Source: Rheinheimera hassiensis (GTDB taxonomy: Bacteria; Pseudomonadota; Gammaproteobacteria; Enterobacterales; Alteromonadaceae). From it: DNA of 64,000 nt. The position numbers and the translations under genes are program-made. The notes beneath the pieces were generated by a model. It saw nothing but the letters and a program-made list of their open reading frames with translations, searched no databases and was not told where the DNA came from. Location of the stretch: positions 62,001 to 126,000 of the forward strand of contig NZ_JAKUJZ010000007.1 in assembly GCF_022436675.1 (NCBI RefSeq). Reading direction: 5' to 3'. Below are positions 1 to 64,000 of the stretch, one piece after another (within the stretch, counting starts at the first letter, position 1; every line of letters begins with the position of its first letter).

Positions 1-887
1 GGCATCACACCATTGCGACCTTTAGTCAGCGTCTCTTCTACCGCTCGGGCTGATCCGCCGTACAACCAGATATTGTCTGTCAGGTTAGGCGCACCGAATG
101 GCAGATTGTGCGCCAGACTACCTTTACCATCCGGGCCATGACAGGCAGCACACAAGGCAAATTTAGTTTTACCGGCTTCAGCGTCACGTTCATTTACCGA
201 ACGGCCTGACAAGCTAAGCACATAAGCTGTCATTTCTTTAATGCCTTGCTCGCCCAACGCATCAAACCAGCCTGGCATTGCCGCTTTACGGCCATGGAGC
301 AGGGTTTCTTTGATTTTGTCCGGGGTGCCGCCGTATAACCAGTCGTTGTCAGTCAGGTTAGGGAAGCCGTGCTGGCCGCGGGCGTCAGAGCCGTGACACA
401 ATGAACAGTTTTGCAAAAATAACCGCTGGCCGATTTTGATAGCGTCATCATCGTAGGCCAGATCTAACACATCACGTTTGGCAAACTGCTGGAATACCGG
501 ACCATAAACTTCGTCAGCCCGCACCATTTCGCGGTCCAGCTCAACGTTACGGCCTTCTTCTACTGCTTTTGTTACAGCTAATTGCGACTCTTCCAGTGAT
601 TTAATACCCTGGTTTGAGCTGGTCCAGCCTAAAAAGCCTTTCCAGTTACCCAGACCCGGATACGCTGCCAGATAAAACACTGACCATACCAGCGTCAGAA
701 TGAACATATAAGTCCACCAGCGCGGTAACGGGTTGTTTATTTCTTCAATACCGTCTACTTCATGGCCGGTGGTTTCGTCTTCAGGTACACCGACATAATT
801 TTTCAGGTTCCAGGTCAGCAGTATCGCACAGCCGATCAGCACCGGAAGGGTTAACACTATGATCCAAGCACTCCAAAAGCTACTCAT
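1..887 (-). CDS. ccoP: cbb3-type cytochrome c oxidase subunit III (CcoP), 3' end outside window
   Basis: Di-heme c-type subunit that passes electrons to the CcoN catalytic subunit of the high-affinity cbb3 oxidase in the inner membrane. About 295 codons are visible; the gene runs off the left edge. The N terminus has a hydrophobic segment (about residues 7-25) and a second one (about 58-75). These are followed by two c-type heme sites, CSLCH near residue 161 and CAACH near residue 246, each in a cytochrome c fold with a similar downstream 'NLTDNxWLYGG' repeat. The start ATG (887-885) overlaps the end of ccoQ by 8 bases, which suggests translational coupling. The family identity is clear; only the C-terminal end is missing. 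Confidence 0.95.
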   Translation of the reverse strand, partial: MSSFWSAWIIVLTLPVLIGCAILLTWNLKNYVGVPEDETTGHEVDGIEEINNPLPRWWTYMFILTLVWSVFYLAAYPGLGNWKGFLGWTSSNQGIKSLEESQLAVTKAVEEGRNVELDREMVRADEVYGPVFQQFAKRDVLDLAYDDDAIKIGQRLFLQNCSLCHGSDARGQHGFPNLTDNDWLYGGTPDKIKETLLHGRKAAMPGWFDALGEQGIKEMTAYVLSLSGRSVNERDAEAGKTKFALCAACHGPDGKGSLAHNLPFGAPNLTDNIWLYGGSARAVEETLTKGRNGVM

Positions 888-1065
888 GATCCGACTCCTG
901 TTTGGTTTTTTGTTGTGCTTTTTGTTCGTCTTCAAACACCAGATTGGCAGCCTGATCAAAATCAGTTTTGCGTTTCTTGCTGTATGCCCAGATCACGAAT
1001 GCAATAAAGGCGACAAACAAAATGACGGTAAAAATACTGTGTATCGTTGCGTATTCCATTGGCAT
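880..1065 (-). CDS. ccoQ: cbb3-type cytochrome oxidase subunit CcoQ
   Basis: Small 61-residue membrane protein with one hydrophobic segment (about residues 8-27), a basic KKRK stretch just after it and an acidic, Gln-rich tail. This is the usual plan of CcoQ/FixQ, an assembly or stability subunit of the cbb3 oxidase. Its ATG shares one base with the ccoO stop codon (TAATG), and its end overlaps ccoP by 8 bases. Sequence alone is weakly diagnostic; position between ccoO and ccoP makes the call firm. Confidence 0.9.
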   Translation of the reverse strand: MPMEYATIHSIFTVILFVAFIAFVIWAYSKKRKTDFDQAANLVFEDEQKAQQKTKQESDHE

Positions 1066-1676
1066 TACTTCAGGTGCGTGCCAAGCGACTGCAGATAAGC
1101 TATCAGCGCTTGCATTTCAGTTTTACCCTGCACGGCAGCCGCTGCGCCGGCGATATCTTCATCGCTGTATGGCACACCATAGCGCTGCAATACCTGCATT
1201 TTTTTAGCTGTATATTTACCATCTAGCACATTTTTATCTAACCATGGAAAAGCTGGCATATTAGATTGAGGCACCACTGAGCGTGGGTCCATTAAATGGG
1301 CGTGATGCCAGTCGTCACTGTAGCGCTCGCCTACGCGGGCCAAATCAGGGCCGGTACGTTTAGAACCCCACAGGAACGGGTGATCCCATACGCTTTCACC
1401 GGCAACAGAGTAGTGGCCATAGCGTTCAACTTCTGCCCGAAAAGGCCGGATCATCTGGCTATGACAACCCACGCAACCTTCGCGGACATAGATATCACGG
1501 CCTTCCAGCTGCAGCGCAGTGTAAGGTGTCATACCGTCAACCGGTTGCGTGGTTTCGTCCAGGAAAAACAGCGGTGTAATCAGTACCAGAGTGCCGAAAC
1601 TGATGGCAACAATCGTTAATATTGCTAACAGGCCAACACTTCTTTCAATTTTGTCATGATGATTCTTGTTTGACAT
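1065..1676 (-). CDS. ccoO: cbb3-type cytochrome c oxidase subunit II (CcoO)
   Basis: Mono-heme membrane-anchored cytochrome c subunit of the cbb3 oxidase, 203 residues, the family's normal length. A single membrane anchor lies at about residues 14-38. The heme-binding CVGCH is at residues 68-72, followed by the typical 'SQMIRPF' stretch, and Met residues downstream (for example SNMPAFPWL) can supply the axial ligand. It sits between ccoN (10-base gap) and ccoQ (1-base overlap) in a tight operon read leftward. Confidence 0.97.
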
Positions 1677-1686
1677 GATTTACCTC

Positions 1687-3114
1687 TTACGCTGCCGCTG
1701 GCACAGGTTGTAATGTTTCATCTTTAGCGCGTACTGTTTTATAAACGTTGTACGCCATCAGCAACATACCCGCTACTACAAACACACCACCGATAAAGCG
1801 CATCAGGTAGAAAGGTTTAGACGCTTCTAAGCTTTGCACAAAGCTGTAAGTCAGGGTGCCGTCAGTGTTAACCGCACGCCACATCATGCCTTGGGTAATA
1901 CCGGAGATCCACATCGCCACGATATACAGCACCACACCGATAGTGTGTAGCCAGAAGTGGGTGTTAATCAGCGAAATACTGTACATGCGGCCCTGGTTAT
2001 ACAGCACAGGGATCAGGTGATAAATCGCGCCGATAGAAATCATCGCAACCCAGCCTAAAGCACCAGAGTGCACGTGGCCGATAGTCCAGTCAGTGTAATG
2101 CGACAGTGCATTTACTGATTTGATTGCCATCATCGGGCCTTCGAAGGTAGACATACCATAGAACGACAGCGAAACAATTAAGAAACGCAGAATAGGGTCG
2201 GTTTTTAGCTTATGCCAGGCACCTGACAACGTCATAATACCGTTAATCATGCCGCCCCAGCTTGGTACAAATAACACAACTGACATCACCATACCCAAAG
2301 ACTGAGTCCAGTCGGGCAGGGCAGTGTAGTGTAAATGGTGCGGGCCGGCCCAGATATACAGTGCAATCAGCGCCCAGAAATGCACGATAGATAAGCGGTA
2401 TGAATACACCGGCCGACCTGCCTGCTTAGGTACAAAGTAGTACATCATACCCAGGAAACCAGCAGTTAACAGAAAGCCAACCGCATTATGGCCGTACCAC
2501 CACTGGATCATGGCATCCACAGCACCGGCATATATTGAGTAAGATTTAAACGCGCTTACCGGCATGGCCATGCTGTTTACAATATGCAGTGCGGCAACCG
2601 TAAGGATAAAGCCGCCTAAAAACCAGTTAGCGACATAGATATGGCTGGTTTTGCGCTTAACTAAAGTGCCGAAGAACACGATAGCGTAAGATACCCACAC
2701 CAGGGTGATCAGAATATCAATTGGCCATTCCAGCTCAGCATATTCTTTGCTGCTGGTTAAGCCCATTGGTAGGGTAACGATGGCCGAGACAATAACGGCC
2801 TGCCAACCCCAGAAAGTAAACATGGCCAGTTTTTCTGCAAATAACCGCACCTGACAAGTACGCTGTACTATGTAGTAGCTGGTAGCGAACAGGGCGCTGG
2901 TACCAAAAGCGAAAATTACCGCGTTGGTATGTAAAGGACGAAGACGACTATAAGTCAACCAAGGAGTGTCAAAGTTTAATGCTGGCCAATAGAGTTGCGC
3001 CGCAATTAACACGCCCACCGCCATGCCTACAATCCCCCAAAGAACGGTGGTTAAGGCAAAGAGGCGGACAACGCTATAGTTGTAGTCAACATTTAACGAT
3101 TTTGTCTGGCTCAT
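1687..3114 (-). CDS. ccoN: cbb3-type cytochrome c oxidase subunit I (CcoN)
   Basis: Catalytic subunit of the cbb3 heme-copper oxidase, 475 residues with about 12 transmembrane segments. Conserved histidine stretches are visible: '[10 protein letters not shown]' (His62, low-spin heme ligand), '[10 protein letters not shown]' and 'GPHHLHY' (copper B/active-site region), and '[10 protein letters not shown]' (heme ligands). It is the first gene of ccoNOQP and starts at ATG 3114. The enzyme reduces O2 at low oxygen tension and pumps protons. The 279 bases upstream, shared with a divergent lipoprotein gene, must hold its promoter. Confidence 0.98.
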
Positions 3115-3281
3115 GTTGAGTTCCGCTGCAGTTTATACTGGTTACTGATACAGGCTGTTTGCGCAGCCATTCTTGTTATAGGCAGAGTTAACATCCAGTA
3201 TTTGCAATATTTAACCCTACCAATTTGGGGCTGCATCTTAAGGGTTTTACCCCAAAAAAGATAGGTAAAGCAGCCCGTTTT

Positions 3282-3295
3282 ATGATTTAGAACAA
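3282..3295 (-). promoter_or_regulatory. possible FNR/Anr-type box upstream of ccoN
   Basis: Read on the minus strand the site is TTGTTCTAAATCAT, an 8 of 10 match to the FNR half-sites TTGAT-N4-ATCAA. cbb3 operons are commonly activated by FNR/Anr under low oxygen, so the location is sensible. It is the best match noticed by eye in this gap and may be chance. Confidence 0.3.
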
Positions 3296-3393
3296 AGTCG
3301 CTGCTCATTAAGTAACCAAGTGTAGCTGCTGTTTGAGGCATTTCACCAAAACAGCGTACAATATGCCAACTCTGAGCATTTATCTGGTTAGTT

Positions 3394-3783
3394 ATGCGTG
3401 TATTTTATCTTTTTTTACTGTTGTTATGCTGCCTATGCGCCTGTAAGCCGCCTGATAAAGTGCCCGGCTCATCGCTTACGCTATTAAATGACAGCACAAT
3501 ACAGCTTGAGTTAAGCCCCGGGCATGCGCCGGTTGAAACGCCGTTGCTGTTGCAACTGACTGCCGCTGATGTGCTTAGTGTCAGCGGCGAGCTAACCGGC
3601 GTATCCATGTATATGGGGAAAGTGCCGCTGCGGTTCAGTCAGCACCAGGGAATGTGGCAGGCCGAATTTTTACTCGGAGCCTGCAGCGATCCGGATATGT
3701 TGTGGCAACTGCAGCTGGAAGTTCAGTTTGCCGATGGCCAAACGCGCCGCCTTACTGAGCAATTTCACACCAGCTGGCCGTAA
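3394..3783 (+). CDS. small lipoprotein divergent from ccoN, function unknown
   Basis: 129-residue protein with a hydrophobic N terminus ending in a lipobox-like Leu-Cys-Ala-Cys (Cys17), so probably a lipoprotein; the Cys at position -2 of the box is unusual. The mature part looks like a single beta-rich domain. It contains a 'VSMYMGKVPLRF' stretch, then a Trp ('MWQAEF') and a Cys followed by Met and Trp ('ACSDPDMLW'). Clustered Met and Cys in an exported protein beside an oxidase could mean metal, possibly copper, handling, but that is inference. No named family is assigned. It is transcribed away from ccoN. Confidence 0.75.
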   Translation: MRVFYLFLLLLCCLCACKPPDKVPGSSLTLLNDSTIQLELSPGHAPVETPLLLQLTAADVLSVSGELTGVSMYMGKVPLRFSQHQGMWQAEFLLGACSDPDMLWQLQLEVQFADGQTRRLTEQFHTSWP

Positions 3784-3801
3784 TTAATTAACGGTCTTTA
3801 G

Positions 3802-4650
3802 TTAATCCCTCAGCTTAATTTGCTGCGTGAGCTGAAGTGGCGCGGCATCTTGCAGTTGTAAGCGCGCGGTTTCAACACAGATAAACTCCAGATAACTGTC
3901 GTCTTCTAAATCTTTAGTGTTGCGGCTTTTATCCTGCCATGGGTTCCAGACAATGGTGGCATCCTGGCCGCTTTGACTAAGCTCCAGTTGTTGTGCTGCG
4001 GTATCTAATTGCAGCTTAGCCGCTGGTTTTGCATAAATACGGTCAACTTCGGCATTAATGGTGGCTACCGGCGTATCGCTGCTCTGGTCGCTGGCGCTTA
4101 CCTTATCCTGATACTGCAGCGGCAGAGGTTGCACCTGGGTTTTGTCAATATTAGCAACACTGAAATAACTATGCAGTGCAGCTTGCTGCGCTATAGCGGA
4201 GTTGCACATTAAGCTGATGCTTAAGCTATCGCTCAATGTTAGTTGCAGTTGTAGTGCGGTTTCATCGCCGTGATAGGGCAGTTCGCTGACTGTAATAGCC
4301 AGCGTTACCGAGACACTGTCTGCTGTGGCGCTTTGTTCGGTTAACTGCCAAAGCCGGGTTCTTACTACACCGTGGTTCGGTAATGACTGCTGCTGCGGGT
4401 TCAGCCGGGCATCGACCGGGCCAAACCAGGGCCAGCATACCGGTACTCCGCCACGAATGGGCATTTCGTTATGCCACTGTGCCAGTGGCGACAGCCATAA
4501 GATGTCTTTACCCGGTATTGGCTGATAAGACAGCACCTGAGCACCGTATAAAGAAATCACGGCAGCAGCTTCGCCAAATTGTAGTCTAATGCAGGGCAGA
4601 TCAGTTAAATGGCCAAAACCGGTTTGCAGGGTAATTGCGGTAATTAGCAT
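3802..4650 (-). CDS. yeaD: D-hexose-6-phosphate mutarotase (YeaD-like)
   Basis: Galactose-mutarotase-fold enzyme of the glucose-6-phosphate 1-epimerase family, which interconverts alpha and beta anomers of hexose 6-phosphates in the cytoplasm. 282 residues, normal family length. Signature stretches: 'PIRGGVPVCWPWFGP' (residues 64-78), 'NHGVVRTRLW' (His93, expected catalytic acid) and the C-terminal 'YLEFICVETARL' with the expected catalytic Glu. It lies 95 bases downstream of gapA in the same direction, the gapA-yeaD order known from E. coli, but a terminator hairpin separates the two here. Confidence 0.9.
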   Translation of the reverse strand: MLITAITLQTGFGHLTDLPCIRLQFGEAAAVISLYGAQVLSYQPIPGKDILWLSPLAQWHNEMPIRGGVPVCWPWFGPVDARLNPQQQSLPNHGVVRTRLWQLTEQSATADSVSVTLAITVSELPYHGDETALQLQLTLSDSLSISLMCNSAIAQQAALHSYFSVANIDKTQVQPLPLQYQDKVSASDQSSDTPVATINAEVDRIYAKPAAKLQLDTAAQQLELSQSGQDATIVWNPWQDKSRNTKDLEDDSYLEFICVETARLQLQDAAPLQLTQQIKLRD

Positions 4651-4704
4651 GGTATCCTCGACGTTGTTACCAGTGAGTGGGGCAGCAAAAAGCAGCTATA
4701 AACA

Positions 4705-4731
4705 AAACAGCCAGCATAAAGCTGGCTGTTT
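4705..4731 (-). terminator. rho-independent terminator after gapA
   Basis: An 11-bp perfect stem with a 5-base loop (AAACAGCCAGC/GCTGGCTGTTT), followed in the minus direction by TTTTGTTTAT. It sits 15 bases past the gapA stop codon. Read-through into yeaD may still occur. Confidence 0.8.
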
Positions 4732-4745
4732 GCGTATGCAACGCT

Positions 4746-5756
4746 TTAAGCGTGCTTCATAAACTCAACGGTGTTGTCGAGCATACGGTTGCTAAAGCCC
4801 CATTCGTTATCGTACCAGCTCATCACTTTTACTAAGCGGCCATTAACGCGGGTTTCAGTTGCATCAAAAATAGAGGATTTCGGATTATGGTTAAAATCAA
4901 CCGATACCAGTGGTAAGTCGTTTACGGCCAGTACTTCAGCCATAGTGCCGGATACTGCAGCTTTACGGATAATATCGTTAACTTCATCAATAGAAGTATT
5001 ACGACCGGCAATAAAGGTTAAATCTACCAGCGACACATTAAGAGTAGGAACCCGCACGGCTAAGCCATCAAACTTGCCTACCAGCTCAGGTACCACTAAA
5101 CCAACAGCAGCGGCAGCACCGGTTTTAGTTGGGATCATCGACATGGCCGCAGCACGGGCACGGCGTACATCTGTGTGATACACATCGCTTAAGCGCTGAT
5201 CGTTGGTGTAAGCGTGGATAGTAGTCATCAGACCGGATTCAATACCCAGCGCATCGTTTAACGGCTTGGCAATCGGTGCTAAGCAGTTAGTGGTGCATGA
5301 GGCGTTGGAAATAATGTTCATTTGCGGCGTCAAAATCTGATGGTTTACGCCATACACTATAGTGGCATCAACATCTTTAGCCGGAGCTGAAATAATCACT
5401 TTTTTTGCACCGGCGTCTAAGTGGGCACCAGCGCTTTTACGATCAGTGAACAGGCCGGTACACTCCAGCACTACGTCTACATTAAGTTGTTTCCACGGTA
5501 AGTTAGCCGGGTTGCGCTCGCTTAATGTCAGGATCTCGTCCTGATTAACATAAATAGCTTTGTCGTTGTGCTCAACATTGGCAGCAAAAATGCCGTGCGC
5601 AGTGTCATACTTCAGCAGGTGAGCATTAATAGCGGCATCGCCTAAATCATTAATGGCGACCACTTTAATATCGTAATTTTTGCTGCTTTCATACAAAGCA
5701 CGCAGCACGTTGCGGCCAATGCGGCCAAAGCCGTTAATCGCGACACGAATAGTCAT
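4746..5756 (-). CDS. gapA: glyceraldehyde-3-phosphate dehydrogenase, glycolytic type
   Basis: Oxidises glyceraldehyde 3-phosphate with NAD+ and phosphate to 1,3-bisphosphoglycerate. 336 residues. The N-terminal Rossmann motif GFGRIGR is at residues 9-15. The catalytic segment 'SNASCTTNC' places the nucleophile at Cys154, with His181 in '[10 protein letters not shown]' as the base and the C-terminal '[12 protein letters not shown]' intact. The upstream gap to malQ holds two HexR-like operators, and gapA is a classical HexR target. A second, longer GAPDH lies at 30919-32370. Confidence 0.98.
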
Positions 5757-5801
5757 ATTAACCCCGTTAGATAGATGTTCTGAAATGAGCGAAACAAGTT
5801 G

Positions 5802-5816
5802 TGTAGTAAAATTACA
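5802..5816. promoter_or_regulatory. candidate HexR operator, gapA-proximal
   Basis: TGTAGTAAAATTACA matches the 15-bp palindrome TGTAATTAAATTACA at 13 of 15 positions and fits the HexR consensus as I recall it (TGTARTWWWATTACA). It lies 46 bases upstream of the gapA start. HexR is an RpiR-family regulator that senses 2-keto-3-deoxy-6-phosphogluconate and controls central carbon genes in gammaproteobacteria. Confidence 0.7.
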
Positions 5817-5864
5817 TTATTTAGTGGATTTTTCAAGTTTAAAACAGCGGTAAAGCGTTTTTTC

Positions 5865-5879
5865 TGTAATTTAATGACA
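5865..5879. promoter_or_regulatory. second HexR-like operator between gapA and malQ
   Basis: TGTAATTTAATGACA matches the same palindrome at 13 of 15 positions. It lies 49 bases from the first copy (start to 3' end of the earlier site) and 74 bases upstream of malQ, so it could serve malQ, gapA or both by cooperative binding. Confidence 0.5.
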
Positions 5880-5953
5880 TAAATGAACAATGACTTTAAC
5901 GGCAATGCCGCCTAGAATGAGCGGTAGCCAACTGACTAGACTAAGGATTTCTC

Positions 5954-8140
5954 ATGGACGCCACCTTACAGGCTGAACTGATCGCATTTTGTGGCATTGA
6001 AACCGATTTTAATGATGCCTGGGGAAATCCCAGCTCGGTAACGCAGCAGCATCAACTGCAACTGTTAGCCGCACAAGGCTTTGACATTGAAGATGACGAA
6101 ACAGCCCGACTGCAATTACTTGAACGCCAACTGGATTTCTGGCTACAGCCACTGCAGGCCGTATCGGTGCAACGCGTTGATGAGCCGTTACAACTGTTGC
6201 TGCAGGTAACGCTTGAGCAAGCCAATATGGAGTTTGCTTTTACCCTGACGACAGAAGATGGCGCTAAGCAGATATTTAACCTGACACCGGTAGAAGGTGA
6301 ACTGGTGCAAGTCGTGGTGCTGGATGAGGTGGAATATCATCAGTATCAGCATCTGCTGCCACAACAACTGATGGCGGGCTACCATCAACTTAGCCTGAAC
6401 GACACTGCCTTTACACAAAAGCTGATTATTACACCGGGGCAGTGCTTTGTGCCGCAAAACTTTAACAGCCAAAAGCAATGGGGCATTGCGTTACAGCTAT
6501 ATGGCCTGCGCTCAGAGCGCAACTGGGGTATTGGCGATTTTACCGATCTTAGCAATACCGTTAACTATTTGGCTGGTGTTGGCGCCGATTTTATTGGCCT
6601 TAACCCTATTCATGCGCTGTATCCGGCGATGCCGGAAAGTGCCAGCCCGTATAGCCCGTCGTCACGGCGCTGGCTTAATGTCAGCTATATCGATGTTACG
6701 GCAATGCCGGGCTTTAGCCTGTGCGCCCGCACGCAAAGCCTGGTAAGTGCACCGGCTTTTGTGCAGCAGCTTACGCAGCAGCGCAGCAAGGATTTTGTTG
6801 ATTACAGCGGCGTAATGCAGTTGAAGCTGCCGGTAATGAAAAGCCTGTATCAATGGTTTGTTGAGCAAAAAGGTAGTAACAACAAAGCGCTGACTACAGC
6901 TTTTAAGCAGTTTAAAACGGATGGCGGTGCCAGCCTACAGCAACTGGCACTGTATGACGCCTTGCATGCGTATTTGTATCAGCAAGACAGTATGCACTGG
7001 GGTTGGCCAAATTGGCCAGAAGAGTACCGCGATCCGCAATCTGACGCTGTACAGGCGTTTGCCGTTAAACATCAGGCAGAACTGGATTTTTACTGTTATT
7101 TGCAGTTTATTGCCCAGCAGCAACTGGCACAAGCACAACAAGTAGCCAAGGATGCGGGTATGTTGCTGGGGCTGTACCGTGATTTAGCGGTAGGTGTCAG
7201 TGAAGCTTCAACCGAGATTTGGGGCAACCCGGATTTATACTGCCGCGATGCCAGTGTTGGTGCGCCGCCGGATCCGCTGGGGCCGGCCGGACAAAACTGG
7301 GGCCTGCCGCCGATGTATCCGTATCAGCTGTACAAACAGGGGTATCAGCCAGTGATTGATCTGCTGCGTGCCAATATGCAGCATGCCGGTGCACTGCGTA
7401 TCGACCATGTTATGGCTCTGCTACGTTTATGGTGGGTGCCCAAAACAGCCGAAAATGCCGGTGGTGGCGCTTATGTGTATTACCCGATAATGGACTTGCT
7501 CGGTATATTAGCGCTGGAAAGCCAGCGTAACCAGGCGGTGATTATCGGAGAAGATTTAGGTACTGTGCCTGACGGTATCCGCGAGTTACTGGCACAATAC
7601 AATGTGTATTCTTACCGGGTGTTCTTTTTTGAAACCGCAGCCGATGGCGGCTATATTTCGCCAATGCATTATCCTGTGCAGGCCATGGCCACGCTGACAA
7701 CCCATGATTTACCTACTTTAATTGGCTTTTGGCATTGCGAAGATTTACGCCTGGGTAAAGAGCTGGGTCTATATCAAGATGAAGCCCAGTTGCACGGCTT
7801 GTATACACAGCGCCATGCTAATAAACAGCGTATTCTTGATTCATTACACGGCCACCACAGCTTACCAGGTGATTACAGCCGCAGTGCCGAGAACCTGGGC
7901 ATGGATCCAACGCTCAACTACGCCATGCAACGGCATCTGGCAGCAACGTCCAGCCAGCTTTTATGTTTACAACTGGAAGACGCATTGCAAATGACACAGC
8001 CGGTAAATATTCCCGGTACCAGCAATGAATACCCGAACTGGCGGCGTAAGCTGTCTGAACCGATAGAGCAGTGGAGCCAGAACCACGATATCAGGCAGTT
8101 GTTTACTGAGATCAGCAAGCAGCGTAAAGCTGCAAACTAA
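5954..8140 (+). CDS. malQ: 4-alpha-glucanotransferase (amylomaltase)
   Basis: GH77 enzyme that transfers alpha-1,4-glucan chains between maltodextrins, releasing glucose. 728 residues, slightly longer than the E. coli enzyme, with an N-terminal accessory region of about 150 residues before the barrel. Catalytic stretches are visible: 'GALRIDHVMAL' (nucleophile Asp), 'VIIGEDLGTVP' (acid/base Glu) and 'LTTHDLPTLIGFW' (transition-state Asp). The start is supported by AAGGA 8 bases upstream. It is the first gene of malQ-glgB-glgX, so it probably processes short dextrins released by glgX and glgP. Confidence 0.96.
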   Translation: MDATLQAELIAFCGIETDFNDAWGNPSSVTQQHQLQLLAAQGFDIEDDETARLQLLERQLDFWLQPLQAVSVQRVDEPLQLLLQVTLEQANMEFAFTLTTEDGAKQIFNLTPVEGELVQVVVLDEVEYHQYQHLLPQQLMAGYHQLSLNDTAFTQKLIITPGQCFVPQNFNSQKQWGIALQLYGLRSERNWGIGDFTDLSNTVNYLAGVGADFIGLNPIHALYPAMPESASPYSPSSRRWLNVSYIDVTAMPGFSLCARTQSLVSAPAFVQQLTQQRSKDFVDYSGVMQLKLPVMKSLYQWFVEQKGSNNKALTTAFKQFKTDGGASLQQLALYDALHAYLYQQDSMHWGWPNWPEEYRDPQSDAVQAFAVKHQAELDFYCYLQFIAQQQLAQAQQVAKDAGMLLGLYRDLAVGVSEASTEIWGNPDLYCRDASVGAPPDPLGPAGQNWGLPPMYPYQLYKQGYQPVIDLLRANMQHAGALRIDHVMALLRLWWVPKTAENAGGGAYVYYPIMDLLGILALESQRNQAVIIGEDLGTVPDGIRELLAQYNVYSYRVFFFETAADGGYISPMHYPVQAMATLTTHDLPTLIGFWHCEDLRLGKELGLYQDEAQLHGLYTQRHANKQRILDSLHGHHSLPGDYSRSAENLGMDPTLNYAMQRHLAATSSQLLCLQLEDALQMTQPVNIPGTSNEYPNWRRKLSEPIEQWSQNHDIRQLFTEISKQRKAAN

Positions 8141-8154
8141 GCTTTGGCGTAAAA

Positions 8155-8179
8155 AGCCATAGCCTTTGTGGCTGTGGCT
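8155..8179 (+). other. hairpin in malQ-glgB gap
   Basis: A 10-bp stem with one G-T pair (AGCCATAGCC/GGCTGTGGCT) and a 5-base loop lies 15 bases after the malQ stop. No T tract follows, so it is more likely an mRNA stability or processing structure than a full terminator. Confidence 0.4.
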
Positions 8180-8216
8180 GTTAAGGTAGAGACAGAAAAA
8201 CTAAAAAGGACAGGCG

Positions 8217-10409
8217 ATGAGTTTAGCGTTATTACAACAGGTTAGCTGTGCAGAACCCTTCTCGTTATTAGGCTGGCAACCCCTGAAAGATGACAGCAGC
8301 GCCGGCTTGTTGCTGCGGGTATATCTGCCACAGGCGACTGCTGTGAGCGCATACTCTGTTAAAACCGGTAAGTTACTGGGTGAACTGACAGCAAACAGCG
8401 ATTACCCGGGCGTATTTGAGCTGGTGCTGAGCAAAAAGCGCAAAACAGAAGCTTATCGCCTGACAGTACAAAACGGCGATTACCAGTACCCGTTGTTTGA
8501 CCCTTACCAGTTTACCGATGAAGCTTTTTACGCCGTGCACTATGTGGCTAATGAGCCGGAAAACCTGTACCGCCAGTTGGGTGCCCAGTTAATTACGCTG
8601 GATGTAGCCGGTAAAAGTGTTAATGCCGCCCGTTTTGCGGTGTTTGCGCCCGATGCCTCCAGTGTCAGCCTGATTGGTGATATGAACAGCTGGGATGGCC
8701 GGATACACCCGATGCAGCGCACATACTGTGGCCACTGGGTATTAGTGGTGCCAGAGGTGGCCGCCGGCGTGCGTTATAAATTTGAAATTAAAGACCGCAA
8801 CGGTCATTTGCTACCGCATAAGGCTGATCCTATGGCATTTTATGCCGAGCAGTATCCGTCGCATGCCTCTTTAGTATATGACCACAGCCGTTACCAGTGG
8901 CAGGACGATAGCTGGCGCAGCCGTAAACTAACCAATCCGCTTAACAGCCCGATGAGTATCTACGAGCTGCAGGCTGGCTCCTGGCGCCGCAGCGATGACA
9001 ATCAGCCACTGAGTTATCGTGAGCTGGCCGCCCAGCTTATTCCTTACATTCAGGATATGGGCTACACCCATATTGAATTGTTGCCGGTAATGGAGCATCC
9101 GTTTGATGGCTCCTGGGGCTATCAGCCGCTGGGGTTATTTGCGCCTACGTCACGCTTTGGCACACCGGATGATTTTAAGCACTTTGTTGACGCCTGCCAT
9201 CAGGCCGGTATTGGCGTTATTTTGGACTGGGTTCCGGCGCATTTCCCGGAAGACGGTCACGGCTTAGCCCGGTTCGATGGCAGCCATCTGTATGAATATG
9301 CTGATCCGCGCCGCGGCTGGCACCCGGACTGGAACTCCTGTATTTATGATTACGGCAAAGACTATGTGCGTCAGTTTCTGGTGGCCAGCGCCCTTTACTG
9401 GCTGGAGCATTTCCATATCGACGGCCTGCGCGTTGATGCCGTAGCCTCAATGCTGTATTGGGATTATTCGCGTAAAGAAGGCGAGTGGATCCCCAATGTT
9501 GATGGCGGCAACCACAACTACGAGGCGATCAGCTTTTTCCGCTGGTTTAACAGCGAGGTGTACCGCAAGTTTCCGCATACGATGACCATTGCAGAAGAAT
9601 CTACTTCGTTTCCTATGGTGTCGCGCCCGGTTGATATGGGTGGGCTGGGCTTTGGCTTTAAATGGAATATGGGCTGGATGAACGACAGCCTGCGTTATAT
9701 CAGCAAAGATCCGGCTTACCGGCGTTATCACCATAACGATCTGACGTTTTCTATGGTGTACGCTTATAACGAAAACTTTATTTTGCCGCTATCGCACGAC
9801 GAAGTGGTACACGGTAAAGGCAGTTTACTGAATAAAATGCCCGGCGATGAATGGCAGCAGGCGGCAAACCTGCGCGCTTATTACGCTTTTATGTTTGCGC
9901 ATCCGGGTAAAAAACTGAATTTTATGGGTAACGAGTTTGCTCAGGGCCGCGAGTGGAGCCATACCCAAAGCCTGGACTGGCATCTGCTGGATTATGATAA
10001 ACACCGTGGCATGCAGCAACTGCTGCGCGATTTAAACCACACCTACCGCCGCTGTGCACCGCTGTATGAACTGGATTATGCGCACGAGGGTTTCCGCTGG
10101 CTGGATCATCAGGACGCCGATAACAGTACCTTGAGTTTTTTACGCCGTGACAGCAGTGGTAATGCGGTGTATGTGGTGTCTAACTTTACCCCGCTGCCAC
10201 GTAACAACTTTTTACTGGGAGTAGAACAGGGCAGCGAGTACGAGGTTATTCTGAATACCGACAGCAGTTATTACTGGGGCAGCAACTATACAGTTGGAGC
10301 GGCCTTACACAGTATCGCCATGCCATACCATGGTTTAGCGCAGCATATTTGTCTGCAATTGCCGCCACTGGCGACACTGTATTTGCGTAAAAAGGGCCAG
10401 GCCGGTTAG
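8217..10409 (+). CDS. glgB: 1,4-alpha-glucan branching enzyme
   Basis: GH13 enzyme that cuts alpha-1,4 chains and rejoins them in alpha-1,6 linkage, making glycogen branches. 730 residues, matching the long GlgB form: an N-terminal beta domain, a CBM48 domain ('FAVFAPDASSVSLIGDMNSWDG'), then the barrel. Catalytic residues are seen in 'IDGLRVDAVASMLY' (nucleophile Asp), 'TIAEESTSFP' (acid Glu) and 'LSHDEVVHGKGS' (Asp). AAAGGACAGGCG precedes the ATG. Same strand as malQ (76-base gap) and glgX (50-base gap), so likely one transcript. Confidence 0.97.
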   Translation: MSLALLQQVSCAEPFSLLGWQPLKDDSSAGLLLRVYLPQATAVSAYSVKTGKLLGELTANSDYPGVFELVLSKKRKTEAYRLTVQNGDYQYPLFDPYQFTDEAFYAVHYVANEPENLYRQLGAQLITLDVAGKSVNAARFAVFAPDASSVSLIGDMNSWDGRIHPMQRTYCGHWVLVVPEVAAGVRYKFEIKDRNGHLLPHKADPMAFYAEQYPSHASLVYDHSRYQWQDDSWRSRKLTNPLNSPMSIYELQAGSWRRSDDNQPLSYRELAAQLIPYIQDMGYTHIELLPVMEHPFDGSWGYQPLGLFAPTSRFGTPDDFKHFVDACHQAGIGVILDWVPAHFPEDGHGLARFDGSHLYEYADPRRGWHPDWNSCIYDYGKDYVRQFLVASALYWLEHFHIDGLRVDAVASMLYWDYSRKEGEWIPNVDGGNHNYEAISFFRWFNSEVYRKFPHTMTIAEESTSFPMVSRPVDMGGLGFGFKWNMGWMNDSLRYISKDPAYRRYHHNDLTFSMVYAYNENFILPLSHDEVVHGKGSLLNKMPGDEWQQAANLRAYYAFMFAHPGKKLNFMGNEFAQGREWSHTQSLDWHLLDYDKHRGMQQLLRDLNHTYRRCAPLYELDYAHEGFRWLDHQDADNSTLSFLRRDSSGNAVYVVSNFTPLPRNNFLLGVEQGSEYEVILNTDSSYYWGSNYTVGAALHSIAMPYHGLAQHICLQLPPLATLYLRKKGQAG

Positions 10410-10459
10410 CATAAACCCGGCTAGCATAAAAAATATTAAAACCTAAGCAGGGCAACGCG

Positions 10460-12520
10460 ATGAGTAACCATATTCCTTTGTTAAAGCTGTCATTTGGTAC
10501 CGCATCGCCACTGGGCGCAACTTACACTACCGATCAAGAGGGCTCTGGCAGCTGGAACTTTGCTGTCTTTGCCCCTGATGCCCGCAGCTTAACACTGTGT
10601 TTATACCAGCCCGACACTGAGGAGTTACTGGGCGAGCTGAACTTTAGCGGCCGCACCGGTGATATCTGGCACGTAGCGGTGGCCGGTATTGAAGAGGGCA
10701 GCTTGTATGCGTTAAAAGCAGATGGTCCGAACGACAGTGATTTGGGGTTAGTGTTTGATAAAGACCGCCTTTTGCTCGACCCTTACGTAAAGCAGCTAAA
10801 CCGCACCCTGAGTTTTAACGAACGCTTATATAATGCTAAAAGTCATTATATGCTGGCCAAAGGCGTATTAGCGCAACAGCAGTTTGACTGGCAAGACAGC
10901 GTAAAACCGAAAATTCCGCGGGAAAAAACGGTCATCTATGAAGCCCATGTCAGGGGCATGACTATGCAGCACCCCGGGGTGCCAGAGGAGTTACGCGGAA
11001 CCTATCTGGGTCTATGTCATCCTTCAGTTATCAAGCACTTACAGGAACTTGGCATTACCACCTTACAGTTACTGCCGGTAGCGGCATTTTTAAGTGAGCC
11101 GCGGTTAAACAAGTTACAGCTGAGTAATTACTGGGGTTATAACCCGATAAGTTTTTTTGCCCCAGAGCCACGCTATCAATATCAGGACTCTTTAACTGAG
11201 TTTAAAACCCTGGTGCGTAGCTATCATCAGGCTGGCATCGAAGTTATTTTAGATGTGGTGTTTAACCACTCGGCAGAAGCCGGCGAAGACGGCCCGGTAT
11301 TAAGCTTACGCGGCCTGGCTAATAAGCACTATTACCTGTTTGAAAGCCATGCCGATATCACCGATTTTAGCCAGCATTGTAATTACACCGGCTGTGGCAA
11401 TACCTTAAACGTGGCGCACCCGGCAACACAAAAGCTGGTAATGGACGCACTGCGTTACTGGGTTGTTGAGATGCAGGTAGACGGTTTTCGCTTTGACTTA
11501 GCCACGACGCTGGCGCGCGAACATAAACGCTTTAACCCTTATGCCGCGTTTTTTCAAATTATCGCGCAGGACCCGGTATTATCGCAGGTAAAACTGATTG
11601 CTGAGCCGTGGGATGTGGGCCCCGGTGGTTATCAGTTAGGTCAGTTTCCGGCGCATTGGTCTGAATTAAATGATAAGTGCCGTGACACCTTTCGCGCCTT
11701 CTGGCGTGGTGATAAAGGTGTACTGCCGGAATTTACCACCCGTTTACTGGGCTCGCGCGATATCTTCCAGAAACACCATAAACCGGCCTGCTGTAGTGTT
11801 AACTACTTAACCTACCACGATGGTTTTACCCTGCACGATGTGGTTAGCTACAAAGATAAACATAACTGGCTGAACGGCGAAGAAAACCGCGATGGTCATA
11901 ACCACAATTTAAGTTGGAACCACGGCGTGGAAGGCCCCAGTAAAGATGCGTCAGTACGTGCCAACCGCTACTTACACAAACGTAATCTTGTTGCCACCTT
12001 ACTGCTTAGCCAGGGCATGATCCATTGGCTCGGCGGTGACGAGCTAAGCCACACTCAGCGTGGCAATAATAATGCGTATTGTCAGGACAACGATATCAGT
12101 TGGCTCGACTGGCACCTTGACAGCGACGAAGAGGATTTCCTGCATTTTGTTCAGCAAATGCTGGCATTTCGCCGCAAGTTTCGCTGTTTGCAGCAATTAT
12201 CGTTGCTGGACGACAGCTATCAACTGCACGGTGATAAACATCAGATCCAGTGGTATTTGCCTGATGGCACCGAGAAACAACAACACGACTGGCATGATCC
12301 TGAGCGTTCCGGTTGTATTTTCCGCATCACAAATAAAGCTAACCAGGCCAGCTTATTGTTTGTCTTTAATGCCGAAGCCAAAGTGCAGCCATTAACCCTG
12401 CCGGAACACAGCTGGCAGTTACTGTTCGATACCAGTGTAGACAAAGGTTTGCTGCAAAATCGCAGCACAAAGCTTACAGAATATGAGCAGAATGCGCACA
12501 GTATGTCGGTGTGGCAGTAG
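10460..12520 (+). CDS. glgX: glycogen debranching enzyme
   Basis: GH13 isoamylase-type enzyme that removes the short limit-dextrin branches left after phosphorylase action. 686 residues. An N-terminal CBM48-like region ('WNFAVFAPDARSLTLCLY') precedes the barrel. Catalytic stretches: 'VDGFRFDLATTL' (nucleophile Asp), 'VKLIAEPWDVGPGGY' (acid Glu) and 'NYLTYHDGFTLHDVVSY' (Asp). GlgX fits better than TreX because of the operon with malQ and glgB and a glgP elsewhere in the window. Start supported by AAGCAGGG upstream. Confidence 0.94.
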   Translation: MSNHIPLLKLSFGTASPLGATYTTDQEGSGSWNFAVFAPDARSLTLCLYQPDTEELLGELNFSGRTGDIWHVAVAGIEEGSLYALKADGPNDSDLGLVFDKDRLLLDPYVKQLNRTLSFNERLYNAKSHYMLAKGVLAQQQFDWQDSVKPKIPREKTVIYEAHVRGMTMQHPGVPEELRGTYLGLCHPSVIKHLQELGITTLQLLPVAAFLSEPRLNKLQLSNYWGYNPISFFAPEPRYQYQDSLTEFKTLVRSYHQAGIEVILDVVFNHSAEAGEDGPVLSLRGLANKHYYLFESHADITDFSQHCNYTGCGNTLNVAHPATQKLVMDALRYWVVEMQVDGFRFDLATTLAREHKRFNPYAAFFQIIAQDPVLSQVKLIAEPWDVGPGGYQLGQFPAHWSELNDKCRDTFRAFWRGDKGVLPEFTTRLLGSRDIFQKHHKPACCSVNYLTYHDGFTLHDVVSYKDKHNWLNGEENRDGHNHNLSWNHGVEGPSKDASVRANRYLHKRNLVATLLLSQGMIHWLGGDELSHTQRGNNNAYCQDNDISWLDWHLDSDEEDFLHFVQQMLAFRRKFRCLQQLSLLDDSYQLHGDKHQIQWYLPDGTEKQQHDWHDPERSGCIFRITNKANQASLLFVFNAEAKVQPLTLPEHSWQLLFDTSVDKGLLQNRSTKLTEYEQNAHSMSVWQ

Positions 12521-12540
12521 GTTTATCAGCATGTTTTCAG

Positions 12541-12546
12541 TATAAT
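12541..12546 (+). promoter_or_regulatory. candidate -10 box for gnd-purT
   Basis: A perfect TATAAT lies 72 bases upstream of the preferred gnd start, just after glgX ends. No good -35 hexamer is seen at 16-18 bases, so it is only a candidate. Confidence 0.4.
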
Positions 12547-12617
12547 GCGCGCCGTTTACAGGCAACTGTCGGCGTGCTGGCAGCGCGCAAAAATGAAAAA
12601 TAATGAAGGAATGTCAG

Positions 12618-14147
12618 ATGACAGACACAGCTGCACTTTGTGATATCGGTTTTGTCGGCGCCGGTGTAATGGGTAAAAACCTGATCCTGAACCTGGCAGA
12701 TAACGGCTACCGCGTTGCCGCCTTTGATTTGGACCACCAGAAGCTGGAAGCCGTGCTGGCACAGGATAAAGCTGAGCGTGGTGACAAACCGGCCCGCGTT
12801 ATCGCTTGCAGCTCGTACACTGAATTACTGGCCCGTTTATCGGCACCGCATTTGGTGGTGTTATCAGTGCCGGCAGGCAAACCGGTGGATGATGTTTGTC
12901 ATAAATTAATCGATGCCGGCATTCAGGCCGACGACATTATTGTCGATACCGGTAACAGCCTGTGGACCGATACCGTTGCGCGGGAAAAAGACTTCGAAGG
13001 TAAGTTTATCTTCTTCTCTACCGCCGTATCCGGCGGTGAAGTAGGCGCCCGATTTGGCCCGTCGTTAATGCCAAGTGGCGATCCGTACGCCTGGACGCGG
13101 ATTAAACCACTATGGGAAGCCATTGCCGCCAAAGTCGACCCGGCCACCGGTAAACCAATAGAGCGTTTTGAGCCGGGTAATCCGGTTACCGAAGGCGAAC
13201 CTTGCGCCGCCTACATTGGTCCCAGCGGCTCCGGCCACTATGTCAAAATGGTGCATAACGGTATTGAATACGCTGATATGCAGCTGATTTGCGAAGCCTA
13301 TCAGGTTATGCGCGATATTCTGGGTATGCCGGCAGCAGAAATTGCTGAGGTTTTTAAAGGCTGGAATGAAGGCAAACTACACAGCTACTTAATTGGCATT
13401 AGTGCCGATGTACTGGCGACCAAAGACTCAGAAACCGGCTTGCCGCTGGTAGACGTTATTATGGACAAAGCCGGCCAAAAGGGCACCGGCTTGTGGACAG
13501 CCGTAAGCAGCCTGCAACTAGGCAGCCCGTCACCGACTATTGCTGAAGCTGTTTATGCCCGCTCTTTATCTGCGCTAAAAAGCGAGCGGGTGAAAGCGGC
13601 TACGGTATTGGCCGGCCCGGCGCAAAATTTAATTTCTCCAGAGCAAAAAGACGAGATTATTCAGGCCCTGCATGATGCGTTGTACTGCGCCAAAATCTGT
13701 GTTTATGCTCAGGGTTTCCATTTAATGAAAACCGCGGCCGATGAACATGGCTGGCAGCTAAAATTTGCCGAAATCGCCAAAATCTGGCGTGCCGGCTGTA
13801 TTATCCGCGCGGTGTTTTTGCAATCTATTACCGAAGCCTACGAGCGCAACGACGAGCTGGAAAACCTGCTGCTTGACCCATTCTTCGCCAAGCAAATTTC
13901 GGTGTATCAGCAAAACTGGCGCAAAGCCGTGGCCAACGCTACGTTGTCGGGTATTCCGGTGGCAGCACTTAGCTCAGCACTTAGCTATTACGATTCTTAC
14001 CGCACCGCGGTATTACCGGCAAACCTGTTACAGGGCCAGCGCGATTATTTTGGCGCCCACACCTTTGAGCGTACCGACAAAGCTAAAGGTAGAATGTTCC
14101 ATGTCGACTGGAGCAACCCGAAACGACCAATGGTGAAAGTAAAATGA
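12618..14147 (+). CDS. gnd: 6-phosphogluconate dehydrogenase, decarboxylating
   Basis: Oxidises 6-phosphogluconate to ribulose 5-phosphate and CO2, the second dehydrogenase of the pentose phosphate pathway. An N-terminal Rossmann motif ('[21 protein letters not shown]') is followed by '[16 protein letters not shown]', the substrate-binding '[19 protein letters not shown]' with catalytic Lys and Asn, and '[12 protein letters not shown]'. An in-frame ATG exists at 12603, but GAAGGA at 12605-12610 is ideally placed for the ATG at 12618, giving 509 residues, somewhat longer than the 468 of E. coli Gnd. Its end overlaps purT by 4 bases. Confidence 0.94.
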
Positions 14148-15346
14148 CCACTCAACATAACATACAACATATAGGTACCCCGGGTACTGCCAGCAGCACT
14201 AAAGTGCTGTTATTAGGCGCCGGCGAACTGGGTAAAGAGCTGTGTATTGAACTTAAACGTTACGGTTGTGAAGTCATAGCCGTAGACCGTTACCCCAATG
14301 CACCGGCAATGCAGGTAGCCGATAAAGCCGTAGTGATGTCGATGCTGGATAACGCTGCACTACGCCAGTTGGTGATCAGCGAAAAGCCGGCGTTAATCGT
14401 GCCGGAGCTGGAAGCGATAGCCACCTCAGTTTTAATTGAACTGGAAGACTGCGGCTTTAATGTAGTACCCAGTGCCAAAGCAGTTAACCTGACGATGAAC
14501 CGCGAAGGCATCCGCCGGTTAGCGGCAGAGGAGCTAAAACTGGCTACCTCGCCATTTCAGTTTGCCAGCGACAAAGATAGCTTTACCGCGGCAGTAAATG
14601 CCATTGGTTACCCCTGTGTGGTTAAACCGATCATGTCATCCAGTGGCAAAGGCCAGAGTGTACTGCGCTCAGAAGCTGATCTTAACGCCGCCTGGCTTTA
14701 TGCTCAGGAAGGCGGCCGCGCCGGCAAGGGCAGGGTTATCGTGGAAGGTTTTATCGATTTTGATTACGAAATTACCTTATTAACGGTAAATTCGCTGTCC
14801 GGTATTCAATATTGTGCACCTATTGGTCATCGCCAGGAAAAAGGCGATTACCGCGAAAGCTGGCAGCCACAAGCCATGAGCGACAAGGCTTTTGAAACGG
14901 CAAAAAGCTACGCTAAAGCAGTAGTAGAGGCATTAGGCGGCCGCGGTTTATTTGGTGTAGAGCTGTTTATTAAAGGCGATACAGTGTGGTTTTCTGAAGT
15001 CTCACCACGGCCACACGACACCGGAATGGTAACGCTGATTTCACAGCAACTCAGTGAGTTTGCGCTGCACGCCCGGGCTATTTTAGGCATGCCAATTCCG
15101 CATATTAAGCAATACGGCCCGGCTGCATCTGCCGTGTTACTGGTGCCCGGCAATAGCGCTGATATTCAGTACCATGGCCTGGCAGAAGCCTTAGCCGAGC
15201 CCGATACTGAACTACGTATTTTCGCCAAGCCCGAAGTGCAGGGCGAGCGGCGTATGGGCGTGGCACTGGCATTAAGTGATACTGTCGAAGCCGCCACGCA
15301 AAAAGCGCTAAATGTGATTAGCAAGCTTAGCGTTACACTTAAGTAA
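14144..15346 (+). CDS. purT: formate-dependent phosphoribosylglycinamide formyltransferase
   Basis: ATP-grasp enzyme that uses formate and ATP to formylate GAR in purine synthesis, the folate-independent alternative to PurN. 400 residues, normal length. '[29 protein letters not shown]' is the N-terminal nucleotide-type fold. '[20 protein letters not shown]' is the ATP-grasp loop, and '[14 protein letters not shown]' carries the metal-binding Glu and Arg region. The ATG lies within an ATGA overlap with gnd, so the two are translationally coupled. Confidence 0.96.
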
Positions 15347-15363
15347 GGCTGCAAAGCGGTTAG

Positions 15364-15390
15364 AAAAAACCACCTGCGGGTGGTTTTTTT
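15364..15390 (+). terminator. terminator after purT
   Basis: An A6 tract, then a CCACC/GGTGG-centred stem with loop TGCG and a T7 run. It lies 18 bases past the purT stop and is a strong rho-independent terminator. Confidence 0.9.
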
Positions 15391-15518
15391 ATGCCTGCGT
15401 ATTAAATAAGTCATATGCCTGGAAAACGCCATTAACATTTTGATACCAAATACCACCACCTGGCGGCTTAGTCTGTGCTAACGTTTTAGCCATAAATAAT
15501 ATGAACAGGAGCTTAGTT

Positions 15519-16187
15519 ATGGCCATTGATGCCAGTGGAGTAAAAATAGAAGATCGGCCGTTTGACCAGGTACGGCAAGAAGCGATAGATCAGCTGATTA
15601 TGAATTACAGCCACGGCATTATATCGGCAGAAGCCTTTGAACGACGGCTGGATGTTGCAACCGACGCCAAAAGCCATCAGGAACTGATAGACGTGGTAGC
15701 CGATTTAACCTTGCTGCCAGACAATCAGTATCAACAGCAGCGCCAGCGTAGTTTTTCTCCCCGCTATCAAGCCGGCAACGACACCCGCAACGAGAAGATA
15801 CTGTGTGTGCTGTCATCCAATCAACAGCGCGGCCAGTGGCTGGTGCCTGCAGAAATACAAGTTACCAATATTGTTGGTTCAGTAGAGCTGGATTTCTCTG
15901 AGGCTGTTTTTCAACATCAACATATCGTTATTAAAGTACAAAACTGGCTTGGTAGCCTGGATATTCTGGTGCCGCCGCAGGTTAACGTGGTGTCGAATAT
16001 GACTAATGTTGTCAGTAGCTGCGATAATCAGGCGACATCTTTGGGCGATCGCCAGGCGCCGCAGATTGTAATAGAAGGCTACTCCATTCTGGGTTCATTG
16101 GATGTAAAGCTAAAGCAGACAATGAAAGAGAAATTCAGCAGTTTTGCCAATCAGTTTCGTCAAATGTTTGGTTTAAATAAACCGTGA
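15519..16187 (+). CDS. DUF1707/LiaF-like domain protein
   Basis: 222 residues from the ATG at 15519, chosen over 15501 because ACAGGAGC sits 7 bases upstream. The N-terminal part (about residues 5-60, 'RQEAIDQLIMNYSHGIISAEAFERRLDVATDA') fits the DUF1707 short helical domain. The C-terminal part ('IVGSVELDFSEAVF...GSLDILVPPQVNV...GYSILGSLDVKL') resembles the repeated beta-helix turns of the LiaF C-terminal (cell-wall-active antibiotic response) domain. No membrane segment is evident, unlike true LiaF. It may bind membranes or partner proteins; role unknown. Confidence 0.75.
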   Translation: MAIDASGVKIEDRPFDQVRQEAIDQLIMNYSHGIISAEAFERRLDVATDAKSHQELIDVVADLTLLPDNQYQQQRQRSFSPRYQAGNDTRNEKILCVLSSNQQRGQWLVPAEIQVTNIVGSVELDFSEAVFQHQHIVIKVQNWLGSLDILVPPQVNVVSNMTNVVSSCDNQATSLGDRQAPQIVIEGYSILGSLDVKLKQTMKEKFSSFANQFRQMFGLNKP

Positions 16188-16221
16188 ATTGACGGCGTTA
16201 CTATAGCGCTATGTATTAAGG

Positions 16222-16788
16222 ATGAACGGATTGAGCTTTCCTACGTTAGAAACTGAGCGGTTGTTGCTTACAGAACTTCAAGTTGATGATAAAGAACAAA
16301 TATTTTTGCTATTTTCCACGCCAGCTGTAGTCGAACACTACGATTTAGCAGTATTCAGTGAACCTGAGCAGGCTGCCAATCTTATAAGTCTTTTTAAGTC
16401 ACGCTACGCTGAGCAAGCGGGGATCCGCTGGGCCATTCGATTAAAAACAACCGGCAAGTTAATTGGTACTTGTGGCTTTAATTCATGGAACAGCAAAATG
16501 CAGAACGCTGTTATTGGCTATGATCTTCTGCCAGATTTTTGGGGAAAGGGCTACTGTTCAGAGGCTGTCCGGGCGATTATCGGCCTGGCATTTTCAGGAG
16601 CTTTACCCTGCGGAAAATTACACAGAATTCAGGCTGATACCGTGCCTGGTAATCACGCCTCTGAAGCGCTACTAAACAAACTGCGATTTAAAGAAGAAGG
16701 GCTAAGGCGCGAATGTGGTTATTGGAAACACAAGTTTCATGATCTTAAGTGTTTTGGCTTGCTGAAATCTGAGTTTATTTCGGCCTGA
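16222..16788 (+). CDS. GNAT acetyltransferase, RimJ/RimL type
   Basis: 188-residue acetyltransferase. It starts with the typical 'LETERLLLTEL' of RimJ/RimL-like enzymes and has the acetyl-CoA loop region 'GYDLLPDFWGKGYCSEAVRAII'. 'NHASEALLNKLRFKEEG' is the usual C-terminal motif. The substrate (protein N terminus, aminoglycoside or small amine) cannot be read from sequence. The ATG at 16222 has little room for a ribosome site, so a TTG at 16231 preceded by TAAGGAT may be the real start. Confidence 0.85.
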   Translation: MNGLSFPTLETERLLLTELQVDDKEQIFLLFSTPAVVEHYDLAVFSEPEQAANLISLFKSRYAEQAGIRWAIRLKTTGKLIGTCGFNSWNSKMQNAVIGYDLLPDFWGKGYCSEAVRAIIGLAFSGALPCGKLHRIQADTVPGNHASEALLNKLRFKEEGLRRECGYWKHKFHDLKCFGLLKSEFISA

Positions 16789-16875
16789 TATTCCTGTGCC
16801 GGCCATTGTTCACTTTGTAAATAAAATCCATTAGCATCAAAGCCTGTTCGCAATAACACAAACAGGCAAAGCGGT

Positions 16876-17145
16876 ATGCAACAACAAAAAAAACTGCGCA
16901 TAAAAGATATTGATAAGCAGGTTATAAAAATCAGCCTTATCGAAACACCCGGTAGTATTTTGTTTGGTGTAGGGCTTTACAGCAAGTTTGTTGACGCTGA
17001 TGCACCAATACTACCGTTTTTGCAGGATCAGGCAGTCGTTAACTCTATCATCGTTATTGGCGCCGCGATTATGCTGTGGGGCACCTATAAAATATTAATG
17101 CTCAAGCTGGAGAAGTCCCGTTTGCAAAAAGCGGCAGGGGTTTAA
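16876..17145 (+). CDS. small two-helix membrane protein, unknown function
   Basis: 89-residue protein with basic ends and two likely membrane segments (about residues 28-40, short, and 55-75). No family is recognised. The weak ribosome site (AGGCAAAGCGG) is consistent with the ATG. It lies 3 bases upstream of the next gene, so they are probably co-translated. Confidence 0.6.
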   Translation: MQQQKKLRIKDIDKQVIKISLIETPGSILFGVGLYSKFVDADAPILPFLQDQAVVNSIIVIGAAIMLWGTYKILMLKLEKSRLQKAAGV

Positions 17146-17148
17146 CCA

Positions 17149-17484
17149 TTGGCGAATATTTTAAAGCTTCTCGCGCTGGTTTTCGTTTTTAACACCCTTG
17201 CAGCTGATATTTCCGGCATCTGGAAACATGCCGATAAACCGGCATGGCTAAACGTAGATATGCAAACCGGCGTTGTTACTGTGCAGCGACATGATAATGC
17301 ACCGGGCGCAGCAGGCCTGACGGTAATCAAAGATCTCAGCGCAGCACCGCCAATCTGGAACGGCAAAATGTACGCAGCAGAGCAGGGCGACTATGTAGCG
17401 GTATCGTTGGAGCTAAAAGATAACCAGACATTGATAGTTATTGACGCAGATGCGGCGGAAATACTCAGATTAACGCGGCCTTAG
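17149..17484 (+). CDS. small exported protein, DUF2147-like
   Basis: 111 residues from a TTG start, preceded by AGGGG about 9 bases upstream. A clear signal peptide (to about residue 19, 'TLAADI') is followed by 'ISGIWKHADKPAWLNVDMQTG', which recalls the start of DUF2147 proteins. The rest is diverged or short for that family, so the assignment is tentative. No catalytic residues are evident. Confidence 0.6.
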   Translation: MANILKLLALVFVFNTLAADISGIWKHADKPAWLNVDMQTGVVTVQRHDNAPGAAGLTVIKDLSAAPPIWNGKMYAAEQGDYVAVSLELKDNQTLIVIDADAAEILRLTRP

Positions 17485-17513
17485 CAGGATCGTTGTAGTT
17501 ACAGGGAGAGCAA

Positions 17514-17939
17514 ATGCAGGAAATAACCCTCAGCGATGATAAATCGTGGCTGGATATTGGCAAAATTCATCAATTTCTTAGTACAGAAAGCTCCTGGGCC
17601 AAAGGCATTTCGCTGGATACTGTGCAGCGCAGCATTGCACATTCAATATGTCTGGGGGCTTATACCGCAAGTCAGCAAGTAGGCTTTTGTCGCATTATTA
17701 CTGATCAGGCGACCTTTGCTAATCTGGTCGACGTTATTGTCTGGCCGAAGTATCGCGGCCACGGCATCGCCGCAAAGTTAATGGCAGCAGTGCTGCAGCA
17801 TCCCAGCGTAGCGAGTGTGCGCCGCTTTACGCTGGCCACCTCAAATACACACGGTTTATACGCCAAATACGGTTTTACCGCGCTCAATAAACCCGAGACT
17901 TTTATGGAAATTTACCGGCCGGATATTTATGCCACTTAA
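17514..17939 (+). CDS. GNAT acetyltransferase
   Basis: 141-residue single-domain acetyltransferase. The acetyl-CoA binding motif is 'VDVIVWPKYRGHGIAAKLMAAVL' and the C-terminal 'THGLYAKYGFTAL' is the usual final strand-helix. The substrate is unknown. The GGGAG 7 bases upstream supports the ATG. It is followed 9 bases later by the FosA-like gene, which suggests a shared transcript. Confidence 0.85.
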   Translation: MQEITLSDDKSWLDIGKIHQFLSTESSWAKGISLDTVQRSIAHSICLGAYTASQQVGFCRIITDQATFANLVDVIVWPKYRGHGIAAKLMAAVLQHPSVASVRRFTLATSNTHGLYAKYGFTALNKPETFMEIYRPDIYAT

Positions 17940-17948
17940 GAAGCTACT

Positions 17949-18353
17949 ATGCTGCAGGGACTAAACCATATCACCATCGCTGTTAGTGACTTAGAGCGCT
18001 CGCTGGCGTTTTACACCGAATTGCTTGGTATGAAAGCGCATGTGCGCTGGGATGGCGGAGCTTATCTTAGCCTTGGCGGTGTTTGGTTTTGTTTATCCTG
18101 CGGTAAATCGTCACCAGGTCTGGATTATTCTCATATTGCTTTAGATATTGCAGAGCAGAACTTCGCTGAATTTGTAACAAAACTGCGTGAGGCAGGTGTA
18201 GCAGAGTGGCAGCAAAACAGCAGTGAAGGGCAATCGGTTTACTTTTTCGATCCAAACGGCCATAAGCTGGAAGCTCATTGCGGTAATCTGCAAACGCGGT
18301 TAGATGCATTAAAACATAAGCCGTATTCCGGCCTGGTATGGTTGTCAGAGTAA
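17949..18353 (+). CDS. FosA-like glyoxalase-fold protein (possible fosfomycin-inactivating enzyme)
   Basis: 134-residue vicinal-oxygen-chelate protein that aligns along its whole length with FosA, the Mn/K-dependent glutathione S-transferase that opens fosfomycin. Expected metal ligands are present (His7, His62, Glu108), as are Thr9, Trp46, the K+-loop 'SSEGQSVY' (92-98), Arg117 and Tyr126. Two basic active-site positions of FosA differ: the Lys equivalent to FosA Lys90 is Gln88, and Arg93 is Ser91. The fold and family are clear. Whether fosfomycin is the substrate is uncertain because of these changes. Confidence 0.8.
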   Translation: MLQGLNHITIAVSDLERSLAFYTELLGMKAHVRWDGGAYLSLGGVWFCLSCGKSSPGLDYSHIALDIAEQNFAEFVTKLREAGVAEWQQNSSEGQSVYFFDPNGHKLEAHCGNLQTRLDALKHKPYSGLVWLSE

Positions 18354-18369
18354 ATATTCGGAGAGTAGA

Positions 18370-19194
18370 TTGATTTCTAAATTAAGGTTCTACGCGCTTT
18401 GCTGCTTTATGCTTTCAGCTTTTGTATCCGCGCAGGACATCAGATTTGCCACTGTCGATAACATTAAGCTCGAATATATTGATATCGGCGCGGGTGATTA
18501 CACCTTAGTGGTGGAATCAGGCGTGGGGATGGGCGTTGATTACTGGCAGCCTTTGTTAGCCGATTTGGCCAAGCTGAATGTCAGAACCATTGTTTACTCC
18601 AGAGCCGGCAATGGCCAGTCGGGCAGTGTTGATGATATCTCACTGTCGGCGTCAAACCGTCGTCTGGCTTTGTTACTGCAAACAATCAAAGCTGACAACG
18701 ATAAGCTCATACTGCTTGGGCATTCTTTTGGCGCTTTGCATGTGCGCACTTTTGCCGGCCGCCACCCTGAGAAGGTTGCCGGTATTGTGTTACTCGACCC
18801 AAGCCATGAAGGTTTTCAGAACGCACTTAGTGCGTTAGATAAAGATTGGGCAGACAGAGATAATTCCCGACTCAATAAGATGTTGCAACAACAACCGGAG
18901 TGGCAGCAACTGCAACAGCTTTATCAGCAAAACGCCGTGGCAGATCACTACATCACCCAAATGCTACCGACTGTGTTGGTAACTTCATCCCGGTTAAATG
19001 AGAGTAATTGGTGGATTGGCCACAGCCCGCAAGGCAAAAAAGTTTGGCGACAATTACATGCATCCCTGATTGATAACAACCCAAATGCTGTGCATTTTGT
19101 TACCGATAAGTCTGGCCATAATGTGCCGTTAGACGGTAAGGCGTTATCGCTGAAAGCGATTGATACGATGTTGTTTATGCTAAGTGCGGGTTAG
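18370..19194 (+). CDS. exported alpha/beta hydrolase
   Basis: 274 residues from a TTG start preceded by GGAGAG. A signal peptide ends near residue 21 ('AFVSAQD'). The alpha/beta hydrolase core has a 'LLGHSFGALH' nucleophile elbow (Ser119), 'VLLDPSHEG' (acid) and a C-terminal 'DKSGHNVPLDG' histidine. The substrate is unknown; small ester or peptide substrates in the periplasm are plausible. Confidence 0.85.
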   Translation: MISKLRFYALCCFMLSAFVSAQDIRFATVDNIKLEYIDIGAGDYTLVVESGVGMGVDYWQPLLADLAKLNVRTIVYSRAGNGQSGSVDDISLSASNRRLALLLQTIKADNDKLILLGHSFGALHVRTFAGRHPEKVAGIVLLDPSHEGFQNALSALDKDWADRDNSRLNKMLQQQPEWQQLQQLYQQNAVADHYITQMLPTVLVTSSRLNESNWWIGHSPQGKKVWRQLHASLIDNNPNAVHFVTDKSGHNVPLDGKALSLKAIDTMLFMLSAG

Positions 19195-19243
19195 ATCGTT
19201 AGCGACTAAAAGCATGCTGAATAAATCGCAGATTGGAGTGTGA

Positions 19244-20266
19244 ATGAATATCACTGTTAAGGAAAAATTACCTCTGCTGTTTCTGCTGGCTATATCGCTT
19301 AGCTGGGGTTTTTATTATCAGGGTGAGCATTGGTTTAATAACTACGGCGCGGCAAACTTTGAATGGTTGTTTTTGCTGGATGCTCTGCTGGTATTGCCGC
19401 TGCTGTGTTTTGTTTGTATTAAAGATAAAAAGCAAGCTGCGGTTAAAGCAGCAGTATTGTGTGGCTTAGCGGTTTTGGTAGGCAGTTACATTATTCCGGC
19501 ACAAAGTAAACTTATCTGGAATTACCTTGAGTCAGGGCGTTATCTGTTGTTGGCGCTTATCCTAATGTTCGAACTTGTTGCTGTGCTGACGGTGTATCTG
19601 GCTATCAGTACGGCTTTGCGACAGAAATCGGAACCGGAGCTGGCTATATCAAGACCAATACATCGCCTGTTAGGTAAAGGTGTAACGGCCGGATTACTTG
19701 AGTTTGAAACCAGAATTTGGACCTACGCTTTGTTCGCAAAGCATATTAGTCCGGCACAGTTTCACGGTGAACAGCATTTTAGCTATCACCTGAAATACGA
19801 CGCTAAAACTAATGCCCTGGGCTTTATTTTGCTTATTGCATTGGAAATTCCGCTGGTCCATCTGCTGCTGCACTTTGCCTGGTCGTCACTTGCGGCGAAT
19901 ATTGTCAGCGGATTAACGCTGCTTAGTCTGATTTTCTTTATTGCTGAATATCGCGCTATGGCAAGAAGGCCGCTATCAGTGGACAAAAAAAATCTGTACA
20001 TCCGTTTCGGTATTTACAACACGCGGGTTGTAGCACTGGACAACATTGCCGGCATAGCGCTTCACCATGGTTATATTGCAAGAGCCTCTGACAACAAACG
20101 ATACAACTTTGCAGGCCATCCTAATGTCGCTCTCGAGCTGCGGCAATCAGACAACACTATTAAACATCTGTATTTAGGTGTAGACCAACCGCAGGCATTT
20201 ATTGACTGTATTCAGTCTCGCTTACAAACCAGCACGATGAAATTGTCTGGCAATTTAAACTATTAA
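19244..20266 (+). CDS. multi-pass membrane protein, unknown function
   Basis: 340 residues with about six to seven hydrophobic segments: three to four in the first 130 residues and two near 195-240. A soluble C-terminal stretch of about 90 residues ('LSVDKKNLYIRFGIYNTRVVALDNIAGIAL') reads like a PH-like beta domain. No family is recognised with confidence. It stands alone between a hydrolase and a GNAT gene. Confidence 0.65.
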   Translation: MNITVKEKLPLLFLLAISLSWGFYYQGEHWFNNYGAANFEWLFLLDALLVLPLLCFVCIKDKKQAAVKAAVLCGLAVLVGSYIIPAQSKLIWNYLESGRYLLLALILMFELVAVLTVYLAISTALRQKSEPELAISRPIHRLLGKGVTAGLLEFETRIWTYALFAKHISPAQFHGEQHFSYHLKYDAKTNALGFILLIALEIPLVHLLLHFAWSSLAANIVSGLTLLSLIFFIAEYRAMARRPLSVDKKNLYIRFGIYNTRVVALDNIAGIALHHGYIARASDNKRYNFAGHPNVALELRQSDNTIKHLYLGVDQPQAFIDCIQSRLQTSTMKLSGNLNY

Positions 20267-20293
20267 ATATCGGATATTTTACAAGGAGTAACA

Positions 20294-20731
20294 GTGAGCA
20301 TTTCGTTGCGTGAAGTAAACCGGCAAAACTATGAAGCGGTGTGTGAGCTTGAGGTTGCCACAGAGCAAGAGCCTTACGTAGCTTGCAATATGTGGTCTTT
20401 GGTAGAGGCGGCCTATAATGACGGCCATACTTGCAGGGCCATTTATTTGGCGCAGCAGCCGGTTGGGTTCTTTATGTGGGTAAAAGAAACGCCGGAGCTT
20501 ATATCTATCTGGCGTTTTATGGTTGATAAACAATATCAGCAACAAGGTATTGGCCGCAGGGCTATGGCGCTGGCGTTAGCAGAAATTAAGCAAGATGCTG
20601 ATATTAAACAGATTGAAATTTGCTACAGCCCGCAAAATCCGGTAGCAAAAAGCTTTTATGGTAGCTTTGGTTTTATTGAGCAAGGGCTGGATGAGGAAGG
20701 GGAAGATATGCTGGCGCTAATTACGCTGTAG
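20294..20731 (+). CDS. GNAT acetyltransferase, diamine/polyamine-acetyltransferase-like
   Basis: 145 residues from a GTG start with AAGGAG 7 bases upstream. The acetyl-CoA loop is 'QYQQQGIGRRAMALAL', and 'NPVAKSFYGSFGFIEQG' is the C-terminal motif. The N-terminal 'ISLREVNRQNYEAVCELEV' resembles BltD/diamine acetyltransferases, but the substrate is not proven. It is the third GNAT within 5 kb. Confidence 0.85.
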   Translation: MSISLREVNRQNYEAVCELEVATEQEPYVACNMWSLVEAAYNDGHTCRAIYLAQQPVGFFMWVKETPELISIWRFMVDKQYQQQGIGRRAMALALAEIKQDADIKQIEICYSPQNPVAKSFYGSFGFIEQGLDEEGEDMLALITL

Positions 20732-20776
20732 CGCTGAATAATAGTGCCGGTTTTTCGCCGGCTCAGGGAGGAAGTA

Positions 20777-21922
20777 GTGCAGCAGAACACATTAAAACAT
20801 TATTTACGCTTTGTACTTTTTTACAGCATGGCGTTACTTTTATCGCCTGCTGCAAACACTGAACCAGCCGGATCTATCATACCAGCCGGTCTGCAGCGCT
20901 GGCACCAGCAGGCGGTTACTGATGGCTTTGACGGCCAGGTACTGGTAATGCAGGCAGGTAAGCCGCTGTTATTGCAGGCCTATGGTATGGCTGATTATGA
21001 AGCTAACAACGCCTTTACCATCGAAACCGTATTTGATATTGGCTCACTGACCAAACAGTTCACTGCTGCCGCGATATTAAAACTACAAGAGCAAGGTAAG
21101 CTGCAACTTGACGATACATTGGGTCGCTTTTTTCCTGAAGCTGGTGATGACAAAAAAACTATAACGTTACATCAGTTACTTACTCATACCTCTGGCATAG
21201 TCAATAATTTATCTGGTGGCGATTATAGTAAAGTCAGTCGTAATACCTTTATAAAACGCCTGTTTCGCTCACCACTTGATGCGCCACCAGGCAGTGTTTT
21301 TTCATACTCCAATGCCGGTTACGCTGTGCTGGGTTTAGTGATTGAACGAACGTCTGGGCAAGGGTACGAGCAATATGTACATCAGCATCTGTTAAAACCA
21401 GCAGGAATAACATACACCGGATATCGTATTCCCAACTGGAAGAATCTGCAGCTGGCAGCAGGTTATGAGCTAAAACCCGACAGTTGGTGGGGCGGTAAAG
21501 CCGATGGCAGCAGCCAGCGGTGGGGCACGCCACTGGAAAAATCCTGGGACAAAGATGGCCCTTGGTGGAACTTGCATGCTAATGGCGGCTTTTTATCGAC
21601 TATTGGCGAGCTCGCCCGCTGGCACCAGGCACTACAAACTGAAACAGTGCTTAACAAAGCTTCAACTGTATTATTGTTTAGGCCACATGTGGCTACTTCC
21701 CGCGCCGGAACCTTTTATGGCTATGGTTGGATAACAGAGCCTGCAGGGGAACACGGCAAAGTGGTGCGTCATGGTGGCAGCAACGGCATTTTCACCGCTG
21801 ACTTGCGCTACTATACCGATGAGCAGCTGCTGATTATTTTTATGACCAACAACGACAGCCGGTTTTTACCGGCGTACCGTGATAGCTTACTGGTTGCTGT
21901 GTCAGATTTGCTGACGCAGTGA
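20777..21922 (+). CDS. exported serine hydrolase, beta-lactamase class C fold
   Basis: 381 residues from GTG 20777, preferred over 20744 because AGGGAGGA lies 5-12 bases upstream. A signal peptide covers about residues 1-27. Class C-type motifs are all present: 'GSLTKQFTAAA' (S-x-x-K), 'YSNAGY' (Y-x-N) and 'VRHGGSNG' (K/H-x-G position). Such proteins are beta-lactamases, D-aminopeptidases or esterases. General hydrolase is the safe call. Confidence 0.85.
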   Translation: MQQNTLKHYLRFVLFYSMALLLSPAANTEPAGSIIPAGLQRWHQQAVTDGFDGQVLVMQAGKPLLLQAYGMADYEANNAFTIETVFDIGSLTKQFTAAAILKLQEQGKLQLDDTLGRFFPEAGDDKKTITLHQLLTHTSGIVNNLSGGDYSKVSRNTFIKRLFRSPLDAPPGSVFSYSNAGYAVLGLVIERTSGQGYEQYVHQHLLKPAGITYTGYRIPNWKNLQLAAGYELKPDSWWGGKADGSSQRWGTPLEKSWDKDGPWWNLHANGGFLSTIGELARWHQALQTETVLNKASTVLLFRPHVATSRAGTFYGYGWITEPAGEHGKVVRHGGSNGIFTADLRYYTDEQLLIIFMTNNDSRFLPAYRDSLLVAVSDLLTQ

Positions 21923-22082
21923 TATAAAAAAGACCACGTAACCTGCTGTCATACTAAACCTGCAATGCGGTGGTGCTATAGAGAAACAGCGATTATACCT
22001 ATGACATTGTTGGCACTTTGCAGGCTTGTCATTAATGAGCAGAATTGAGCAATGCCGGATTTCGCCAATAACGGAGACTAAA

Positions 22083-22526
22083 GTGACGTTACGCAAACAC
22101 CATACACTGCAGCTGTGGCTGGCTTTGGCCTTGTTGCTGCTATCCGGCTGCACAGTAAAACTGATTAGCAGCTATGACGAAAAAACTGATAACGCGGTTA
22201 CCGCACTGCAGCAAAATGTTGAAATGTTTTTTGTTACTGCAGAAAGCCAGGCTGGTTTGCCTGAATGTGCTTATAGCAACCATATTAGCTTTTATCAGCA
22301 GTCTAAAGTTGCTGTAAGCTCTATTGCTGTGCGGGCAAGGGCTATTCCTGATAACGACATTACTGTAGAGCAGGTAGAGTTATTGAAAAGCAGCCTTACT
22401 ATGCTGGAGCAACTGCACCAACTGGGTTGCTTTACGCCGGCGCAGATAGAGAACCTGCGCACCAGTTTTAATAGTAGCATTACGGCTATTTTAAAGCTTG
22501 AACTGGCGAAACGCCGTGGCAGCTAG
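22083..22526 (+). CDS. lipoprotein of unknown function
   Basis: 147 residues from GTG 22083; GGAG 7 bases upstream decides this start over the longer ATG at 22026. The N terminus ends in a clean lipobox Leu-Ser-Gly-Cys (Cys23). The mature part is mostly helical with regular heptad-like Leu/Val spacing. No family is recognised. It is followed after 36 bases by a second small helical protein, which suggests a functional pair. Confidence 0.65.
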   Translation: MTLRKHHTLQLWLALALLLLSGCTVKLISSYDEKTDNAVTALQQNVEMFFVTAESQAGLPECAYSNHISFYQQSKVAVSSIAVRARAIPDNDITVEQVELLKSSLTMLEQLHQLGCFTPAQIENLRTSFNSSITAILKLELAKRRGS

Positions 22527-22562
22527 AGTTTACCGTAAAGGATTTAATATAAAGGGCATAGC

Positions 22563-22892
22563 ATGAGCTTAGATGTGGCAGAACTTACAGCAACAATGCT
22601 GCAGGCTTTTAAAGGCGAATTGTCTGACAAATGGCCTGCAATAAAAGGCTATGCTGAAACAGAAGCGCAAAAGCTGGCCGAAAACTTTGCCATGATAGAG
22701 CGCTTAAGGCTTGCTGGTGATATTACACCGGAACAAGCCAGGCTGCACCATGAGATCCAGCGCAATGCCTCGCGTACTGTGTTACTTGCTGTTAAAGGCC
22801 TGAGCCTGGTGGCGGTAGAACAAGCAATAAATGCCGCTATGAATGCATTAAAAGACAGCGTAAACGGCGCGCTGGATTTTACCTTGCTGTAA
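22563..22892 (+). CDS. small helical protein paired with the upstream lipoprotein
   Basis: 109 residues, without a signal peptide or an obvious membrane segment. It is predicted all-helical, amphipathic, with Ala-rich 'VEQAINAAMNALKDSVNGAL' near the end. No family is recognised. Same strand and short spacing imply co-transcription with the lipoprotein. Confidence 0.55.
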   Translation: MSLDVAELTATMLQAFKGELSDKWPAIKGYAETEAQKLAENFAMIERLRLAGDITPEQARLHHEIQRNASRTVLLAVKGLSLVAVEQAINAAMNALKDSVNGALDFTLL

Positions 22893-23052
22893 AGTTAAAC
22901 CAATTTAGTATTGAATCAGGGAATTACTTTGTATCAGGGCGAGCCTGACAGACAACAAGGGGAAGACAATGTCTTGCCATAGCGTAGATATTTAATCTGG
23001 CTGCAATATTTTCCTTTTAATCTTAGTATCTTCGAGTAAAAGGAATAATAGT

Positions 23053-24759
23053 ATGCAGTCTTTTTCCAGACGTAATTTTTTAAAACTCTCGGCATCTGCG
23101 CTGGCGCTTGCCGGGGTGTCTACCGTGTTAAGTGGCTGTGTCAGCGCTTTTAGTACAGATCAATTAAGCCAGGTAAGCTTTAGTCATGGTATCGCCAGTG
23201 GTGATGCTACCCAAGAAGCCGTGATCATATGGACAAGGGCTGTGCCACAGCTAGCTGCTACTGCAGAAGTTAAACTGGGTTGGCAATTAGCACGCGACCC
23301 TGGTTTTAAACACCTTGAACGCTCAGGCTATGTAGTTACCTCGGCAGAGCGTGATTTTACCGTTAAAGTAGATGTGCAGCAGCTTACCCCTGGGCAGCAG
23401 TATTATTACCGTTTTATCGGCGCCGATGCACAAAGTATGACCGGGCGCACCCGCACTTTGGCAGCCAATGGTTTAGCAGCGTTAAAACTGGCGGTGTTTT
23501 CCTGCTCTAATTATCCTGCCGGTTATTTTAATGTGTACCGTGAAGCCGCGCAGCAACAGGATCTGGATGCTGTGATCCATCTGGGTGATTATATTTATGA
23601 ATATGCTGCTGATGGTTATGCTACCGAGCAAGCCGCCCAAATTGGACGCACGCTGGCGGCAGATAATGTCGGAGAAATTATTAGTTTGACGGATTACCGT
23701 AAACGCTATGCCTTGTATCGTACTGACGCCGGGTTACAGCAGTTGCATGCAGCTATGCCCTGGTATCTGGTGTGGGACGATCATGAAATTACCAACGATA
23801 CCTGGCACAGTGGTGCAGAAAATCATCAATCTGAAACCGAGGGCGATTTTTTTGAACGGCGTACCGCTGCTGTACGTGCTTATTATGAATGGTTGCCCAT
23901 CCGGCCACCAATGGGCGAAGACAGTATTCAGATTTACCGCAGTTTTGATTTCGGCGAGCTGTTAAGCCTGCATTTACTCGATACCCGCCTTATTGCCCGA
24001 GATCAGCAACTGGATTATAAAAATTATCTGGATGCCGACACAGGTGCTTTTGCCGCTAAACAGTTTCAGGCGGATATCAGTAGCGAGCGTCAGCTACTGG
24101 GTAAAGCCCAGCTTAGCTGGCTAACCGGGCAGCTAAGCCAGTCTGCGGCTAAGTGGCAGCTGCTTGGCCAGCAGGTATTGATGGCAAAAATGCATATTCC
24201 GGCAGAGTTACTCGGCACCCGTGATTACAGCACCTTACCGGCAAAACTACAGGCATTGGCCGAAGCTAAAATGCGCGTATTAACAGCTCAGCAGCAAGGG
24301 CTGGTGCCGGATGCCACTGATTTAGCGCGGGTGTCACAAGTCATGCCGTATAACTTAGATGCCTGGGATGGCTACCCACGTGAGCGGGAACACTTGTTTG
24401 CCACTGCGCGGGCACTAAATAAACCGCTGTTGGTAATAGCCGGGGATACCCATAATGCCTGGCACAGTGTACTGACCGATCATCAGGGGCAACGGGTTGG
24501 GGTGGAGTTTGCCACACCCAGTGTCAGCTCGCCGGGGATGGAAAAGTATCTGCAAATTCAGCCAGAGCAGGCAAGTGCAGTAGCGGATGCTTTTAGCTTA
24601 CTGATAACCGATTTACAGTGGTGCAATCTGCACCAGCGCGGTTTTATGTTGTTAAACGTAACGGCCGACCAGGTGCAGTGTGACTGGCAATTTATTGATA
24701 ATATTTTAAGCGAAGAGTATCAGGTAGTTGGCCGGCACAGGGCTCAGTATCTGGCATAA
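23053..24759 (+). CDS. phoD: PhoD-type alkaline phosphatase, Tat-exported, probably a lipoprotein
   Basis: Metal-dependent phosphodiesterase/phosphomonoesterase that frees phosphate outside the cytoplasm. 568 residues. The Tat motif 'SRRNFLK' is at residues 5-11, and a lipobox Leu-Ser-Gly-Cys at 26-29 suggests a Tat-routed lipoprotein. A PhoD N-terminal beta domain ('SHGIASGDATQEAVIIWTRAVP') precedes the metallophosphatase core with 'LAVFSCSNYPAGYFNVY', 'VIHLGDYIYEY', 'VWDDHEITND' and 'VIAGDTHNAWHS'. All metal-ligand stretches look intact. Confidence 0.93.
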   Translation: MQSFSRRNFLKLSASALALAGVSTVLSGCVSAFSTDQLSQVSFSHGIASGDATQEAVIIWTRAVPQLAATAEVKLGWQLARDPGFKHLERSGYVVTSAERDFTVKVDVQQLTPGQQYYYRFIGADAQSMTGRTRTLAANGLAALKLAVFSCSNYPAGYFNVYREAAQQQDLDAVIHLGDYIYEYAADGYATEQAAQIGRTLAADNVGEIISLTDYRKRYALYRTDAGLQQLHAAMPWYLVWDDHEITNDTWHSGAENHQSETEGDFFERRTAAVRAYYEWLPIRPPMGEDSIQIYRSFDFGELLSLHLLDTRLIARDQQLDYKNYLDADTGAFAAKQFQADISSERQLLGKAQLSWLTGQLSQSAAKWQLLGQQVLMAKMHIPAELLGTRDYSTLPAKLQALAEAKMRVLTAQQQGLVPDATDLARVSQVMPYNLDAWDGYPREREHLFATARALNKPLLVIAGDTHNAWHSVLTDHQGQRVGVEFATPSVSSPGMEKYLQIQPEQASAVADAFSLLITDLQWCNLHQRGFMLLNVTADQVQCDWQFIDNILSEEYQVVGRHRAQYLA

Positions 24760-24771
24760 TATCTACGTAAA

Positions 24772-24797
24772 AAAGCCCTGCCAGTTGGCAGGGCTTT
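24772..24797 (-). terminator. terminator between phoD and the TonB receptor
   Basis: A 12-bp perfect stem with a 2-base turn (AAAGCCCTGCCA/TGGCAGGGCTTT). On the minus strand it is followed by six T, so it mainly ends the TonB-receptor transcript but can also serve phoD, which converges on it. Confidence 0.8.
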
Positions 24798-24840
24798 AGC
24801 GATTGCGATGCTGACAAGTGTCGGCAGCAACAAAGCAGAC

Positions 24841-27159
24841 TTACATAAAGCTTTTACGGAATTCTAAGCCAATAAAACGTGGTGCGCCGGCAATGAAGCT
24901 GGGGAAGCCAAAAGCACCGCCGGTATTACCTGCATCTACCAGATATTCTTTATCAAATAAATTACTGGCAAACAGCGTAACAGACCAATTTTGCTGGGTA
25001 TGCTCTAACCCTATACGCAGGTTAGTTAACTGTACTGCGCCCTGGCTAATGTCGAAACCTGCCACAGGTGCATTGGCTTCTTCAAAAAAGATATCGCTGC
25101 GAAAGCTGTATATCAACGAGCTGTTGAGCCGGAACTGGCTGTTGAGTTCATGTGAGTAAAGCAAGCCGGTGCCTAAAGTATACTCGGGTTGTAAGCGAAA
25201 GCGGTTACCGGCCAGTTCGCCATTGCTGCTGTCGTCATCAATTTTGGCATCAATCCAGGCCAGGTTAGTAAACCACTCCAGATCATCATTTAGCGCCAAT
25301 TTAACTTCGGCCTCTACACCGACGTTTTTAGCATTACCGGCGTTGTCGACATAGAAATTACCGGCATCGTCTTGCAGGGTTACCTGGAAATTCTGGTAAT
25401 CTTGATAAAATACCGACAATGCATAACGTAAGCTATTGTTATCAGTATTACCTTTAATACCGGCTTCATAATTCCACACTGTTTCAGCAGGCATTTCTGT
25501 GATGGCCGGAATAACGCCAGTGCTGCTATTTTCTGAGGCGACATCAACCACTTCAGAGCGACGGCCTTTAGACACAGTAGTGTAAAAGTTCATGTTATTG
25601 TTAATACGATACAGAGCATTAAAGCGGGGTAACCAGCTATCAAAACTGCCTTCAGCACTGAAAATCTCGCCGCCCGTTGAAGTTACTGGCAGCAGCGGAA
25701 CGCCAGCTAAGACCGAATTGCCAAAATTTGACGCATAACGGCTGGTTTTATCTTCATCCACATAACGTAAACCCGCTGTTAGCTCTAATTTATTGGTTAG
25801 CGCGTAGCTAAAATCGGCAAAAACGGAATAAGCAGTATTTTCACCAAAGTTTTGGTATTCGCCCTGGTAGGGCAATAACTGTAGCTGCCCGCCAGTTAAT
25901 TGAGGCGTTAAAATGTTTACAGAGCCATCAGCGTTAATACAGGGAAGGGGCGAGCCAAGCATACCCATACAGTTTAGAAATACCGACTCTTCAGTACTAA
26001 AAGGCACCCGCTGCGAGCCGTCTTCATCAAAATAACTTACGCCAAAAAAGCTTTTAAGTTTTTCACCATTGTAGCTCAGGCGTAACTCCTGACTAAATTG
26101 CTCGCCAGTGGCGTCCTCGGCAAACTCTAAAAACCAGGCTTGGGTTCCGTCGGCATCAAACACTTCGAGTGAATCAAAACTGCGTTTTGCGCTAATGCTG
26201 GTTAACTGCCATTGTTTGCTTAAATCCCAGTTAATCGTCAAATTCGCATCTTTTACTGTGCGCTCTATACCAAGGTCGCTTTTACCAAATACCTGCTGTG
26301 CCACCGGGCTGCCACTGGCTTCAACAAAGCTATATGGGCTGGTGTCGCCACCGGTAGGCGCAAAGTTGCGGCTTTTAAATGAAGTACCGCTATCGCTGTT
26401 TTTTTCGTAATTGTAAACAAGATCAATCGTCAGAGCGTCATTTGGCGTAAAACGCAGTGATGGGCGTATACCAAGGCGCTCAATGCCGTTTAGGTCTGGC
26501 TGGTTCGGCGCGATATTTTCAATATAGCCATCACGTTCACGGTAAGTAAAAGCTAAGCGGCCCTGCACTTGCTGCTGGCCGCCGGTGATATAACCTTGCG
26601 CATTTTTTGCAGAAAAATTGCCAAAGCCGGCTGTGATCCCTGCTTCAAATTCTTGTTGTGGTTTGCGCGTTGTTACACTAAGGGCACCAACTGAGGCTGC
26701 GGTGCCGAACAAGGTGGCCTGCGGGCCTTTTACCACTTCAACCCGCTCTATATCAAACAGCTCAAAGTAAGAGCCGCGTGAACGGGAAATATCAGTACCA
26801 TTATAATAAACAGAAACACGAGGTGCGGCCTGCGCCGAACCGCTGTCTGAAGTAATACCGCGAATAACAAAGCCAGGGTTATTCGGGCTTTGCTCCTGAA
26901 TTACTAAACCCGGGGTGATCTCAGATAATACATCCAGATCCTGAATACCCAGTTGCTCTAGCATCTCACCGTTAAAAGCGGTTACAGTAACCGGAACATC
27001 TTTAATCGCTTGTACGCGCTTTTGTGTTGTTACCGTTAAGCGTTCTATTGATGAATCTGCCTCATCGGCAGCTAACGAAAAAGCTTGGCTTGCCAGACAA
27101 GCCAGAATAACGCTGCTAAGCGCGTTCTTTTTAAATTGTTTGTGTGTGCAGTACGTCAT
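24841..27159 (-). CDS. TonB-dependent outer-membrane receptor
   Basis: 772 residues. A signal peptide (to about residue 31) is followed by a plug domain ('VTAFNGEMLEQLGIQDLDVLSEITPGLVIQEQ...PGFVIRGITSD...VEVVKGPQATLFGTAASVGALSVTTRKP'). A long beta-barrel ends in 'PRFIGLEFRKSFM'. Such receptors import iron complexes, sugars, vitamins or other large solutes using TonB energy. The substrate cannot be read. It converges on phoD, so organic phosphate uptake is conceivable. Upstream (27200-27240, minus) TGTCAT repeats recall a Pho box but with off-register spacing. Confidence 0.92.
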   Translation of the reverse strand: MTYCTHKQFKKNALSSVILACLASQAFSLAADEADSSIERLTVTTQKRVQAIKDVPVTVTAFNGEMLEQLGIQDLDVLSEITPGLVIQEQSPNNPGFVIRGITSDSGSAQAAPRVSVYYNGTDISRSRGSYFELFDIERVEVVKGPQATLFGTAASVGALSVTTRKPQQEFEAGITAGFGNFSAKNAQGYITGGQQQVQGRLAFTYRERDGYIENIAPNQPDLNGIERLGIRPSLRFTPNDALTIDLVYNYEKNSDSGTSFKSRNFAPTGGDTSPYSFVEASGSPVAQQVFGKSDLGIERTVKDANLTINWDLSKQWQLTSISAKRSFDSLEVFDADGTQAWFLEFAEDATGEQFSQELRLSYNGEKLKSFFGVSYFDEDGSQRVPFSTEESVFLNCMGMLGSPLPCINADGSVNILTPQLTGGQLQLLPYQGEYQNFGENTAYSVFADFSYALTNKLELTAGLRYVDEDKTSRYASNFGNSVLAGVPLLPVTSTGGEIFSAEGSFDSWLPRFNALYRINNNMNFYTTVSKGRRSEVVDVASENSSTGVIPAITEMPAETVWNYEAGIKGNTDNNSLRYALSVFYQDYQNFQVTLQDDAGNFYVDNAGNAKNVGVEAEVKLALNDDLEWFTNLAWIDAKIDDDSSNGELAGNRFRLQPEYTLGTGLLYSHELNSQFRLNSSLIYSFRSDIFFEEANAPVAGFDISQGAVQLTNLRIGLEHTQQNWSVTLFASNLFDKEYLVDAGNTGGAFGFPSFIAGAPRFIGLEFRKSFM

Positions 27160-27325
27160 TACCTTGATCCTACAAAGAAAATTTCTGAGCTAGAGTAATG
27201 ACACTAAATGACATTTAAGCGGCATTTACTTGACAGCTAGATGACTGTTTGAATAAACCAGCGGCATAAAAAATACCAAGATAGCAGGCAGCAGTATTAA
27301 CACCTGCATTGGCAGGCAAGGAGTA

Positions 27326-27736
27326 ATGATGTACCAGGGGTCTTGTTTATGTGGCGAAGTGGTTGTTGAAATTAACGGGCCTATCAGCAGTATTATTCAT
27401 TGCCATTGCTCATTGTGCCGTAAATCAAGCGGCACGGCTTTTGCCACTAATGGCTTTGTGCAAAGTGCGGATTTTACTGTAGTAAAAGGTGCCAACCGGC
27501 TGAGCAAGTTTGCCTTTAAACCGGGGCGCTTACGGCATTTTTGCAGTAACTGCGGCTCACCGGTTTACAGCAGTAATGAACAAGACCCGGCCCGTATCCG
27601 CATCCGTCTGGGTATTTTAAGCAGCGATATCAGCGAGCGGCCGCTATCGCATAATTTTTACAGCTCTAAAGCCAACTGGGAAGATTTAGACGCCAACTTA
27701 CTACGGTATGATAGCTTTGAACCAGGAAGACAATAA
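27326..27736 (+). CDS. GFA/CENP-V family zinc protein
   Basis: 136-residue protein of the glutathione-dependent formaldehyde-activating (GFA) fold. Zinc cysteines are visible in 'GSCLCGEV', 'HCHCSLCRKSSGTAF' and 'HFCSNCGSPVYSS'. Most bacterial members have no proven substrate. The ribosome site AAGGAG lies 6 bases before the ATG. Neighbour of a serine hydrolase with no clear link. Confidence 0.88.
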   Translation: MMYQGSCLCGEVVVEINGPISSIIHCHCSLCRKSSGTAFATNGFVQSADFTVVKGANRLSKFAFKPGRLRHFCSNCGSPVYSSNEQDPARIRIRLGILSSDISERPLSHNFYSSKANWEDLDANLLRYDSFEPGRQ

Positions 27737-27807
27737 CCAGCCTGTCTTTAAGCCCCTTGTTGTATGGTATACAAATACCAGCCCCATTAACCACTCTAGG
27801 AAGATAT

Positions 27808-28962
27808 ATGCATTCCCCCGTAGTTTTTGCCTTATTACTTAGTGTCAATGTTGTAGCTGCGGAGCATTATTTTCCGCCTGCCGGGCAGTGGCAGCAAGCC
27901 ACACCACAAAGCCTGGGCGTTAACGCTGAAAAACTGCAGGCGGCAGTAGATTATGCTATTGCCAGTGAGAACCCTGCGCCTAAAGACCAGGCCATAGTAC
28001 AAGCTACTACTTTTGGTGCCCGCGAGCCCTATGATCAGATTATTGGCCCAATGTCGGTGCGTGCCGGCGCGAATGGCCTTATCGTCTATCGCGGTAAAGT
28101 TATTGCGCAGTGGGGTAATACTCACAGTGTGGACATGACACACAGTATCAGTAAAACCTTTCTTACTACTGTTACCGGGTTGGCATTACAGGATGGCTTA
28201 ATCCGCAGCGCAGATGATCTAGTCTGGCCTTATGCTGTGCCAGACGCTGGCTTGTTTGCCACTGAGCATAACCGGCAAATCCGCTGGGATCATCTATTAC
28301 GCCAAACCAGTGACTGGCAGGGAACCTTGTGGGGAAAACCCGACTGGGCAGATCGCCCCGAAGGAGAGCCAAAAGACTGGCCCAACCGGCCATTACATAC
28401 ACCGGGCAGCAAATACAAATATAATGATGTGCGTGTTAATTTGTTGGCACTGGTAACCACCTATGTTTGGCGTAAACCCTTACCTGTGGTATTAAACGAG
28501 CGGATCATGCAACCTATTGGAGCCAGTGCAAACTGGCGCTGGTATGGTTACGACAATAGCTGGATAGAACTTGATGGCCAGAAAATGCAAAGCGTATCAG
28601 GCGGCGGGCACTGGGGCGGTGGCATGTTTATCAATGCCTGGGATCTGGCACGCTTTGGTTACCTGTTTTTACGTGATGGTCAGTGGCAGGGGCAGCAACT
28701 GGTAAGCCGCGAATTTATTACACAGGCACGCACCGGCAGTGCTTCAAAAGCCGATTACGGCTATGCCAACTGGTTTTTAAACCCCGGCCGCAAAGCCTTG
28801 CCCGCCGCACCGGAAACAGCGGTTACTTTTCAGGGCGCCGGGCGTAATATTATTTATATTGATCAGCAAAACGATATCTTGCTGGTAGCCCGATGGATAG
28901 GCAATGGCGACGAATTAAACCAACTGGTGGCAAAAGTATTGGCGGCTTTACCGGCACAATAG
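27808..28962 (+). CDS. exported serine hydrolase, beta-lactamase superfamily
   Basis: 384 residues from ATG 27808; TAGGAAGA just upstream decides this start over the TTG at 27757. A short signal peptide ends near residue 18 ('NVVAAEHYF'). The S-x-x-K motif is 'HSISKTFLT', followed by 'YKYNDVRVN' as the tyrosine motif. 'HWGGGMFINAWDLARFGYL' is typical of the EstB/class C-like family. Probably an esterase or D-peptidase acting in the periplasm. Confidence 0.85.
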   Translation: MHSPVVFALLLSVNVVAAEHYFPPAGQWQQATPQSLGVNAEKLQAAVDYAIASENPAPKDQAIVQATTFGAREPYDQIIGPMSVRAGANGLIVYRGKVIAQWGNTHSVDMTHSISKTFLTTVTGLALQDGLIRSADDLVWPYAVPDAGLFATEHNRQIRWDHLLRQTSDWQGTLWGKPDWADRPEGEPKDWPNRPLHTPGSKYKYNDVRVNLLALVTTYVWRKPLPVVLNERIMQPIGASANWRWYGYDNSWIELDGQKMQSVSGGGHWGGGMFINAWDLARFGYLFLRDGQWQGQQLVSREFITQARTGSASKADYGYANWFLNPGRKALPAAPETAVTFQGAGRNIIYIDQQNDILLVARWIGNGDELNQLVAKVLAALPAQ

Positions 28963-29068
28963 CTCACTGCTTTATTGAACGTCTGGTTATTTACCTCTAT
29001 AACTAATGTCTGCACTGAGTGTTTATGCCGTAGCTATTCAATAATGTTGTCACGAAAGCGGAGAGGTT

Positions 29069-29593
29069 ATGCCGGTAATACAAAGAGCCTGTCGTTATGC
29101 TGTGCTGGGTTTAGCTTTGATAACCTCTACCGTGCTGGCAAATTCGCCGGTTGATTTTTCAACTGAACAAAACAAAGCCTGTTTAAAATTGATCGAGCAA
29201 AAAACGACAGGCTACTGTCGTTTACATTTTACCCATACCAGTAATGCGCAGCTGGCTTTTGCCGCTAAAGATGAAGCCTCCCGGGCATTTAGCCGCTATT
29301 TGTCAGCCCGGTCAGAGTTTCCAACGTCTTTTCAGCAGCAAGAATTTGCGCTGCAGTTTTTTAACTACAGCCTTGAGCGTTACCGGGTGCGTGACAGCCT
29401 GAACTTTATCCGTTCTGATGATGGCAGCAGCCGGCTTAGCATGACTATTCTAACGTCGGCTAGCGGCGGTTACGCCTTTACACTGGCAGACACCGATACA
29501 CACGCCCGGCAGATAATTGGTGCATTGCAGCAGCCTAAAGCCAGATCTGCCACGCATTACCATCGCAACATTACTAAATTATTTGCCCAATAG
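29069..29593 (+). CDS. exported protein of unknown function
   Basis: 174 residues. A signal peptide covers about residues 1-24 ('ITSTVLANSP'). The mature part has two cysteines (in 'NKACLKL' and 'TGYCRLH') that could form a disulfide. No family is recognised. GGAGAGG 6 bases before the ATG supports the start. Confidence 0.65.
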   Translation: MPVIQRACRYAVLGLALITSTVLANSPVDFSTEQNKACLKLIEQKTTGYCRLHFTHTSNAQLAFAAKDEASRAFSRYLSARSEFPTSFQQQEFALQFFNYSLERYRVRDSLNFIRSDDGSSRLSMTILTSASGGYAFTLADTDTHARQIIGALQQPKARSATHYHRNITKLFAQ

Positions 29594-29695
29594 CGTCATC
29601 GCGTATTTTCCCCAGGGCGTTATGCTGACACCTTCTGTCAGTAGGGCAGGTTATACTGAAAAAGACACTGAAAATAACATTGAAAAAACACTGCT

Positions 29696-30394
29696 ATGGA
29701 TAAAACTGAACGCTTGTTTCGTTTAATGGACAAACTACGTCATTACCGCCACCCGGTAACGGCAGCGGTACTGGCTGCACAATTACAGGTATCTGTGCGT
29801 ACGGTGTATCGTGATATTCAAACACTGATCACCCTGGGCGCCGGTATTGATGGCGAAGCAGGTATGGGTTATTTACTGCGCAGCGGTTTTTTTCTGCCAC
29901 CGTTAATGTTTGATGAAGCCGAGCTTGAGGCTCTGGCTCTGGGCTTACGCTGGGTAGAAGTGCAGGGCGATGACGAGCTGGTAACAGCAGCGCGTAACGT
30001 GTTGGCAAAAGTAGCGGCAGCAGCACCAACAGATTTACGTGATCGTATTAGTGACATTGGTTTACTGGCTTTTCCTGCCCTTGCTGATAAAGGTGCAGCA
30101 TTTTTACGCCAGGTACGTGAGGCTATTCGCCGCGAACGGCGCTTGCAGATAAGCTATATCCGGGAGGATGGTACCGCCAGCGAGCGTGTTGTCTGGCCTA
30201 TTATGCTGGCATTTTTCGATAGCAGCCGTATGCTGGTAGCTTGGTGCGAGCTACGCAATGAATTTCGCCATTTCAGGCTGGACAGAATTGGCAGCCTGAT
30301 TGTACCCGGTGATCCTTATCCGCGCCGGCGCATGCAATTAACCCATGAGTGGCGGCTGGAAATGAAACAACAGCAGCATGAGGAGCGACAATGA
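29696..30394 (+). CDS. YafY-type HTH/WYL-domain transcriptional regulator
   Basis: 232 residues. An N-terminal HTH_11 domain ('[40 protein letters not shown]') is followed by a WYL domain whose '[24 protein letters not shown]' is the sensor core. WYL proteins sense small ligands or nucleic acids and repress or activate nearby genes. It overlaps msrB by 4 bases (ATGA), so the two are translationally coupled. That suggests control of, or shared control with, methionine-sulfoxide repair. Confidence 0.9.
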
Positions 30395-30789
30395 AACTAA
30401 CCGAGCAATTAACAGATCAGCAATGGCGCGAGCGCCTAACCGACGAGCAATACCGGGTTACCCGGCTTAAAGGTACAGAATATCCGTTTAGCGGTGAGCT
30501 ACTGCATAATGAACAAGCCGGCAGTTATCACTGTGTTTGTTGTGGGGCTGAGCTGTTTTCATCAACAACTAAATTTGATGCCGGTTGTGGCTGGCCCAGT
30601 TTTTATCAAGCGCTTGAGGGCAGGGTAAAATACCAGAGTGATATCAGCCATGGTATGGAGCGTACCGAAATTTTGTGTGCTAACTGCGATGCACATTTAG
30701 GCCATGTATTTGAAGATGGCCCGGCACCTACCGGCAGCCGTTACTGTGTTAACTCCGTGTCGTTAACCTTCAGCGGCAAAACAGAATAA
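30391..30789 (+). CDS. msrB: peptide methionine (R)-S-oxide reductase
   Basis: Repairs R-methionine sulfoxide in proteins, in the cytoplasm. 132 residues. Zinc-binding pairs are in 'CVCCGAELF' and '[13 protein letters not shown]'. The catalytic Cys lies in '[13 protein letters not shown]', matching the RYCxNS signature. In E. coli msrB neighbours gapA and yeaC; here it has moved next to a WYL regulator. Confidence 0.96.
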
Positions 30790-30803
30790 AATTTTTGTAA
30801 CTG

Positions 30804-30833
30804 TTGTCGTAAGCTTTCAACTTCTATTACAAT
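30804..30833 (+). promoter_or_regulatory. candidate sigma-70 promoter for the long GAPDH gene
   Basis: TTGTCG and TACAAT are separated by 18 bases, about 85 bases upstream of the ATG at 30919. A GCGCCG...CGGCGC inverted repeat (30835-30860) follows directly in the leader. By-eye match only. Confidence 0.4.
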
Positions 30834-30918
30834 ACGCGCCGTTAGAGCAATCAGCGGCGCAGACCGTGCTTTGGCATCACCGATTAATTCATCTTACTGA
30901 AGTAAAAGGCCTCTACAC

Positions 30919-32370
30919 ATGACCCTATCGCACGCAGAGCAGTATCAGAAGAGCTGGCAGGAACGCCAGGAATATGCCGAAAACATGCAGCCCATTATTG
31001 GCCGCTTATACCGTAATAAAGGTATTGAAGTAGTGGTATATGGCCGCCCACTGGTAAACGCCACCACTATCGACATCATTAAAGCGCATAAAAGCGTTGA
31101 GCGTTTCGAAGGGCAAAAACTGCGTTTACGCGAAAGTTTTCCGCTGCTTGAAGCGATAAGCAAAATGAATCTGGCACCGGGCCGCGTTGATATTGGTAAG
31201 CTGGCATACGGCTACATTTATAAAAATGCAGCCAACGGCACTGAACTGGAACAGTATTTAGAGCGTGAACTGGCCGAGCTGCTGGATCACGAAGATCAGG
31301 TGAAACCGGTTGATGTGGTGCTGTACGGTTTTGGCCGTATTGGCCGCTTGTTAGCCCGTTTAATGCTGGAGCGCTCAGGCCCGAGTACTAAACTGCGTTT
31401 GCGTGCCATAGTAGTGCGAGGCGGTAAAAAGGGTGATTTGGAAAAACGCGCCAGCCTGCTGCGCCGCGATTCTATCCACGGCCCTTTTAACGGCAGCATC
31501 ACGGTAGATGAAGAAAACCAGGGCATTAAAGCCAATGGCACCTTTATTAAAGTGATTTACGCTAATTCACCAGAGCTGGTTGATTATACCCAATACGGTA
31601 TCAGCGATGCGCTGGTTGTAGATAACACCGGTATCTGGAAAGATGACAAAGAGCTGAGCATTCACTTTAGCAGCAAAGGGGCGGCCAAAGTGCTGCTGAC
31701 AGCGCCGGCCAAGGGCGATGTGCCAAATATCGTTTATGGCGTAAACCAGCATATGATTTTGCCAGAGCATAAAATTGTCTCTGCTGCCAGTTGCACAACC
31801 AATGCCATTACGCCTGTGTTAAAAGCGCTGGAAGATGAATTTGGTATCCGTAACGGCCACGTAGAAACCGTGCACTCGTACACCAATGACCAAAACCTGA
31901 TCGACAACTTCCACAGTGCCGAGCGCCGTGGCCGTGCTGCACCGCTGAACATGGTATTAACCTCTACCGGTGCTGCCAGCGCTGTCGCCAAGGCGTTACC
32001 GCAGTTAAAAGGTAAGTTAACCGGTAATGCTATTCGTGTACCTACACCCAATGTGTCTATGGCTATTTTATCGCTGAATTTAAAGCGTGAAACCAGCCGT
32101 GACGAGATGAACAGCTTTTTACAGCGCACGTCTCTGTTTTCTGAACTGCAGGATCAGATTGATTTTACCGCTTCTACCGAAATTGTATCGTCAGATTTGG
32201 TTGGCTCACGTTACGCTGGCGTAGTTGACTCACAGGCCACTATTGTTGATGGTGATCGTTGTGTGTTGTACGTCTGGTATGACAACGAGTTCGGTTACAG
32301 CACTCAGGTTATCCGCGTAATGAATGATATGGCAGGAATTAAGTATCCAACCTTGCCAGTAGCGCGTTAA
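30919..32370 (+). CDS. long-form glyceraldehyde-3-phosphate dehydrogenase
   Basis: 483-residue GAPDH with about 130 extra N-terminal residues before the Rossmann motif 'LYGFGRIGRLLARLM'. The catalytic segment 'SAASCTTNAITPV' keeps the nucleophilic Cys but has Ala where gapA has the second Cys. His in 'VETVHSYTNDQNL' and the C-terminal 'WYDNEFGYSTQVIRV' are present. Long GAPDHs of this kind occur beside gapA in Alteromonadales and Pseudomonas and are thought to favour gluconeogenesis. Cofactor and direction are not shown by the sequence. Confidence 0.9.
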   Translation: MTLSHAEQYQKSWQERQEYAENMQPIIGRLYRNKGIEVVVYGRPLVNATTIDIIKAHKSVERFEGQKLRLRESFPLLEAISKMNLAPGRVDIGKLAYGYIYKNAANGTELEQYLERELAELLDHEDQVKPVDVVLYGFGRIGRLLARLMLERSGPSTKLRLRAIVVRGGKKGDLEKRASLLRRDSIHGPFNGSITVDEENQGIKANGTFIKVIYANSPELVDYTQYGISDALVVDNTGIWKDDKELSIHFSSKGAAKVLLTAPAKGDVPNIVYGVNQHMILPEHKIVSAASCTTNAITPVLKALEDEFGIRNGHVETVHSYTNDQNLIDNFHSAERRGRAAPLNMVLTSTGAASAVAKALPQLKGKLTGNAIRVPTPNVSMAILSLNLKRETSRDEMNSFLQRTSLFSELQDQIDFTASTEIVSSDLVGSRYAGVVDSQATIVDGDRCVLYVWYDNEFGYSTQVIRVMNDMAGIKYPTLPVAR

Positions 32371-32385
32371 TTTGTGTCTTTATCG

Positions 32386-32410
32386 AAAAGCCGCTTTTTA
32401 GCGGCTTTTT
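32386..32410 (+). terminator. terminator after the long GAPDH gene
   Basis: A 10-bp stem AAAAGCCGCT/AGCGGCTTTT with a 4-T loop, followed by further T residues, 15 bases past the stop codon. Strong rho-independent signature. Confidence 0.9.
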
Positions 32411-32514
32411 CTTTGCGCTTAACCTGTTAGAATCCTTTACACTGTAGCTCAGGTCAGTTGCACCAGGCAGCACCTGTGTTAGTCTTTCACCCTTTACGCC
32501 TACGGACCCGATTT

Positions 32515-33642
32515 ATGAAAATTACCAGCAATTTTGACAGCGGTAACATCGAAGTATTACAAGCTGATTCTCCCGACAATATTCAGCTGGCCATTCGCAA
32601 AGACAATCAATCCGACTTTTACCAGTGGTTTCATTTTCGTTTAAGCACTGAACATGCGCAGTTGCATACGCTGACTATTACCAATGCCGGTGATTCTGCT
32701 TATCCTGATGGCTGGAAAGATTATCAGGCCGTTGCGTCTTATGATCGCCAAACCTGGTTTCGGGTAGACACCGAATATGACGGTAAAGCGCTAACTATTA
32801 AGCACTTTCCGGAAGCACAATCTGTTTATTTTGCCTACTTTGCACCATACAGCTACGAGCGCCATATGGATTTACTGCACCAGGCACAGTCTGACTATAA
32901 CTGTCAGTTGGTTGAGCTGGGCGAAACCTTAGACGGCCGTGATATGAGCCTGTTAATTGTCGGTGAGCCGGAAGAAGGCAAAAAGAAAATCTGGATCACG
33001 GCGCGCCAGCACCCGGGTGAAACCATGGCCGAGTGGCTGATTGAAGGCCTGCTCGATCGTTTACTGGACGAAGATGACGGTGTAGCCCGCGCACTACTGA
33101 ACAAAGCGGTGTTTTACATAGTGCCGAATATGAACCCGGATGGCTCGGTACGCGGCCATTTGCGTACTAACGCTGCCGGTATGAACTTAAACCGCGAGTG
33201 GCTGAACCCGTCAATGGAAAAAAGCCCGGAAGTGTATCTGGTACGGCAAAAAATGCTGGAAACGGGCGTCGATTTATTCCTGGATATGCACGGTGATGAA
33301 AACCTGCCATATAACTTTGTTGCCGGCAGTGAAGGTGTGCCGTCGTACAATGAGCGGATAACAAAGCTGGAAAACCTGTTTAAACAAACCTTGCTGGCAG
33401 TAACGCCAGAGTTTCAGACTGAGTTTGGCTATGATTTAGATGAACCTGGCAAAGCCAATATGACAGTTGCTACTGCCTGGGTCGGTGAGCAATTTAACTG
33501 CCTGGCGTACACCGTAGAAATGCCGTTTAAAGATAATGCTAACCTGCCGGACGATGCTTATGGCTGGTCTGATATACGCTCAATGAAGCTGGGGCAGGAT
33601 ATGCTGCCTGCTATTCTGGCCGTTGCCGATAAGCTGCGTTAA
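32515..33642 (+). CDS. M14-family zinc carboxypeptidase, cytosolic type
   Basis: 375 residues from ATG 32515; the upstream TTG at 32458 would add a poor N terminus. An N-terminal beta domain (about 1-115) is followed by the M14 catalytic domain. Zinc ligands are in 'TARQHPGETMAEW' (His, Glu) and 'FLDMHGDENLPY' (His). The catalytic Glu is in 'AYTVEMPFKD'. It resembles the cytosolic carboxypeptidases that trim glutamates from tubulin in eukaryotes; the bacterial substrate is unknown. No signal peptide. Confidence 0.9.
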   Translation: MKITSNFDSGNIEVLQADSPDNIQLAIRKDNQSDFYQWFHFRLSTEHAQLHTLTITNAGDSAYPDGWKDYQAVASYDRQTWFRVDTEYDGKALTIKHFPEAQSVYFAYFAPYSYERHMDLLHQAQSDYNCQLVELGETLDGRDMSLLIVGEPEEGKKKIWITARQHPGETMAEWLIEGLLDRLLDEDDGVARALLNKAVFYIVPNMNPDGSVRGHLRTNAAGMNLNREWLNPSMEKSPEVYLVRQKMLETGVDLFLDMHGDENLPYNFVAGSEGVPSYNERITKLENLFKQTLLAVTPEFQTEFGYDLDEPGKANMTVATAWVGEQFNCLAYTVEMPFKDNANLPDDAYGWSDIRSMKLGQDMLPAILAVADKLR

Positions 33643-33650
33643 GTTTGCCT

Positions 33651-35339
33651 ATGTATTCATCTGTTAAACCTGTGCTGCTGACGTCAGTTCTGCTGACGCT
33701 GAGCAGCTGTGTGGCTTTGCATCAGTCTGTATTGCCAGCGTCGGCATTACATAGCCAAAGTGCAACGCAACTTGCTGCACTTAGCCAGAGCAATGGGCTT
33801 AACCAGAAAAATGCGCTGGGCCAACTGGATGTGCTGTGGCCAGAAACGGCAAGCCAGCGCGCCTGGGTAAATAACCGGCGCAGTTTTATCAGCTATCAGG
33901 GGCAGGGTGAACTGTTGCTGGAGCTGGGTACAACCACAGCATTAACGCTCAGTGTTAACGGCAAAATATTGCATTTACACCCGGATGCTAACCTCGGGCA
34001 GCATCTGGCTCTGGATATCAGCGCCGTTACGCGTAATGGTATAAATCAGCTGGAGCTAGTTGATATTAAGCCTTTAGGGGCAAAAATACGGCTGGTGCTG
34101 CCATACCCGGTGCTGCAGGATAATACCGCTACGGCTGCACATAATGCGGGCTTTTCAGCAGCCGTGCTGAATGAATTGGACCAGCTTATTCAGCGTGAAG
34201 TTGAGCAGGGGTTCCCCGGTGCGGTGTTACTGATTGCCAAAGATGGCAAAATTATTAAAGAAACGGCCTATGGTTATGCCAGCCGCTATGCCAGTGATGG
34301 CACCGAACTGAGCCAGCCTGAACCAATGCAAACCGATACGGTGTTTGACCTGGCGTCTAACACTAAAATGTACGCCACCAACTATGCCATTATGCAGCTG
34401 GTCAGTGCAGGCAAACTGGACATCAATTTGCCGCTGCAACATTACCTTACAGAGTATCAGGGGAATGGCCGCGAGCAGCGCCTGGTCAGCGACTTGTTGT
34501 ATCACAGTGCAGGTTATGCGCCTGAGGTGCATTTTCACCGGCCGGACAACCGTCACGGGCCGGCGTTTTACTCGCTGGACAGGGCGCGTAGCATGCAGCT
34601 GATTGCCAGCGAAGTGCCATTTGAGCGCGAGCGTGGCGGCAAAGCGGTATACAGTGATATTGATTATATGCTGCTTGGCCTGCTGATTGAGCGTATTACC
34701 GGCCAGGCACAGGATGAATATCTGGAACAGCAGCTATACCGGCCAATGGAGCTAAACAGCACAGTATTTAATCCGTTGCGTAAAGGCATAGCCCAAAGCC
34801 GGATAGCGGCCACAGAGCTTGATGGTAACAGCCGTGGTGGGCGGGTAATGTTCCCGGCGGATAAACGCGGTGTGGTGCGTGGCAATGTGCACGATGAGAA
34901 AGCCCGTTATGCCTTTGACGGTGTAGCGGGGCATGCCGGTTTGTTCTCCACTGCGCGCGAAACTGCAACACTGGCGATGCTGGCACTGCATGGCGGTTAT
35001 GGTTTAACACCGGTATTCAGCCAGGCAGTTATTCAGCAATTTGTCCGGCCTTCAGTGACAGATCATACTGTTGGCCTGGGGTGGCGCACCGCTGTGGGTG
35101 GCGATTTAAACTGGCACTTTGGCCCCTATGCCAGTGCTTATGCATTTGGCCATACCGGCTGGACCGGAACTGCCACACTGGTTGATCCGTATTATGGTTT
35201 GGTGGTGGTGCTGCTAACCAATAAAAAACACAGCCCGGTGCTGGCCGAAGGTGAAAATAGTTATTATTTTGCCGGTGATCGGTTTGAAACTGGCATGTAT
35301 GGCAGCATCATGAGTAAAATATACCAGGCAATGCAGTAG
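33651..35339 (+). CDS. YfeW-like serine hydrolase (PBP4B family), lipoprotein
   Basis: 562 residues from ATG 33651. The lipobox Leu-Ser-Ser-Cys (Cys20) marks a lipoprotein. An N-terminal beta domain of about 150 residues precedes a beta-lactamase/transpeptidase-like domain with 'LASNTKMYATNYA' (S-x-x-K), 'VYSDIDYMLLG' (YSD) and 'GHTGWTGT' (HTG). Domain order and length match E. coli YfeW, a weak DD-carboxypeptidase. Likely acts on peptidoglycan peptides in the periplasm. Confidence 0.88.
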   Translation: MYSSVKPVLLTSVLLTLSSCVALHQSVLPASALHSQSATQLAALSQSNGLNQKNALGQLDVLWPETASQRAWVNNRRSFISYQGQGELLLELGTTTALTLSVNGKILHLHPDANLGQHLALDISAVTRNGINQLELVDIKPLGAKIRLVLPYPVLQDNTATAAHNAGFSAAVLNELDQLIQREVEQGFPGAVLLIAKDGKIIKETAYGYASRYASDGTELSQPEPMQTDTVFDLASNTKMYATNYAIMQLVSAGKLDINLPLQHYLTEYQGNGREQRLVSDLLYHSAGYAPEVHFHRPDNRHGPAFYSLDRARSMQLIASEVPFERERGGKAVYSDIDYMLLGLLIERITGQAQDEYLEQQLYRPMELNSTVFNPLRKGIAQSRIAATELDGNSRGGRVMFPADKRGVVRGNVHDEKARYAFDGVAGHAGLFSTARETATLAMLALHGGYGLTPVFSQAVIQQFVRPSVTDHTVGLGWRTAVGGDLNWHFGPYASAYAFGHTGWTGTATLVDPYYGLVVVLLTNKKHSPVLAEGENSYYFAGDRFETGMYGSIMSKIYQAMQ

Positions 35340-35375
35340 GCGGTATCTGACCGTCCGAATTAAGGTTGGAGTATT

Positions 35376-35702
35376 ATGGCTATTATTTCCTGTCCGTTTT
35401 GTGGGCACAAAATTTCTGACAAAAGTGCGCAGTGCAATAAATGTAACGGCGATATCGCCGGATTAACGCCGGAAAAACGCGAATCTCTGGCGCGCAGTAA
35501 AGCGTTGGATCAGGCGCAAAGTCTGGTTAACCATTCAATGTTTGCGCTGGTACTGTTTCTGGCAGGTTTTGGCCTGATGTACTGGTGGGATCCACAGGCA
35601 GGCAGCCCGCAACAATATATTGCCGGTGCCGCTATTGGCCTGGGCTTTTGCTGGTATATTGTCAGCCGCGCCCGTATTATGTTTATGAGAAAGCGTAAAT
35701 AA
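35376..35702 (+). CDS. zinc-ribbon membrane protein
   Basis: 108 residues. An N-terminal zinc ribbon of the form C-P-F-C...C-N-K-C (residues 6-24) is followed by two membrane segments (about 54-70 and 78-94) and a basic tail. No function assigned. The next gene starts one base after its stop codon, so they are co-translated. Confidence 0.75.
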   Translation: MAIISCPFCGHKISDKSAQCNKCNGDIAGLTPEKRESLARSKALDQAQSLVNHSMFALVLFLAGFGLMYWWDPQAGSPQQYIAGAAIGLGFCWYIVSRARIMFMRKRK

Positions 35703-35703
35703 G

Positions 35704-35985
35704 ATGAATTTCAATGCTTTAGTGCAGGCTATGACGCCAGACACTTATGAAAAGCTCTCAGATGCTGTTGCCACTGGCCGCTGGGCAGACGGTAACCTGA
35801 TGAGCGAAGCACAGCGGGCGCACAGTTTACAACTGGTGATGGCGTATCAGGCTCAGATATTAAAGTCAGATGAGCTTTTTACCATCGGTGCCGATGGTCA
35901 AATGGTGCATAAATCCAAAGCCGAACTTAAAAAACAATTCGAAACTCAGCCGTCTATTGCAAGGTTCTCGCACGATGATCTTTAA
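35704..35985 (+). CDS. yeaC: YeaC-like DUF1315 protein
   Basis: 93 residues matching the YeaC family ('MNFNALVQAMTPDTYEKLSDAVATGRWADGN...EAQRAHSLQLVMAYQ'). Function unknown. In E. coli yeaC sits near msrB and gapA; here it precedes the DUF349 gene and overlaps it by 11 bases. Confidence 0.85.
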   Translation: MNFNALVQAMTPDTYEKLSDAVATGRWADGNLMSEAQRAHSLQLVMAYQAQILKSDELFTIGADGQMVHKSKAELKKQFETQPSIARFSHDDL

Positions 35986-38683
35986 ACGTTTTTTTAAACC
36001 CAAATGGCAACATTCCGACGTTGCAGTGCGTCAGCAAGCAATTAAAGAGCTAAATAGTGAGGACCCGGCACATAAAAGCGTATTGCATGAACTGGCCTTT
36101 AACGACGGCGCCGAAGCTGTGCGTAAAGCCGCGCTGATTAAACTGAATGATTTTTCACTCTGGTGGCAAGCCAGTAAACATGACAGCGCCGAGCGTTTAC
36201 AGCATCTGGCTGAGCAAACGTTGATTAGCCAGTTATTACAAAATCAGGTTGAGCCGAAGTTAAAACAACAATTCATCGCACAGTGCAATCGCAGCAGTAT
36301 TCTGGAGCAACTGGCACAAACTGAAACCGACGCCGGTATTAAATTTGGCCTGCTACAGCGGTTAAACAAAACTGAGCTTAACCTTAAAGCTTTGCAAGAC
36401 CCGGTGTTGCAACCTGCGCAAAAGCAACAATTGCTGGCAAAAATTGACGATGAAAAAACACTGGAAAAACTCAGTAAGCAGCTAACTGGCGACATGCTGG
36501 TTCAGGTACAACAAAAACTGGCGTTGCTTAGTGAGCAAAAACAAAAGCCTGTGCTGTTGCGTAAACAGCTTACCCTGATGCTGTCAAAATTAAATGCCGC
36601 GCGCGACCGCAGCAGCGTAGAGGCCTTGCCTGCTTTACTTGCTGATTACCAGACACAGTGGCAGCAACTGGAAGGCGAGCTACATTACCTGGGCGATGAA
36701 GCGGCAGAATTCCGGGCGAAATATCAGAAAATTACCAGCCAGATTGAGCAGTGGTTAGCCCCCCGTTTGGAAGAGCTGAGCAAACTACAGGCCGAGCAGG
36801 CGCTGCGTGAGGCCAGAGCAGAAAGAACAATGGCGTTGCAGCAACAGTTTAATCAACTGGAACAAGCGTTGCAGCAGGCATTGTTAACTACCGATATCAG
36901 TGCGGCTCAACAACTTGAACAGCAAATAACAACGCTCAGTGACACCCTGACAAACGCGGATATTACCGACAAAGGCGGGCTGACCAAACGTCTTGCCCAG
37001 TTACAGCAACAGCTAAACCGCTTACCGGAACTGGCCGAGCAACTCACCCGGCTAACGCGTATTGTGGCAGATTGGGCGGCCCAGCCGGTGCCAGATAATG
37101 CCACCGATTATCAGCAGTTGTCCGGCCAGCTAAAGCAATGGCAGCAAGATTTCCGTGAGATCAGCAAAGCCATGGTGATTGCCGTGCCGGCAAGCTTGCT
37201 GGAGGCTAAAAATGCTCTGCAGCAACAGTGGCAAGAGCTGGCCAAAAGCTTTACTGCACAGAGTGATAAAATTCAAAGGCAATGTCGCAGCAAACTGGCA
37301 CAATACCGTCGCCTCTATAATGCCGGCAAATACAAAGTGTTATTTGGCCTGTTTAAAGGCATAGAGCAAGATTACCAGCAATTAAGCGCAGAGCAGCAGT
37401 TACAGCTGGCGAAAGATTATGAGTTTGCCCGCGACAAGCTGGCCGAGTTGGCAGACTGGCAGGAATATATCGCCACGCCGCGTAAACAACAATTGCTGCA
37501 ACAGATGCAGCAACTGGATAGCGTAGTGCCGGACAACCTGATGCGCCAGCGTGCCGATGAGGTGAAACAAGCCAGAGCGCAATGGAACAGCCTGGGCAAA
37601 GCTGATCCTGCACAGGAAGACCAGCTTAATGCCGCTTTTGATCTGGCGTGCGAGCAGGCATTTGCGCCATGTCGGGTTTATTTTGCCGCACAGGATGCGC
37701 TGCGTGCAGAGCATGTAATACAACGCGAACAGATTATTACTCAGGCACTGGAGTTTACACCAACCAGTGATGCCAAAGCACTGGATACCTGCCTGCAGCA
37801 GCTCAAGCAAGCCTGGCAGAATGCAGGGGCGGTTGATAAACAACAGTTTGTCGCCCTGAATGAGCGCTTTAATCAGGCGCTTACGCCATTGCGTGAACAG
37901 TTAAAAGCCTTACAACAGCATGCAGCCGATGCCAAGCAGCAGCTTATTGATAAAGCTCAGGCTGCATTGGGTTTAGCGGATGCTAACCTGACGGCGAAAG
38001 TGTTAAAAGAATGCCAGCAACAATGGAAAACAACAGGTAATGCTGCCCGTAAGCAGGACCAGGCGCTGTGGCTGCAGTTCCGGGCTATCTGTGATGGTTT
38101 CTTTAATGCGCGCTCTGAGCAGTTTGAACAGCAAAAGCAAGCCGAGCAGGCAGAGCTGAAGCAGTTTGAAGTTCAACTGACGGAACTGTCTGCGCAGTTA
38201 GACGCGGCAACAGAACTTACCGTATTGGCAGAACTGCAACAGCAATTGCAGACATTGCAACCTGACAGCAGCGGCGCCCAGCAAGCAGTACGCCAGTTGC
38301 TGGATAAACTGAAGCAAAAACAACAACAGTGGCAACAGCACCAGCAACAACGTGAATTTAGCCAGATGTTTGAACTGCTGGCCAACGCAGATGTAACTGC
38401 AGAGCAGCTACCGGCAGGCTACCGTGACTGCTTTAACAAGCAGCAGGAGCAACAGTTCAGCCGCGCTCAGCTGACTCTGGCACTGGAATTAATAGCCGAT
38501 GCGCCATCGCCGCAAAGTGAACACAGTGCGCGCCAGCAGGTACAGTTGCTGTTGTTATCGGATAAGCATAATCAGGGTAGTACACTGGATAAACACAGCC
38601 TGCTAAAACGCTGGTTGCAGTTTGGTGCGCTGACAGAAGCCGAATTACCGTTGCTGGCCAGGGTTAAGCTACTGTTTAGCTGA
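35975..38683 (+). CDS. large DUF349 coiled-coil protein
   Basis: 902 residues from ATG 35975, chosen because the earlier in-frame ATG (35870) lies deep in yeaC and would add non-homologous sequence. The start codon region overlaps the end of yeaC by 11 bases. An N-terminal HEAT-like segment ('QHSDVAVRQQAIKELNSEDPAHKSVLHELAF') is followed by long, very Gln/Leu/Ala-rich coiled-coil helices. Repeated DUF349 units appear as 'RAQWNSLGKADPAQEDQLNAAFDLACEQAFAPCRVYF' and similar blocks. The role is unknown. Confidence 0.85.
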   Translation: MIFKRFFKPKWQHSDVAVRQQAIKELNSEDPAHKSVLHELAFNDGAEAVRKAALIKLNDFSLWWQASKHDSAERLQHLAEQTLISQLLQNQVEPKLKQQFIAQCNRSSILEQLAQTETDAGIKFGLLQRLNKTELNLKALQDPVLQPAQKQQLLAKIDDEKTLEKLSKQLTGDMLVQVQQKLALLSEQKQKPVLLRKQLTLMLSKLNAARDRSSVEALPALLADYQTQWQQLEGELHYLGDEAAEFRAKYQKITSQIEQWLAPRLEELSKLQAEQALREARAERTMALQQQFNQLEQALQQALLTTDISAAQQLEQQITTLSDTLTNADITDKGGLTKRLAQLQQQLNRLPELAEQLTRLTRIVADWAAQPVPDNATDYQQLSGQLKQWQQDFREISKAMVIAVPASLLEAKNALQQQWQELAKSFTAQSDKIQRQCRSKLAQYRRLYNAGKYKVLFGLFKGIEQDYQQLSAEQQLQLAKDYEFARDKLAELADWQEYIATPRKQQLLQQMQQLDSVVPDNLMRQRADEVKQARAQWNSLGKADPAQEDQLNAAFDLACEQAFAPCRVYFAAQDALRAEHVIQREQIITQALEFTPTSDAKALDTCLQQLKQAWQNAGAVDKQQFVALNERFNQALTPLREQLKALQQHAADAKQQLIDKAQAALGLADANLTAKVLKECQQQWKTTGNAARKQDQALWLQFRAICDGFFNARSEQFEQQKQAEQAELKQFEVQLTELSAQLDAATELTVLAELQQQLQTLQPDSSGAQQAVRQLLDKLKQKQQQWQQHQQQREFSQMFELLANADVTAEQLPAGYRDCFNKQQEQQFSRAQLTLALELIADAPSPQSEHSARQQVQLLLLSDKHNQGSTLDKHSLLKRWLQFGALTEAELPLLARVKLLFS

Positions 38684-38709
38684 GTTTTTAGCTGAACAGC
38701 AGGTGCGAC

Positions 38710-38806
38710 GGATCAATTTACCCTAAGCTAACCGTTGAAGGCATGGATGCCTGAGTCGAGCCCCCATGGATGGGTTTACGGCGTGTTAGTGTGGGTAAAT
38801 TGATCC
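38710..38806. repeat. 97-bp structured extragenic element (REP/REPIN-like)
   Basis: Bounded by a perfect 14-bp inverted repeat (GGATCAATTTACCC at 38710-38723 and its complement at 38793-38806), extended inward by CTAAC/GTTAG. Two smaller palindromes lie inside: AGGCATGGATGCCT (38739-38752) and CCCATGGATGGG (38763-38774). It fills the gap between the convergent DUF349 and ansA genes. No second copy was seen in the window. The look is that of a repeated extragenic palindrome; it could also act as a bidirectional terminator. Confidence 0.65.
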
Positions 38807-38816
38807 TCTTAACCTT

Positions 38817-39833
38817 TTAGTCTACAGTAAGTTCTCCGCGTAAATTCTGCTGCATTTGCTGGCGAATTTGCTCTGCACTGAGCGGTTTACTGAGCAAATA
38901 ATGCAGTTTGGTCAGTGCGGCTTCCAGTGTCATGTCGTAACCGCTTATTACGCCAGATTGCTTTAACGCATTGCCGGTGGCATAGCCCTGCATATTTACC
39001 GTGCCTTTAAAGCACTGGGTGCAGTTAACGATAATTAACCCGCGTTCGCTGGCATCGCGCAGAATTTGCAGTAACTCCGGCCGCTGTGGTGCATTACCCA
39101 CACCAAAAGACTTAATAATCAGAGCCCGCACCGGTGCGGCTGTCATATTGCCGATCACATCGGTGCTGATCCCCGGATAAAGCGTTACTACGCTAATAGG
39201 TTGGGGTACTACCGATGCCAGTGTAAGTGGCGCTGCCAGCTTAGTTTGGTTCAGGCGGCCGGCCACCAGATTAATATGAATGCCGGCTTCAAGCAGCGGC
39301 GGGAAATTGGGTGAGGCAAAAGCGTTAAAGCCATTAGCATCGGCTTTGGTCGCCCGGTTGCCACGAAACAGCTGATTATTAAAAAACAGCGCTACCTCTG
39401 CAATAGGGTAGTTAGCCGCCAGATAAAGTGCGTTAAGCAGATTAACCTGGCCATCTGAGCGCATTTGCGCCAACGGGATTTGTGAGCCGGTAATAATCAC
39501 CGGCTTTTGCAGGTTTTCCAGCATAAATGACAAGGCCGATGCGGTGTAAGCCATGGTGTCTGTGCCATGTAGCACTACAAAGCCGTCATATCGGGCGTAT
39601 TGCTGCTGAATATCTTCTGCGATAGTACGCCAGTGATCGGGCGTCATATCGGAGGAGTCTATAACAGGATGATACTCATGGATATCAAACTCCGGCATTT
39701 CTGCCCGGTAAAACTCAGGCATGCGTTTTACCGTATCAGTTAAAAAGCCCGGCACCGGTACATAGCCCTGTGCGGAATGTTGCATACCAATAGTGCCGCC
39801 GGTGTAGGCGACATAAATACGTTTTCTGCTCAT
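38817..39833 (-). CDS. ansA: type I (cytoplasmic) L-asparaginase
   Basis: Hydrolyses L-asparagine to aspartate and ammonia. 338 residues from ATG 39833 (a TTG at 39842 is a less likely start). First active-site motif 'VAYTGGTIGM' and second 'VVLHGTDTMAYTASAL' are intact, with the downstream Lys in 'RGNRATKADANGF'. There is no signal peptide, which fits the cytosolic type I form. It lies downstream of sppA on the same strand, the E. coli order, but a terminator hairpin is in between. Confidence 0.96.
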   Translation of the reverse strand: MSRKRIYVAYTGGTIGMQHSAQGYVPVPGFLTDTVKRMPEFYRAEMPEFDIHEYHPVIDSSDMTPDHWRTIAEDIQQQYARYDGFVVLHGTDTMAYTASALSFMLENLQKPVIITGSQIPLAQMRSDGQVNLLNALYLAANYPIAEVALFFNNQLFRGNRATKADANGFNAFASPNFPPLLEAGIHINLVAGRLNQTKLAAPLTLASVVPQPISVVTLYPGISTDVIGNMTAAPVRALIIKSFGVGNAPQRPELLQILRDASERGLIIVNCTQCFKGTVNMQGYATGNALKQSGVISGYDMTLEAALTKLHYLLSKPLSAEQIRQQMQQNLRGELTVD

Positions 39834-39848
39834 AAATTTCAAATAAAA

Positions 39849-39870
39849 ATGCCCGGTAATAGCCGGGCAT
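39849..39870 (-). terminator. terminator after sppA
   Basis: An 8-bp perfect stem ATGCCCGG/CCGGGCAT with a 6-base loop, followed on the minus strand by TTTTTATTT. It lies 24 bases past the sppA stop codon and overlaps the leader of ansA. Confidence 0.8.
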
Positions 39871-39893
39871 TGTAATAGACTTAGCTATTATTG

Positions 39894-41774
39894 TCAGTTA
39901 ATGCTGCAACTGACACAGTATGAATAAACACCGTTTGGATCATTAAACTGGTTTAGCAATACAAAATCCTGCTTCAGCTGTTTTGTCAGCTTGCCAAGCA
40001 GCTTTTGTTCGGCGCTTACGCTACCTTGTGGTAACCAGCCCTGTGCTTTTGCCTCACCCAGTAAATCTTTAATCATCTGCTCACTTGGTGTCAGTTGTTG
40101 TTTAACGACTTTTACGTCGTACTGGCTAAGGCCCGCTTTGTCAGCGGCAGCTTTAATGGCATCATCAATATTACCCAGTTTATCTACCAGACCAAGCTCC
40201 AGTGCCTTGGTGCCAGTCCATACCCGGCCTTGTGCCACAGCATCAACTTCGGTGTTTGTCATATTACGGTTTTCGCCGACCATGGTTAAAAACTCGGTAT
40301 AGCCACGTTCAATCAGTAACTGAAATAAGTCTTTAGCCTTTGGATCCAAGCCTCTAAACAACGGCAGGCCTGCTGATAATCCGGCAAGTTCGGTTGTGCC
40401 AACACCATCGACATTTAAGCCCAGCGCTGGCAGAGCGTCCTCTGCGGTATGTAATAAACCGAAGATACCAATAGAGCCGGTGATGGTCGTAGGAGCGGCC
40501 CAAATTTCATTGGCTGGTGCGGCAATCCAGTAACCGCCTGAAGCTGCAACTGAACCCATAGAGGCAATAACAGGTTTACCTGCTTCGCGCAGTAAACGAA
40601 TTTCCTGGCCGATAATTTCAGAGGCATAAGCACTGCCGCCAGGGCTGTCTATGCGCAATACCACGGCTTTTACTTTGTCGTCATGGCGGGCCTGGCGCAG
40701 AAGCGCTGCAGTTGAATCACCGCCAACAGAGCCGGCTTTGGCTACACCGTCAACAATAACACCGCGGGCGACCACTATAGCGACTTTGTCTGTCAGCGGG
40801 TTATCAAATTGCTGCGAGGGGATCACTAAATCGGCGTAGTCGCCAAAGGTCACGTGGTTGTATGTGTGCTCGTCATTTTCGCCGACTATAGCAATAAGAT
40901 CCCGGCGGAAGGCTTCACGGGTTTTAATGTTATCCACCAGACCTGCATTAACAGCATACTGGCTTAAATCACCTTCAGCGGCCTGCAGTTTTTCCAGCAG
41001 AGCAGCGTAAGTTTCATCAAAGTTGTCTGCGGCAAAACCACGGCGGGCAGCAACCTGCTGTTTGTAGTCAGACCACAGTTCATTTAACCAGGCCACGTTG
41101 GCCTCTTTGGCTTCATCTGACATATCGTTACGCAGGAAAGGCTCTACGGCAGATTTATAGGTACCAACACGGAATACATGAGTATTAATTTTCAGTTTTT
41201 CCAACGCATTTTTGTAATACATCGGATAGCTGCCATAACCTTCTAAAATAACTGCGCCCATCGGGCTTAAGCTGATTTCGTCGGCGTAACTGGCCAGATA
41301 ATACTGGCCCTGGCCATAGTAGCCGCCATACGCCAATACTTTTTTACCGCTGGCTTTAAACTCTTCAATGGCAGCACCAATCAGTTGCATTTTATCCAGT
41401 GAGCCACTGCCCAGCATAGATAAGTCCAGCACCAAAGCCTGAATGCGATTGTCGCTGGTGGCGTTTTTAATTACGCTAACCACATCGCTTACCAGTACTT
41501 CAGGGGCATCTTCCTGGCCACCCAGACTTTCGTTTATTGCTGTAGCGATAGGATCTGTCCAGCGCTTTTCCTCTACCAGATCGCCGGTAAGATTAAGCAC
41601 CAGCGCGGCGGTAGGGGGCACGTCAACTTTATCGTCACCGCTGAAGATGGAGACAGCAATCAGCACAACAATACAAATAAATAGCAAATTAAGAATTACC
41701 GAGCGAAAACCGCGGTAAACCCGGGCAATCGCCCCAAATAACCGGCGGATCAGGCCGGGTTTTTTATCAGTCAT
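39894..41774 (-). CDS. sppA: signal peptide peptidase SppA, 67K type (protease IV)
   Basis: Inner-membrane serine protease that degrades cleaved signal peptides. 626 residues from ATG 41774, chosen because an AGGATA site precedes it; a longer in-frame start at 41825 is unlikely. One N-terminal membrane anchor (about residues 23-45). Two tandem peptidase-fold halves: the Lys of the dyad in 'GTYKSAVEPFLRNDM' and the Ser in 'MGSVAASGGYWIAAPA'. Length and duplication match the E. coli long form. Confidence 0.96.
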   Translation of the reverse strand: MTDKKPGLIRRLFGAIARVYRGFRSVILNLLFICIVVLIAVSIFSGDDKVDVPPTAALVLNLTGDLVEEKRWTDPIATAINESLGGQEDAPEVLVSDVVSVIKNATSDNRIQALVLDLSMLGSGSLDKMQLIGAAIEEFKASGKKVLAYGGYYGQGQYYLASYADEISLSPMGAVILEGYGSYPMYYKNALEKLKINTHVFRVGTYKSAVEPFLRNDMSDEAKEANVAWLNELWSDYKQQVAARRGFAADNFDETYAALLEKLQAAEGDLSQYAVNAGLVDNIKTREAFRRDLIAIVGENDEHTYNHVTFGDYADLVIPSQQFDNPLTDKVAIVVARGVIVDGVAKAGSVGGDSTAALLRQARHDDKVKAVVLRIDSPGGSAYASEIIGQEIRLLREAGKPVIASMGSVAASGGYWIAAPANEIWAAPTTITGSIGIFGLLHTAEDALPALGLNVDGVGTTELAGLSAGLPLFRGLDPKAKDLFQLLIERGYTEFLTMVGENRNMTNTEVDAVAQGRVWTGTKALELGLVDKLGNIDDAIKAAADKAGLSQYDVKVVKQQLTPSEQMIKDLLGEAKAQGWLPQGSVSAEQKLLGKLTKQLKQDFVLLNQFNDPNGVYSYCVSCSIN

Positions 41775-41919
41775 GGAAGTATCCTGTTTTAGATCAGCGT
41801 GTATGCATGTTGGTATGCTAACCAATTTGGCTGTAAAGGCTAAGTGGAATTTGTAAGTAAATGTGTAACACTTGCAGGCATAGTGTGGGTGGCTTGCTAT
41901 CGGCTTACAAAGCAGCTAA

Positions 41920-43977
<2,058 letters not shown>

Positions 43978-44041
43978 GCTCTTTTGAACGCGGGCACTTA
44001 TCTGGTGCCTGCAATGCACTTTATTAGTATCCCCTGTTAAC

Positions 44042-44064
44042 AAAGGCACCATTTTGGTGCCTTT
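44042..44064 (+). terminator. terminator after fadH
   Basis: A stem AAAGGCACCA/TGGTGCCTTT with a short T loop and T residues after it, 64 bases past the fadH stop codon. Confidence 0.8.
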
Positions 44065-44220
44065 TGCTTGTTGAAAACATTTACTGTTTTTATCTTGTGC
44101 TGGCGCAAAGTGTTATGCATATTGACTGCTGGCCTTTTCATCATGCAGGCTGCTATTCTGGTACCAGCTTTGCAAATTGCATACAAAAAGCACACGCAGC
44201 AAGCACAACAGGGAGTTTCT

Positions 44221-45462
44221 ATGTCCGGGGTATTAACCATGATTCTGGCTGGCGGTGAAGGTACACGTTTAGCACCTTTAACCGGCGTCAGAGCAAAACC
44301 AGCAGTACCGTTTGGCGGTAATTACCGCATTATCGACTTTGTTATGAATAACTTTGTTAATTCAGATTTACTGCAGATTTTTGTTATTACGCAATTTAAA
44401 TCGCATTCTCTGATGAAGCATTTAAGCCGGGCCTGGCGTGTAACCGGCCTGACTAACCGCTTTATTGACCCGATACCGGCGCAAATGCAGACCGGTAAAC
44501 ACTGGTATCTGGGCACGGCAGATGCCATTTATCAAAACCTGCACTTAATTCAGGGTTTAGATCCTGAGCATGTCTGTGTGTTTGGTGGCGACCACATTTA
44601 TAAAATGGATGTGCGCCAGATGCTGGATTATCACCGCCATCATAATGCTAAGCTTACTGTGGCGGCTATTCCGGTACCGGTAGAGCAGGCACATGAGTTT
44701 GGTGTGATAGAAGTAGACGCCAGTGGCCGCATGATCGGTTTTGAAGAAAAACCCAAAACTAACCCTAAAACCATTCCGGGTAAGCCGGGTTTTGTGCTGG
44801 CGTCTATGGGAAATTATATTTTTGAAGCCAAAACGCTGGTTGATGTATTGGAAGAAGATGCAAAGCAAGCCGACTCCAAGCATGATTTTGGCCACAACAT
44901 TATCCCTGGCCTTTATCCGTCGGGCGATGTTTATGTGTATGATTTTTCATCCAACGCTATTCGTGGTGAAAGCCAGAGCAGCAGTGGATACTGGCGTGAT
45001 GTGGGTACTATAGATTCGTACTACGAAGCCAATATGGATCTGATTTCAGTAGAGCCACCATTTGATTTATACAATAAGTACTGGCCGTTACGTGGCTACA
45101 CCCCACCGGTGCCGCCGGCGAAATTTGTTCATGATGAAGCAAATCGTACCGGCCAGGCGATAAGCTCTATGGTGGCGTCAGGCTGTATTGTCAGTGGTTC
45201 TATCGTGTATCAGTCTATTTTGGGCTATAACGTGCATGTACATAGCCACAGCTATATTGAAAAATGCGTGCTGATGGGCAACAACGATATTGGCCGTGGT
45301 TGTCGTATCCGCCGGGCTATTATTGATAAAGATGTGAAAATTGCGCCAGGTACTATCATTGGCGAAGATCCGGTGTTGGATAAACAACGCTTTCATGTCT
45401 CTGCAAGTGGCGTTATTGTGATCCCTAAAGGCGCGATGATTGGTTTTGATAAAGCGGAGTAA
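44221..45462 (+). CDS. glgC: glucose-1-phosphate adenylyltransferase
   Basis: Makes ADP-glucose from glucose 1-phosphate and ATP, the committed step of bacterial glycogen synthesis; usually allosterically controlled. 413 residues from ATG 44221, supported by GGGAG 6 bases upstream; an open frame extends back to 44068 but is not needed. The nucleotidyltransferase motif 'LAGGEGTRLAPLTGVRAKPAVPFGG' is at about residues 9-33, followed by 'FGGDHIYKMD' and 'GFEEKP'. A C-terminal left-handed beta-helix ends the protein. Nine bases separate it from glgA. Confidence 0.96.
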   Translation: MSGVLTMILAGGEGTRLAPLTGVRAKPAVPFGGNYRIIDFVMNNFVNSDLLQIFVITQFKSHSLMKHLSRAWRVTGLTNRFIDPIPAQMQTGKHWYLGTADAIYQNLHLIQGLDPEHVCVFGGDHIYKMDVRQMLDYHRHHNAKLTVAAIPVPVEQAHEFGVIEVDASGRMIGFEEKPKTNPKTIPGKPGFVLASMGNYIFEAKTLVDVLEEDAKQADSKHDFGHNIIPGLYPSGDVYVYDFSSNAIRGESQSSSGYWRDVGTIDSYYEANMDLISVEPPFDLYNKYWPLRGYTPPVPPAKFVHDEANRTGQAISSMVASGCIVSGSIVYQSILGYNVHVHSHSYIEKCVLMGNNDIGRGCRIRRAIIDKDVKIAPGTIIGEDPVLDKQRFHVSASGVIVIPKGAMIGFDKAE

Positions 45463-45471
45463 GGATAAGTA

Positions 45472-46884
45472 GTGCGGATACTGTTTATATGTAGTGAGTA
45501 TGAAGGCCTGATTAAAACCGGTGGCCTGGCTGATGCCTGTCGTGGTCTGGCGCAGAGCCTGGTTGCACAGGGCCATCAGGTAACAGTGATATTACCGCGT
45601 TATGGTGTTTTGTATCTGCAGCCTACTGCAGAGCTGCAACCGGTTTATTTCCAGTTGGCGGGGCGCAGTTTTGGTTGTGCGGTGCATCAGCTTGCACTGG
45701 ATAACGTCAATATTGCGCTGGTAGAGCATCACGACTTTTTCCGCCGTGAGCGGCCTTATGACGATGGAGAGCACGGCTACACGGATAACCCATTGCGGTT
45801 TGCTTTTCTGTGTAAAGCCGCGCTGGAGTGGGTGCTGCAAAGCGGGCAACAGTTTGATCTTATCCACGGCCATGACTGGCAAAGTGCAGCGGCAGCCTAT
45901 TATCTGAAACAGCATTATGCTGCAACTGAGCTGGCAAAGGTGCCGTTTATCTTTAGCATTCATAACGGTGCTTATCAGGAAAAATGCGCACCACACTGGC
46001 GCCAGGAGTTGGGCATTGAGCCGCAGCGCCATGATGAGCTTAATTTTCTGGCCACAGCACTGCAGTATGCCGACAAATTAAACACCGTAAGCCGTGGTTA
46101 CCGCGATGAGTTAATGCATGAACCGGAAGCTGCCGGGTTGTCTGCACTGTATCAGCAGCGCGCAGCTGATTTTATCGGTATTTTAAATGGCTGTGATTAC
46201 AATATCTGGCATCCGGCAACGGATGTATATTTACCTGCTAATTATGACGCCGACAACCTCACTGGCAAAGCACAGTGTAAAGCCGTAATGCGTACTCAGC
46301 TGGAGCTGGCATCCAGCAAAGCTCCGTTGTTTGTTGCAGTAAGCCGCTTAACCGGACAAAAAGGTTATGATTATCTGATCCCCGCGCTTAAACACTGGCT
46401 AGGCACAACGCCTTCTCAGGTGGTTGTTATGGGCACAGGTGAGGGCCGTTATTGCCGTGCACTGGCACAGTTGCAACAGCAGTATCCTGAGCAGTTCCGT
46501 TTTGTGCAGGGCTTTAGTGATGCAATGGCGCATCAGCTTGAGGCTGCCGGAGACTTCTTCCTGATGCCATCGTTGTTCGAGCCTTGTGGTTTAAACCAGC
46601 TGTACAGCCTGCGCTATGGCACTGTTCCGTTAGTGCGTTTAACCGGTGGCTTAAAAGACACGGTAAAACCCTGGCCAACCCGCAGTGCAACCGGTATAGG
46701 TTTCGCTGAACCTGATATCGCTGCGGTAGATGCAGCATTAAAACAGGCCGAACAGCTGTTTGCTAAGACGGCTAGTTATAAAAGAGTGCAACAAAATGGT
46801 ATGGCACAAAACTTTAGCTGGCACAGAGCTGCTGAGCAGTATCAAGCTTTGTATCAGCAAGCGCTGTGGGCAAAAGCGCATTAA
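45472..46884 (+). CDS. glgA: glycogen synthase (ADP-glucose-dependent)
   Basis: GT5 glycosyltransferase that extends alpha-1,4-glucan chains from ADP-glucose. 470 residues from a GTG start with AAGGATAA upstream. 'IKTGGLADACRGL' at the N terminus is the conserved K-x-G-G ADP-glucose loop. 'FVAVSRLTGQKGYDYLIPAL' and 'FEPCGLNQLYSLRYGTVPLVRLTGGLKDTV' are the C-terminal donor-binding motifs. Close coupling to glgC indicates a two-gene synthesis operon, separate from glgB. Confidence 0.95.
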   Translation: MRILFICSEYEGLIKTGGLADACRGLAQSLVAQGHQVTVILPRYGVLYLQPTAELQPVYFQLAGRSFGCAVHQLALDNVNIALVEHHDFFRRERPYDDGEHGYTDNPLRFAFLCKAALEWVLQSGQQFDLIHGHDWQSAAAAYYLKQHYAATELAKVPFIFSIHNGAYQEKCAPHWRQELGIEPQRHDELNFLATALQYADKLNTVSRGYRDELMHEPEAAGLSALYQQRAADFIGILNGCDYNIWHPATDVYLPANYDADNLTGKAQCKAVMRTQLELASSKAPLFVAVSRLTGQKGYDYLIPALKHWLGTTPSQVVVMGTGEGRYCRALAQLQQQYPEQFRFVQGFSDAMAHQLEAAGDFFLMPSLFEPCGLNQLYSLRYGTVPLVRLTGGLKDTVKPWPTRSATGIGFAEPDIAAVDAALKQAEQLFAKTASYKRVQQNGMAQNFSWHRAAEQYQALYQQALWAKAH

Positions 46885-46998
46885 AAATAAGCAGAATGGT
46901 TGAAAGGCGGTCATACGGGCGTGACCTTGCCATAATCTGATGTAAAGGTTACTGTTAATTTGCTAGGCTGCTCACAGCTAACACCATCGGGGTTTTTT

Positions 46999-47556
46999 AT
47001 GGATGCATTGACTTTACTCACCAGCCGTTTTTCTTCAGCCCGTTTAACTGAACCTGCACCAGCAGGGGAGATACTGGATAACATTAAACGCGCGGCATTG
47101 CAGGTGCCGGATCACGGTAATTTGCGGCCCTGGCGTTTTGTTATTGCCGAGGGGCGTCAGGCATTATCGCGCTTAGGCGATATTTTTGCAGAAGCTGCTG
47201 TAGAAGATGATCCTGCCATCGCCAACGAACTGTTAGAGCGTGCCCGTCAGTTACCGTTACGTGCGCCTATGGTGGTGGTGTGTATTGCCAAAGCCATAGC
47301 ACACGCTAAGGTGCCGTTAACTGAGCAACAGCAATCAGCTGCCTGCGCCGTCATGGCGATGCAACAGGCTGCATTTGCTCAGGGTTTTGGCGGAATTTGG
47401 CGCACCGGTGCCTACGCTCAGCTTGATTTTGTTAAACAAGCACTTGAGCTGGGGGAGGACGACGAGATAGTGGGCTTTTTATACCTGGGTACGCCCAGTG
47501 GAGAACCTGCCAAAAGACATACACCCGATCCGGCAGAGTATTTTTCGTATCTTTAA
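46999..47556 (+). CDS. ydjA: YdjA-type nitroreductase
   Basis: FMN-dependent minimal nitroreductase, 185 residues from ATG 46999 (the TTG at 46960 would add an unlikely extension). It aligns along its length with E. coli YdjA: 'MDALTLLTSRFSSARLTEPAP', 'AALQVPDHGNLRPWRFVIAEG', 'AACAVMAMQQAAFAQGFGGIWRTGA' and 'VGFLYLGTPSGEP'. The physiological substrate is unknown. In E. coli ydjA sits beside sppA. Confidence 0.92.
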   Translation: MDALTLLTSRFSSARLTEPAPAGEILDNIKRAALQVPDHGNLRPWRFVIAEGRQALSRLGDIFAEAAVEDDPAIANELLERARQLPLRAPMVVVCIAKAIAHAKVPLTEQQQSAACAVMAMQQAAFAQGFGGIWRTGAYAQLDFVKQALELGEDDEIVGFLYLGTPSGEPAKRHTPDPAEYFSYL

Positions 47557-47602
47557 GCTGGGTAGGGCTCCAGTAATACCGGTTTATATAGCAGGCATCT
47601 AA

Positions 47603-47636
47603 AGCTAATGGCCGTCAGTATTGACGGCCATTAGCT
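47603..47636. terminator. strong hairpin between ydjA and fur
   Basis: A perfect 15-bp inverted repeat (AGCTAATGGCCGTCA and complement) with a 4-base GTAT loop, between convergent genes. T tracts on either side are weak, but the stem is long enough to act as a bidirectional terminator. Confidence 0.65.
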
Positions 47637-47657
47637 ATTAACTGATTGATTAATTTA

Positions 47658-48098
47658 TTAATTCATTTCACTGTTTTTCTTACACTGCACCGTGTCTTTA
47701 CATTCACCATACAGGTACAAACTGTGATGGGTTAGCTTAATGCCATTCTTTTGCGCAATCTCAAGCTGTTTTGCTTCAATCACATCGTCTTCAAACTCAA
47801 TGACTTTGCCGCATTTTAAGCACACCAGATGGTCGTGGTGACTGCCGCCGGTTAACTCAAATACTGACTTACCACCTTCGAAATGGTGGCGGGTTAAAAT
47901 GCCAGCATCATCAAATTGGTTTAGTACCCGGTAAACCGTGGCCAAGCCAATATCTTCACCCAGCTCCAGCAGCAATTTATACACATCTTCCGCACTGATA
48001 TGCTGGTGCTTTGGATCCTGCAGGATCTCAAGGATTTTTACCCGTGGCAGGGTAACCTTCAGGCCTGCTTTACGTAATTCGCTATTGTGATCTGACAT
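47658..48098 (-). CDS. fur: ferric uptake regulator Fur
   Basis: Fe2+-responsive repressor of iron-uptake genes. 146 residues. An N-terminal winged helix ('LRKAGLKVTLPRVKILEILQ...ISAEDVYKLLLELGEDIGLATVYRVLNQFDDAGILTRH') precedes the metal-binding dimerisation domain with 'SHHDHLVCLKCGKVIEFED'. A C-terminal Cys pair ('GECKDTVQCKK') is seen. No canonical Fur box was noticed in its own promoter gap. Confidence 0.97.
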   Translation of the reverse strand: MSDHNSELRKAGLKVTLPRVKILEILQDPKHQHISAEDVYKLLLELGEDIGLATVYRVLNQFDDAGILTRHHFEGGKSVFELTGGSHHDHLVCLKCGKVIEFEDDVIEAKQLEIAQKNGIKLTHHSLYLYGECKDTVQCKKNSEMN

Positions 48099-48252
48099 AA
48101 AAACTTTAACTCTGGCTTATATATACAAAGGATTATAAAGACATTGGCCCGAGAATGAAATGGCAATATTCCGCTGTTGTGCGTAAAGCAAAGCTTGTAC
48201 TTGGCAAACCGCGAAGTACAATAGCTCAAACAGGTCATACCAGAGTGCATTT

Positions 48253-48723
48253 ATGAAATGGGCATTTAATCCGGCGGTGATGCGCCACTTACTGAATTTT
48301 TGGCCGCCGTTTTTATTTCCGGGTATTAAGGTTGCTGCGCTAAGCAGCGATTATCGTTACTGCCGTGTTGAGTTAAAATCGCGGCCGTGGACACGAAATA
48401 TTAATAATACCCAATTTGGCGGTACCATGTTTGCTATGACAGATCCTATTTACCCGCTGATGCTGATGGGGGCTTTAGGTAAAGAGTATCTGGTGTGGGA
48501 TAAGCAGGCAGATATTGATTTTATTACACCGGGCAAGGGCAGGCTAACAGCAGAGTTTTGGTTGTCAGACGATACCGTTAATACCATAAAGGCCGCAACA
48601 GAGAGTGGCGATAAGCATTTTCCTCAGTTTAGTGTGCATATTAAAGACAGCCAGAACAACATTGTGGCAGCGGTAAATCGTACTGTTTATGTGCGTAAAA
48701 AAGCCAAATACCGGGCAGTTTAA
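48253..48723 (+). CDS. DUF4442 hotdog-fold protein (thioesterase-like)
   Basis: 156 residues with the hotdog-like pattern 'NINNTQFGGTMFAMTDPIYPLMLMGALG' typical of DUF4442/PaaI-like thioesterase relatives. No proven substrate. It lies between the divergent fur and the fldA cluster and is a stand-alone gene. Confidence 0.8.
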   Translation: MKWAFNPAVMRHLLNFWPPFLFPGIKVAALSSDYRYCRVELKSRPWTRNINNTQFGGTMFAMTDPIYPLMLMGALGKEYLVWDKQADIDFITPGKGRLTAEFWLSDDTVNTIKAATESGDKHFPQFSVHIKDSQNNIVAAVNRTVYVRKKAKYRAV

Positions 48724-48738
48724 ATTTTGCAGCATAAA

Positions 48739-48762
48739 AAAACCGGCTGTGAAGCCGGTTTT
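48739..48762. terminator. bidirectional terminator between DUF4442 gene and fldA
   Basis: A 10-bp stem AAAACCGGCT/AGCCGGTTTT with a GTGA loop, flanked by an A run to the left (T run on minus) and TTTT to the right. It serves both converging transcripts. Confidence 0.88.
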
Positions 48763-48772
48763 GCTGTGATGG

Positions 48773-49303
48773 TTATAGACCTTCGAACTCTTTTAAGCTC
48801 ATTTCTTCATAAATCTGTTTACACCACTGTTTAACCCTTGGCTCTGTCAGTTCTGGCTGGCGATCTTCATCTACCCCCAGACCGACAAAATGATCGTTAT
48901 CGACCAGAGCTTTGGAAGCAACAAAGTTGTAGCCAGCGGTTGGCCAGTGCCCGACGATAATCGCGCCTTTAGGCTCGATAATATCGCGTAGGGTACCCAT
49001 GGCATCAAGGAAGTATTCTGCATAGTCTTCCTGATCACCACAGCCAAAAATAGCCACTAGCTTGTTGTTAAAGTCGATGTTTTCCAGCTCCGGGAAAAAA
49101 TCATCCCAATCACATTGCGCTTCGCCGTAATACCAGGTTGGAATGCCCAACAGCAGTAAATCAAAAGCGGCAATATCTTCTTTGCTGCTTTTGGCGATAT
49201 CACGCACATCAAACAAGTGTTTACCCAGCTCTTTCTGGATCATCTTGGCGATATGTTCAGTGTTACCGGTATCGCTACCGAAAAAAATGCCTACAGTTGC
49301 CAT
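48773..49303 (-). CDS. fldA: flavodoxin, long chain
   Basis: FMN electron carrier that replaces ferredoxin and supplies radical-SAM enzymes. 176 residues. The FMN phosphate loop 'FFGSDTGNTEHIAKMI' is at residues 7-22. 'PTWYYGEAQCDWDDF' and 'FGCGDQEDYAEYFLDAMG' are the isoalloxazine loops, with the long-chain insert. Its order with ybfE, ybfF and seqA is as in E. coli. Confidence 0.97.
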   Translation of the reverse strand: MATVGIFFGSDTGNTEHIAKMIQKELGKHLFDVRDIAKSSKEDIAAFDLLLLGIPTWYYGEAQCDWDDFFPELENIDFNNKLVAIFGCGDQEDYAEYFLDAMGTLRDIIEPKGAIIVGHWPTAGYNFVASKALVDNDHFVGLGVDEDRQPELTEPRVKQWCKQIYEEMSLKEFEGL

Positions 49304-49317
49304 TAATCTAACCTTCT

Positions 49318-49590
49318 TTACCTGGTTAAAACTTGTGTCAAAATATGTTCTATATACGCACTGCGTGTCATGTCGGCTTTATCAGCCTGCTGACTAAGTA
49401 CGTCATACAGCTGGTCAGACACTTTAAATTCAATGCGTTTTAAGCCTTTACTGCGATCACGCTTGATTTGATTCCGCTTGTTCAGTTTCAGCTGTTCTTC
49501 CCGTGGCAGCGGATTGGTTTTCGGCCGGCCAGGGCGCTTTTCCTGGGCAAATAAATCAATCGTGGTGCGATCAGTGGCAATTTTCGCCAT
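49318..49590 (-). CDS. ybfE: YbfE-type DNA-binding protein (LexA-regulated protein family)
   Basis: 90 residues, very basic. A Gly-Arg-Pro AT-hook-like 'RPGRPKTNPLP' is followed by a ribbon-helix-helix-like 'LKRIEFKVSDQLYDVLSQQADKADMTRSAYIEHIL'. The family is known in E. coli as LexA-regulated YbfE, function unknown. Lies 14 bases upstream of fldA on the same strand. Confidence 0.88.
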   Translation of the reverse strand: MAKIATDRTTIDLFAQEKRPGRPKTNPLPREEQLKLNKRNQIKRDRSKGLKRIEFKVSDQLYDVLSQQADKADMTRSAYIEHILTQVLTR

Positions 49591-49604
49591 TAATCCTAAC
49601 CTTA

Positions 49605-49802
49605 CTACTCAATAAAATAGGGCACTACGCTTTTGATAATAAATACCGCCGGCGACAAAAACAGCACTAGCCAGACAAAAAACTGCCCAAGCTTAGGTGC
49701 GTTACTTTTTTTCAGCACGTCTCGTATGGCCATTATAATAAATAGGTACAAAATACCAAGCCCAAGCCACAAACCTATCGCTTCAAACTGCTCTATAGCC
49801 AC
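49605..49802 (-). CDS. DUF2788 small membrane protein
   Basis: 65 residues with two membrane segments (about 10-27 and 42-60) around a basic 'RDVLKKSNAPKLG' loop, the pattern of DUF2788. Lies in a run with ybfE and ybfF. Function unknown. Confidence 0.8.
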   Translation of the reverse strand: MAIEQFEAIGLWLGLGILYLFIIMAIRDVLKKSNAPKLGQFFVWLVLFLSPAVFIIKSVVPYFIE

Positions 49803-49867
49803 AGCACGTTACCTGACCTGCAAAAAAGTGCGCGCACTATAGCATAACTTCACCAAAATTTAGTGCG

Positions 49868-50641
49868 TTAGCTCAATAAAAAGTCCTTCACCAGCTTGGT
49901 AAAGGCGGCAGGTTTTTCAGCATGCAGCCAATGGCCGGTGCCCTGGATAATTTTCGCCTGTGCTGCCGGAAACACTTTTGTAATTGTGGCTTTGTGTTCT
50001 GGCAGGATGTAATCAGAATCGCCACCTTTAATAAATAGCACCGGCCCACTATAACTGCCGCTGTCAATTGGATTACCAGTTAACGCGGTATAGTTGTCGT
50101 AAAGTGCCCTGAGGTTAAAGCGCCACTGAAACGTGTCATCCTCTTTTATCAGGCTTTTTAGCAAAAACTGACGCACGCCACTTTCTTTAATGTGTGGAGC
50201 CAGTTGCTTATCAGCGTCGGTCCGGTTTTCAATCTGTGTTAAATCAACTGAATTTAAGCCGGTAAAAATGCTATTGTGCCGGGGCGGATAACTTACTGGC
50301 GCAATATCAGCCAAAATAAGCCTGGTGACGCGCTCAGGATAGGTAACGGCATAGGCCATGGCGAGCTTGCCCCCCATAGAGTGCCCGAGTATTGCTGCTT
50401 TTTTAACACTAAGAGAATCCAGCGTCTGTGCAAGGTCTTCAGCCATCAGTTGATAATTCATGTCGGCACTATGGCCGGATTGGCCGTGATTGCGTACATC
50501 AACATTAATTACCTGGTATTGCTCACTTAAACTACGTTCGATGACACCAAGGTTCTCATAACTGCCAAATAAGCCGTGAATAAGCACTACCGGCTCTTTG
50601 TTGCTGTCTTGCAGGCCGCTGATATGGGTATGTAAAAGCAT
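49868..50641 (-). CDS. ybfF: YbfF-type alpha/beta hydrolase (acyl esterase)
   Basis: 257 residues. Nucleophile elbow 'LGHSMGGKLAM', oxyanion region 'LIHGLFGSYENLG', 'DVRNHGQSG', and catalytic His in 'GTGHWLHAEKP'. Matches E. coli YbfF, an esterase active on acyl-CoA or short esters in vitro. It diverges from seqA with a 108-base gap. Confidence 0.92.
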   Translation of the reverse strand: MLLHTHISGLQDSNKEPVVLIHGLFGSYENLGVIERSLSEQYQVINVDVRNHGQSGHSADMNYQLMAEDLAQTLDSLSVKKAAILGHSMGGKLAMAYAVTYPERVTRLILADIAPVSYPPRHNSIFTGLNSVDLTQIENRTDADKQLAPHIKESGVRQFLLKSLIKEDDTFQWRFNLRALYDNYTALTGNPIDSGSYSGPVLFIKGGDSDYILPEHKATITKVFPAAQAKIIQGTGHWLHAEKPAAFTKLVKDFLLS

Positions 50642-50749
50642 AGAAAGCTCATTTGGTTAACGGGCAGGTTAGTCTAGCAAATCATGCCGCTGGCGTCAGT
50701 CGATAAGGCTTTATATAATGAGGTCACTTTTAGCGCGCGGAATAAATAT

Positions 50750-51256
50750 ATGAAAACCATCGAAATAGATGACGAGCTATACCAGTACATTGCCGGTCAG
50801 ACTCAAAAAATTGGTGAGAGTGCCTCAGAGATCTTAAGGCGCTTATTGCTTGGTGACGATACTGCTACTGTAGTACAGGCCGTCGAGCCTGCTGCATCAG
50901 CACCTACGGCGCCAATCAGCAGCAGTATTTTCGACTTAATAAATAAGCAGGACTTACCTGCTGAGTCGAGTGTCGTCGGCCGATTTTTGTTTATTTTGTC
51001 AGCGCTGGCCCGGGCGCACAAAAAACAGTTCAACAAGGTGCTGGATATTAAAGGCCGTAACCGGCTGTATTTTGGCCGCAGTGCAGAAGAGCTGTCAGAG
51101 GCTGGTAGTAGCACCAACCCAAAACAAATTCCTAATACTGAATTTTGGGTGATCACTAACTCCAATACCACCCGCAAAAAAATGATGCTGACTGAGACAG
51201 CCATTAAACTCGGCTATAGTGAACAGGATGCAGAACGTATTCGCGATTTGTTATAA
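50750..51256 (+). CDS. seqA: SeqA, negative modulator of replication initiation
   Basis: Binds hemimethylated GATC sites after replication and sequesters oriC. 168 residues from ATG 50750 (E. coli form about 181); the upstream ATG at 50684 lacks homology. N-terminal oligomerisation helix ('[33 protein letters not shown]') and C-terminal DNA-binding region ('[46 protein letters not shown]') are both clear. It implies Dam methylation in this organism. Eleven bases separate it from pgm. Confidence 0.96.
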
Positions 51257-51267
51257 AAGGAAAAGTT

Positions 51268-52917
51268 ATGTCTTTACACCCACTGGCCGGGCAGCAGGTG
51301 CCCACATCGTTAGTGCCTAATATCAGCCGCCTGATGACGGCATACTATGTGCTGGAACCCGATGTGCATACGCAACCTGAGCATCAAGTCAGTTTTGGTA
51401 CCTCGGGCCATCGCGGCAATGCTCTGAACTGCTCGTTTAATGAACCACATGTGCTGGCAATCTGTCAGGCTGTAGCCGATTACCGTAAAAAAAATGCGAT
51501 TACCGGGCCATTATTTTTGGGTAAAGACACCCACGCTTTATCTGAGGCGGCATTTGCTACCGCGCTTGAGGTGCTGATTGCCAATAAAATTCAGGTATGC
51601 ATCCAAAAAGATTTGGGCTACACGCCAACGCCGGTTATTTCGCACGCTATTCTGACACAAAATAAAGGCGCAACCAGCCAACTGGCAGATGGTATTGTGA
51701 TTACGCCATCACATAATCCACCACAGGATGGCGGCATTAAGTACAACCCGCCACACGGCGGCCCGGCGGATACCGATGTCACTAACTGGATAGAGCAACG
51801 CGCCAATGAATTGCTAGCCAAAGATCTGGAAGGCGTAAAAATGATGCCTTACGCCCTGGCACTGCAATCTGGCTACTGCCAGCATATTGATTACATTCAG
51901 CACTATGTTGATGATTTAGCAAACGTTATAGATATGGCCGCGATAGCCAAAGCAGGCATAAAAATTGGTGTTGACCCGCTGGGTGGCTCTGGTATTGCGT
52001 ATTGGCCACGTATTGCTGAGCGTTATGGCCTGAACATTACTGTGGTAAATGAAAAGGTTGACCCGGCGTTTGCCTTTATGCCGTTGGATAAAGACGGGCA
52101 AATTCGTATGGATTGCTCCTCTGCCTATGCCATGGCTAATTTGATACAGCTAAAAGATCAGTTTGATATTGCCATTGGTAATGACCCGGACTTCGATCGC
52201 CACGGCATAGTTACCCGCAGTGGCGGCCTGATGAACCCTAATCATTATCTGGCCGTGGCCATTAATTATTTACTTGCTAACCGGCCAGACTGGGCCGCTG
52301 AGCTGGCTATTGGCAAAACACTGGTATCCAGTGCATTAATTGACAGAGTGGTTGCTGCACGCGGGCGTAATTTACTGGAAGTTCCGGTAGGTTTTAAATG
52401 GTTTGTAGAGGGTTTGCATAACGGTAGCGTTGCTTTTGGTGGTGAAGAAAGTGCAGGGGCTAGTTTTTTACGGTTTGATGGCAGTGCCTGGTCTACTGAT
52501 AAAGACGGTATTATTTTGGGGTTATTAGCGGCAGAAATGCTGGCAAAAACCGGCGTAGATCCTTATCAGCAATATCAGGCGCTTACACGAGAGCTTGGCT
52601 CGCCGTTGTATCGCCGTTTAGATGCTCCGGCCAGTAGTGAACAGAAAGCCGCCCTGAAAAAACTCGATGTAAAAAGTGTTAAGCAAACAACGTTAGCCGG
52701 CGATGATATTTTAGCGGTATTAACTAAAGCTCCGGGAAATAATGCTGATATTGGCGGTGTGAAAGTAGTTACCCGTAATGGCTGGTTTGCTGCCCGGCCA
52801 TCAGGAACGGAAAACTCGTATAAGATTTATCTGGAGAGCTTTGTTGATCAGGCCCACCTGTTGCAACTGGAGCATGATGCAAAGGCGTTTGTTGAATACG
52901 TATTCAGTCAGATATAA
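51268..52917 (+). CDS. pgm: alpha-D-phosphoglucomutase
   Basis: Interconverts glucose 1-phosphate and glucose 6-phosphate, joining glycogen metabolism to glycolysis. 549 residues. '[11 protein letters not shown]', phosphoserine loop '[25 protein letters not shown]', Mg loop '[11 protein letters not shown]', sugar loop '[15 protein letters not shown]' and phosphate-binding '[16 protein letters not shown]' are intact. Same order with seqA as in E. coli. It is followed by glgP after a gap holding a HexR operator. Confidence 0.97.
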
Positions 52918-52926
52918 GGCGCTGAA

Positions 52927-52969
52927 AAGGCTATGATCTACATTGTAATTAAATTACATTCATAGCCTT
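52927..52969 (+). terminator. hairpin after pgm with a HexR operator in its loop
   Basis: Inverted arms AAGGCTATGA (52927-52936) and TCATAGCCTT (52960-52969) enclose 23 bases that contain the perfect HexR palindrome. T-containing sequence follows. It may terminate pgm transcription or form part of the glgP control region. Confidence 0.5.
52944..52958. promoter_or_regulatory. perfect HexR-like operator upstream of glgP
   Basis: TGTAATTAAATTACA is a perfect odd-centred palindrome (TGTAATT-A-AATTACA) that fits the HexR consensus. It lies 113 bases upstream of glgP. Together with the two gapA-malQ copies it suggests one regulator for glycolysis and glycogen breakdown. Confidence 0.75.
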
Positions 52970-53070
52970 CAATTTTGCCTTGAGCACTGTGATAGGGTAT
53001 TTTTTTGTAATAATTCTACGCTTGGCGATATTATGTAGCTATCACAGGCAGAAAACTATCAGGATTTGTA

Positions 53071-55557
53071 ATGAAAAAACATACCTCAACTGCCAATACT
53101 GGTGTAACACAAATTAACACCGAACAGCTGAAAGATCAGATAATCCGTCATCTGCATTCCACCTTAGGTACCGACGTAAATAAAGCCAGCCCACAGGCGT
53201 GGTGGCGAGCCACCTGTGCTGCGGTAAATGAGCAGGTATATGACGGTTTGCGCAATACTCAGCGCACGCATTACGAAAACAACACCCGCGCTTTACATTA
53301 TTTCAGTCTGGAATATCTGATGGGCCGTTTGTTCAGCAATAATCTGCATAATCTGGGGTTGTATGAGCAAGCTAAGCAGGCACTGTCAGATCTGGGGCTG
53401 AATATTGCTGATCTGGAAGATCAGGAAGAAGATATGGCGCTGGGTAATGGCGGCTTAGGCCGATTAGCTGCATGTTTTATTGATTCTCTGGCCACACTGA
53501 ATTATCCGGCAATTGGCTATGGCATTCATTATGAGCACGGACTATTTCAGCAAAGTTTTCAGGACGGCCGTCAGATAGAGCGGCCAGATAGCTGGCGCGA
53601 ATATGCTAACCCCTGGGAAATTTGCCGGCCGGAATCTGTGCAGGAAATTTCAGTATACGGCTATGTCGAAACAGTATATGACCTGCAGGGTAAGATGAAA
53701 AAAGTGTGGCACCCGGGACGTATTATCAAAGGTGTGCCATGGGATATCCCGATCGTTGGTTATAACGGCAGCTCAGTAAATGTATTGCGGTTATGGGAAA
53801 GCCGGGCCAGTGACTTTTTTAACTGGGACGTATTTAACTCTGGTGGTTATATCGACGCTTCACGTGAGAATATCGAAGCAGAAACTATTTCGAAAGTACT
53901 GTACCCGAATGATGAAACCGATGCAGGTAAAGAGTTACGCCTAATCCAGCAGTACTTTTTTGTTTCTTGCTCATTAAAAGACATTATTCGTCGCTACAAG
54001 CGCACTCATGCTGATGATTGGAGCGATTTTGCCAAGCAGGTGGTTATCCAGCTGAATGATACACACCCGGCAGTGTCTATTCCCGAGCTTATGCGTATTC
54101 TGGTAGACCGCGCTGAAATGCAATGGGATCAGGCCTGGAATATCTGTCAGCAGGTTTTTGCTTATACTAACCATACCCTGTTACCCGAAGCGCTGGAAAA
54201 ATGGCCGGTTCGGTTATTCGAAAAAGTATTGCCGCGCCACCTGGAAATTATCTACGAAATTAACCGGCGCTTCCTGGTTGAGCAGGTTGATGTGTTATGG
54301 CCAGGCGACAATGCTAAAAAACGTAAACTGTCAATTATCGAAGAAGGCCATGATCCTATGGTACGGATGGGCCACTTATCAGTAGTAGGGTCGTTCCGGG
54401 TCAATGGTGTGGCTGAAATTCACTCAAAACTGGTTAAGTCAGATTTATTCCCGGAAATGGTGGCCTTGTGGCCGGATAAATTTACTAATGTAACCAATGG
54501 TGTTACGCCAAGACGATGGTTAAAAGCCTGTAACCCGAAACTGGCAAAATTACTGGACGACAATATAGGCACTGAATGGCCAACTGATTTAAAGCAGTTG
54601 TCTAAATTTGCGGCCTTTGCTGATGACGCCAAAATTCAGGACGCCTTTATGGCGATTAAGCAACAGAATAAAGCTGATCTGGCAACGGTAGTGAAAAAGC
54701 TGACGCATATTGATATTGATCCGCATGCCATCTTTGATATTCAGATTAAGCGGCTGCATGAATATAAGCGTCAGCACCTGAACCTGTTGCATATATTGGC
54801 AATGTACCGCCGTATTCTGCAGGAGCCGGATTACGACATGATGCCACGCGTATTTCTGTTTGGTGCCAAGGCAGCGCCGGGTTATAAGCTAGCCAAAGAA
54901 ATTATTTATGCCATTAATAAAGTCGCTGAGAAAATTAACCACGATAAGCGAGTGAAAAACCGGTTAAAAGTGGTGTTTATGCCTAATTATCGGGTAACGC
55001 TGGCCGAGAAAATGATACCGGCTGCTGACGTATCTGAGCAAATTTCTACTGCAGGTAAAGAGGCATCAGGCACCGGTAATATGAAGCTGGCACTGAACGG
55101 CGCTATTACGGTGGGTACTTTGGATGGTGCCAATATCGAAATTGCTGAGGAAGTAGGCGATGACAATATTGCCATCTTTGGTTTAACGGTAGATGAAGTA
55201 AAGGCCTTACATGCCGATGGCTACAACAGTATGGATTATTACTATGCTAATCCGGAAATTAAAGCCATTCTGGATTGGCTGGAAACAGATTATTTCACAC
55301 CGGGTAAACCTGGCGAGTTAGCGGCCATTAAACGTAGCTTGCTGGAGGGCGGAGACCCTTATCTGGTACTGGCAGATTTTGAAAGTTATGTTAAAGCCCA
55401 GCAGAAAATAGATCAGTGGTATCGCGATAAATCACTGTGGGCTAAAAAAGCCATACTCAACACAGCCTCGGTAGGTAAGTTTACCTCTGACCGTTCTATC
55501 GAGGACTATGTCAGCCGGGTATGGCATTTGGAGAAGTGTAATATCAGACGCGATTAA
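53071..55557 (+). CDS. glgP: glycogen/maltodextrin phosphorylase
   Basis: PLP-dependent phosphorolysis of alpha-1,4-glucans, releasing glucose 1-phosphate for pgm. 828 residues. The PLP-Lys motif is '[30 protein letters not shown]'; '[16 protein letters not shown]' and '[19 protein letters not shown]' near the N terminus are typical. MalP and GlgP are hard to separate; context with pgm favours GlgP. Confidence 0.96.
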
Positions 55558-55567
55558 GCTAGTGTTG

Positions 55568-55595
55568 AAAAGCCTGTCAGTGACAGGCTTTTTTT
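55568..55595 (+). terminator. terminator after glgP
   Basis: Stem AAAAGCCTGT/ACAGGCTTTT with a CAGTG loop and a run of T. Eleven bases past the glgP stop. It separates glgP from the peptide locus. Confidence 0.9.
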
Positions 55596-55612
55596 ATGGC
55601 TGCAATATAGGC

Positions 55613-55642
55613 TTGCCAGCAAAGCCAGTAGCGCCTTATAGT
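55613..55642 (+). promoter_or_regulatory. candidate promoter of the borosin-like operon
   Basis: TTGCCA and TATAGT, each a 5 of 6 match to the sigma-70 hexamers, are separated by 18 bases. They sit just after the glgP terminator and 27 bases before the methyltransferase start, leaving a short leader with the CAAGGA ribosome site. Confidence 0.6.
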
Positions 55643-55668
55643 GAAGAAAAAATATCAAGGACGTAATT

Positions 55669-56457
55669 TTGCAAACAGGCAGTTTAGTTTGTGTTGGTAC
55701 AGGTATGACACTGGGCTCGCATATCAGCCCGCTTTCCCGCAGCTACATTGAACAGGCTGATGTGGTTTTTGTATTAGTAGCCGATGGCATCACCGAAAAG
55801 TGGATAGAGCAGATGAATACTGATGTGCGTTCACTGCAACCTTACTATCTGGAAGGCAAATCCAGGATGATCACTTATCGCGAAATGGTAGCCGCGATGC
55901 TGGCTGAAGTTAAAGCAGGCAAAAAGGTGGTTGGGGCGTTTTACGGCCATCCGGGCGTATTTGCCTGGGTGCCACACAATGCCATCAAGCAAGCTCGTGA
56001 ACTGGGTTTTACCGCCCATATGGAGCCGGGGGTTTCAGCAGAAGATTGTTTGTATGCCGATTTAGGCATCGACCCCGGCACTTACGGCTGCCAGCACTAT
56101 GAAGCCAGCCAGTTTATGTTTTATAAACGTAATATTGATACCGCTGCTTACCTGATTTTGTGGCAGGTTGGGGTAGCGGGCGACAGAACGTTGGCAAAGT
56201 TCTCAACCAATGCGGCTTACCGGCAAATACTGGTCGAGTTACTGAGTCAATATTATCCGGCAGAGCATCAGGTCATTTTGTACGAGGCTGTTACTTTACC
56301 AATTCAACAAACACGTATCGAGCAGATGCCGTTATCAGCTTTACCTGACGCGCTAATGGATTTGAAAACTACTTTAGTAATTCCCCCTGCGGCATCGATG
56401 CAACTCAACGATGCTTTGCTGGAACGTCTGGAAAAATTATCAGCAAGGCCGCAATAA
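55669..56457 (+). CDS. split-borosin alpha-N-methyltransferase (SonM-like)
   Basis: 262-residue SAM-dependent methyltransferase of the tetrapyrrole-methylase fold, from a TTG start with CAAGGA 7 bases upstream. 'LVCVGTGMTLGSHISPLSRSYIEQADVV' is the N-terminal SAM site. 'SRMITYREMV' (Arg66, Tyr70) is the catalytic Arg/Tyr region. 'GAFYGHPGVFAWVPHNAI' (90-106) and 'EPGVSAEDCLYADLGIDPG' (119-137), then 'YEASQFMFY' (144-152), closely resemble SonM, which N-methylates the peptide backbone of SonA in Shewanella oneidensis. No precursor is fused to it. Two peptide candidates lie downstream. Confidence 0.88.
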   Translation: MQTGSLVCVGTGMTLGSHISPLSRSYIEQADVVFVLVADGITEKWIEQMNTDVRSLQPYYLEGKSRMITYREMVAAMLAEVKAGKKVVGAFYGHPGVFAWVPHNAIKQARELGFTAHMEPGVSAEDCLYADLGIDPGTYGCQHYEASQFMFYKRNIDTAAYLILWQVGVAGDRTLAKFSTNAAYRQILVELLSQYYPAEHQVILYEAVTLPIQQTRIEQMPLSALPDALMDLKTTLVIPPAASMQLNDALLERLEKLSARPQ

Positions 56458-56458
56458 G

Positions 56459-57019
56459 ATGCAACAAGGTGATGCTGTTGCCAAACTACAGACTATTTGT
56501 AGCAGCTCTGCGCGATTACACATGACGTTGTTGTCTGAAGGCGATAGAACATTGTACTGTTCCCTGATGACGGATAAAGCAAGTATGAGTTATGTCAGCA
56601 GCCCATTAAGTGAAGACAAAGCTCACCGTAGCTTTGAAGCTGCACTTAAGTGCAACCAACAAAGGCATATTCAACGTTGTTATTTCAGGGTAGCTTTAAA
56701 AAGTAATAATCAGAGTATTGGTATTGCCTCTGTTAATCAGCTGGATTTGAAAAAAAAATACGCAGAAATTGGCCGGATGTTACTACCACAATGGCATAGC
56801 AAAGGCCTGGGTACAGAGCTTAGTGGCATGCTTATCTGCTGGCTGGCAGCTGAGTGGGGCATTACGACAATCACTAAACAGATCCAGGCTGGTAATCTGG
56901 CCGCAGTTTGTTCTGCTCAAAAATTAGGTTTTACTAAAGCCATATCGCAGTCCTGTCCGGCTGCATTAACAGAGCAATATCAGTTGAAATTAGCCACACG
57001 TGATTGGGAAGCGAAGTAA
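56459..57019 (+). CDS. GNAT acetyltransferase of the borosin-like operon
   Basis: 186 residues from ATG 56459, one base after the methyltransferase stop (TAAGATG), so it is translationally linked. RimJ/L-like: 'ARLHMTLLSEGDRTLYCSLMTD' near the N terminus, acetyl-CoA loop 'RMLLPQWHSKGLGTELSGMLICWL' and 'QAGNLAAVCSAQKLGFTKA' at the C-terminal side. The close pairing makes acetylation of the peptide, a self-protection step or an associated amine plausible, but the substrate is unknown. A longer ATG at 56411 lies inside the methyltransferase and is unlikely. Confidence 0.85.
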   Translation: MQQGDAVAKLQTICSSSARLHMTLLSEGDRTLYCSLMTDKASMSYVSSPLSEDKAHRSFEAALKCNQQRHIQRCYFRVALKSNNQSIGIASVNQLDLKKKYAEIGRMLLPQWHSKGLGTELSGMLICWLAAEWGITTITKQIQAGNLAAVCSAQKLGFTKAISQSCPAALTEQYQLKLATRDWEAK

Positions 57020-57091
57020 AGTTGCGTCTTTATCGGTTTCAGCTTATTTTGGCTGGGTAACACTTAAACCTAATAACAACAAGGATGGGAA

Positions 57092-57361
57092 ATGGACAAC
57101 ATTATCAGTTTAATCGCACGCTTAGGGGCAGACAGTCAACTACGCTATAACACTGAATCTGCATTTGAGCAGACTGGTTTGGTGTTATCAGAAGCCGAAA
57201 CGTTAATTAGCCAAGGCAATATTGAGGAGTTGGAAATGCTGCTCGATGTAAGGCATAAAATTGTTTGTATGGTTTTTCCTGTTGAAGAGCCTAAAGATCA
57301 ACCTAACCAACCTGCTGACGATGACGAGCCGGGTGATATGAAGGTGCGTGTAGCTGTTTGA
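57092..57361 (+). CDS. borosin-type precursor peptide, copy 1
   Basis: 89 residues; AAGGATGGGAA precedes the ATG. A leader resembling SonA ('ISLIARLGADSQLRYN', then 'LSEAETLISQGNIEELEMLL') forms helices of the borosin binding-domain kind. The C-terminal part has 'VRHKIVCMVFPVEEP' (53-67), a hydrophobic stretch suited to backbone N-methylation, followed by a Pro/Asp/Glu-rich tail and 'KVRVAV'. It matches copy 2 at V-R-x-K-[IV]-[IV]-C-x3-P-x-E-E-P. No known peptide name fits. Thirteen bases separate it from the first cyclase gene. Confidence 0.75.
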   Translation: MDNIISLIARLGADSQLRYNTESAFEQTGLVLSEAETLISQGNIEELEMLLDVRHKIVCMVFPVEEPKDQPNQPADDDEPGDMKVRVAV

Positions 57362-57374
57362 CCTGCTCAGATTT

Positions 57375-59138
57375 ATGGTCTTTTTTGTACGGCAAATATT
57401 TTGGGGGGCAATATTCTTGCTTGCCCCTAATTTTCTTTATGCGACAGAACCTCCTCCTGAGAAAGGCTATTTGCCTCAGCTTGAGAAAGTTGATGATTTA
57501 AGACTATCAAATTTTAAAGCCTTTCAGCATGAACTAAAGAGACTAGATGAATATAGCTCCAGGTTTGATGCAGATGAATCTGATTACCTGAACTTACTAA
57601 AGGCCAGCGAAGCAACATTGCTTAGCAATTATCATGAAACGCCAGCCTTGCTACAAAACCTGCTGTATCGTCCTGCGAATGATGTGCTTCGGATCCGAGC
57701 TCTGGCATTGTTGGTAAATTCTTATGTTCTTGCTCAGAACTACGCTAATGCTTTTGAGTATTTTGAAATTTTATTGACAGAAGGACATCAGCTAACTGAC
57801 GAAAAAGCACTGGTGCAACGTCTTGGCGTAATTGCGCTGCTATACATTAAGTTAGAAAAGTTTGATCTAGCCCAGTATTACTTGCGAGATATCCACTCCT
57901 TAGCTTTATCGGACATCAACCTTTGTCGTTTGTATACCCAAAAAATTGAAGCAATGTCTGCTCAGGCTAAACAGCAGGATTTTGATAAAGAATCTGAGTT
58001 TGGTTTTAGTCTTTGTCAGCGTACCGGTGAGAAAATAGCGGCTGGTTTTATTATTGCCGAAATCGTTCGTTACAATGTTAATCAAAAGCACTTTGCAGTT
58101 GCAATAAACAGCTATGAAAACTATCGCGAAACACTTAATACAACAAATTACTCTTTTCTTGTAGCCAAGGTAAATGCGTTAGTATCACAAGCCTACTTTG
58201 CTGAGAACGACATGTCAAAAGCAGAGTCTTTGGCAAAAGAAGCGCTGCTATTTTCAGATACTCACCCTTTTAGTTTGCCTGTTATTTTGGCTGCTAAGTC
58301 GCTGTATGAAATAGCTAAATATCAAAAAAAATTTCAAGAATCACTAAAATATCTTGAGTTATTAAACGCAGCTAAAACGTCGTATGAAAAAGAGTTATCT
58401 TCACAGCTTCTGGCTTATCACCTGGCTCGGGGAGAAATTGAAGTGAAGAATCAACGTATAGCGCTGTTAGATAAAGACAACGAGTTACTATCATTACAAA
58501 GAAACATATACGCGCAAGAGGTTCGGCAGCACAGGTTACTTATGTTGTTGCTATTTGTCGTGCTGCTTATCGCTAGTTTTATAGCCTATCGAGGCATGTC
58601 CGGTCGTAAACGCTTTAAAAAAATTGCTGAGTTTGACCAATTAACCGGTATCAGTAACCGTTATCATTTTAACAATTTGGCTAAAGTTGCACTGGATTAC
58701 TGCGAGCTTAACGCTAAACCCGCTGCACTAATCCTGTTTGACCTGGATTACTTTAAAACTATCAATGACAACTACGGCCATGCTATCGGAGATTGGGCAC
58801 TGCAACAGGTGGTAAAAACCTGTCGTAATTTTATGCGCAATAATGATGTATTTGGCCGTATTGGCGGGGAAGAGTTTGCTGTGGTGTTGCCGGGCTGCCA
58901 TGCCGATAAAGCCGCATTACTGGCAGAGATATGCCGTGATGCTATTTCTACTATAGATACGACAGAAAGTGGTTATACGTTCCCGATTAGTGCCAGTTTT
59001 GGTGTCAGCTCTTCCGATATATCGGGCTATCAGCTTAAACAGTTGTTAGCTGATGCAGATCTGGCAATGTACAGAGCCAAGCAATCAGGACGGGATCAGA
59101 TTGCAACTTATACTCACCTTATAGATAAAGCGGACTAA
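57375..59138 (+). CDS. periplasmic-sensor diguanylate cyclase, module 1
   Basis: 587 residues. A signal peptide (about 1-24) is followed by a long helical, TPR-like periplasmic sensor (about 30-370), a short coiled coil ('IALLDKDNELLSLQRN'), one membrane helix (about 388-405) and a cytoplasmic GGDEF domain. The active site is GGEEF at 497-501 and the inhibitory I-site RxxD (RNND) at 488-491, so the enzyme should make and be feedback-inhibited by c-di-GMP. The sensor half is more A+T-rich by eye. Placement right behind a precursor gene suggests it senses or is regulated by the peptide (inference). Confidence 0.88.
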   Translation: MVFFVRQIFWGAIFLLAPNFLYATEPPPEKGYLPQLEKVDDLRLSNFKAFQHELKRLDEYSSRFDADESDYLNLLKASEATLLSNYHETPALLQNLLYRPANDVLRIRALALLVNSYVLAQNYANAFEYFEILLTEGHQLTDEKALVQRLGVIALLYIKLEKFDLAQYYLRDIHSLALSDINLCRLYTQKIEAMSAQAKQQDFDKESEFGFSLCQRTGEKIAAGFIIAEIVRYNVNQKHFAVAINSYENYRETLNTTNYSFLVAKVNALVSQAYFAENDMSKAESLAKEALLFSDTHPFSLPVILAAKSLYEIAKYQKKFQESLKYLELLNAAKTSYEKELSSQLLAYHLARGEIEVKNQRIALLDKDNELLSLQRNIYAQEVRQHRLLMLLLFVVLLIASFIAYRGMSGRKRFKKIAEFDQLTGISNRYHFNNLAKVALDYCELNAKPAALILFDLDYFKTINDNYGHAIGDWALQQVVKTCRNFMRNNDVFGRIGGEEFAVVLPGCHADKAALLAEICRDAISTIDTTESGYTFPISASFGVSSSDISGYQLKQLLADADLAMYRAKQSGRDQIATYTHLIDKAD

Positions 59139-59179
59139 AAATTTATTGTCGTTGTGTATTATAACGTTACTGTAGTAGT

Positions 59180-59193
59180 TGTAATTCTTTACA
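59180..59193. promoter_or_regulatory. inverted repeat upstream of precursor 2
   Basis: TGTAA-N4-TTACA, 81 bases upstream of the second precursor ATG, in the 135-base gap after the first cyclase. It resembles the HexR operator but is one base shorter, so its regulator is unknown. The gap may carry an internal promoter. Confidence 0.3.
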
Positions 59194-59273
59194 GCCGGGT
59201 GCAGGATGGTACTTAAATTCTGATTTAATTTAAAACCTTTCACTGTGATATAACAATTATACAGGGACTAACA

Positions 59274-59549
59274 ATGAATAAAGTAATTAGCTTGCTTGAA
59301 ACTTTGGGGCAGAATGCTGCGTTACAGAGCCTGGATACTGCAGCTTTACAAAAAGTATTTAACCCGTTGGATATGGATGTTCAGGTGCAGCAGGCTATCT
59401 TGAGCAGGGATCACGTTCAGTTAGAAGCCTTATTACAAGTGCGGAACAAAGTGATATGTGCAATTTGCCCCGCAGAAGAACCGCCACAAGATGTGCCAGA
59501 GAATGACGACGAGACTGAGGAAAAGTCATCGGTTGCCGCTAACTTTTAG
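59274..59549 (+). CDS. borosin-type precursor peptide, copy 2
   Basis: 91 residues; ACAGGGACTAACA precedes the ATG. Leader 'VISLLETLGQNAALQSL' parallels copy 1, followed by 'VQQAILSRDHVQLEALLQ'. The core-like segment is 'VRNKVICAICPAEEP' (57-71), with an extra Cys where copy 1 has Phe, then an acidic tail ending 'KSSVAANF'. Divergence in the leader with retention of the core motif points to selection on the motif. The end overlaps the second cyclase in another frame if that gene starts at 59503. Confidence 0.75.
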   Translation: MNKVISLLETLGQNAALQSLDTAALQKVFNPLDMDVQVQQAILSRDHVQLEALLQVRNKVICAICPAEEPPQDVPENDDETEEKSSVAANF

Positions 59550-61296
59550 ATTGGCTCAGCCACTGCTAATTAAACTTATAAAACCAGCATTGATAATCTT
59601 TGCTGGTTTTGTTGCTATTGCACCAGCCAGTGAAATGACCGAGCGACTGGACGCATTGGATGATCTTAAAGTCGTTAATGTAGCGCAGTTCAGTGAAAAA
59701 CTGGCAGTTATTGCTGAAAACGCCGGGAAGCTGACACAGTATGAATACGACTATTTAGAGTTACTGCAAAGCTATGAAATGTCGCTGCGTGGTGATTTCG
59801 ACGGAGCAGCAGCGTTGCTGGAGTCAATGCTAGCCCGTGATACTGAACCGGAAATTGTTTTTCGGGTTAAAGCACTGTTGGTGAATGTGTTTGCAGTAAC
59901 CAGAAATTACCGCAATGCGTTTTCTTATCTTGAACAAATAAGCCGTGAAGTTCAGTCTGTAACATCAACCCGGGCAAAAGAGCACGGCCTGAGCGTACTG
60001 GCTTATACTTATAATCAGCTGTCAGAGTTTGATATTGCCAGGTTTTATGCTCAGGTATTGATCGATAGCGCAACATCAGAAAAAACACTGTGTCATGCCA
60101 GACATCATTTAATCGAATCGTTGTATGGGTTAGGGCAATGGGAGCTTTTCAGCACTATGGTGGAATCATCAGTAAGCCATTGTGTTGATAACCGGGAGCT
60201 GATTTTTGCTAACCTTATCCGCCTTAAATACTTTAACTATTTATTACAGACAGAACAGTACCGGCAGGCTGACAAGTATTATGATTCATTCATAGATTCA
60301 GTTACTAAAACAAATTACCCATTTCTGCTGGCAGGAGTTTTAGGAGCAGGAGCGCAAAACAGTCTGGCCCTGGCAGAATACAACATTGCAGAAGAGCGGG
60401 CTAATCGCACCTTACAGCACTCGGGCGCTTCAGAGTTTAGCTTACCGGTGTTAAATGCTTATTATGTGTTATACCAGGTTAACTATACACGGCAAAATTT
60501 CAATAAGGCATTGGAATATCATGTAAAGTATACTTCTGCTCTAAAAGCGAATAGCGATGACCGCTTTGTAAGACAACAAGCCTATCACGTTGCTAAAGCG
60601 GAAATAGAAGTGAAAGATCAGCGCTTAGCCTTACTCGATAAAGATAACGAATTACTTTTTTTACAAAAAAACCTGTATCAGCAAGAAGTAAAACAAAACC
60701 GCCTTATTATGCTGTTGCTACTGCTAATTGTAGCTTTGGCCAGTTTTATGGCATACCGCGGTATGTCCGGGCGTAGTCGCTTTAAAAAAATTGCCGAATA
60801 TGATCAGTTAACCGGTATTAGTAACCGTTATCACTTTAACAACCAGGCCAGAGTAGCGCTGGACTATTGTGAGCTGGATGCCAAACCTGCAGCACTGATT
60901 TTATTTGACCTGGATCACTTTAAAAATATAAACGATCGATGCGGCCACGCCACAGGCGATTGGGCACTGCAGCAGGTGGTAAAAACCTGCCGTAATTTTA
61001 TGCGCAATAATGATGTATTTGGCCGCATTGGCGGGGAAGAGTTTGCTGTCGTGTTGCCGGGTTGCCATGCGGATAAAGCTGCATTGATGGCCGAGATATG
61101 CCGTGATGCCATTGCCACTATAGATACTAAAGCCAGCGGTTGTACGTTTCCTCTTAGTGCCAGTTTTGGTGTCAGCTCTTCCGATACGTCTGGCTATCAG
61201 CTTAAACAGCTACTGGCTGATGCTGATCTGGCAATGTACAAAGCGAAGCAGTCCGGGCGGGATCAGGTATCAATGTATACAGAAGAGCTGGGCTGA
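59503..61296 (+). CDS. periplasmic-sensor diguanylate cyclase, module 2
   Basis: 597 residues if it starts at ATG 59503; GTG 59458, TTG 59533 and TTG 59551 are alternatives, so the exact start is open. A signal peptide ('KPALIIFAGFVAIAPASE'), a TPR-like periplasmic sensor, a coiled coil and one membrane helix precede the GGDEF domain. GGEEF is at 510-514 and RNND upstream is the I-site. It is a paralogue of module 1: the sensor halves are clearly diverged, whereas the GGDEF halves share long identical DNA blocks. It overlaps precursor 2. Confidence 0.87.
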   Translation: MTTRLRKSHRLPLTFRLAQPLLIKLIKPALIIFAGFVAIAPASEMTERLDALDDLKVVNVAQFSEKLAVIAENAGKLTQYEYDYLELLQSYEMSLRGDFDGAAALLESMLARDTEPEIVFRVKALLVNVFAVTRNYRNAFSYLEQISREVQSVTSTRAKEHGLSVLAYTYNQLSEFDIARFYAQVLIDSATSEKTLCHARHHLIESLYGLGQWELFSTMVESSVSHCVDNRELIFANLIRLKYFNYLLQTEQYRQADKYYDSFIDSVTKTNYPFLLAGVLGAGAQNSLALAEYNIAEERANRTLQHSGASEFSLPVLNAYYVLYQVNYTRQNFNKALEYHVKYTSALKANSDDRFVRQQAYHVAKAEIEVKDQRLALLDKDNELLFLQKNLYQQEVKQNRLIMLLLLLIVALASFMAYRGMSGRSRFKKIAEYDQLTGISNRYHFNNQARVALDYCELDAKPAALILFDLDHFKNINDRCGHATGDWALQQVVKTCRNFMRNNDVFGRIGGEEFAVVLPGCHADKAALMAEICRDAIATIDTKASGCTFPLSASFGVSSSDTSGYQLKQLLADADLAMYKAKQSGRDQVSMYTEELG

Positions 61297-61379
61297 TTTA
61301 CTGTGTCACAAGCGTCAGGTTTGGCTGAGTGCGTTAACTGCGGTAGAATCAGTGCATTATGACAACCCGGAGCTGGCGC

Positions 61380-62450
61380 ATGGCGCAACTATCTACCCAA
61401 CACGTCCAACTGCTGCAACATGGCGATTTTTTGCAACTCACTCTTTCAAACCCTGATGGCTTGCCATCATCACAGTTTTCATTACCTGATGGCACAGCGG
61501 TCAGGATTTTCGATACAGGCGTAATATGTTTTGAGCCGGCACTTTGTGAAAGCAATACCAAAGATATCGTTCTGTCCTGTGGCGTACACGGCAATGAAAC
61601 GGCGCCGATAGAGATTTGCGCTGAGCTGGTAAAAGACCTGCTAACCGGCCAACTTCAACTTAAACATCGCTTGTTAGTGCTGTTTGGCAACCCTGCCGCG
61701 ATAAATGCCGGTACACGCGAAATTATCGAAAACCTAAACAGGCTATTTTCCGGTCACCATAGCATGGGCGCGGGCCTGATTAACGCTGAGCGTAAGCGCG
61801 CTAAGGCGTTGGAAGAGTACGTCAGTCGTTTCTATCAAGAGATACGCGTAACCAGTGCGGTGCCGCGTAACCGTTATTTATATGATTTACACACTGCTAT
61901 CCGTGGCTCCCGTTTTGAAAAATTTGCCGTGTATCCGTTCTTGCATAATAAGCCGTGGCAAAAGGCCGAGTTTGAGTTTTTACAGGCCTGTGATGTCACG
62001 ACAGTGCTGTTAATGCAAACGCCGGCGTCTACCTTCAGTTACTACGCGTCTAACAGCCATGGTGCCGATGCCTTTACCATTGAGCTGGGCAAGGTAAAGC
62101 CGTTTGGCCAGAACGATATGCAACGTTTTGCCAAAGCGCGTGCTGCGCTGCGCCAATTGGTTGGCGAAGACGCGGTGAGCACAGTTCATTTTGACGAGCA
62201 GCAATTTCAGCTGTATCAAGTGTATCGCGCGATCAATAAACAAACGCAGGAGTTTAAACTGCACTTTGCGGATGATGTAGAAAATTTTACTGCTTATCCG
62301 CAAGGCACCTTGCTGGCGACAGACGGTGATATTGAGTACAGAGTAGAGCGCGAAGGTGAAGCCATTATTTTCCCCAATGCCAAAGTGGCCATAGGTCAGC
62401 GCGCTATGCTGATGGTGGTGCCCACTACGGTGGCGCACAATATCGCTTAA
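61380..62450 (+). CDS. astE: succinylglutamate desuccinylase
   Basis: Last enzyme of the arginine succinyltransferase pathway, releasing glutamate and succinate from N2-succinylglutamate. 356 residues from ATG 61380, supported by CGGAG 7 bases upstream over the ATG at 61359. Zinc motif 'CGVHGNETAPIEI' (His, Glu), 'GNPAAINAGTREIIENLNRLF' and third ligand region 'LYDLHTAIRGSRFEKFAVYP' are present. The other ast genes are not in the window. Confidence 0.93.
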   Translation: MAQLSTQHVQLLQHGDFLQLTLSNPDGLPSSQFSLPDGTAVRIFDTGVICFEPALCESNTKDIVLSCGVHGNETAPIEICAELVKDLLTGQLQLKHRLLVLFGNPAAINAGTREIIENLNRLFSGHHSMGAGLINAERKRAKALEEYVSRFYQEIRVTSAVPRNRYLYDLHTAIRGSRFEKFAVYPFLHNKPWQKAEFEFLQACDVTTVLLMQTPASTFSYYASNSHGADAFTIELGKVKPFGQNDMQRFAKARAALRQLVGEDAVSTVHFDEQQFQLYQVYRAINKQTQEFKLHFADDVENFTAYPQGTLLATDGDIEYRVEREGEAIIFPNAKVAIGQRAMLMVVPTTVAHNIA

Positions 62451-62627
62451 CGGCTTATTCCCACAGTAAACTGCTGTAAAGAGTAAATTTAAGCTGACAG
62501 TCGTTCGAGCTGCTTGCCGGGCCAAACCCGGCCGGCGGTTGCAATGCAGTTTACGTAAAGGTAAAGTTGCCGCCGATAATAATCAGAACACACCGGTGCC
62601 GGTTAACGCCAGGCACAAAACGGGGAG

Positions 62628-62643
62628 AGCGGTTAAAACCGCT
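62628..62643. promoter_or_regulatory. 16-bp perfect palindrome before the bkd genes
   Basis: AGCGGTTAAAACCGCT, a perfect palindrome, touches a TATACT hexamer (62643-62648, 5 of 6 match to a -10 box). That position suits an operator or activator site for the keto-acid dehydrogenase operon. No regulator gene is nearby in the window. Confidence 0.5.
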
Positions 62644-62666
62644 ATACTGGACGGTAGAAGCTAAGT

Positions 62667-62700
62667 TCCGCCAGCCTGATACCAAGGCCGGGTTGGCGGA
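62667..62700 (+). other. leader hairpin upstream of bkdA1
   Basis: Ten-base arms TCCGCCAGCC and GGTTGGCGGA (one G-T pair) with a 14-base loop, in the leader between the palindrome and the ATG at 62743. Possible attenuation or translation control. The rest of 62451-62742 shows no gene. Confidence 0.4.
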
Positions 62701-62742
62701 GCTGCCACCTGTCTGACACGTATAACAAACAAGAGACACCCT

Positions 62743-63927
62743 ATGACTAACCCAAATAACGCCACCATTACCACGGTGCACACTGCGGAGTTTACCGCCG
62801 GTGATGCGTTAAAAATTCCTACACTACGCATTTTACGTGACGATGGCAGCTTGTACGAAGGTGCTGTAGCGCCGGAGTTGGATAAAGCTACCGCCATTAA
62901 AATGTACGATACCATGGTGTTTACCCGCGTACTGGATGAGCGCATGTTAGCCGCCCAGCGTCAGGGCCGTATCAGCTTTTATATGCAATGTTTAGGCGAA
63001 GAGGCCACTACGGTGGGTAGCGCAGCGGCATTGACAGAGCAAGATATGATCATGGCGCAGTATCGCGAACAGGGCGCATTGCGTTATCGTGGTTTTACGC
63101 TGGAGCAGTTTATGAACCAGCTGTTTTCCAACGAAAAAGATTTGGGTAAAGGTCGGCAGATGCCGGTGCATTACGGCAGTAAAGACATTTACTATATGAC
63201 CATTTCGTCACCGCTGGGCACACAGATACCCCAGGCCAGTGGTTATGCCTATGCGCAAAAGCTGCGCGGTTTACCTAACACCACTATTTGTTACTTCGGT
63301 GAAGGTGCGGCCTCAGAAGGTGATTTCCACGCCGGATTAAATATGGCGGCGGTACACAAGGCGCCGGTAATTTTCTTCTGTCGTAACAATGGCTATGCCA
63401 TTTCTACGCCGGCCAGTGAGCAGTTTGTTGGTGATGGTATTGCCTGCCGTGCAGTCGGTTACGGTATGAAAGCGCTGCGGGTAGATGGCGCTGACATTTT
63501 AGCGGTGTACCAGGCCACTAAAATGGCACGTGACCACGCACTTAAGCATAACGAGCCGGTGTTAATTGAATCTATTGCTTACCGTTTAGGTGCACATTCC
63601 TCGTCTGACGATCCAAGTGGTTACCGCTCAAAAGAAGAAGAAGAAAAGTGGCGCCAGAACGACCCTATTGCCCGTTTCCGTTTATGGCTGGTAGAAAAAG
63701 GCTGGTTGAACGAAGCCGACGATAAAGCCACTATTGAAGCGCTGCGCAGCGAAATTCTCGATGCGTTAAAAGTGGCGGAAAAAGTGGCCAAGCCTGGCAT
63801 AGAGCACCTTATTTCTGATGTTTACGCCGAGCCAATACCGGCATTACAACAACAATTAGATGAATTAAAAGCGCATATCCGTAATTATCCGGAAGCGTAT
63901 CCGGTAACGGCGGGGAGACTGGACTAA
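62743..63927 (+). CDS. bkdA1: branched-chain 2-oxoacid dehydrogenase E1, alpha subunit
   Basis: 394 residues; thiamine-diphosphate-dependent subunit that decarboxylates the oxoacids from Val, Leu and Ile. TPP-binding stretch 'ICYFGEGAASEGDFHAGLNMAAVHKAPVIFFCRNNGYAIST' and 'YRLGAHSSSDDPSGYRSKEEEEKW' are typical. Branched-chain rather than pyruvate E1 is favoured by 'YREQGALRYRGFTLEQFMNQLF' and the separate beta gene. A one-base TAATG overlap joins it to the next gene. Confidence 0.92.
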   Translation: MTNPNNATITTVHTAEFTAGDALKIPTLRILRDDGSLYEGAVAPELDKATAIKMYDTMVFTRVLDERMLAAQRQGRISFYMQCLGEEATTVGSAAALTEQDMIMAQYREQGALRYRGFTLEQFMNQLFSNEKDLGKGRQMPVHYGSKDIYYMTISSPLGTQIPQASGYAYAQKLRGLPNTTICYFGEGAASEGDFHAGLNMAAVHKAPVIFFCRNNGYAISTPASEQFVGDGIACRAVGYGMKALRVDGADILAVYQATKMARDHALKHNEPVLIESIAYRLGAHSSSDDPSGYRSKEEEEKWRQNDPIARFRLWLVEKGWLNEADDKATIEALRSEILDALKVAEKVAKPGIEHLISDVYAEPIPALQQQLDELKAHIRNYPEAYPVTAGRLD

Positions 63928-64000
63928 TGGCAAAAATGAACATGTTGCAGGCCATTAATAATGCGCTTGATTTAGCCATGGCCAAAGACGACAGCGTAGT
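63927..64000 (+). CDS. bkdA2: branched-chain 2-oxoacid dehydrogenase E1, beta subunit (5' end only)
   Basis: Only 24 codons are visible before the right edge. The start 'MAKMNMLQAINNALDLAMAKD' fits the beta subunit of the E1 component, and the one-base TAATG overlap with the alpha gene is the usual operon coupling. Confidence 0.8.
   Translation, partial: MAKMNMLQAINNALDLAMAKDDSV

Follow-up and report, generated by a model that had tools for sequence, protein, structure and literature searches.

A split-borosin-type locus of Rheinheimera hassiensis in which precursor peptides are paired with TPR-GGDEF proteins

Organization of the Locus

The window, i.e., the whole 64-kb stretch of Rheinheimera hassiensis DNA that was analyzed, harbors six tightly packed genes on the + strand between glgP (53071-55557) and astE (61359-62450). 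They code, in this order, for a methyltransferase, a GNAT acetyltransferase, a first precursor peptide, a first cyclase, a second precursor and a second cyclase (Table 1). The earlier note on this DNA had described a stand-alone SonM-like methyltransferase followed by a GNAT enzyme and two modules of precursor and GGDEF cyclase, and all six genes are indeed found in that order; they had also been called fused, which does not hold, as the genes are adjacent. Because an inverted repeat and a T run follow glgP, the array probably constitutes its own operon. A scan of promoter and terminator consensus sequences returned no more sites than were found in shuffled sequences. For the GNAT gene, the ATG at 56459, one nucleotide past the methyltransferase stop codon, appears to be a likelier start than that of the open frame at 56411. 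Similarly, the ATG at 59503 or the TTG at 59551 is probably the start of cyclase 2, in preference to the listed GTG at 59458, which lies inside precursor 2. The gap between precursor 1 and cyclase 1 is 13 nt.

Table 1. Features of the locus, in coordinates of the window
Feature	Position	Strand	Basis
Inverted repeat and T run 3' of glgP	55568..55592	+	Terminator-like; from sequence; absent from consensus scan
SonM-type peptide backbone N-methyltransferase	55669..56457	+	TTG start; SonM E 5.1e-85; PF00590 6.9e-20
GNAT acetyltransferase	56459..57019	+	Acetyltransf_3 1e-16; open frame from 56411
Precursor peptide 1, SonA-type, 89 aa	57092..57361	+	SonA profile match; relative in 79/80 loci
Block exchanged between strains: most of precursor 1 and ectodomain 1	57141..58580	+	Nucleotide identity with L002
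Predicted core of precursor 1, IVCMVFPVEEP	57260..57292	+	Alignment; extent inferred
Cyclase 1: N-terminal hydrophobic segment, TPR ectodomain, one TM helix, GGDEF	57375..59138	+	PF00990 1.9e-41
GGDEF domain of cyclase 1	58626..59099	+	PF00990
Precursor peptide 2, SonA-type, 91 aa	59274..59549	+	First row of SonA-matching profile; five-helix model
Predicted core of precursor 2, VICAICPAEEP	59451..59483	+	Alignment; extent inferred
Cyclase 2: signal helix, TPR ectodomain, one TM helix, GGDEF	59503..61296	+	PF00990 1.3e-42; model pLDDT 93.3
GGDEF domain of cyclase 2	60793..61266	+	PF00990

Methyltransferase and Precursor Peptides

Besides SonM, fungal OphMA chains match the methyltransferase (about 1e-48). 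Y58, R67, Y71, Y93, F99, and W166, which are treated as active-site or lock residues in the SonM paper (PMC8429565), are all six identical in the window protein. Recognition of the precursors was less direct. When each of them was used as a single query against the PDB, no borosin chain was retrieved, one chance row at an E value of 0.6 being the sole return, and a profile was thus required for the SonA match. Built on 61 relatives, this profile retrieved SonA chains at 1.8e-6, with the next non-SonA row at 0.35. The two precursors are 30% identical to each other, and C62 and P66 are nearly invariant in the alignment of precursor 2. Of six whole-gene comparisons of precursors, five had an estimable dS, which far exceeded dN; in the sixth, dS was saturated.

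The locus therefore has the components of a split borosin, with a stand-alone SonM homologue that carries the discussed residues, and separate precursors composed of an N-terminal borosin-binding domain and a C-terminal core. Shewanella oneidensis SonM/SonA, a type IV split borosin, shows the same division: its methyltransferase stands alone, and its precursor, a separate protein, combines a five-helix binding domain with a C-terminal core (PMC8429565). The window genes are almost certainly of the SonM/SonA type, and the precursors are likely to be backbone N-methylated by the SonM homologue. Unlike SonM/SonA, the window array comprises two precursors per methyltransferase as well as a GNAT gene, and its cores, for which methylation is predicted, differ from that of SonA by a Cys...Pro-Ala/Val-Glu arrangement with an acidic tail.

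TPR-GGDEF Proteins

Both cyclases harbor a GGDEF domain with the GG[DE]EF active-site motif of diguanylate cyclases, in the form RNND-x5-GGEEF, i.e., GGEEF with an I-site-like RxxD five residues before it, and both domains look active. Their TPR ectodomains are predicted to be periplasmic and membrane-anchored, with the TM helix of cyclase 1 placed at residue 385. TPR folds widely resemble one another. The genome of the window strain has 52 GGDEF matches, and the ectodomain occurs in only these two cyclases.

In a structure search with the whole-cyclase model, GGDEF matches dominate, and the best non-GGDEF matches, which cover the ectodomain, are Rap and NprR. These Gram-positive peptide-pheromone receptors of the RRNPP family have a TPR superhelix similar in size to that of the modeled ectodomain. 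Rap and NprR are soluble cytoplasmic receptors. Unlike the soluble, anchor-free RRNPP proteins, the cyclases are predicted to possess an N-terminal hydrophobic segment, a TM helix, and a GGDEF output domain. The window sensors are thus not classed as RRNPP members and would at most work like one.

Conservation of the Gene Pairing

The co-occurrence of precursor and GGDEF genes, for which the earlier note had proposed a tabulation across genomes, extends beyond this strain. A search of genome contigs with the methyltransferase yielded 94 relatives, of which the best 80 were retained. All of these 80 best loci harbor a match to the TPR-GGDEF family (full-length in 79, L043 being cut by a contig end), and at least one precursor is present in 79 of them, the exception being L035. 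The pairing is thus found in numerous gammaproteobacteria; the record titles include Rheinheimera, Arsukibacterium, Alkalimonas, Shewanella, Colwellia, Thalassomonas, and Alteromonas, and also Rhodanobacter, Dyella, Lysobacter, and Povalibacter. A family cyclase starts less than 500 nt downstream of 95 of 110 precursors, and less than 50 nt downstream of 86. A precursor is found just upstream of 92 of 102 cyclases, and some of the ten misses look like over-extended reading frames. Flanking genes are less constant, with glgP at 20 and astE at 24 of the 80 loci.

Two or three complete pairs are present in 12 of the 80 loci, four of which have three. The two precursor-cyclase pairs, an arrangement of which the earlier note knew no description, are real; such pairs are widespread, three-pair loci exist, and a GGDEF domain has already been named in the borosin context. 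The legend of Figure 1 in PMC11395268 lists this domain among borosin architectures, which limits the novelty of the association. A literature search of partial coverage found no link of borosins to diguanylate cyclases or tetratricopeptides, an earlier report on TPR or kinase proteins being possible; borosins and histidine kinases were mentioned together as unrelated subjects, and the combination of backbone N-methylation and diguanylate cyclase was not found. In locus L160, the methyltransferase matches SonM end to end (1.5e-167), the 71-residue precursor aligns with SonA over all 71 residues, 62 of them identical (2.4e-38), and a TPR-GGDEF gene begins 1 nt after the SonA-like gene. These near-copies indicate that a TPR-GGDEF partner also belongs to split borosins of the kind for which there is biochemical proof.

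A wider sample comprised 394 genomes of the order, 91 of which had a methyltransferase match at a threshold of 1e-20 (138 matches in total), and loci were counted in 100 regions holding 105 of these matches. The regions fall into 72 with ectodomain and GGDEF, 14 of a kinase type, 12 with an ectodomain and no in-frame GGDEF, and 2 with neither. Pfam kinase domains were identified at 13 of the 14 kinase-type loci, L197 not being part of the scan; kinase-type proteins match the ectodomain weakly, at 31-82 bits, perhaps through generic TPR similarity. Among the 12 regions without in-frame GGDEF, L137 is truncated at the end of its contig and L175 carries GGDEF as a separate fragment; of the remaining ones, seven, from genomes 2.5-2.9 Mb in size, harbor pairs of TPR proteins that stand alone. 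Precursors were detected in 72 of the 100 loci and in one of the 14 of the kinase type, and a GNAT-like gene in 34 of the 100, compared with 70 of the 80 closest loci. The sensor starts less than 1.5 kb downstream of the methyltransferase, on the same strand, in 88 regions. Because distant loci have a TPR protein with a histidine kinase or on its own, the fixed partner of the methyltransferase seems to be the TPR sensor, not GGDEF.

These data bear on the possibility that the cyclase regulates the peptide, with the TPR domain sensing some other outside cue and c-di-GMP switching expression, maturation, or release of the peptide. The constant gene order and tight spacing would fit such co-regulation, as would GGDEF domains that appear active and carry an I-site-like RxxD. 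In contrast, the output varies from GGDEF to histidine kinase to no enzyme domain while the TPR protein stays by the methyltransferase, and each precursor has its own ectodomain type (see below), for which a common outside cue would create no need. We consider this possibility unlikely, though not negligible.

The association also holds in the reverse direction. When the ectodomain of cyclase 2, without GGDEF, was searched against the same 394 genomes, 71 matches were obtained in 58 genomes, and 65 of the 71 lie within 6 kb of a methyltransferase match. The methyltransferase is present in 55 of these 58 genomes vs. 36 of the 336 others (Fisher p 7e-39, a value that ignores shared ancestry). 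Around the six ectodomain matches located elsewhere, neither precursor nor methyltransferase was found in flanks of about 5 kb.

Exchange of Precursor and Ectodomain

Comparison of the window with locus L002 of R. oceanensis has revealed a block with 35-60% nucleotide identity, flanked on both sides by sequences with 73-97%. Upstream, the glgP, methyltransferase, and GNAT genes are 90%, 89%, and 88% identical, respectively; identity falls to 54% for precursor 1 and to 46% for ectodomain 1, passes through an intermediate zone of 60-68% from 58341, and returns to 85% in the TM-GGDEF part and 81-86% in module 2. The boundaries thus lie inside precursor 1 (near 57141) and at the membrane helix (near 58580). 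L007 and L038 show the same drop, with 44-46% for the precursor, 45-46% for the ectodomain, and 84-87% for the TM-GGDEF part, and in both GNAT has been replaced too. Among five strains, the module-1 ectodomains represent three unrelated alleles at between-allele protein distances of 0.67-0.68, carried by GGDEF domains that are only 0.02-0.05 apart. Recent homogenization of GGDEF within a locus was considered and rejected in five loci, where module-1 GGDEF domains are 0.02-0.05 apart between loci vs. 0.10-0.15 from module 2 of the same locus.

Across 141 pairs with a GGDEF distance below 0.15, precursor and ectodomain distances are correlated at 0.90. Within-locus shuffling of the 30 modules of 13 multi-module loci, the window included, gave in 1000 rounds a mean precursor-ectodomain correlation of 0.50 between loci, vs. 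0.926 observed (0/1000 as high), and a mean of 0.63 for precursor and GGDEF, vs. 0.699 observed (1/1000 as high). In partial correlations over 154 pairs, the precursor follows the ectodomain given GGDEF at 0.59, and GGDEF given the ectodomain at 0.15; for the core alone, the corresponding values are 0.38 and 0.30. Precursor and ectodomain hence travel as one unit, which does not by itself imply physical contact.

Linkage contributes to this correlation, since the methyltransferase-binding part of the precursor alone reaches r 0.903 with the ectodomain. That this part tracks the ectodomain about as well as the whole precursor would also be expected if precursor and cyclase were mere operon neighbors, co-travelling by position with no interaction. 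Such an explanation is improbable, given that the pairing persists in many genera in spite of the inconstant glgP and astE flanks, and that the stretch exchanged in L002 has one boundary within precursor 1 and the other at the membrane helix.

Proteolysis, Export and Other Neighboring Genes

In 44 of 180 loci, the methyltransferase has a co-oriented gene for a pepsin-like aspartic protease upstream of it, and PF00026 was confirmed in all five pepsin-like neighbors that were scanned. The PF00026 model found matches in eight of 20 searched genomes, at about 2.5 kb or less from the methyltransferase in six of them, and none in 14 control genomes. Unlike the genomes with pepsin-associated loci, that of the window yielded no pepsin-like protease with this model. 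A borosin precursor is reportedly a substrate of shewasin A, a finding said to come from work of Lee in 2024. Shewasin D, another bacterial pepsin homologue, is mainly cytoplasmic (PMC4814920), which fits maturation before export.

Among the 25 largest neighbor families, which were identified in part, no gene for export, uptake, or immunity was conspicuous. This bears on the idea that the mature peptide is secreted to serve some other purpose, for example as a metal ligand or an antimicrobial, and that its loaded or returning form is sensed by the TPR cyclase as feedback. The nearly invariant cysteine and the acidic tail of the precursors are compatible with that idea, and the type IV borosin system was first studied in metal-respiring Shewanella. 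On the other hand, the lack of prominent uptake, export, or immunity genes among conserved neighbors argues against it, as does the absence of Cys beyond residue 45 in 44 of the 154 paired precursors, and it appears quite unlikely. Coupling of the precursor cysteine to the Cys pair of the ectodomain was also rejected, as the pair is kept in 154 of 154 sensors, those facing these 44 precursors included.

A Proposed Model for Peptide Sensing

We propose that the periplasmic TPR domain has as its ligand the mature, probably N-methylated peptide, which would thereby determine the c-di-GMP output, a reading to which we assign a probability of roughly 0.6. The locus would thus comprise two peptide-receptor modules served by one shared methyltransferase, which would bind the five-helix N-terminal domain of either precursor and methylate the hydrophobic stretch ahead of the conserved Pro. 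GNAT may acylate the peptide or its precursor. A protease would then free the peptide, probably the upstream pepsin-like aspartic protease in Shewanella and other genera, and another one in this genome. Once in the periplasm, the peptide would bind to the TPR superhelix of the cyclase encoded by the adjacent gene, and one long helix might relay the signal across the membrane to GGDEF.

Homology, conservation, and cassette exchange all support the link between peptide and c-di-GMP suggested in the earlier note, which had the peptide either controlling c-di-GMP or being controlled by it. As the partner that is conserved, a TPR ectodomain predicted to be periplasmic, comes with a variable output domain, the direction from peptide to sensor fits better than the reverse. 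Several observations weigh against a ligand role, namely a correlation such as plain linkage would give, the six lone ectodomains, and the weak kinase-type match. To these are added the detection of precursors in only 72/100 and 1/14 loci, no exporter standing out, and no pepsin-like protease detected in the window's genome.

A broader view, which we hold tentatively and with less than even confidence, is that of a Gram-negative pheromone family, in which a ribosomal, backbone-N-methylated peptide would meet a TPR receptor in the periplasm whose cytoplasmic output can be c-di-GMP synthesis, a histidine kinase, or none, these being interchangeable, and in which matched cassettes would be swapped like pherotypes. 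Split borosins would then represent a self-recognition code for biofilm-type decisions. If the peptide is a ligand, these peptides, which have had no function so far, would gain one, and c-di-GMP control would gain a modified-peptide route. The conserved receptor-like partner suggests a specific function whose output, c-di-GMP, can be measured, and the natural cassette alleles are ready-made specificity tests.

Variant architectures of the methyltransferase loci

At several loci from other genomes (L numbers), the cyclase, a TPR-GGDEF sensor that normally lies just downstream of the SonA-type precursor gene, is replaced by other proteins. In L147, L149, L151, L154, L157, L180 and L211 its position is held by two tandem stand-alone TPR proteins of 352-368 aa, which have a hydrophobic segment at their N-terminus. 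The cluster of L127 seems to be losing its cyclase, and the additional gene set of L026 is probably a decayed duplicate (see table).

Six TPR-GGDEF relatives of the cyclase 2 ectodomain (L237-L242) were found away from methyltransferase genes, with neither precursor nor methyltransferase detected in the fetched flanks (approximately 5 kb), and might be solo receptors. The methyltransferases of L050, L051 and L058, which adjoin a precursor and a TPR-GGDEF gene, are long (452-485 aa), possibly reflecting a fused architecture.

Additional or reduced genes, with positions at each locus
Locus	Position	Feature
L011, L012, L015	near 9673-9678	Further precursor-like gene (87 aa) immediately 5' of methyltransferase, without its own cyclase
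L026	6901-8500	Second, truncated methyltransferase (139 aa), precursor-like gene and GNAT gene, upstream of full cluster
L127	7847-9003	Two precursor genes, then only a 42-aa GGDEF fragment
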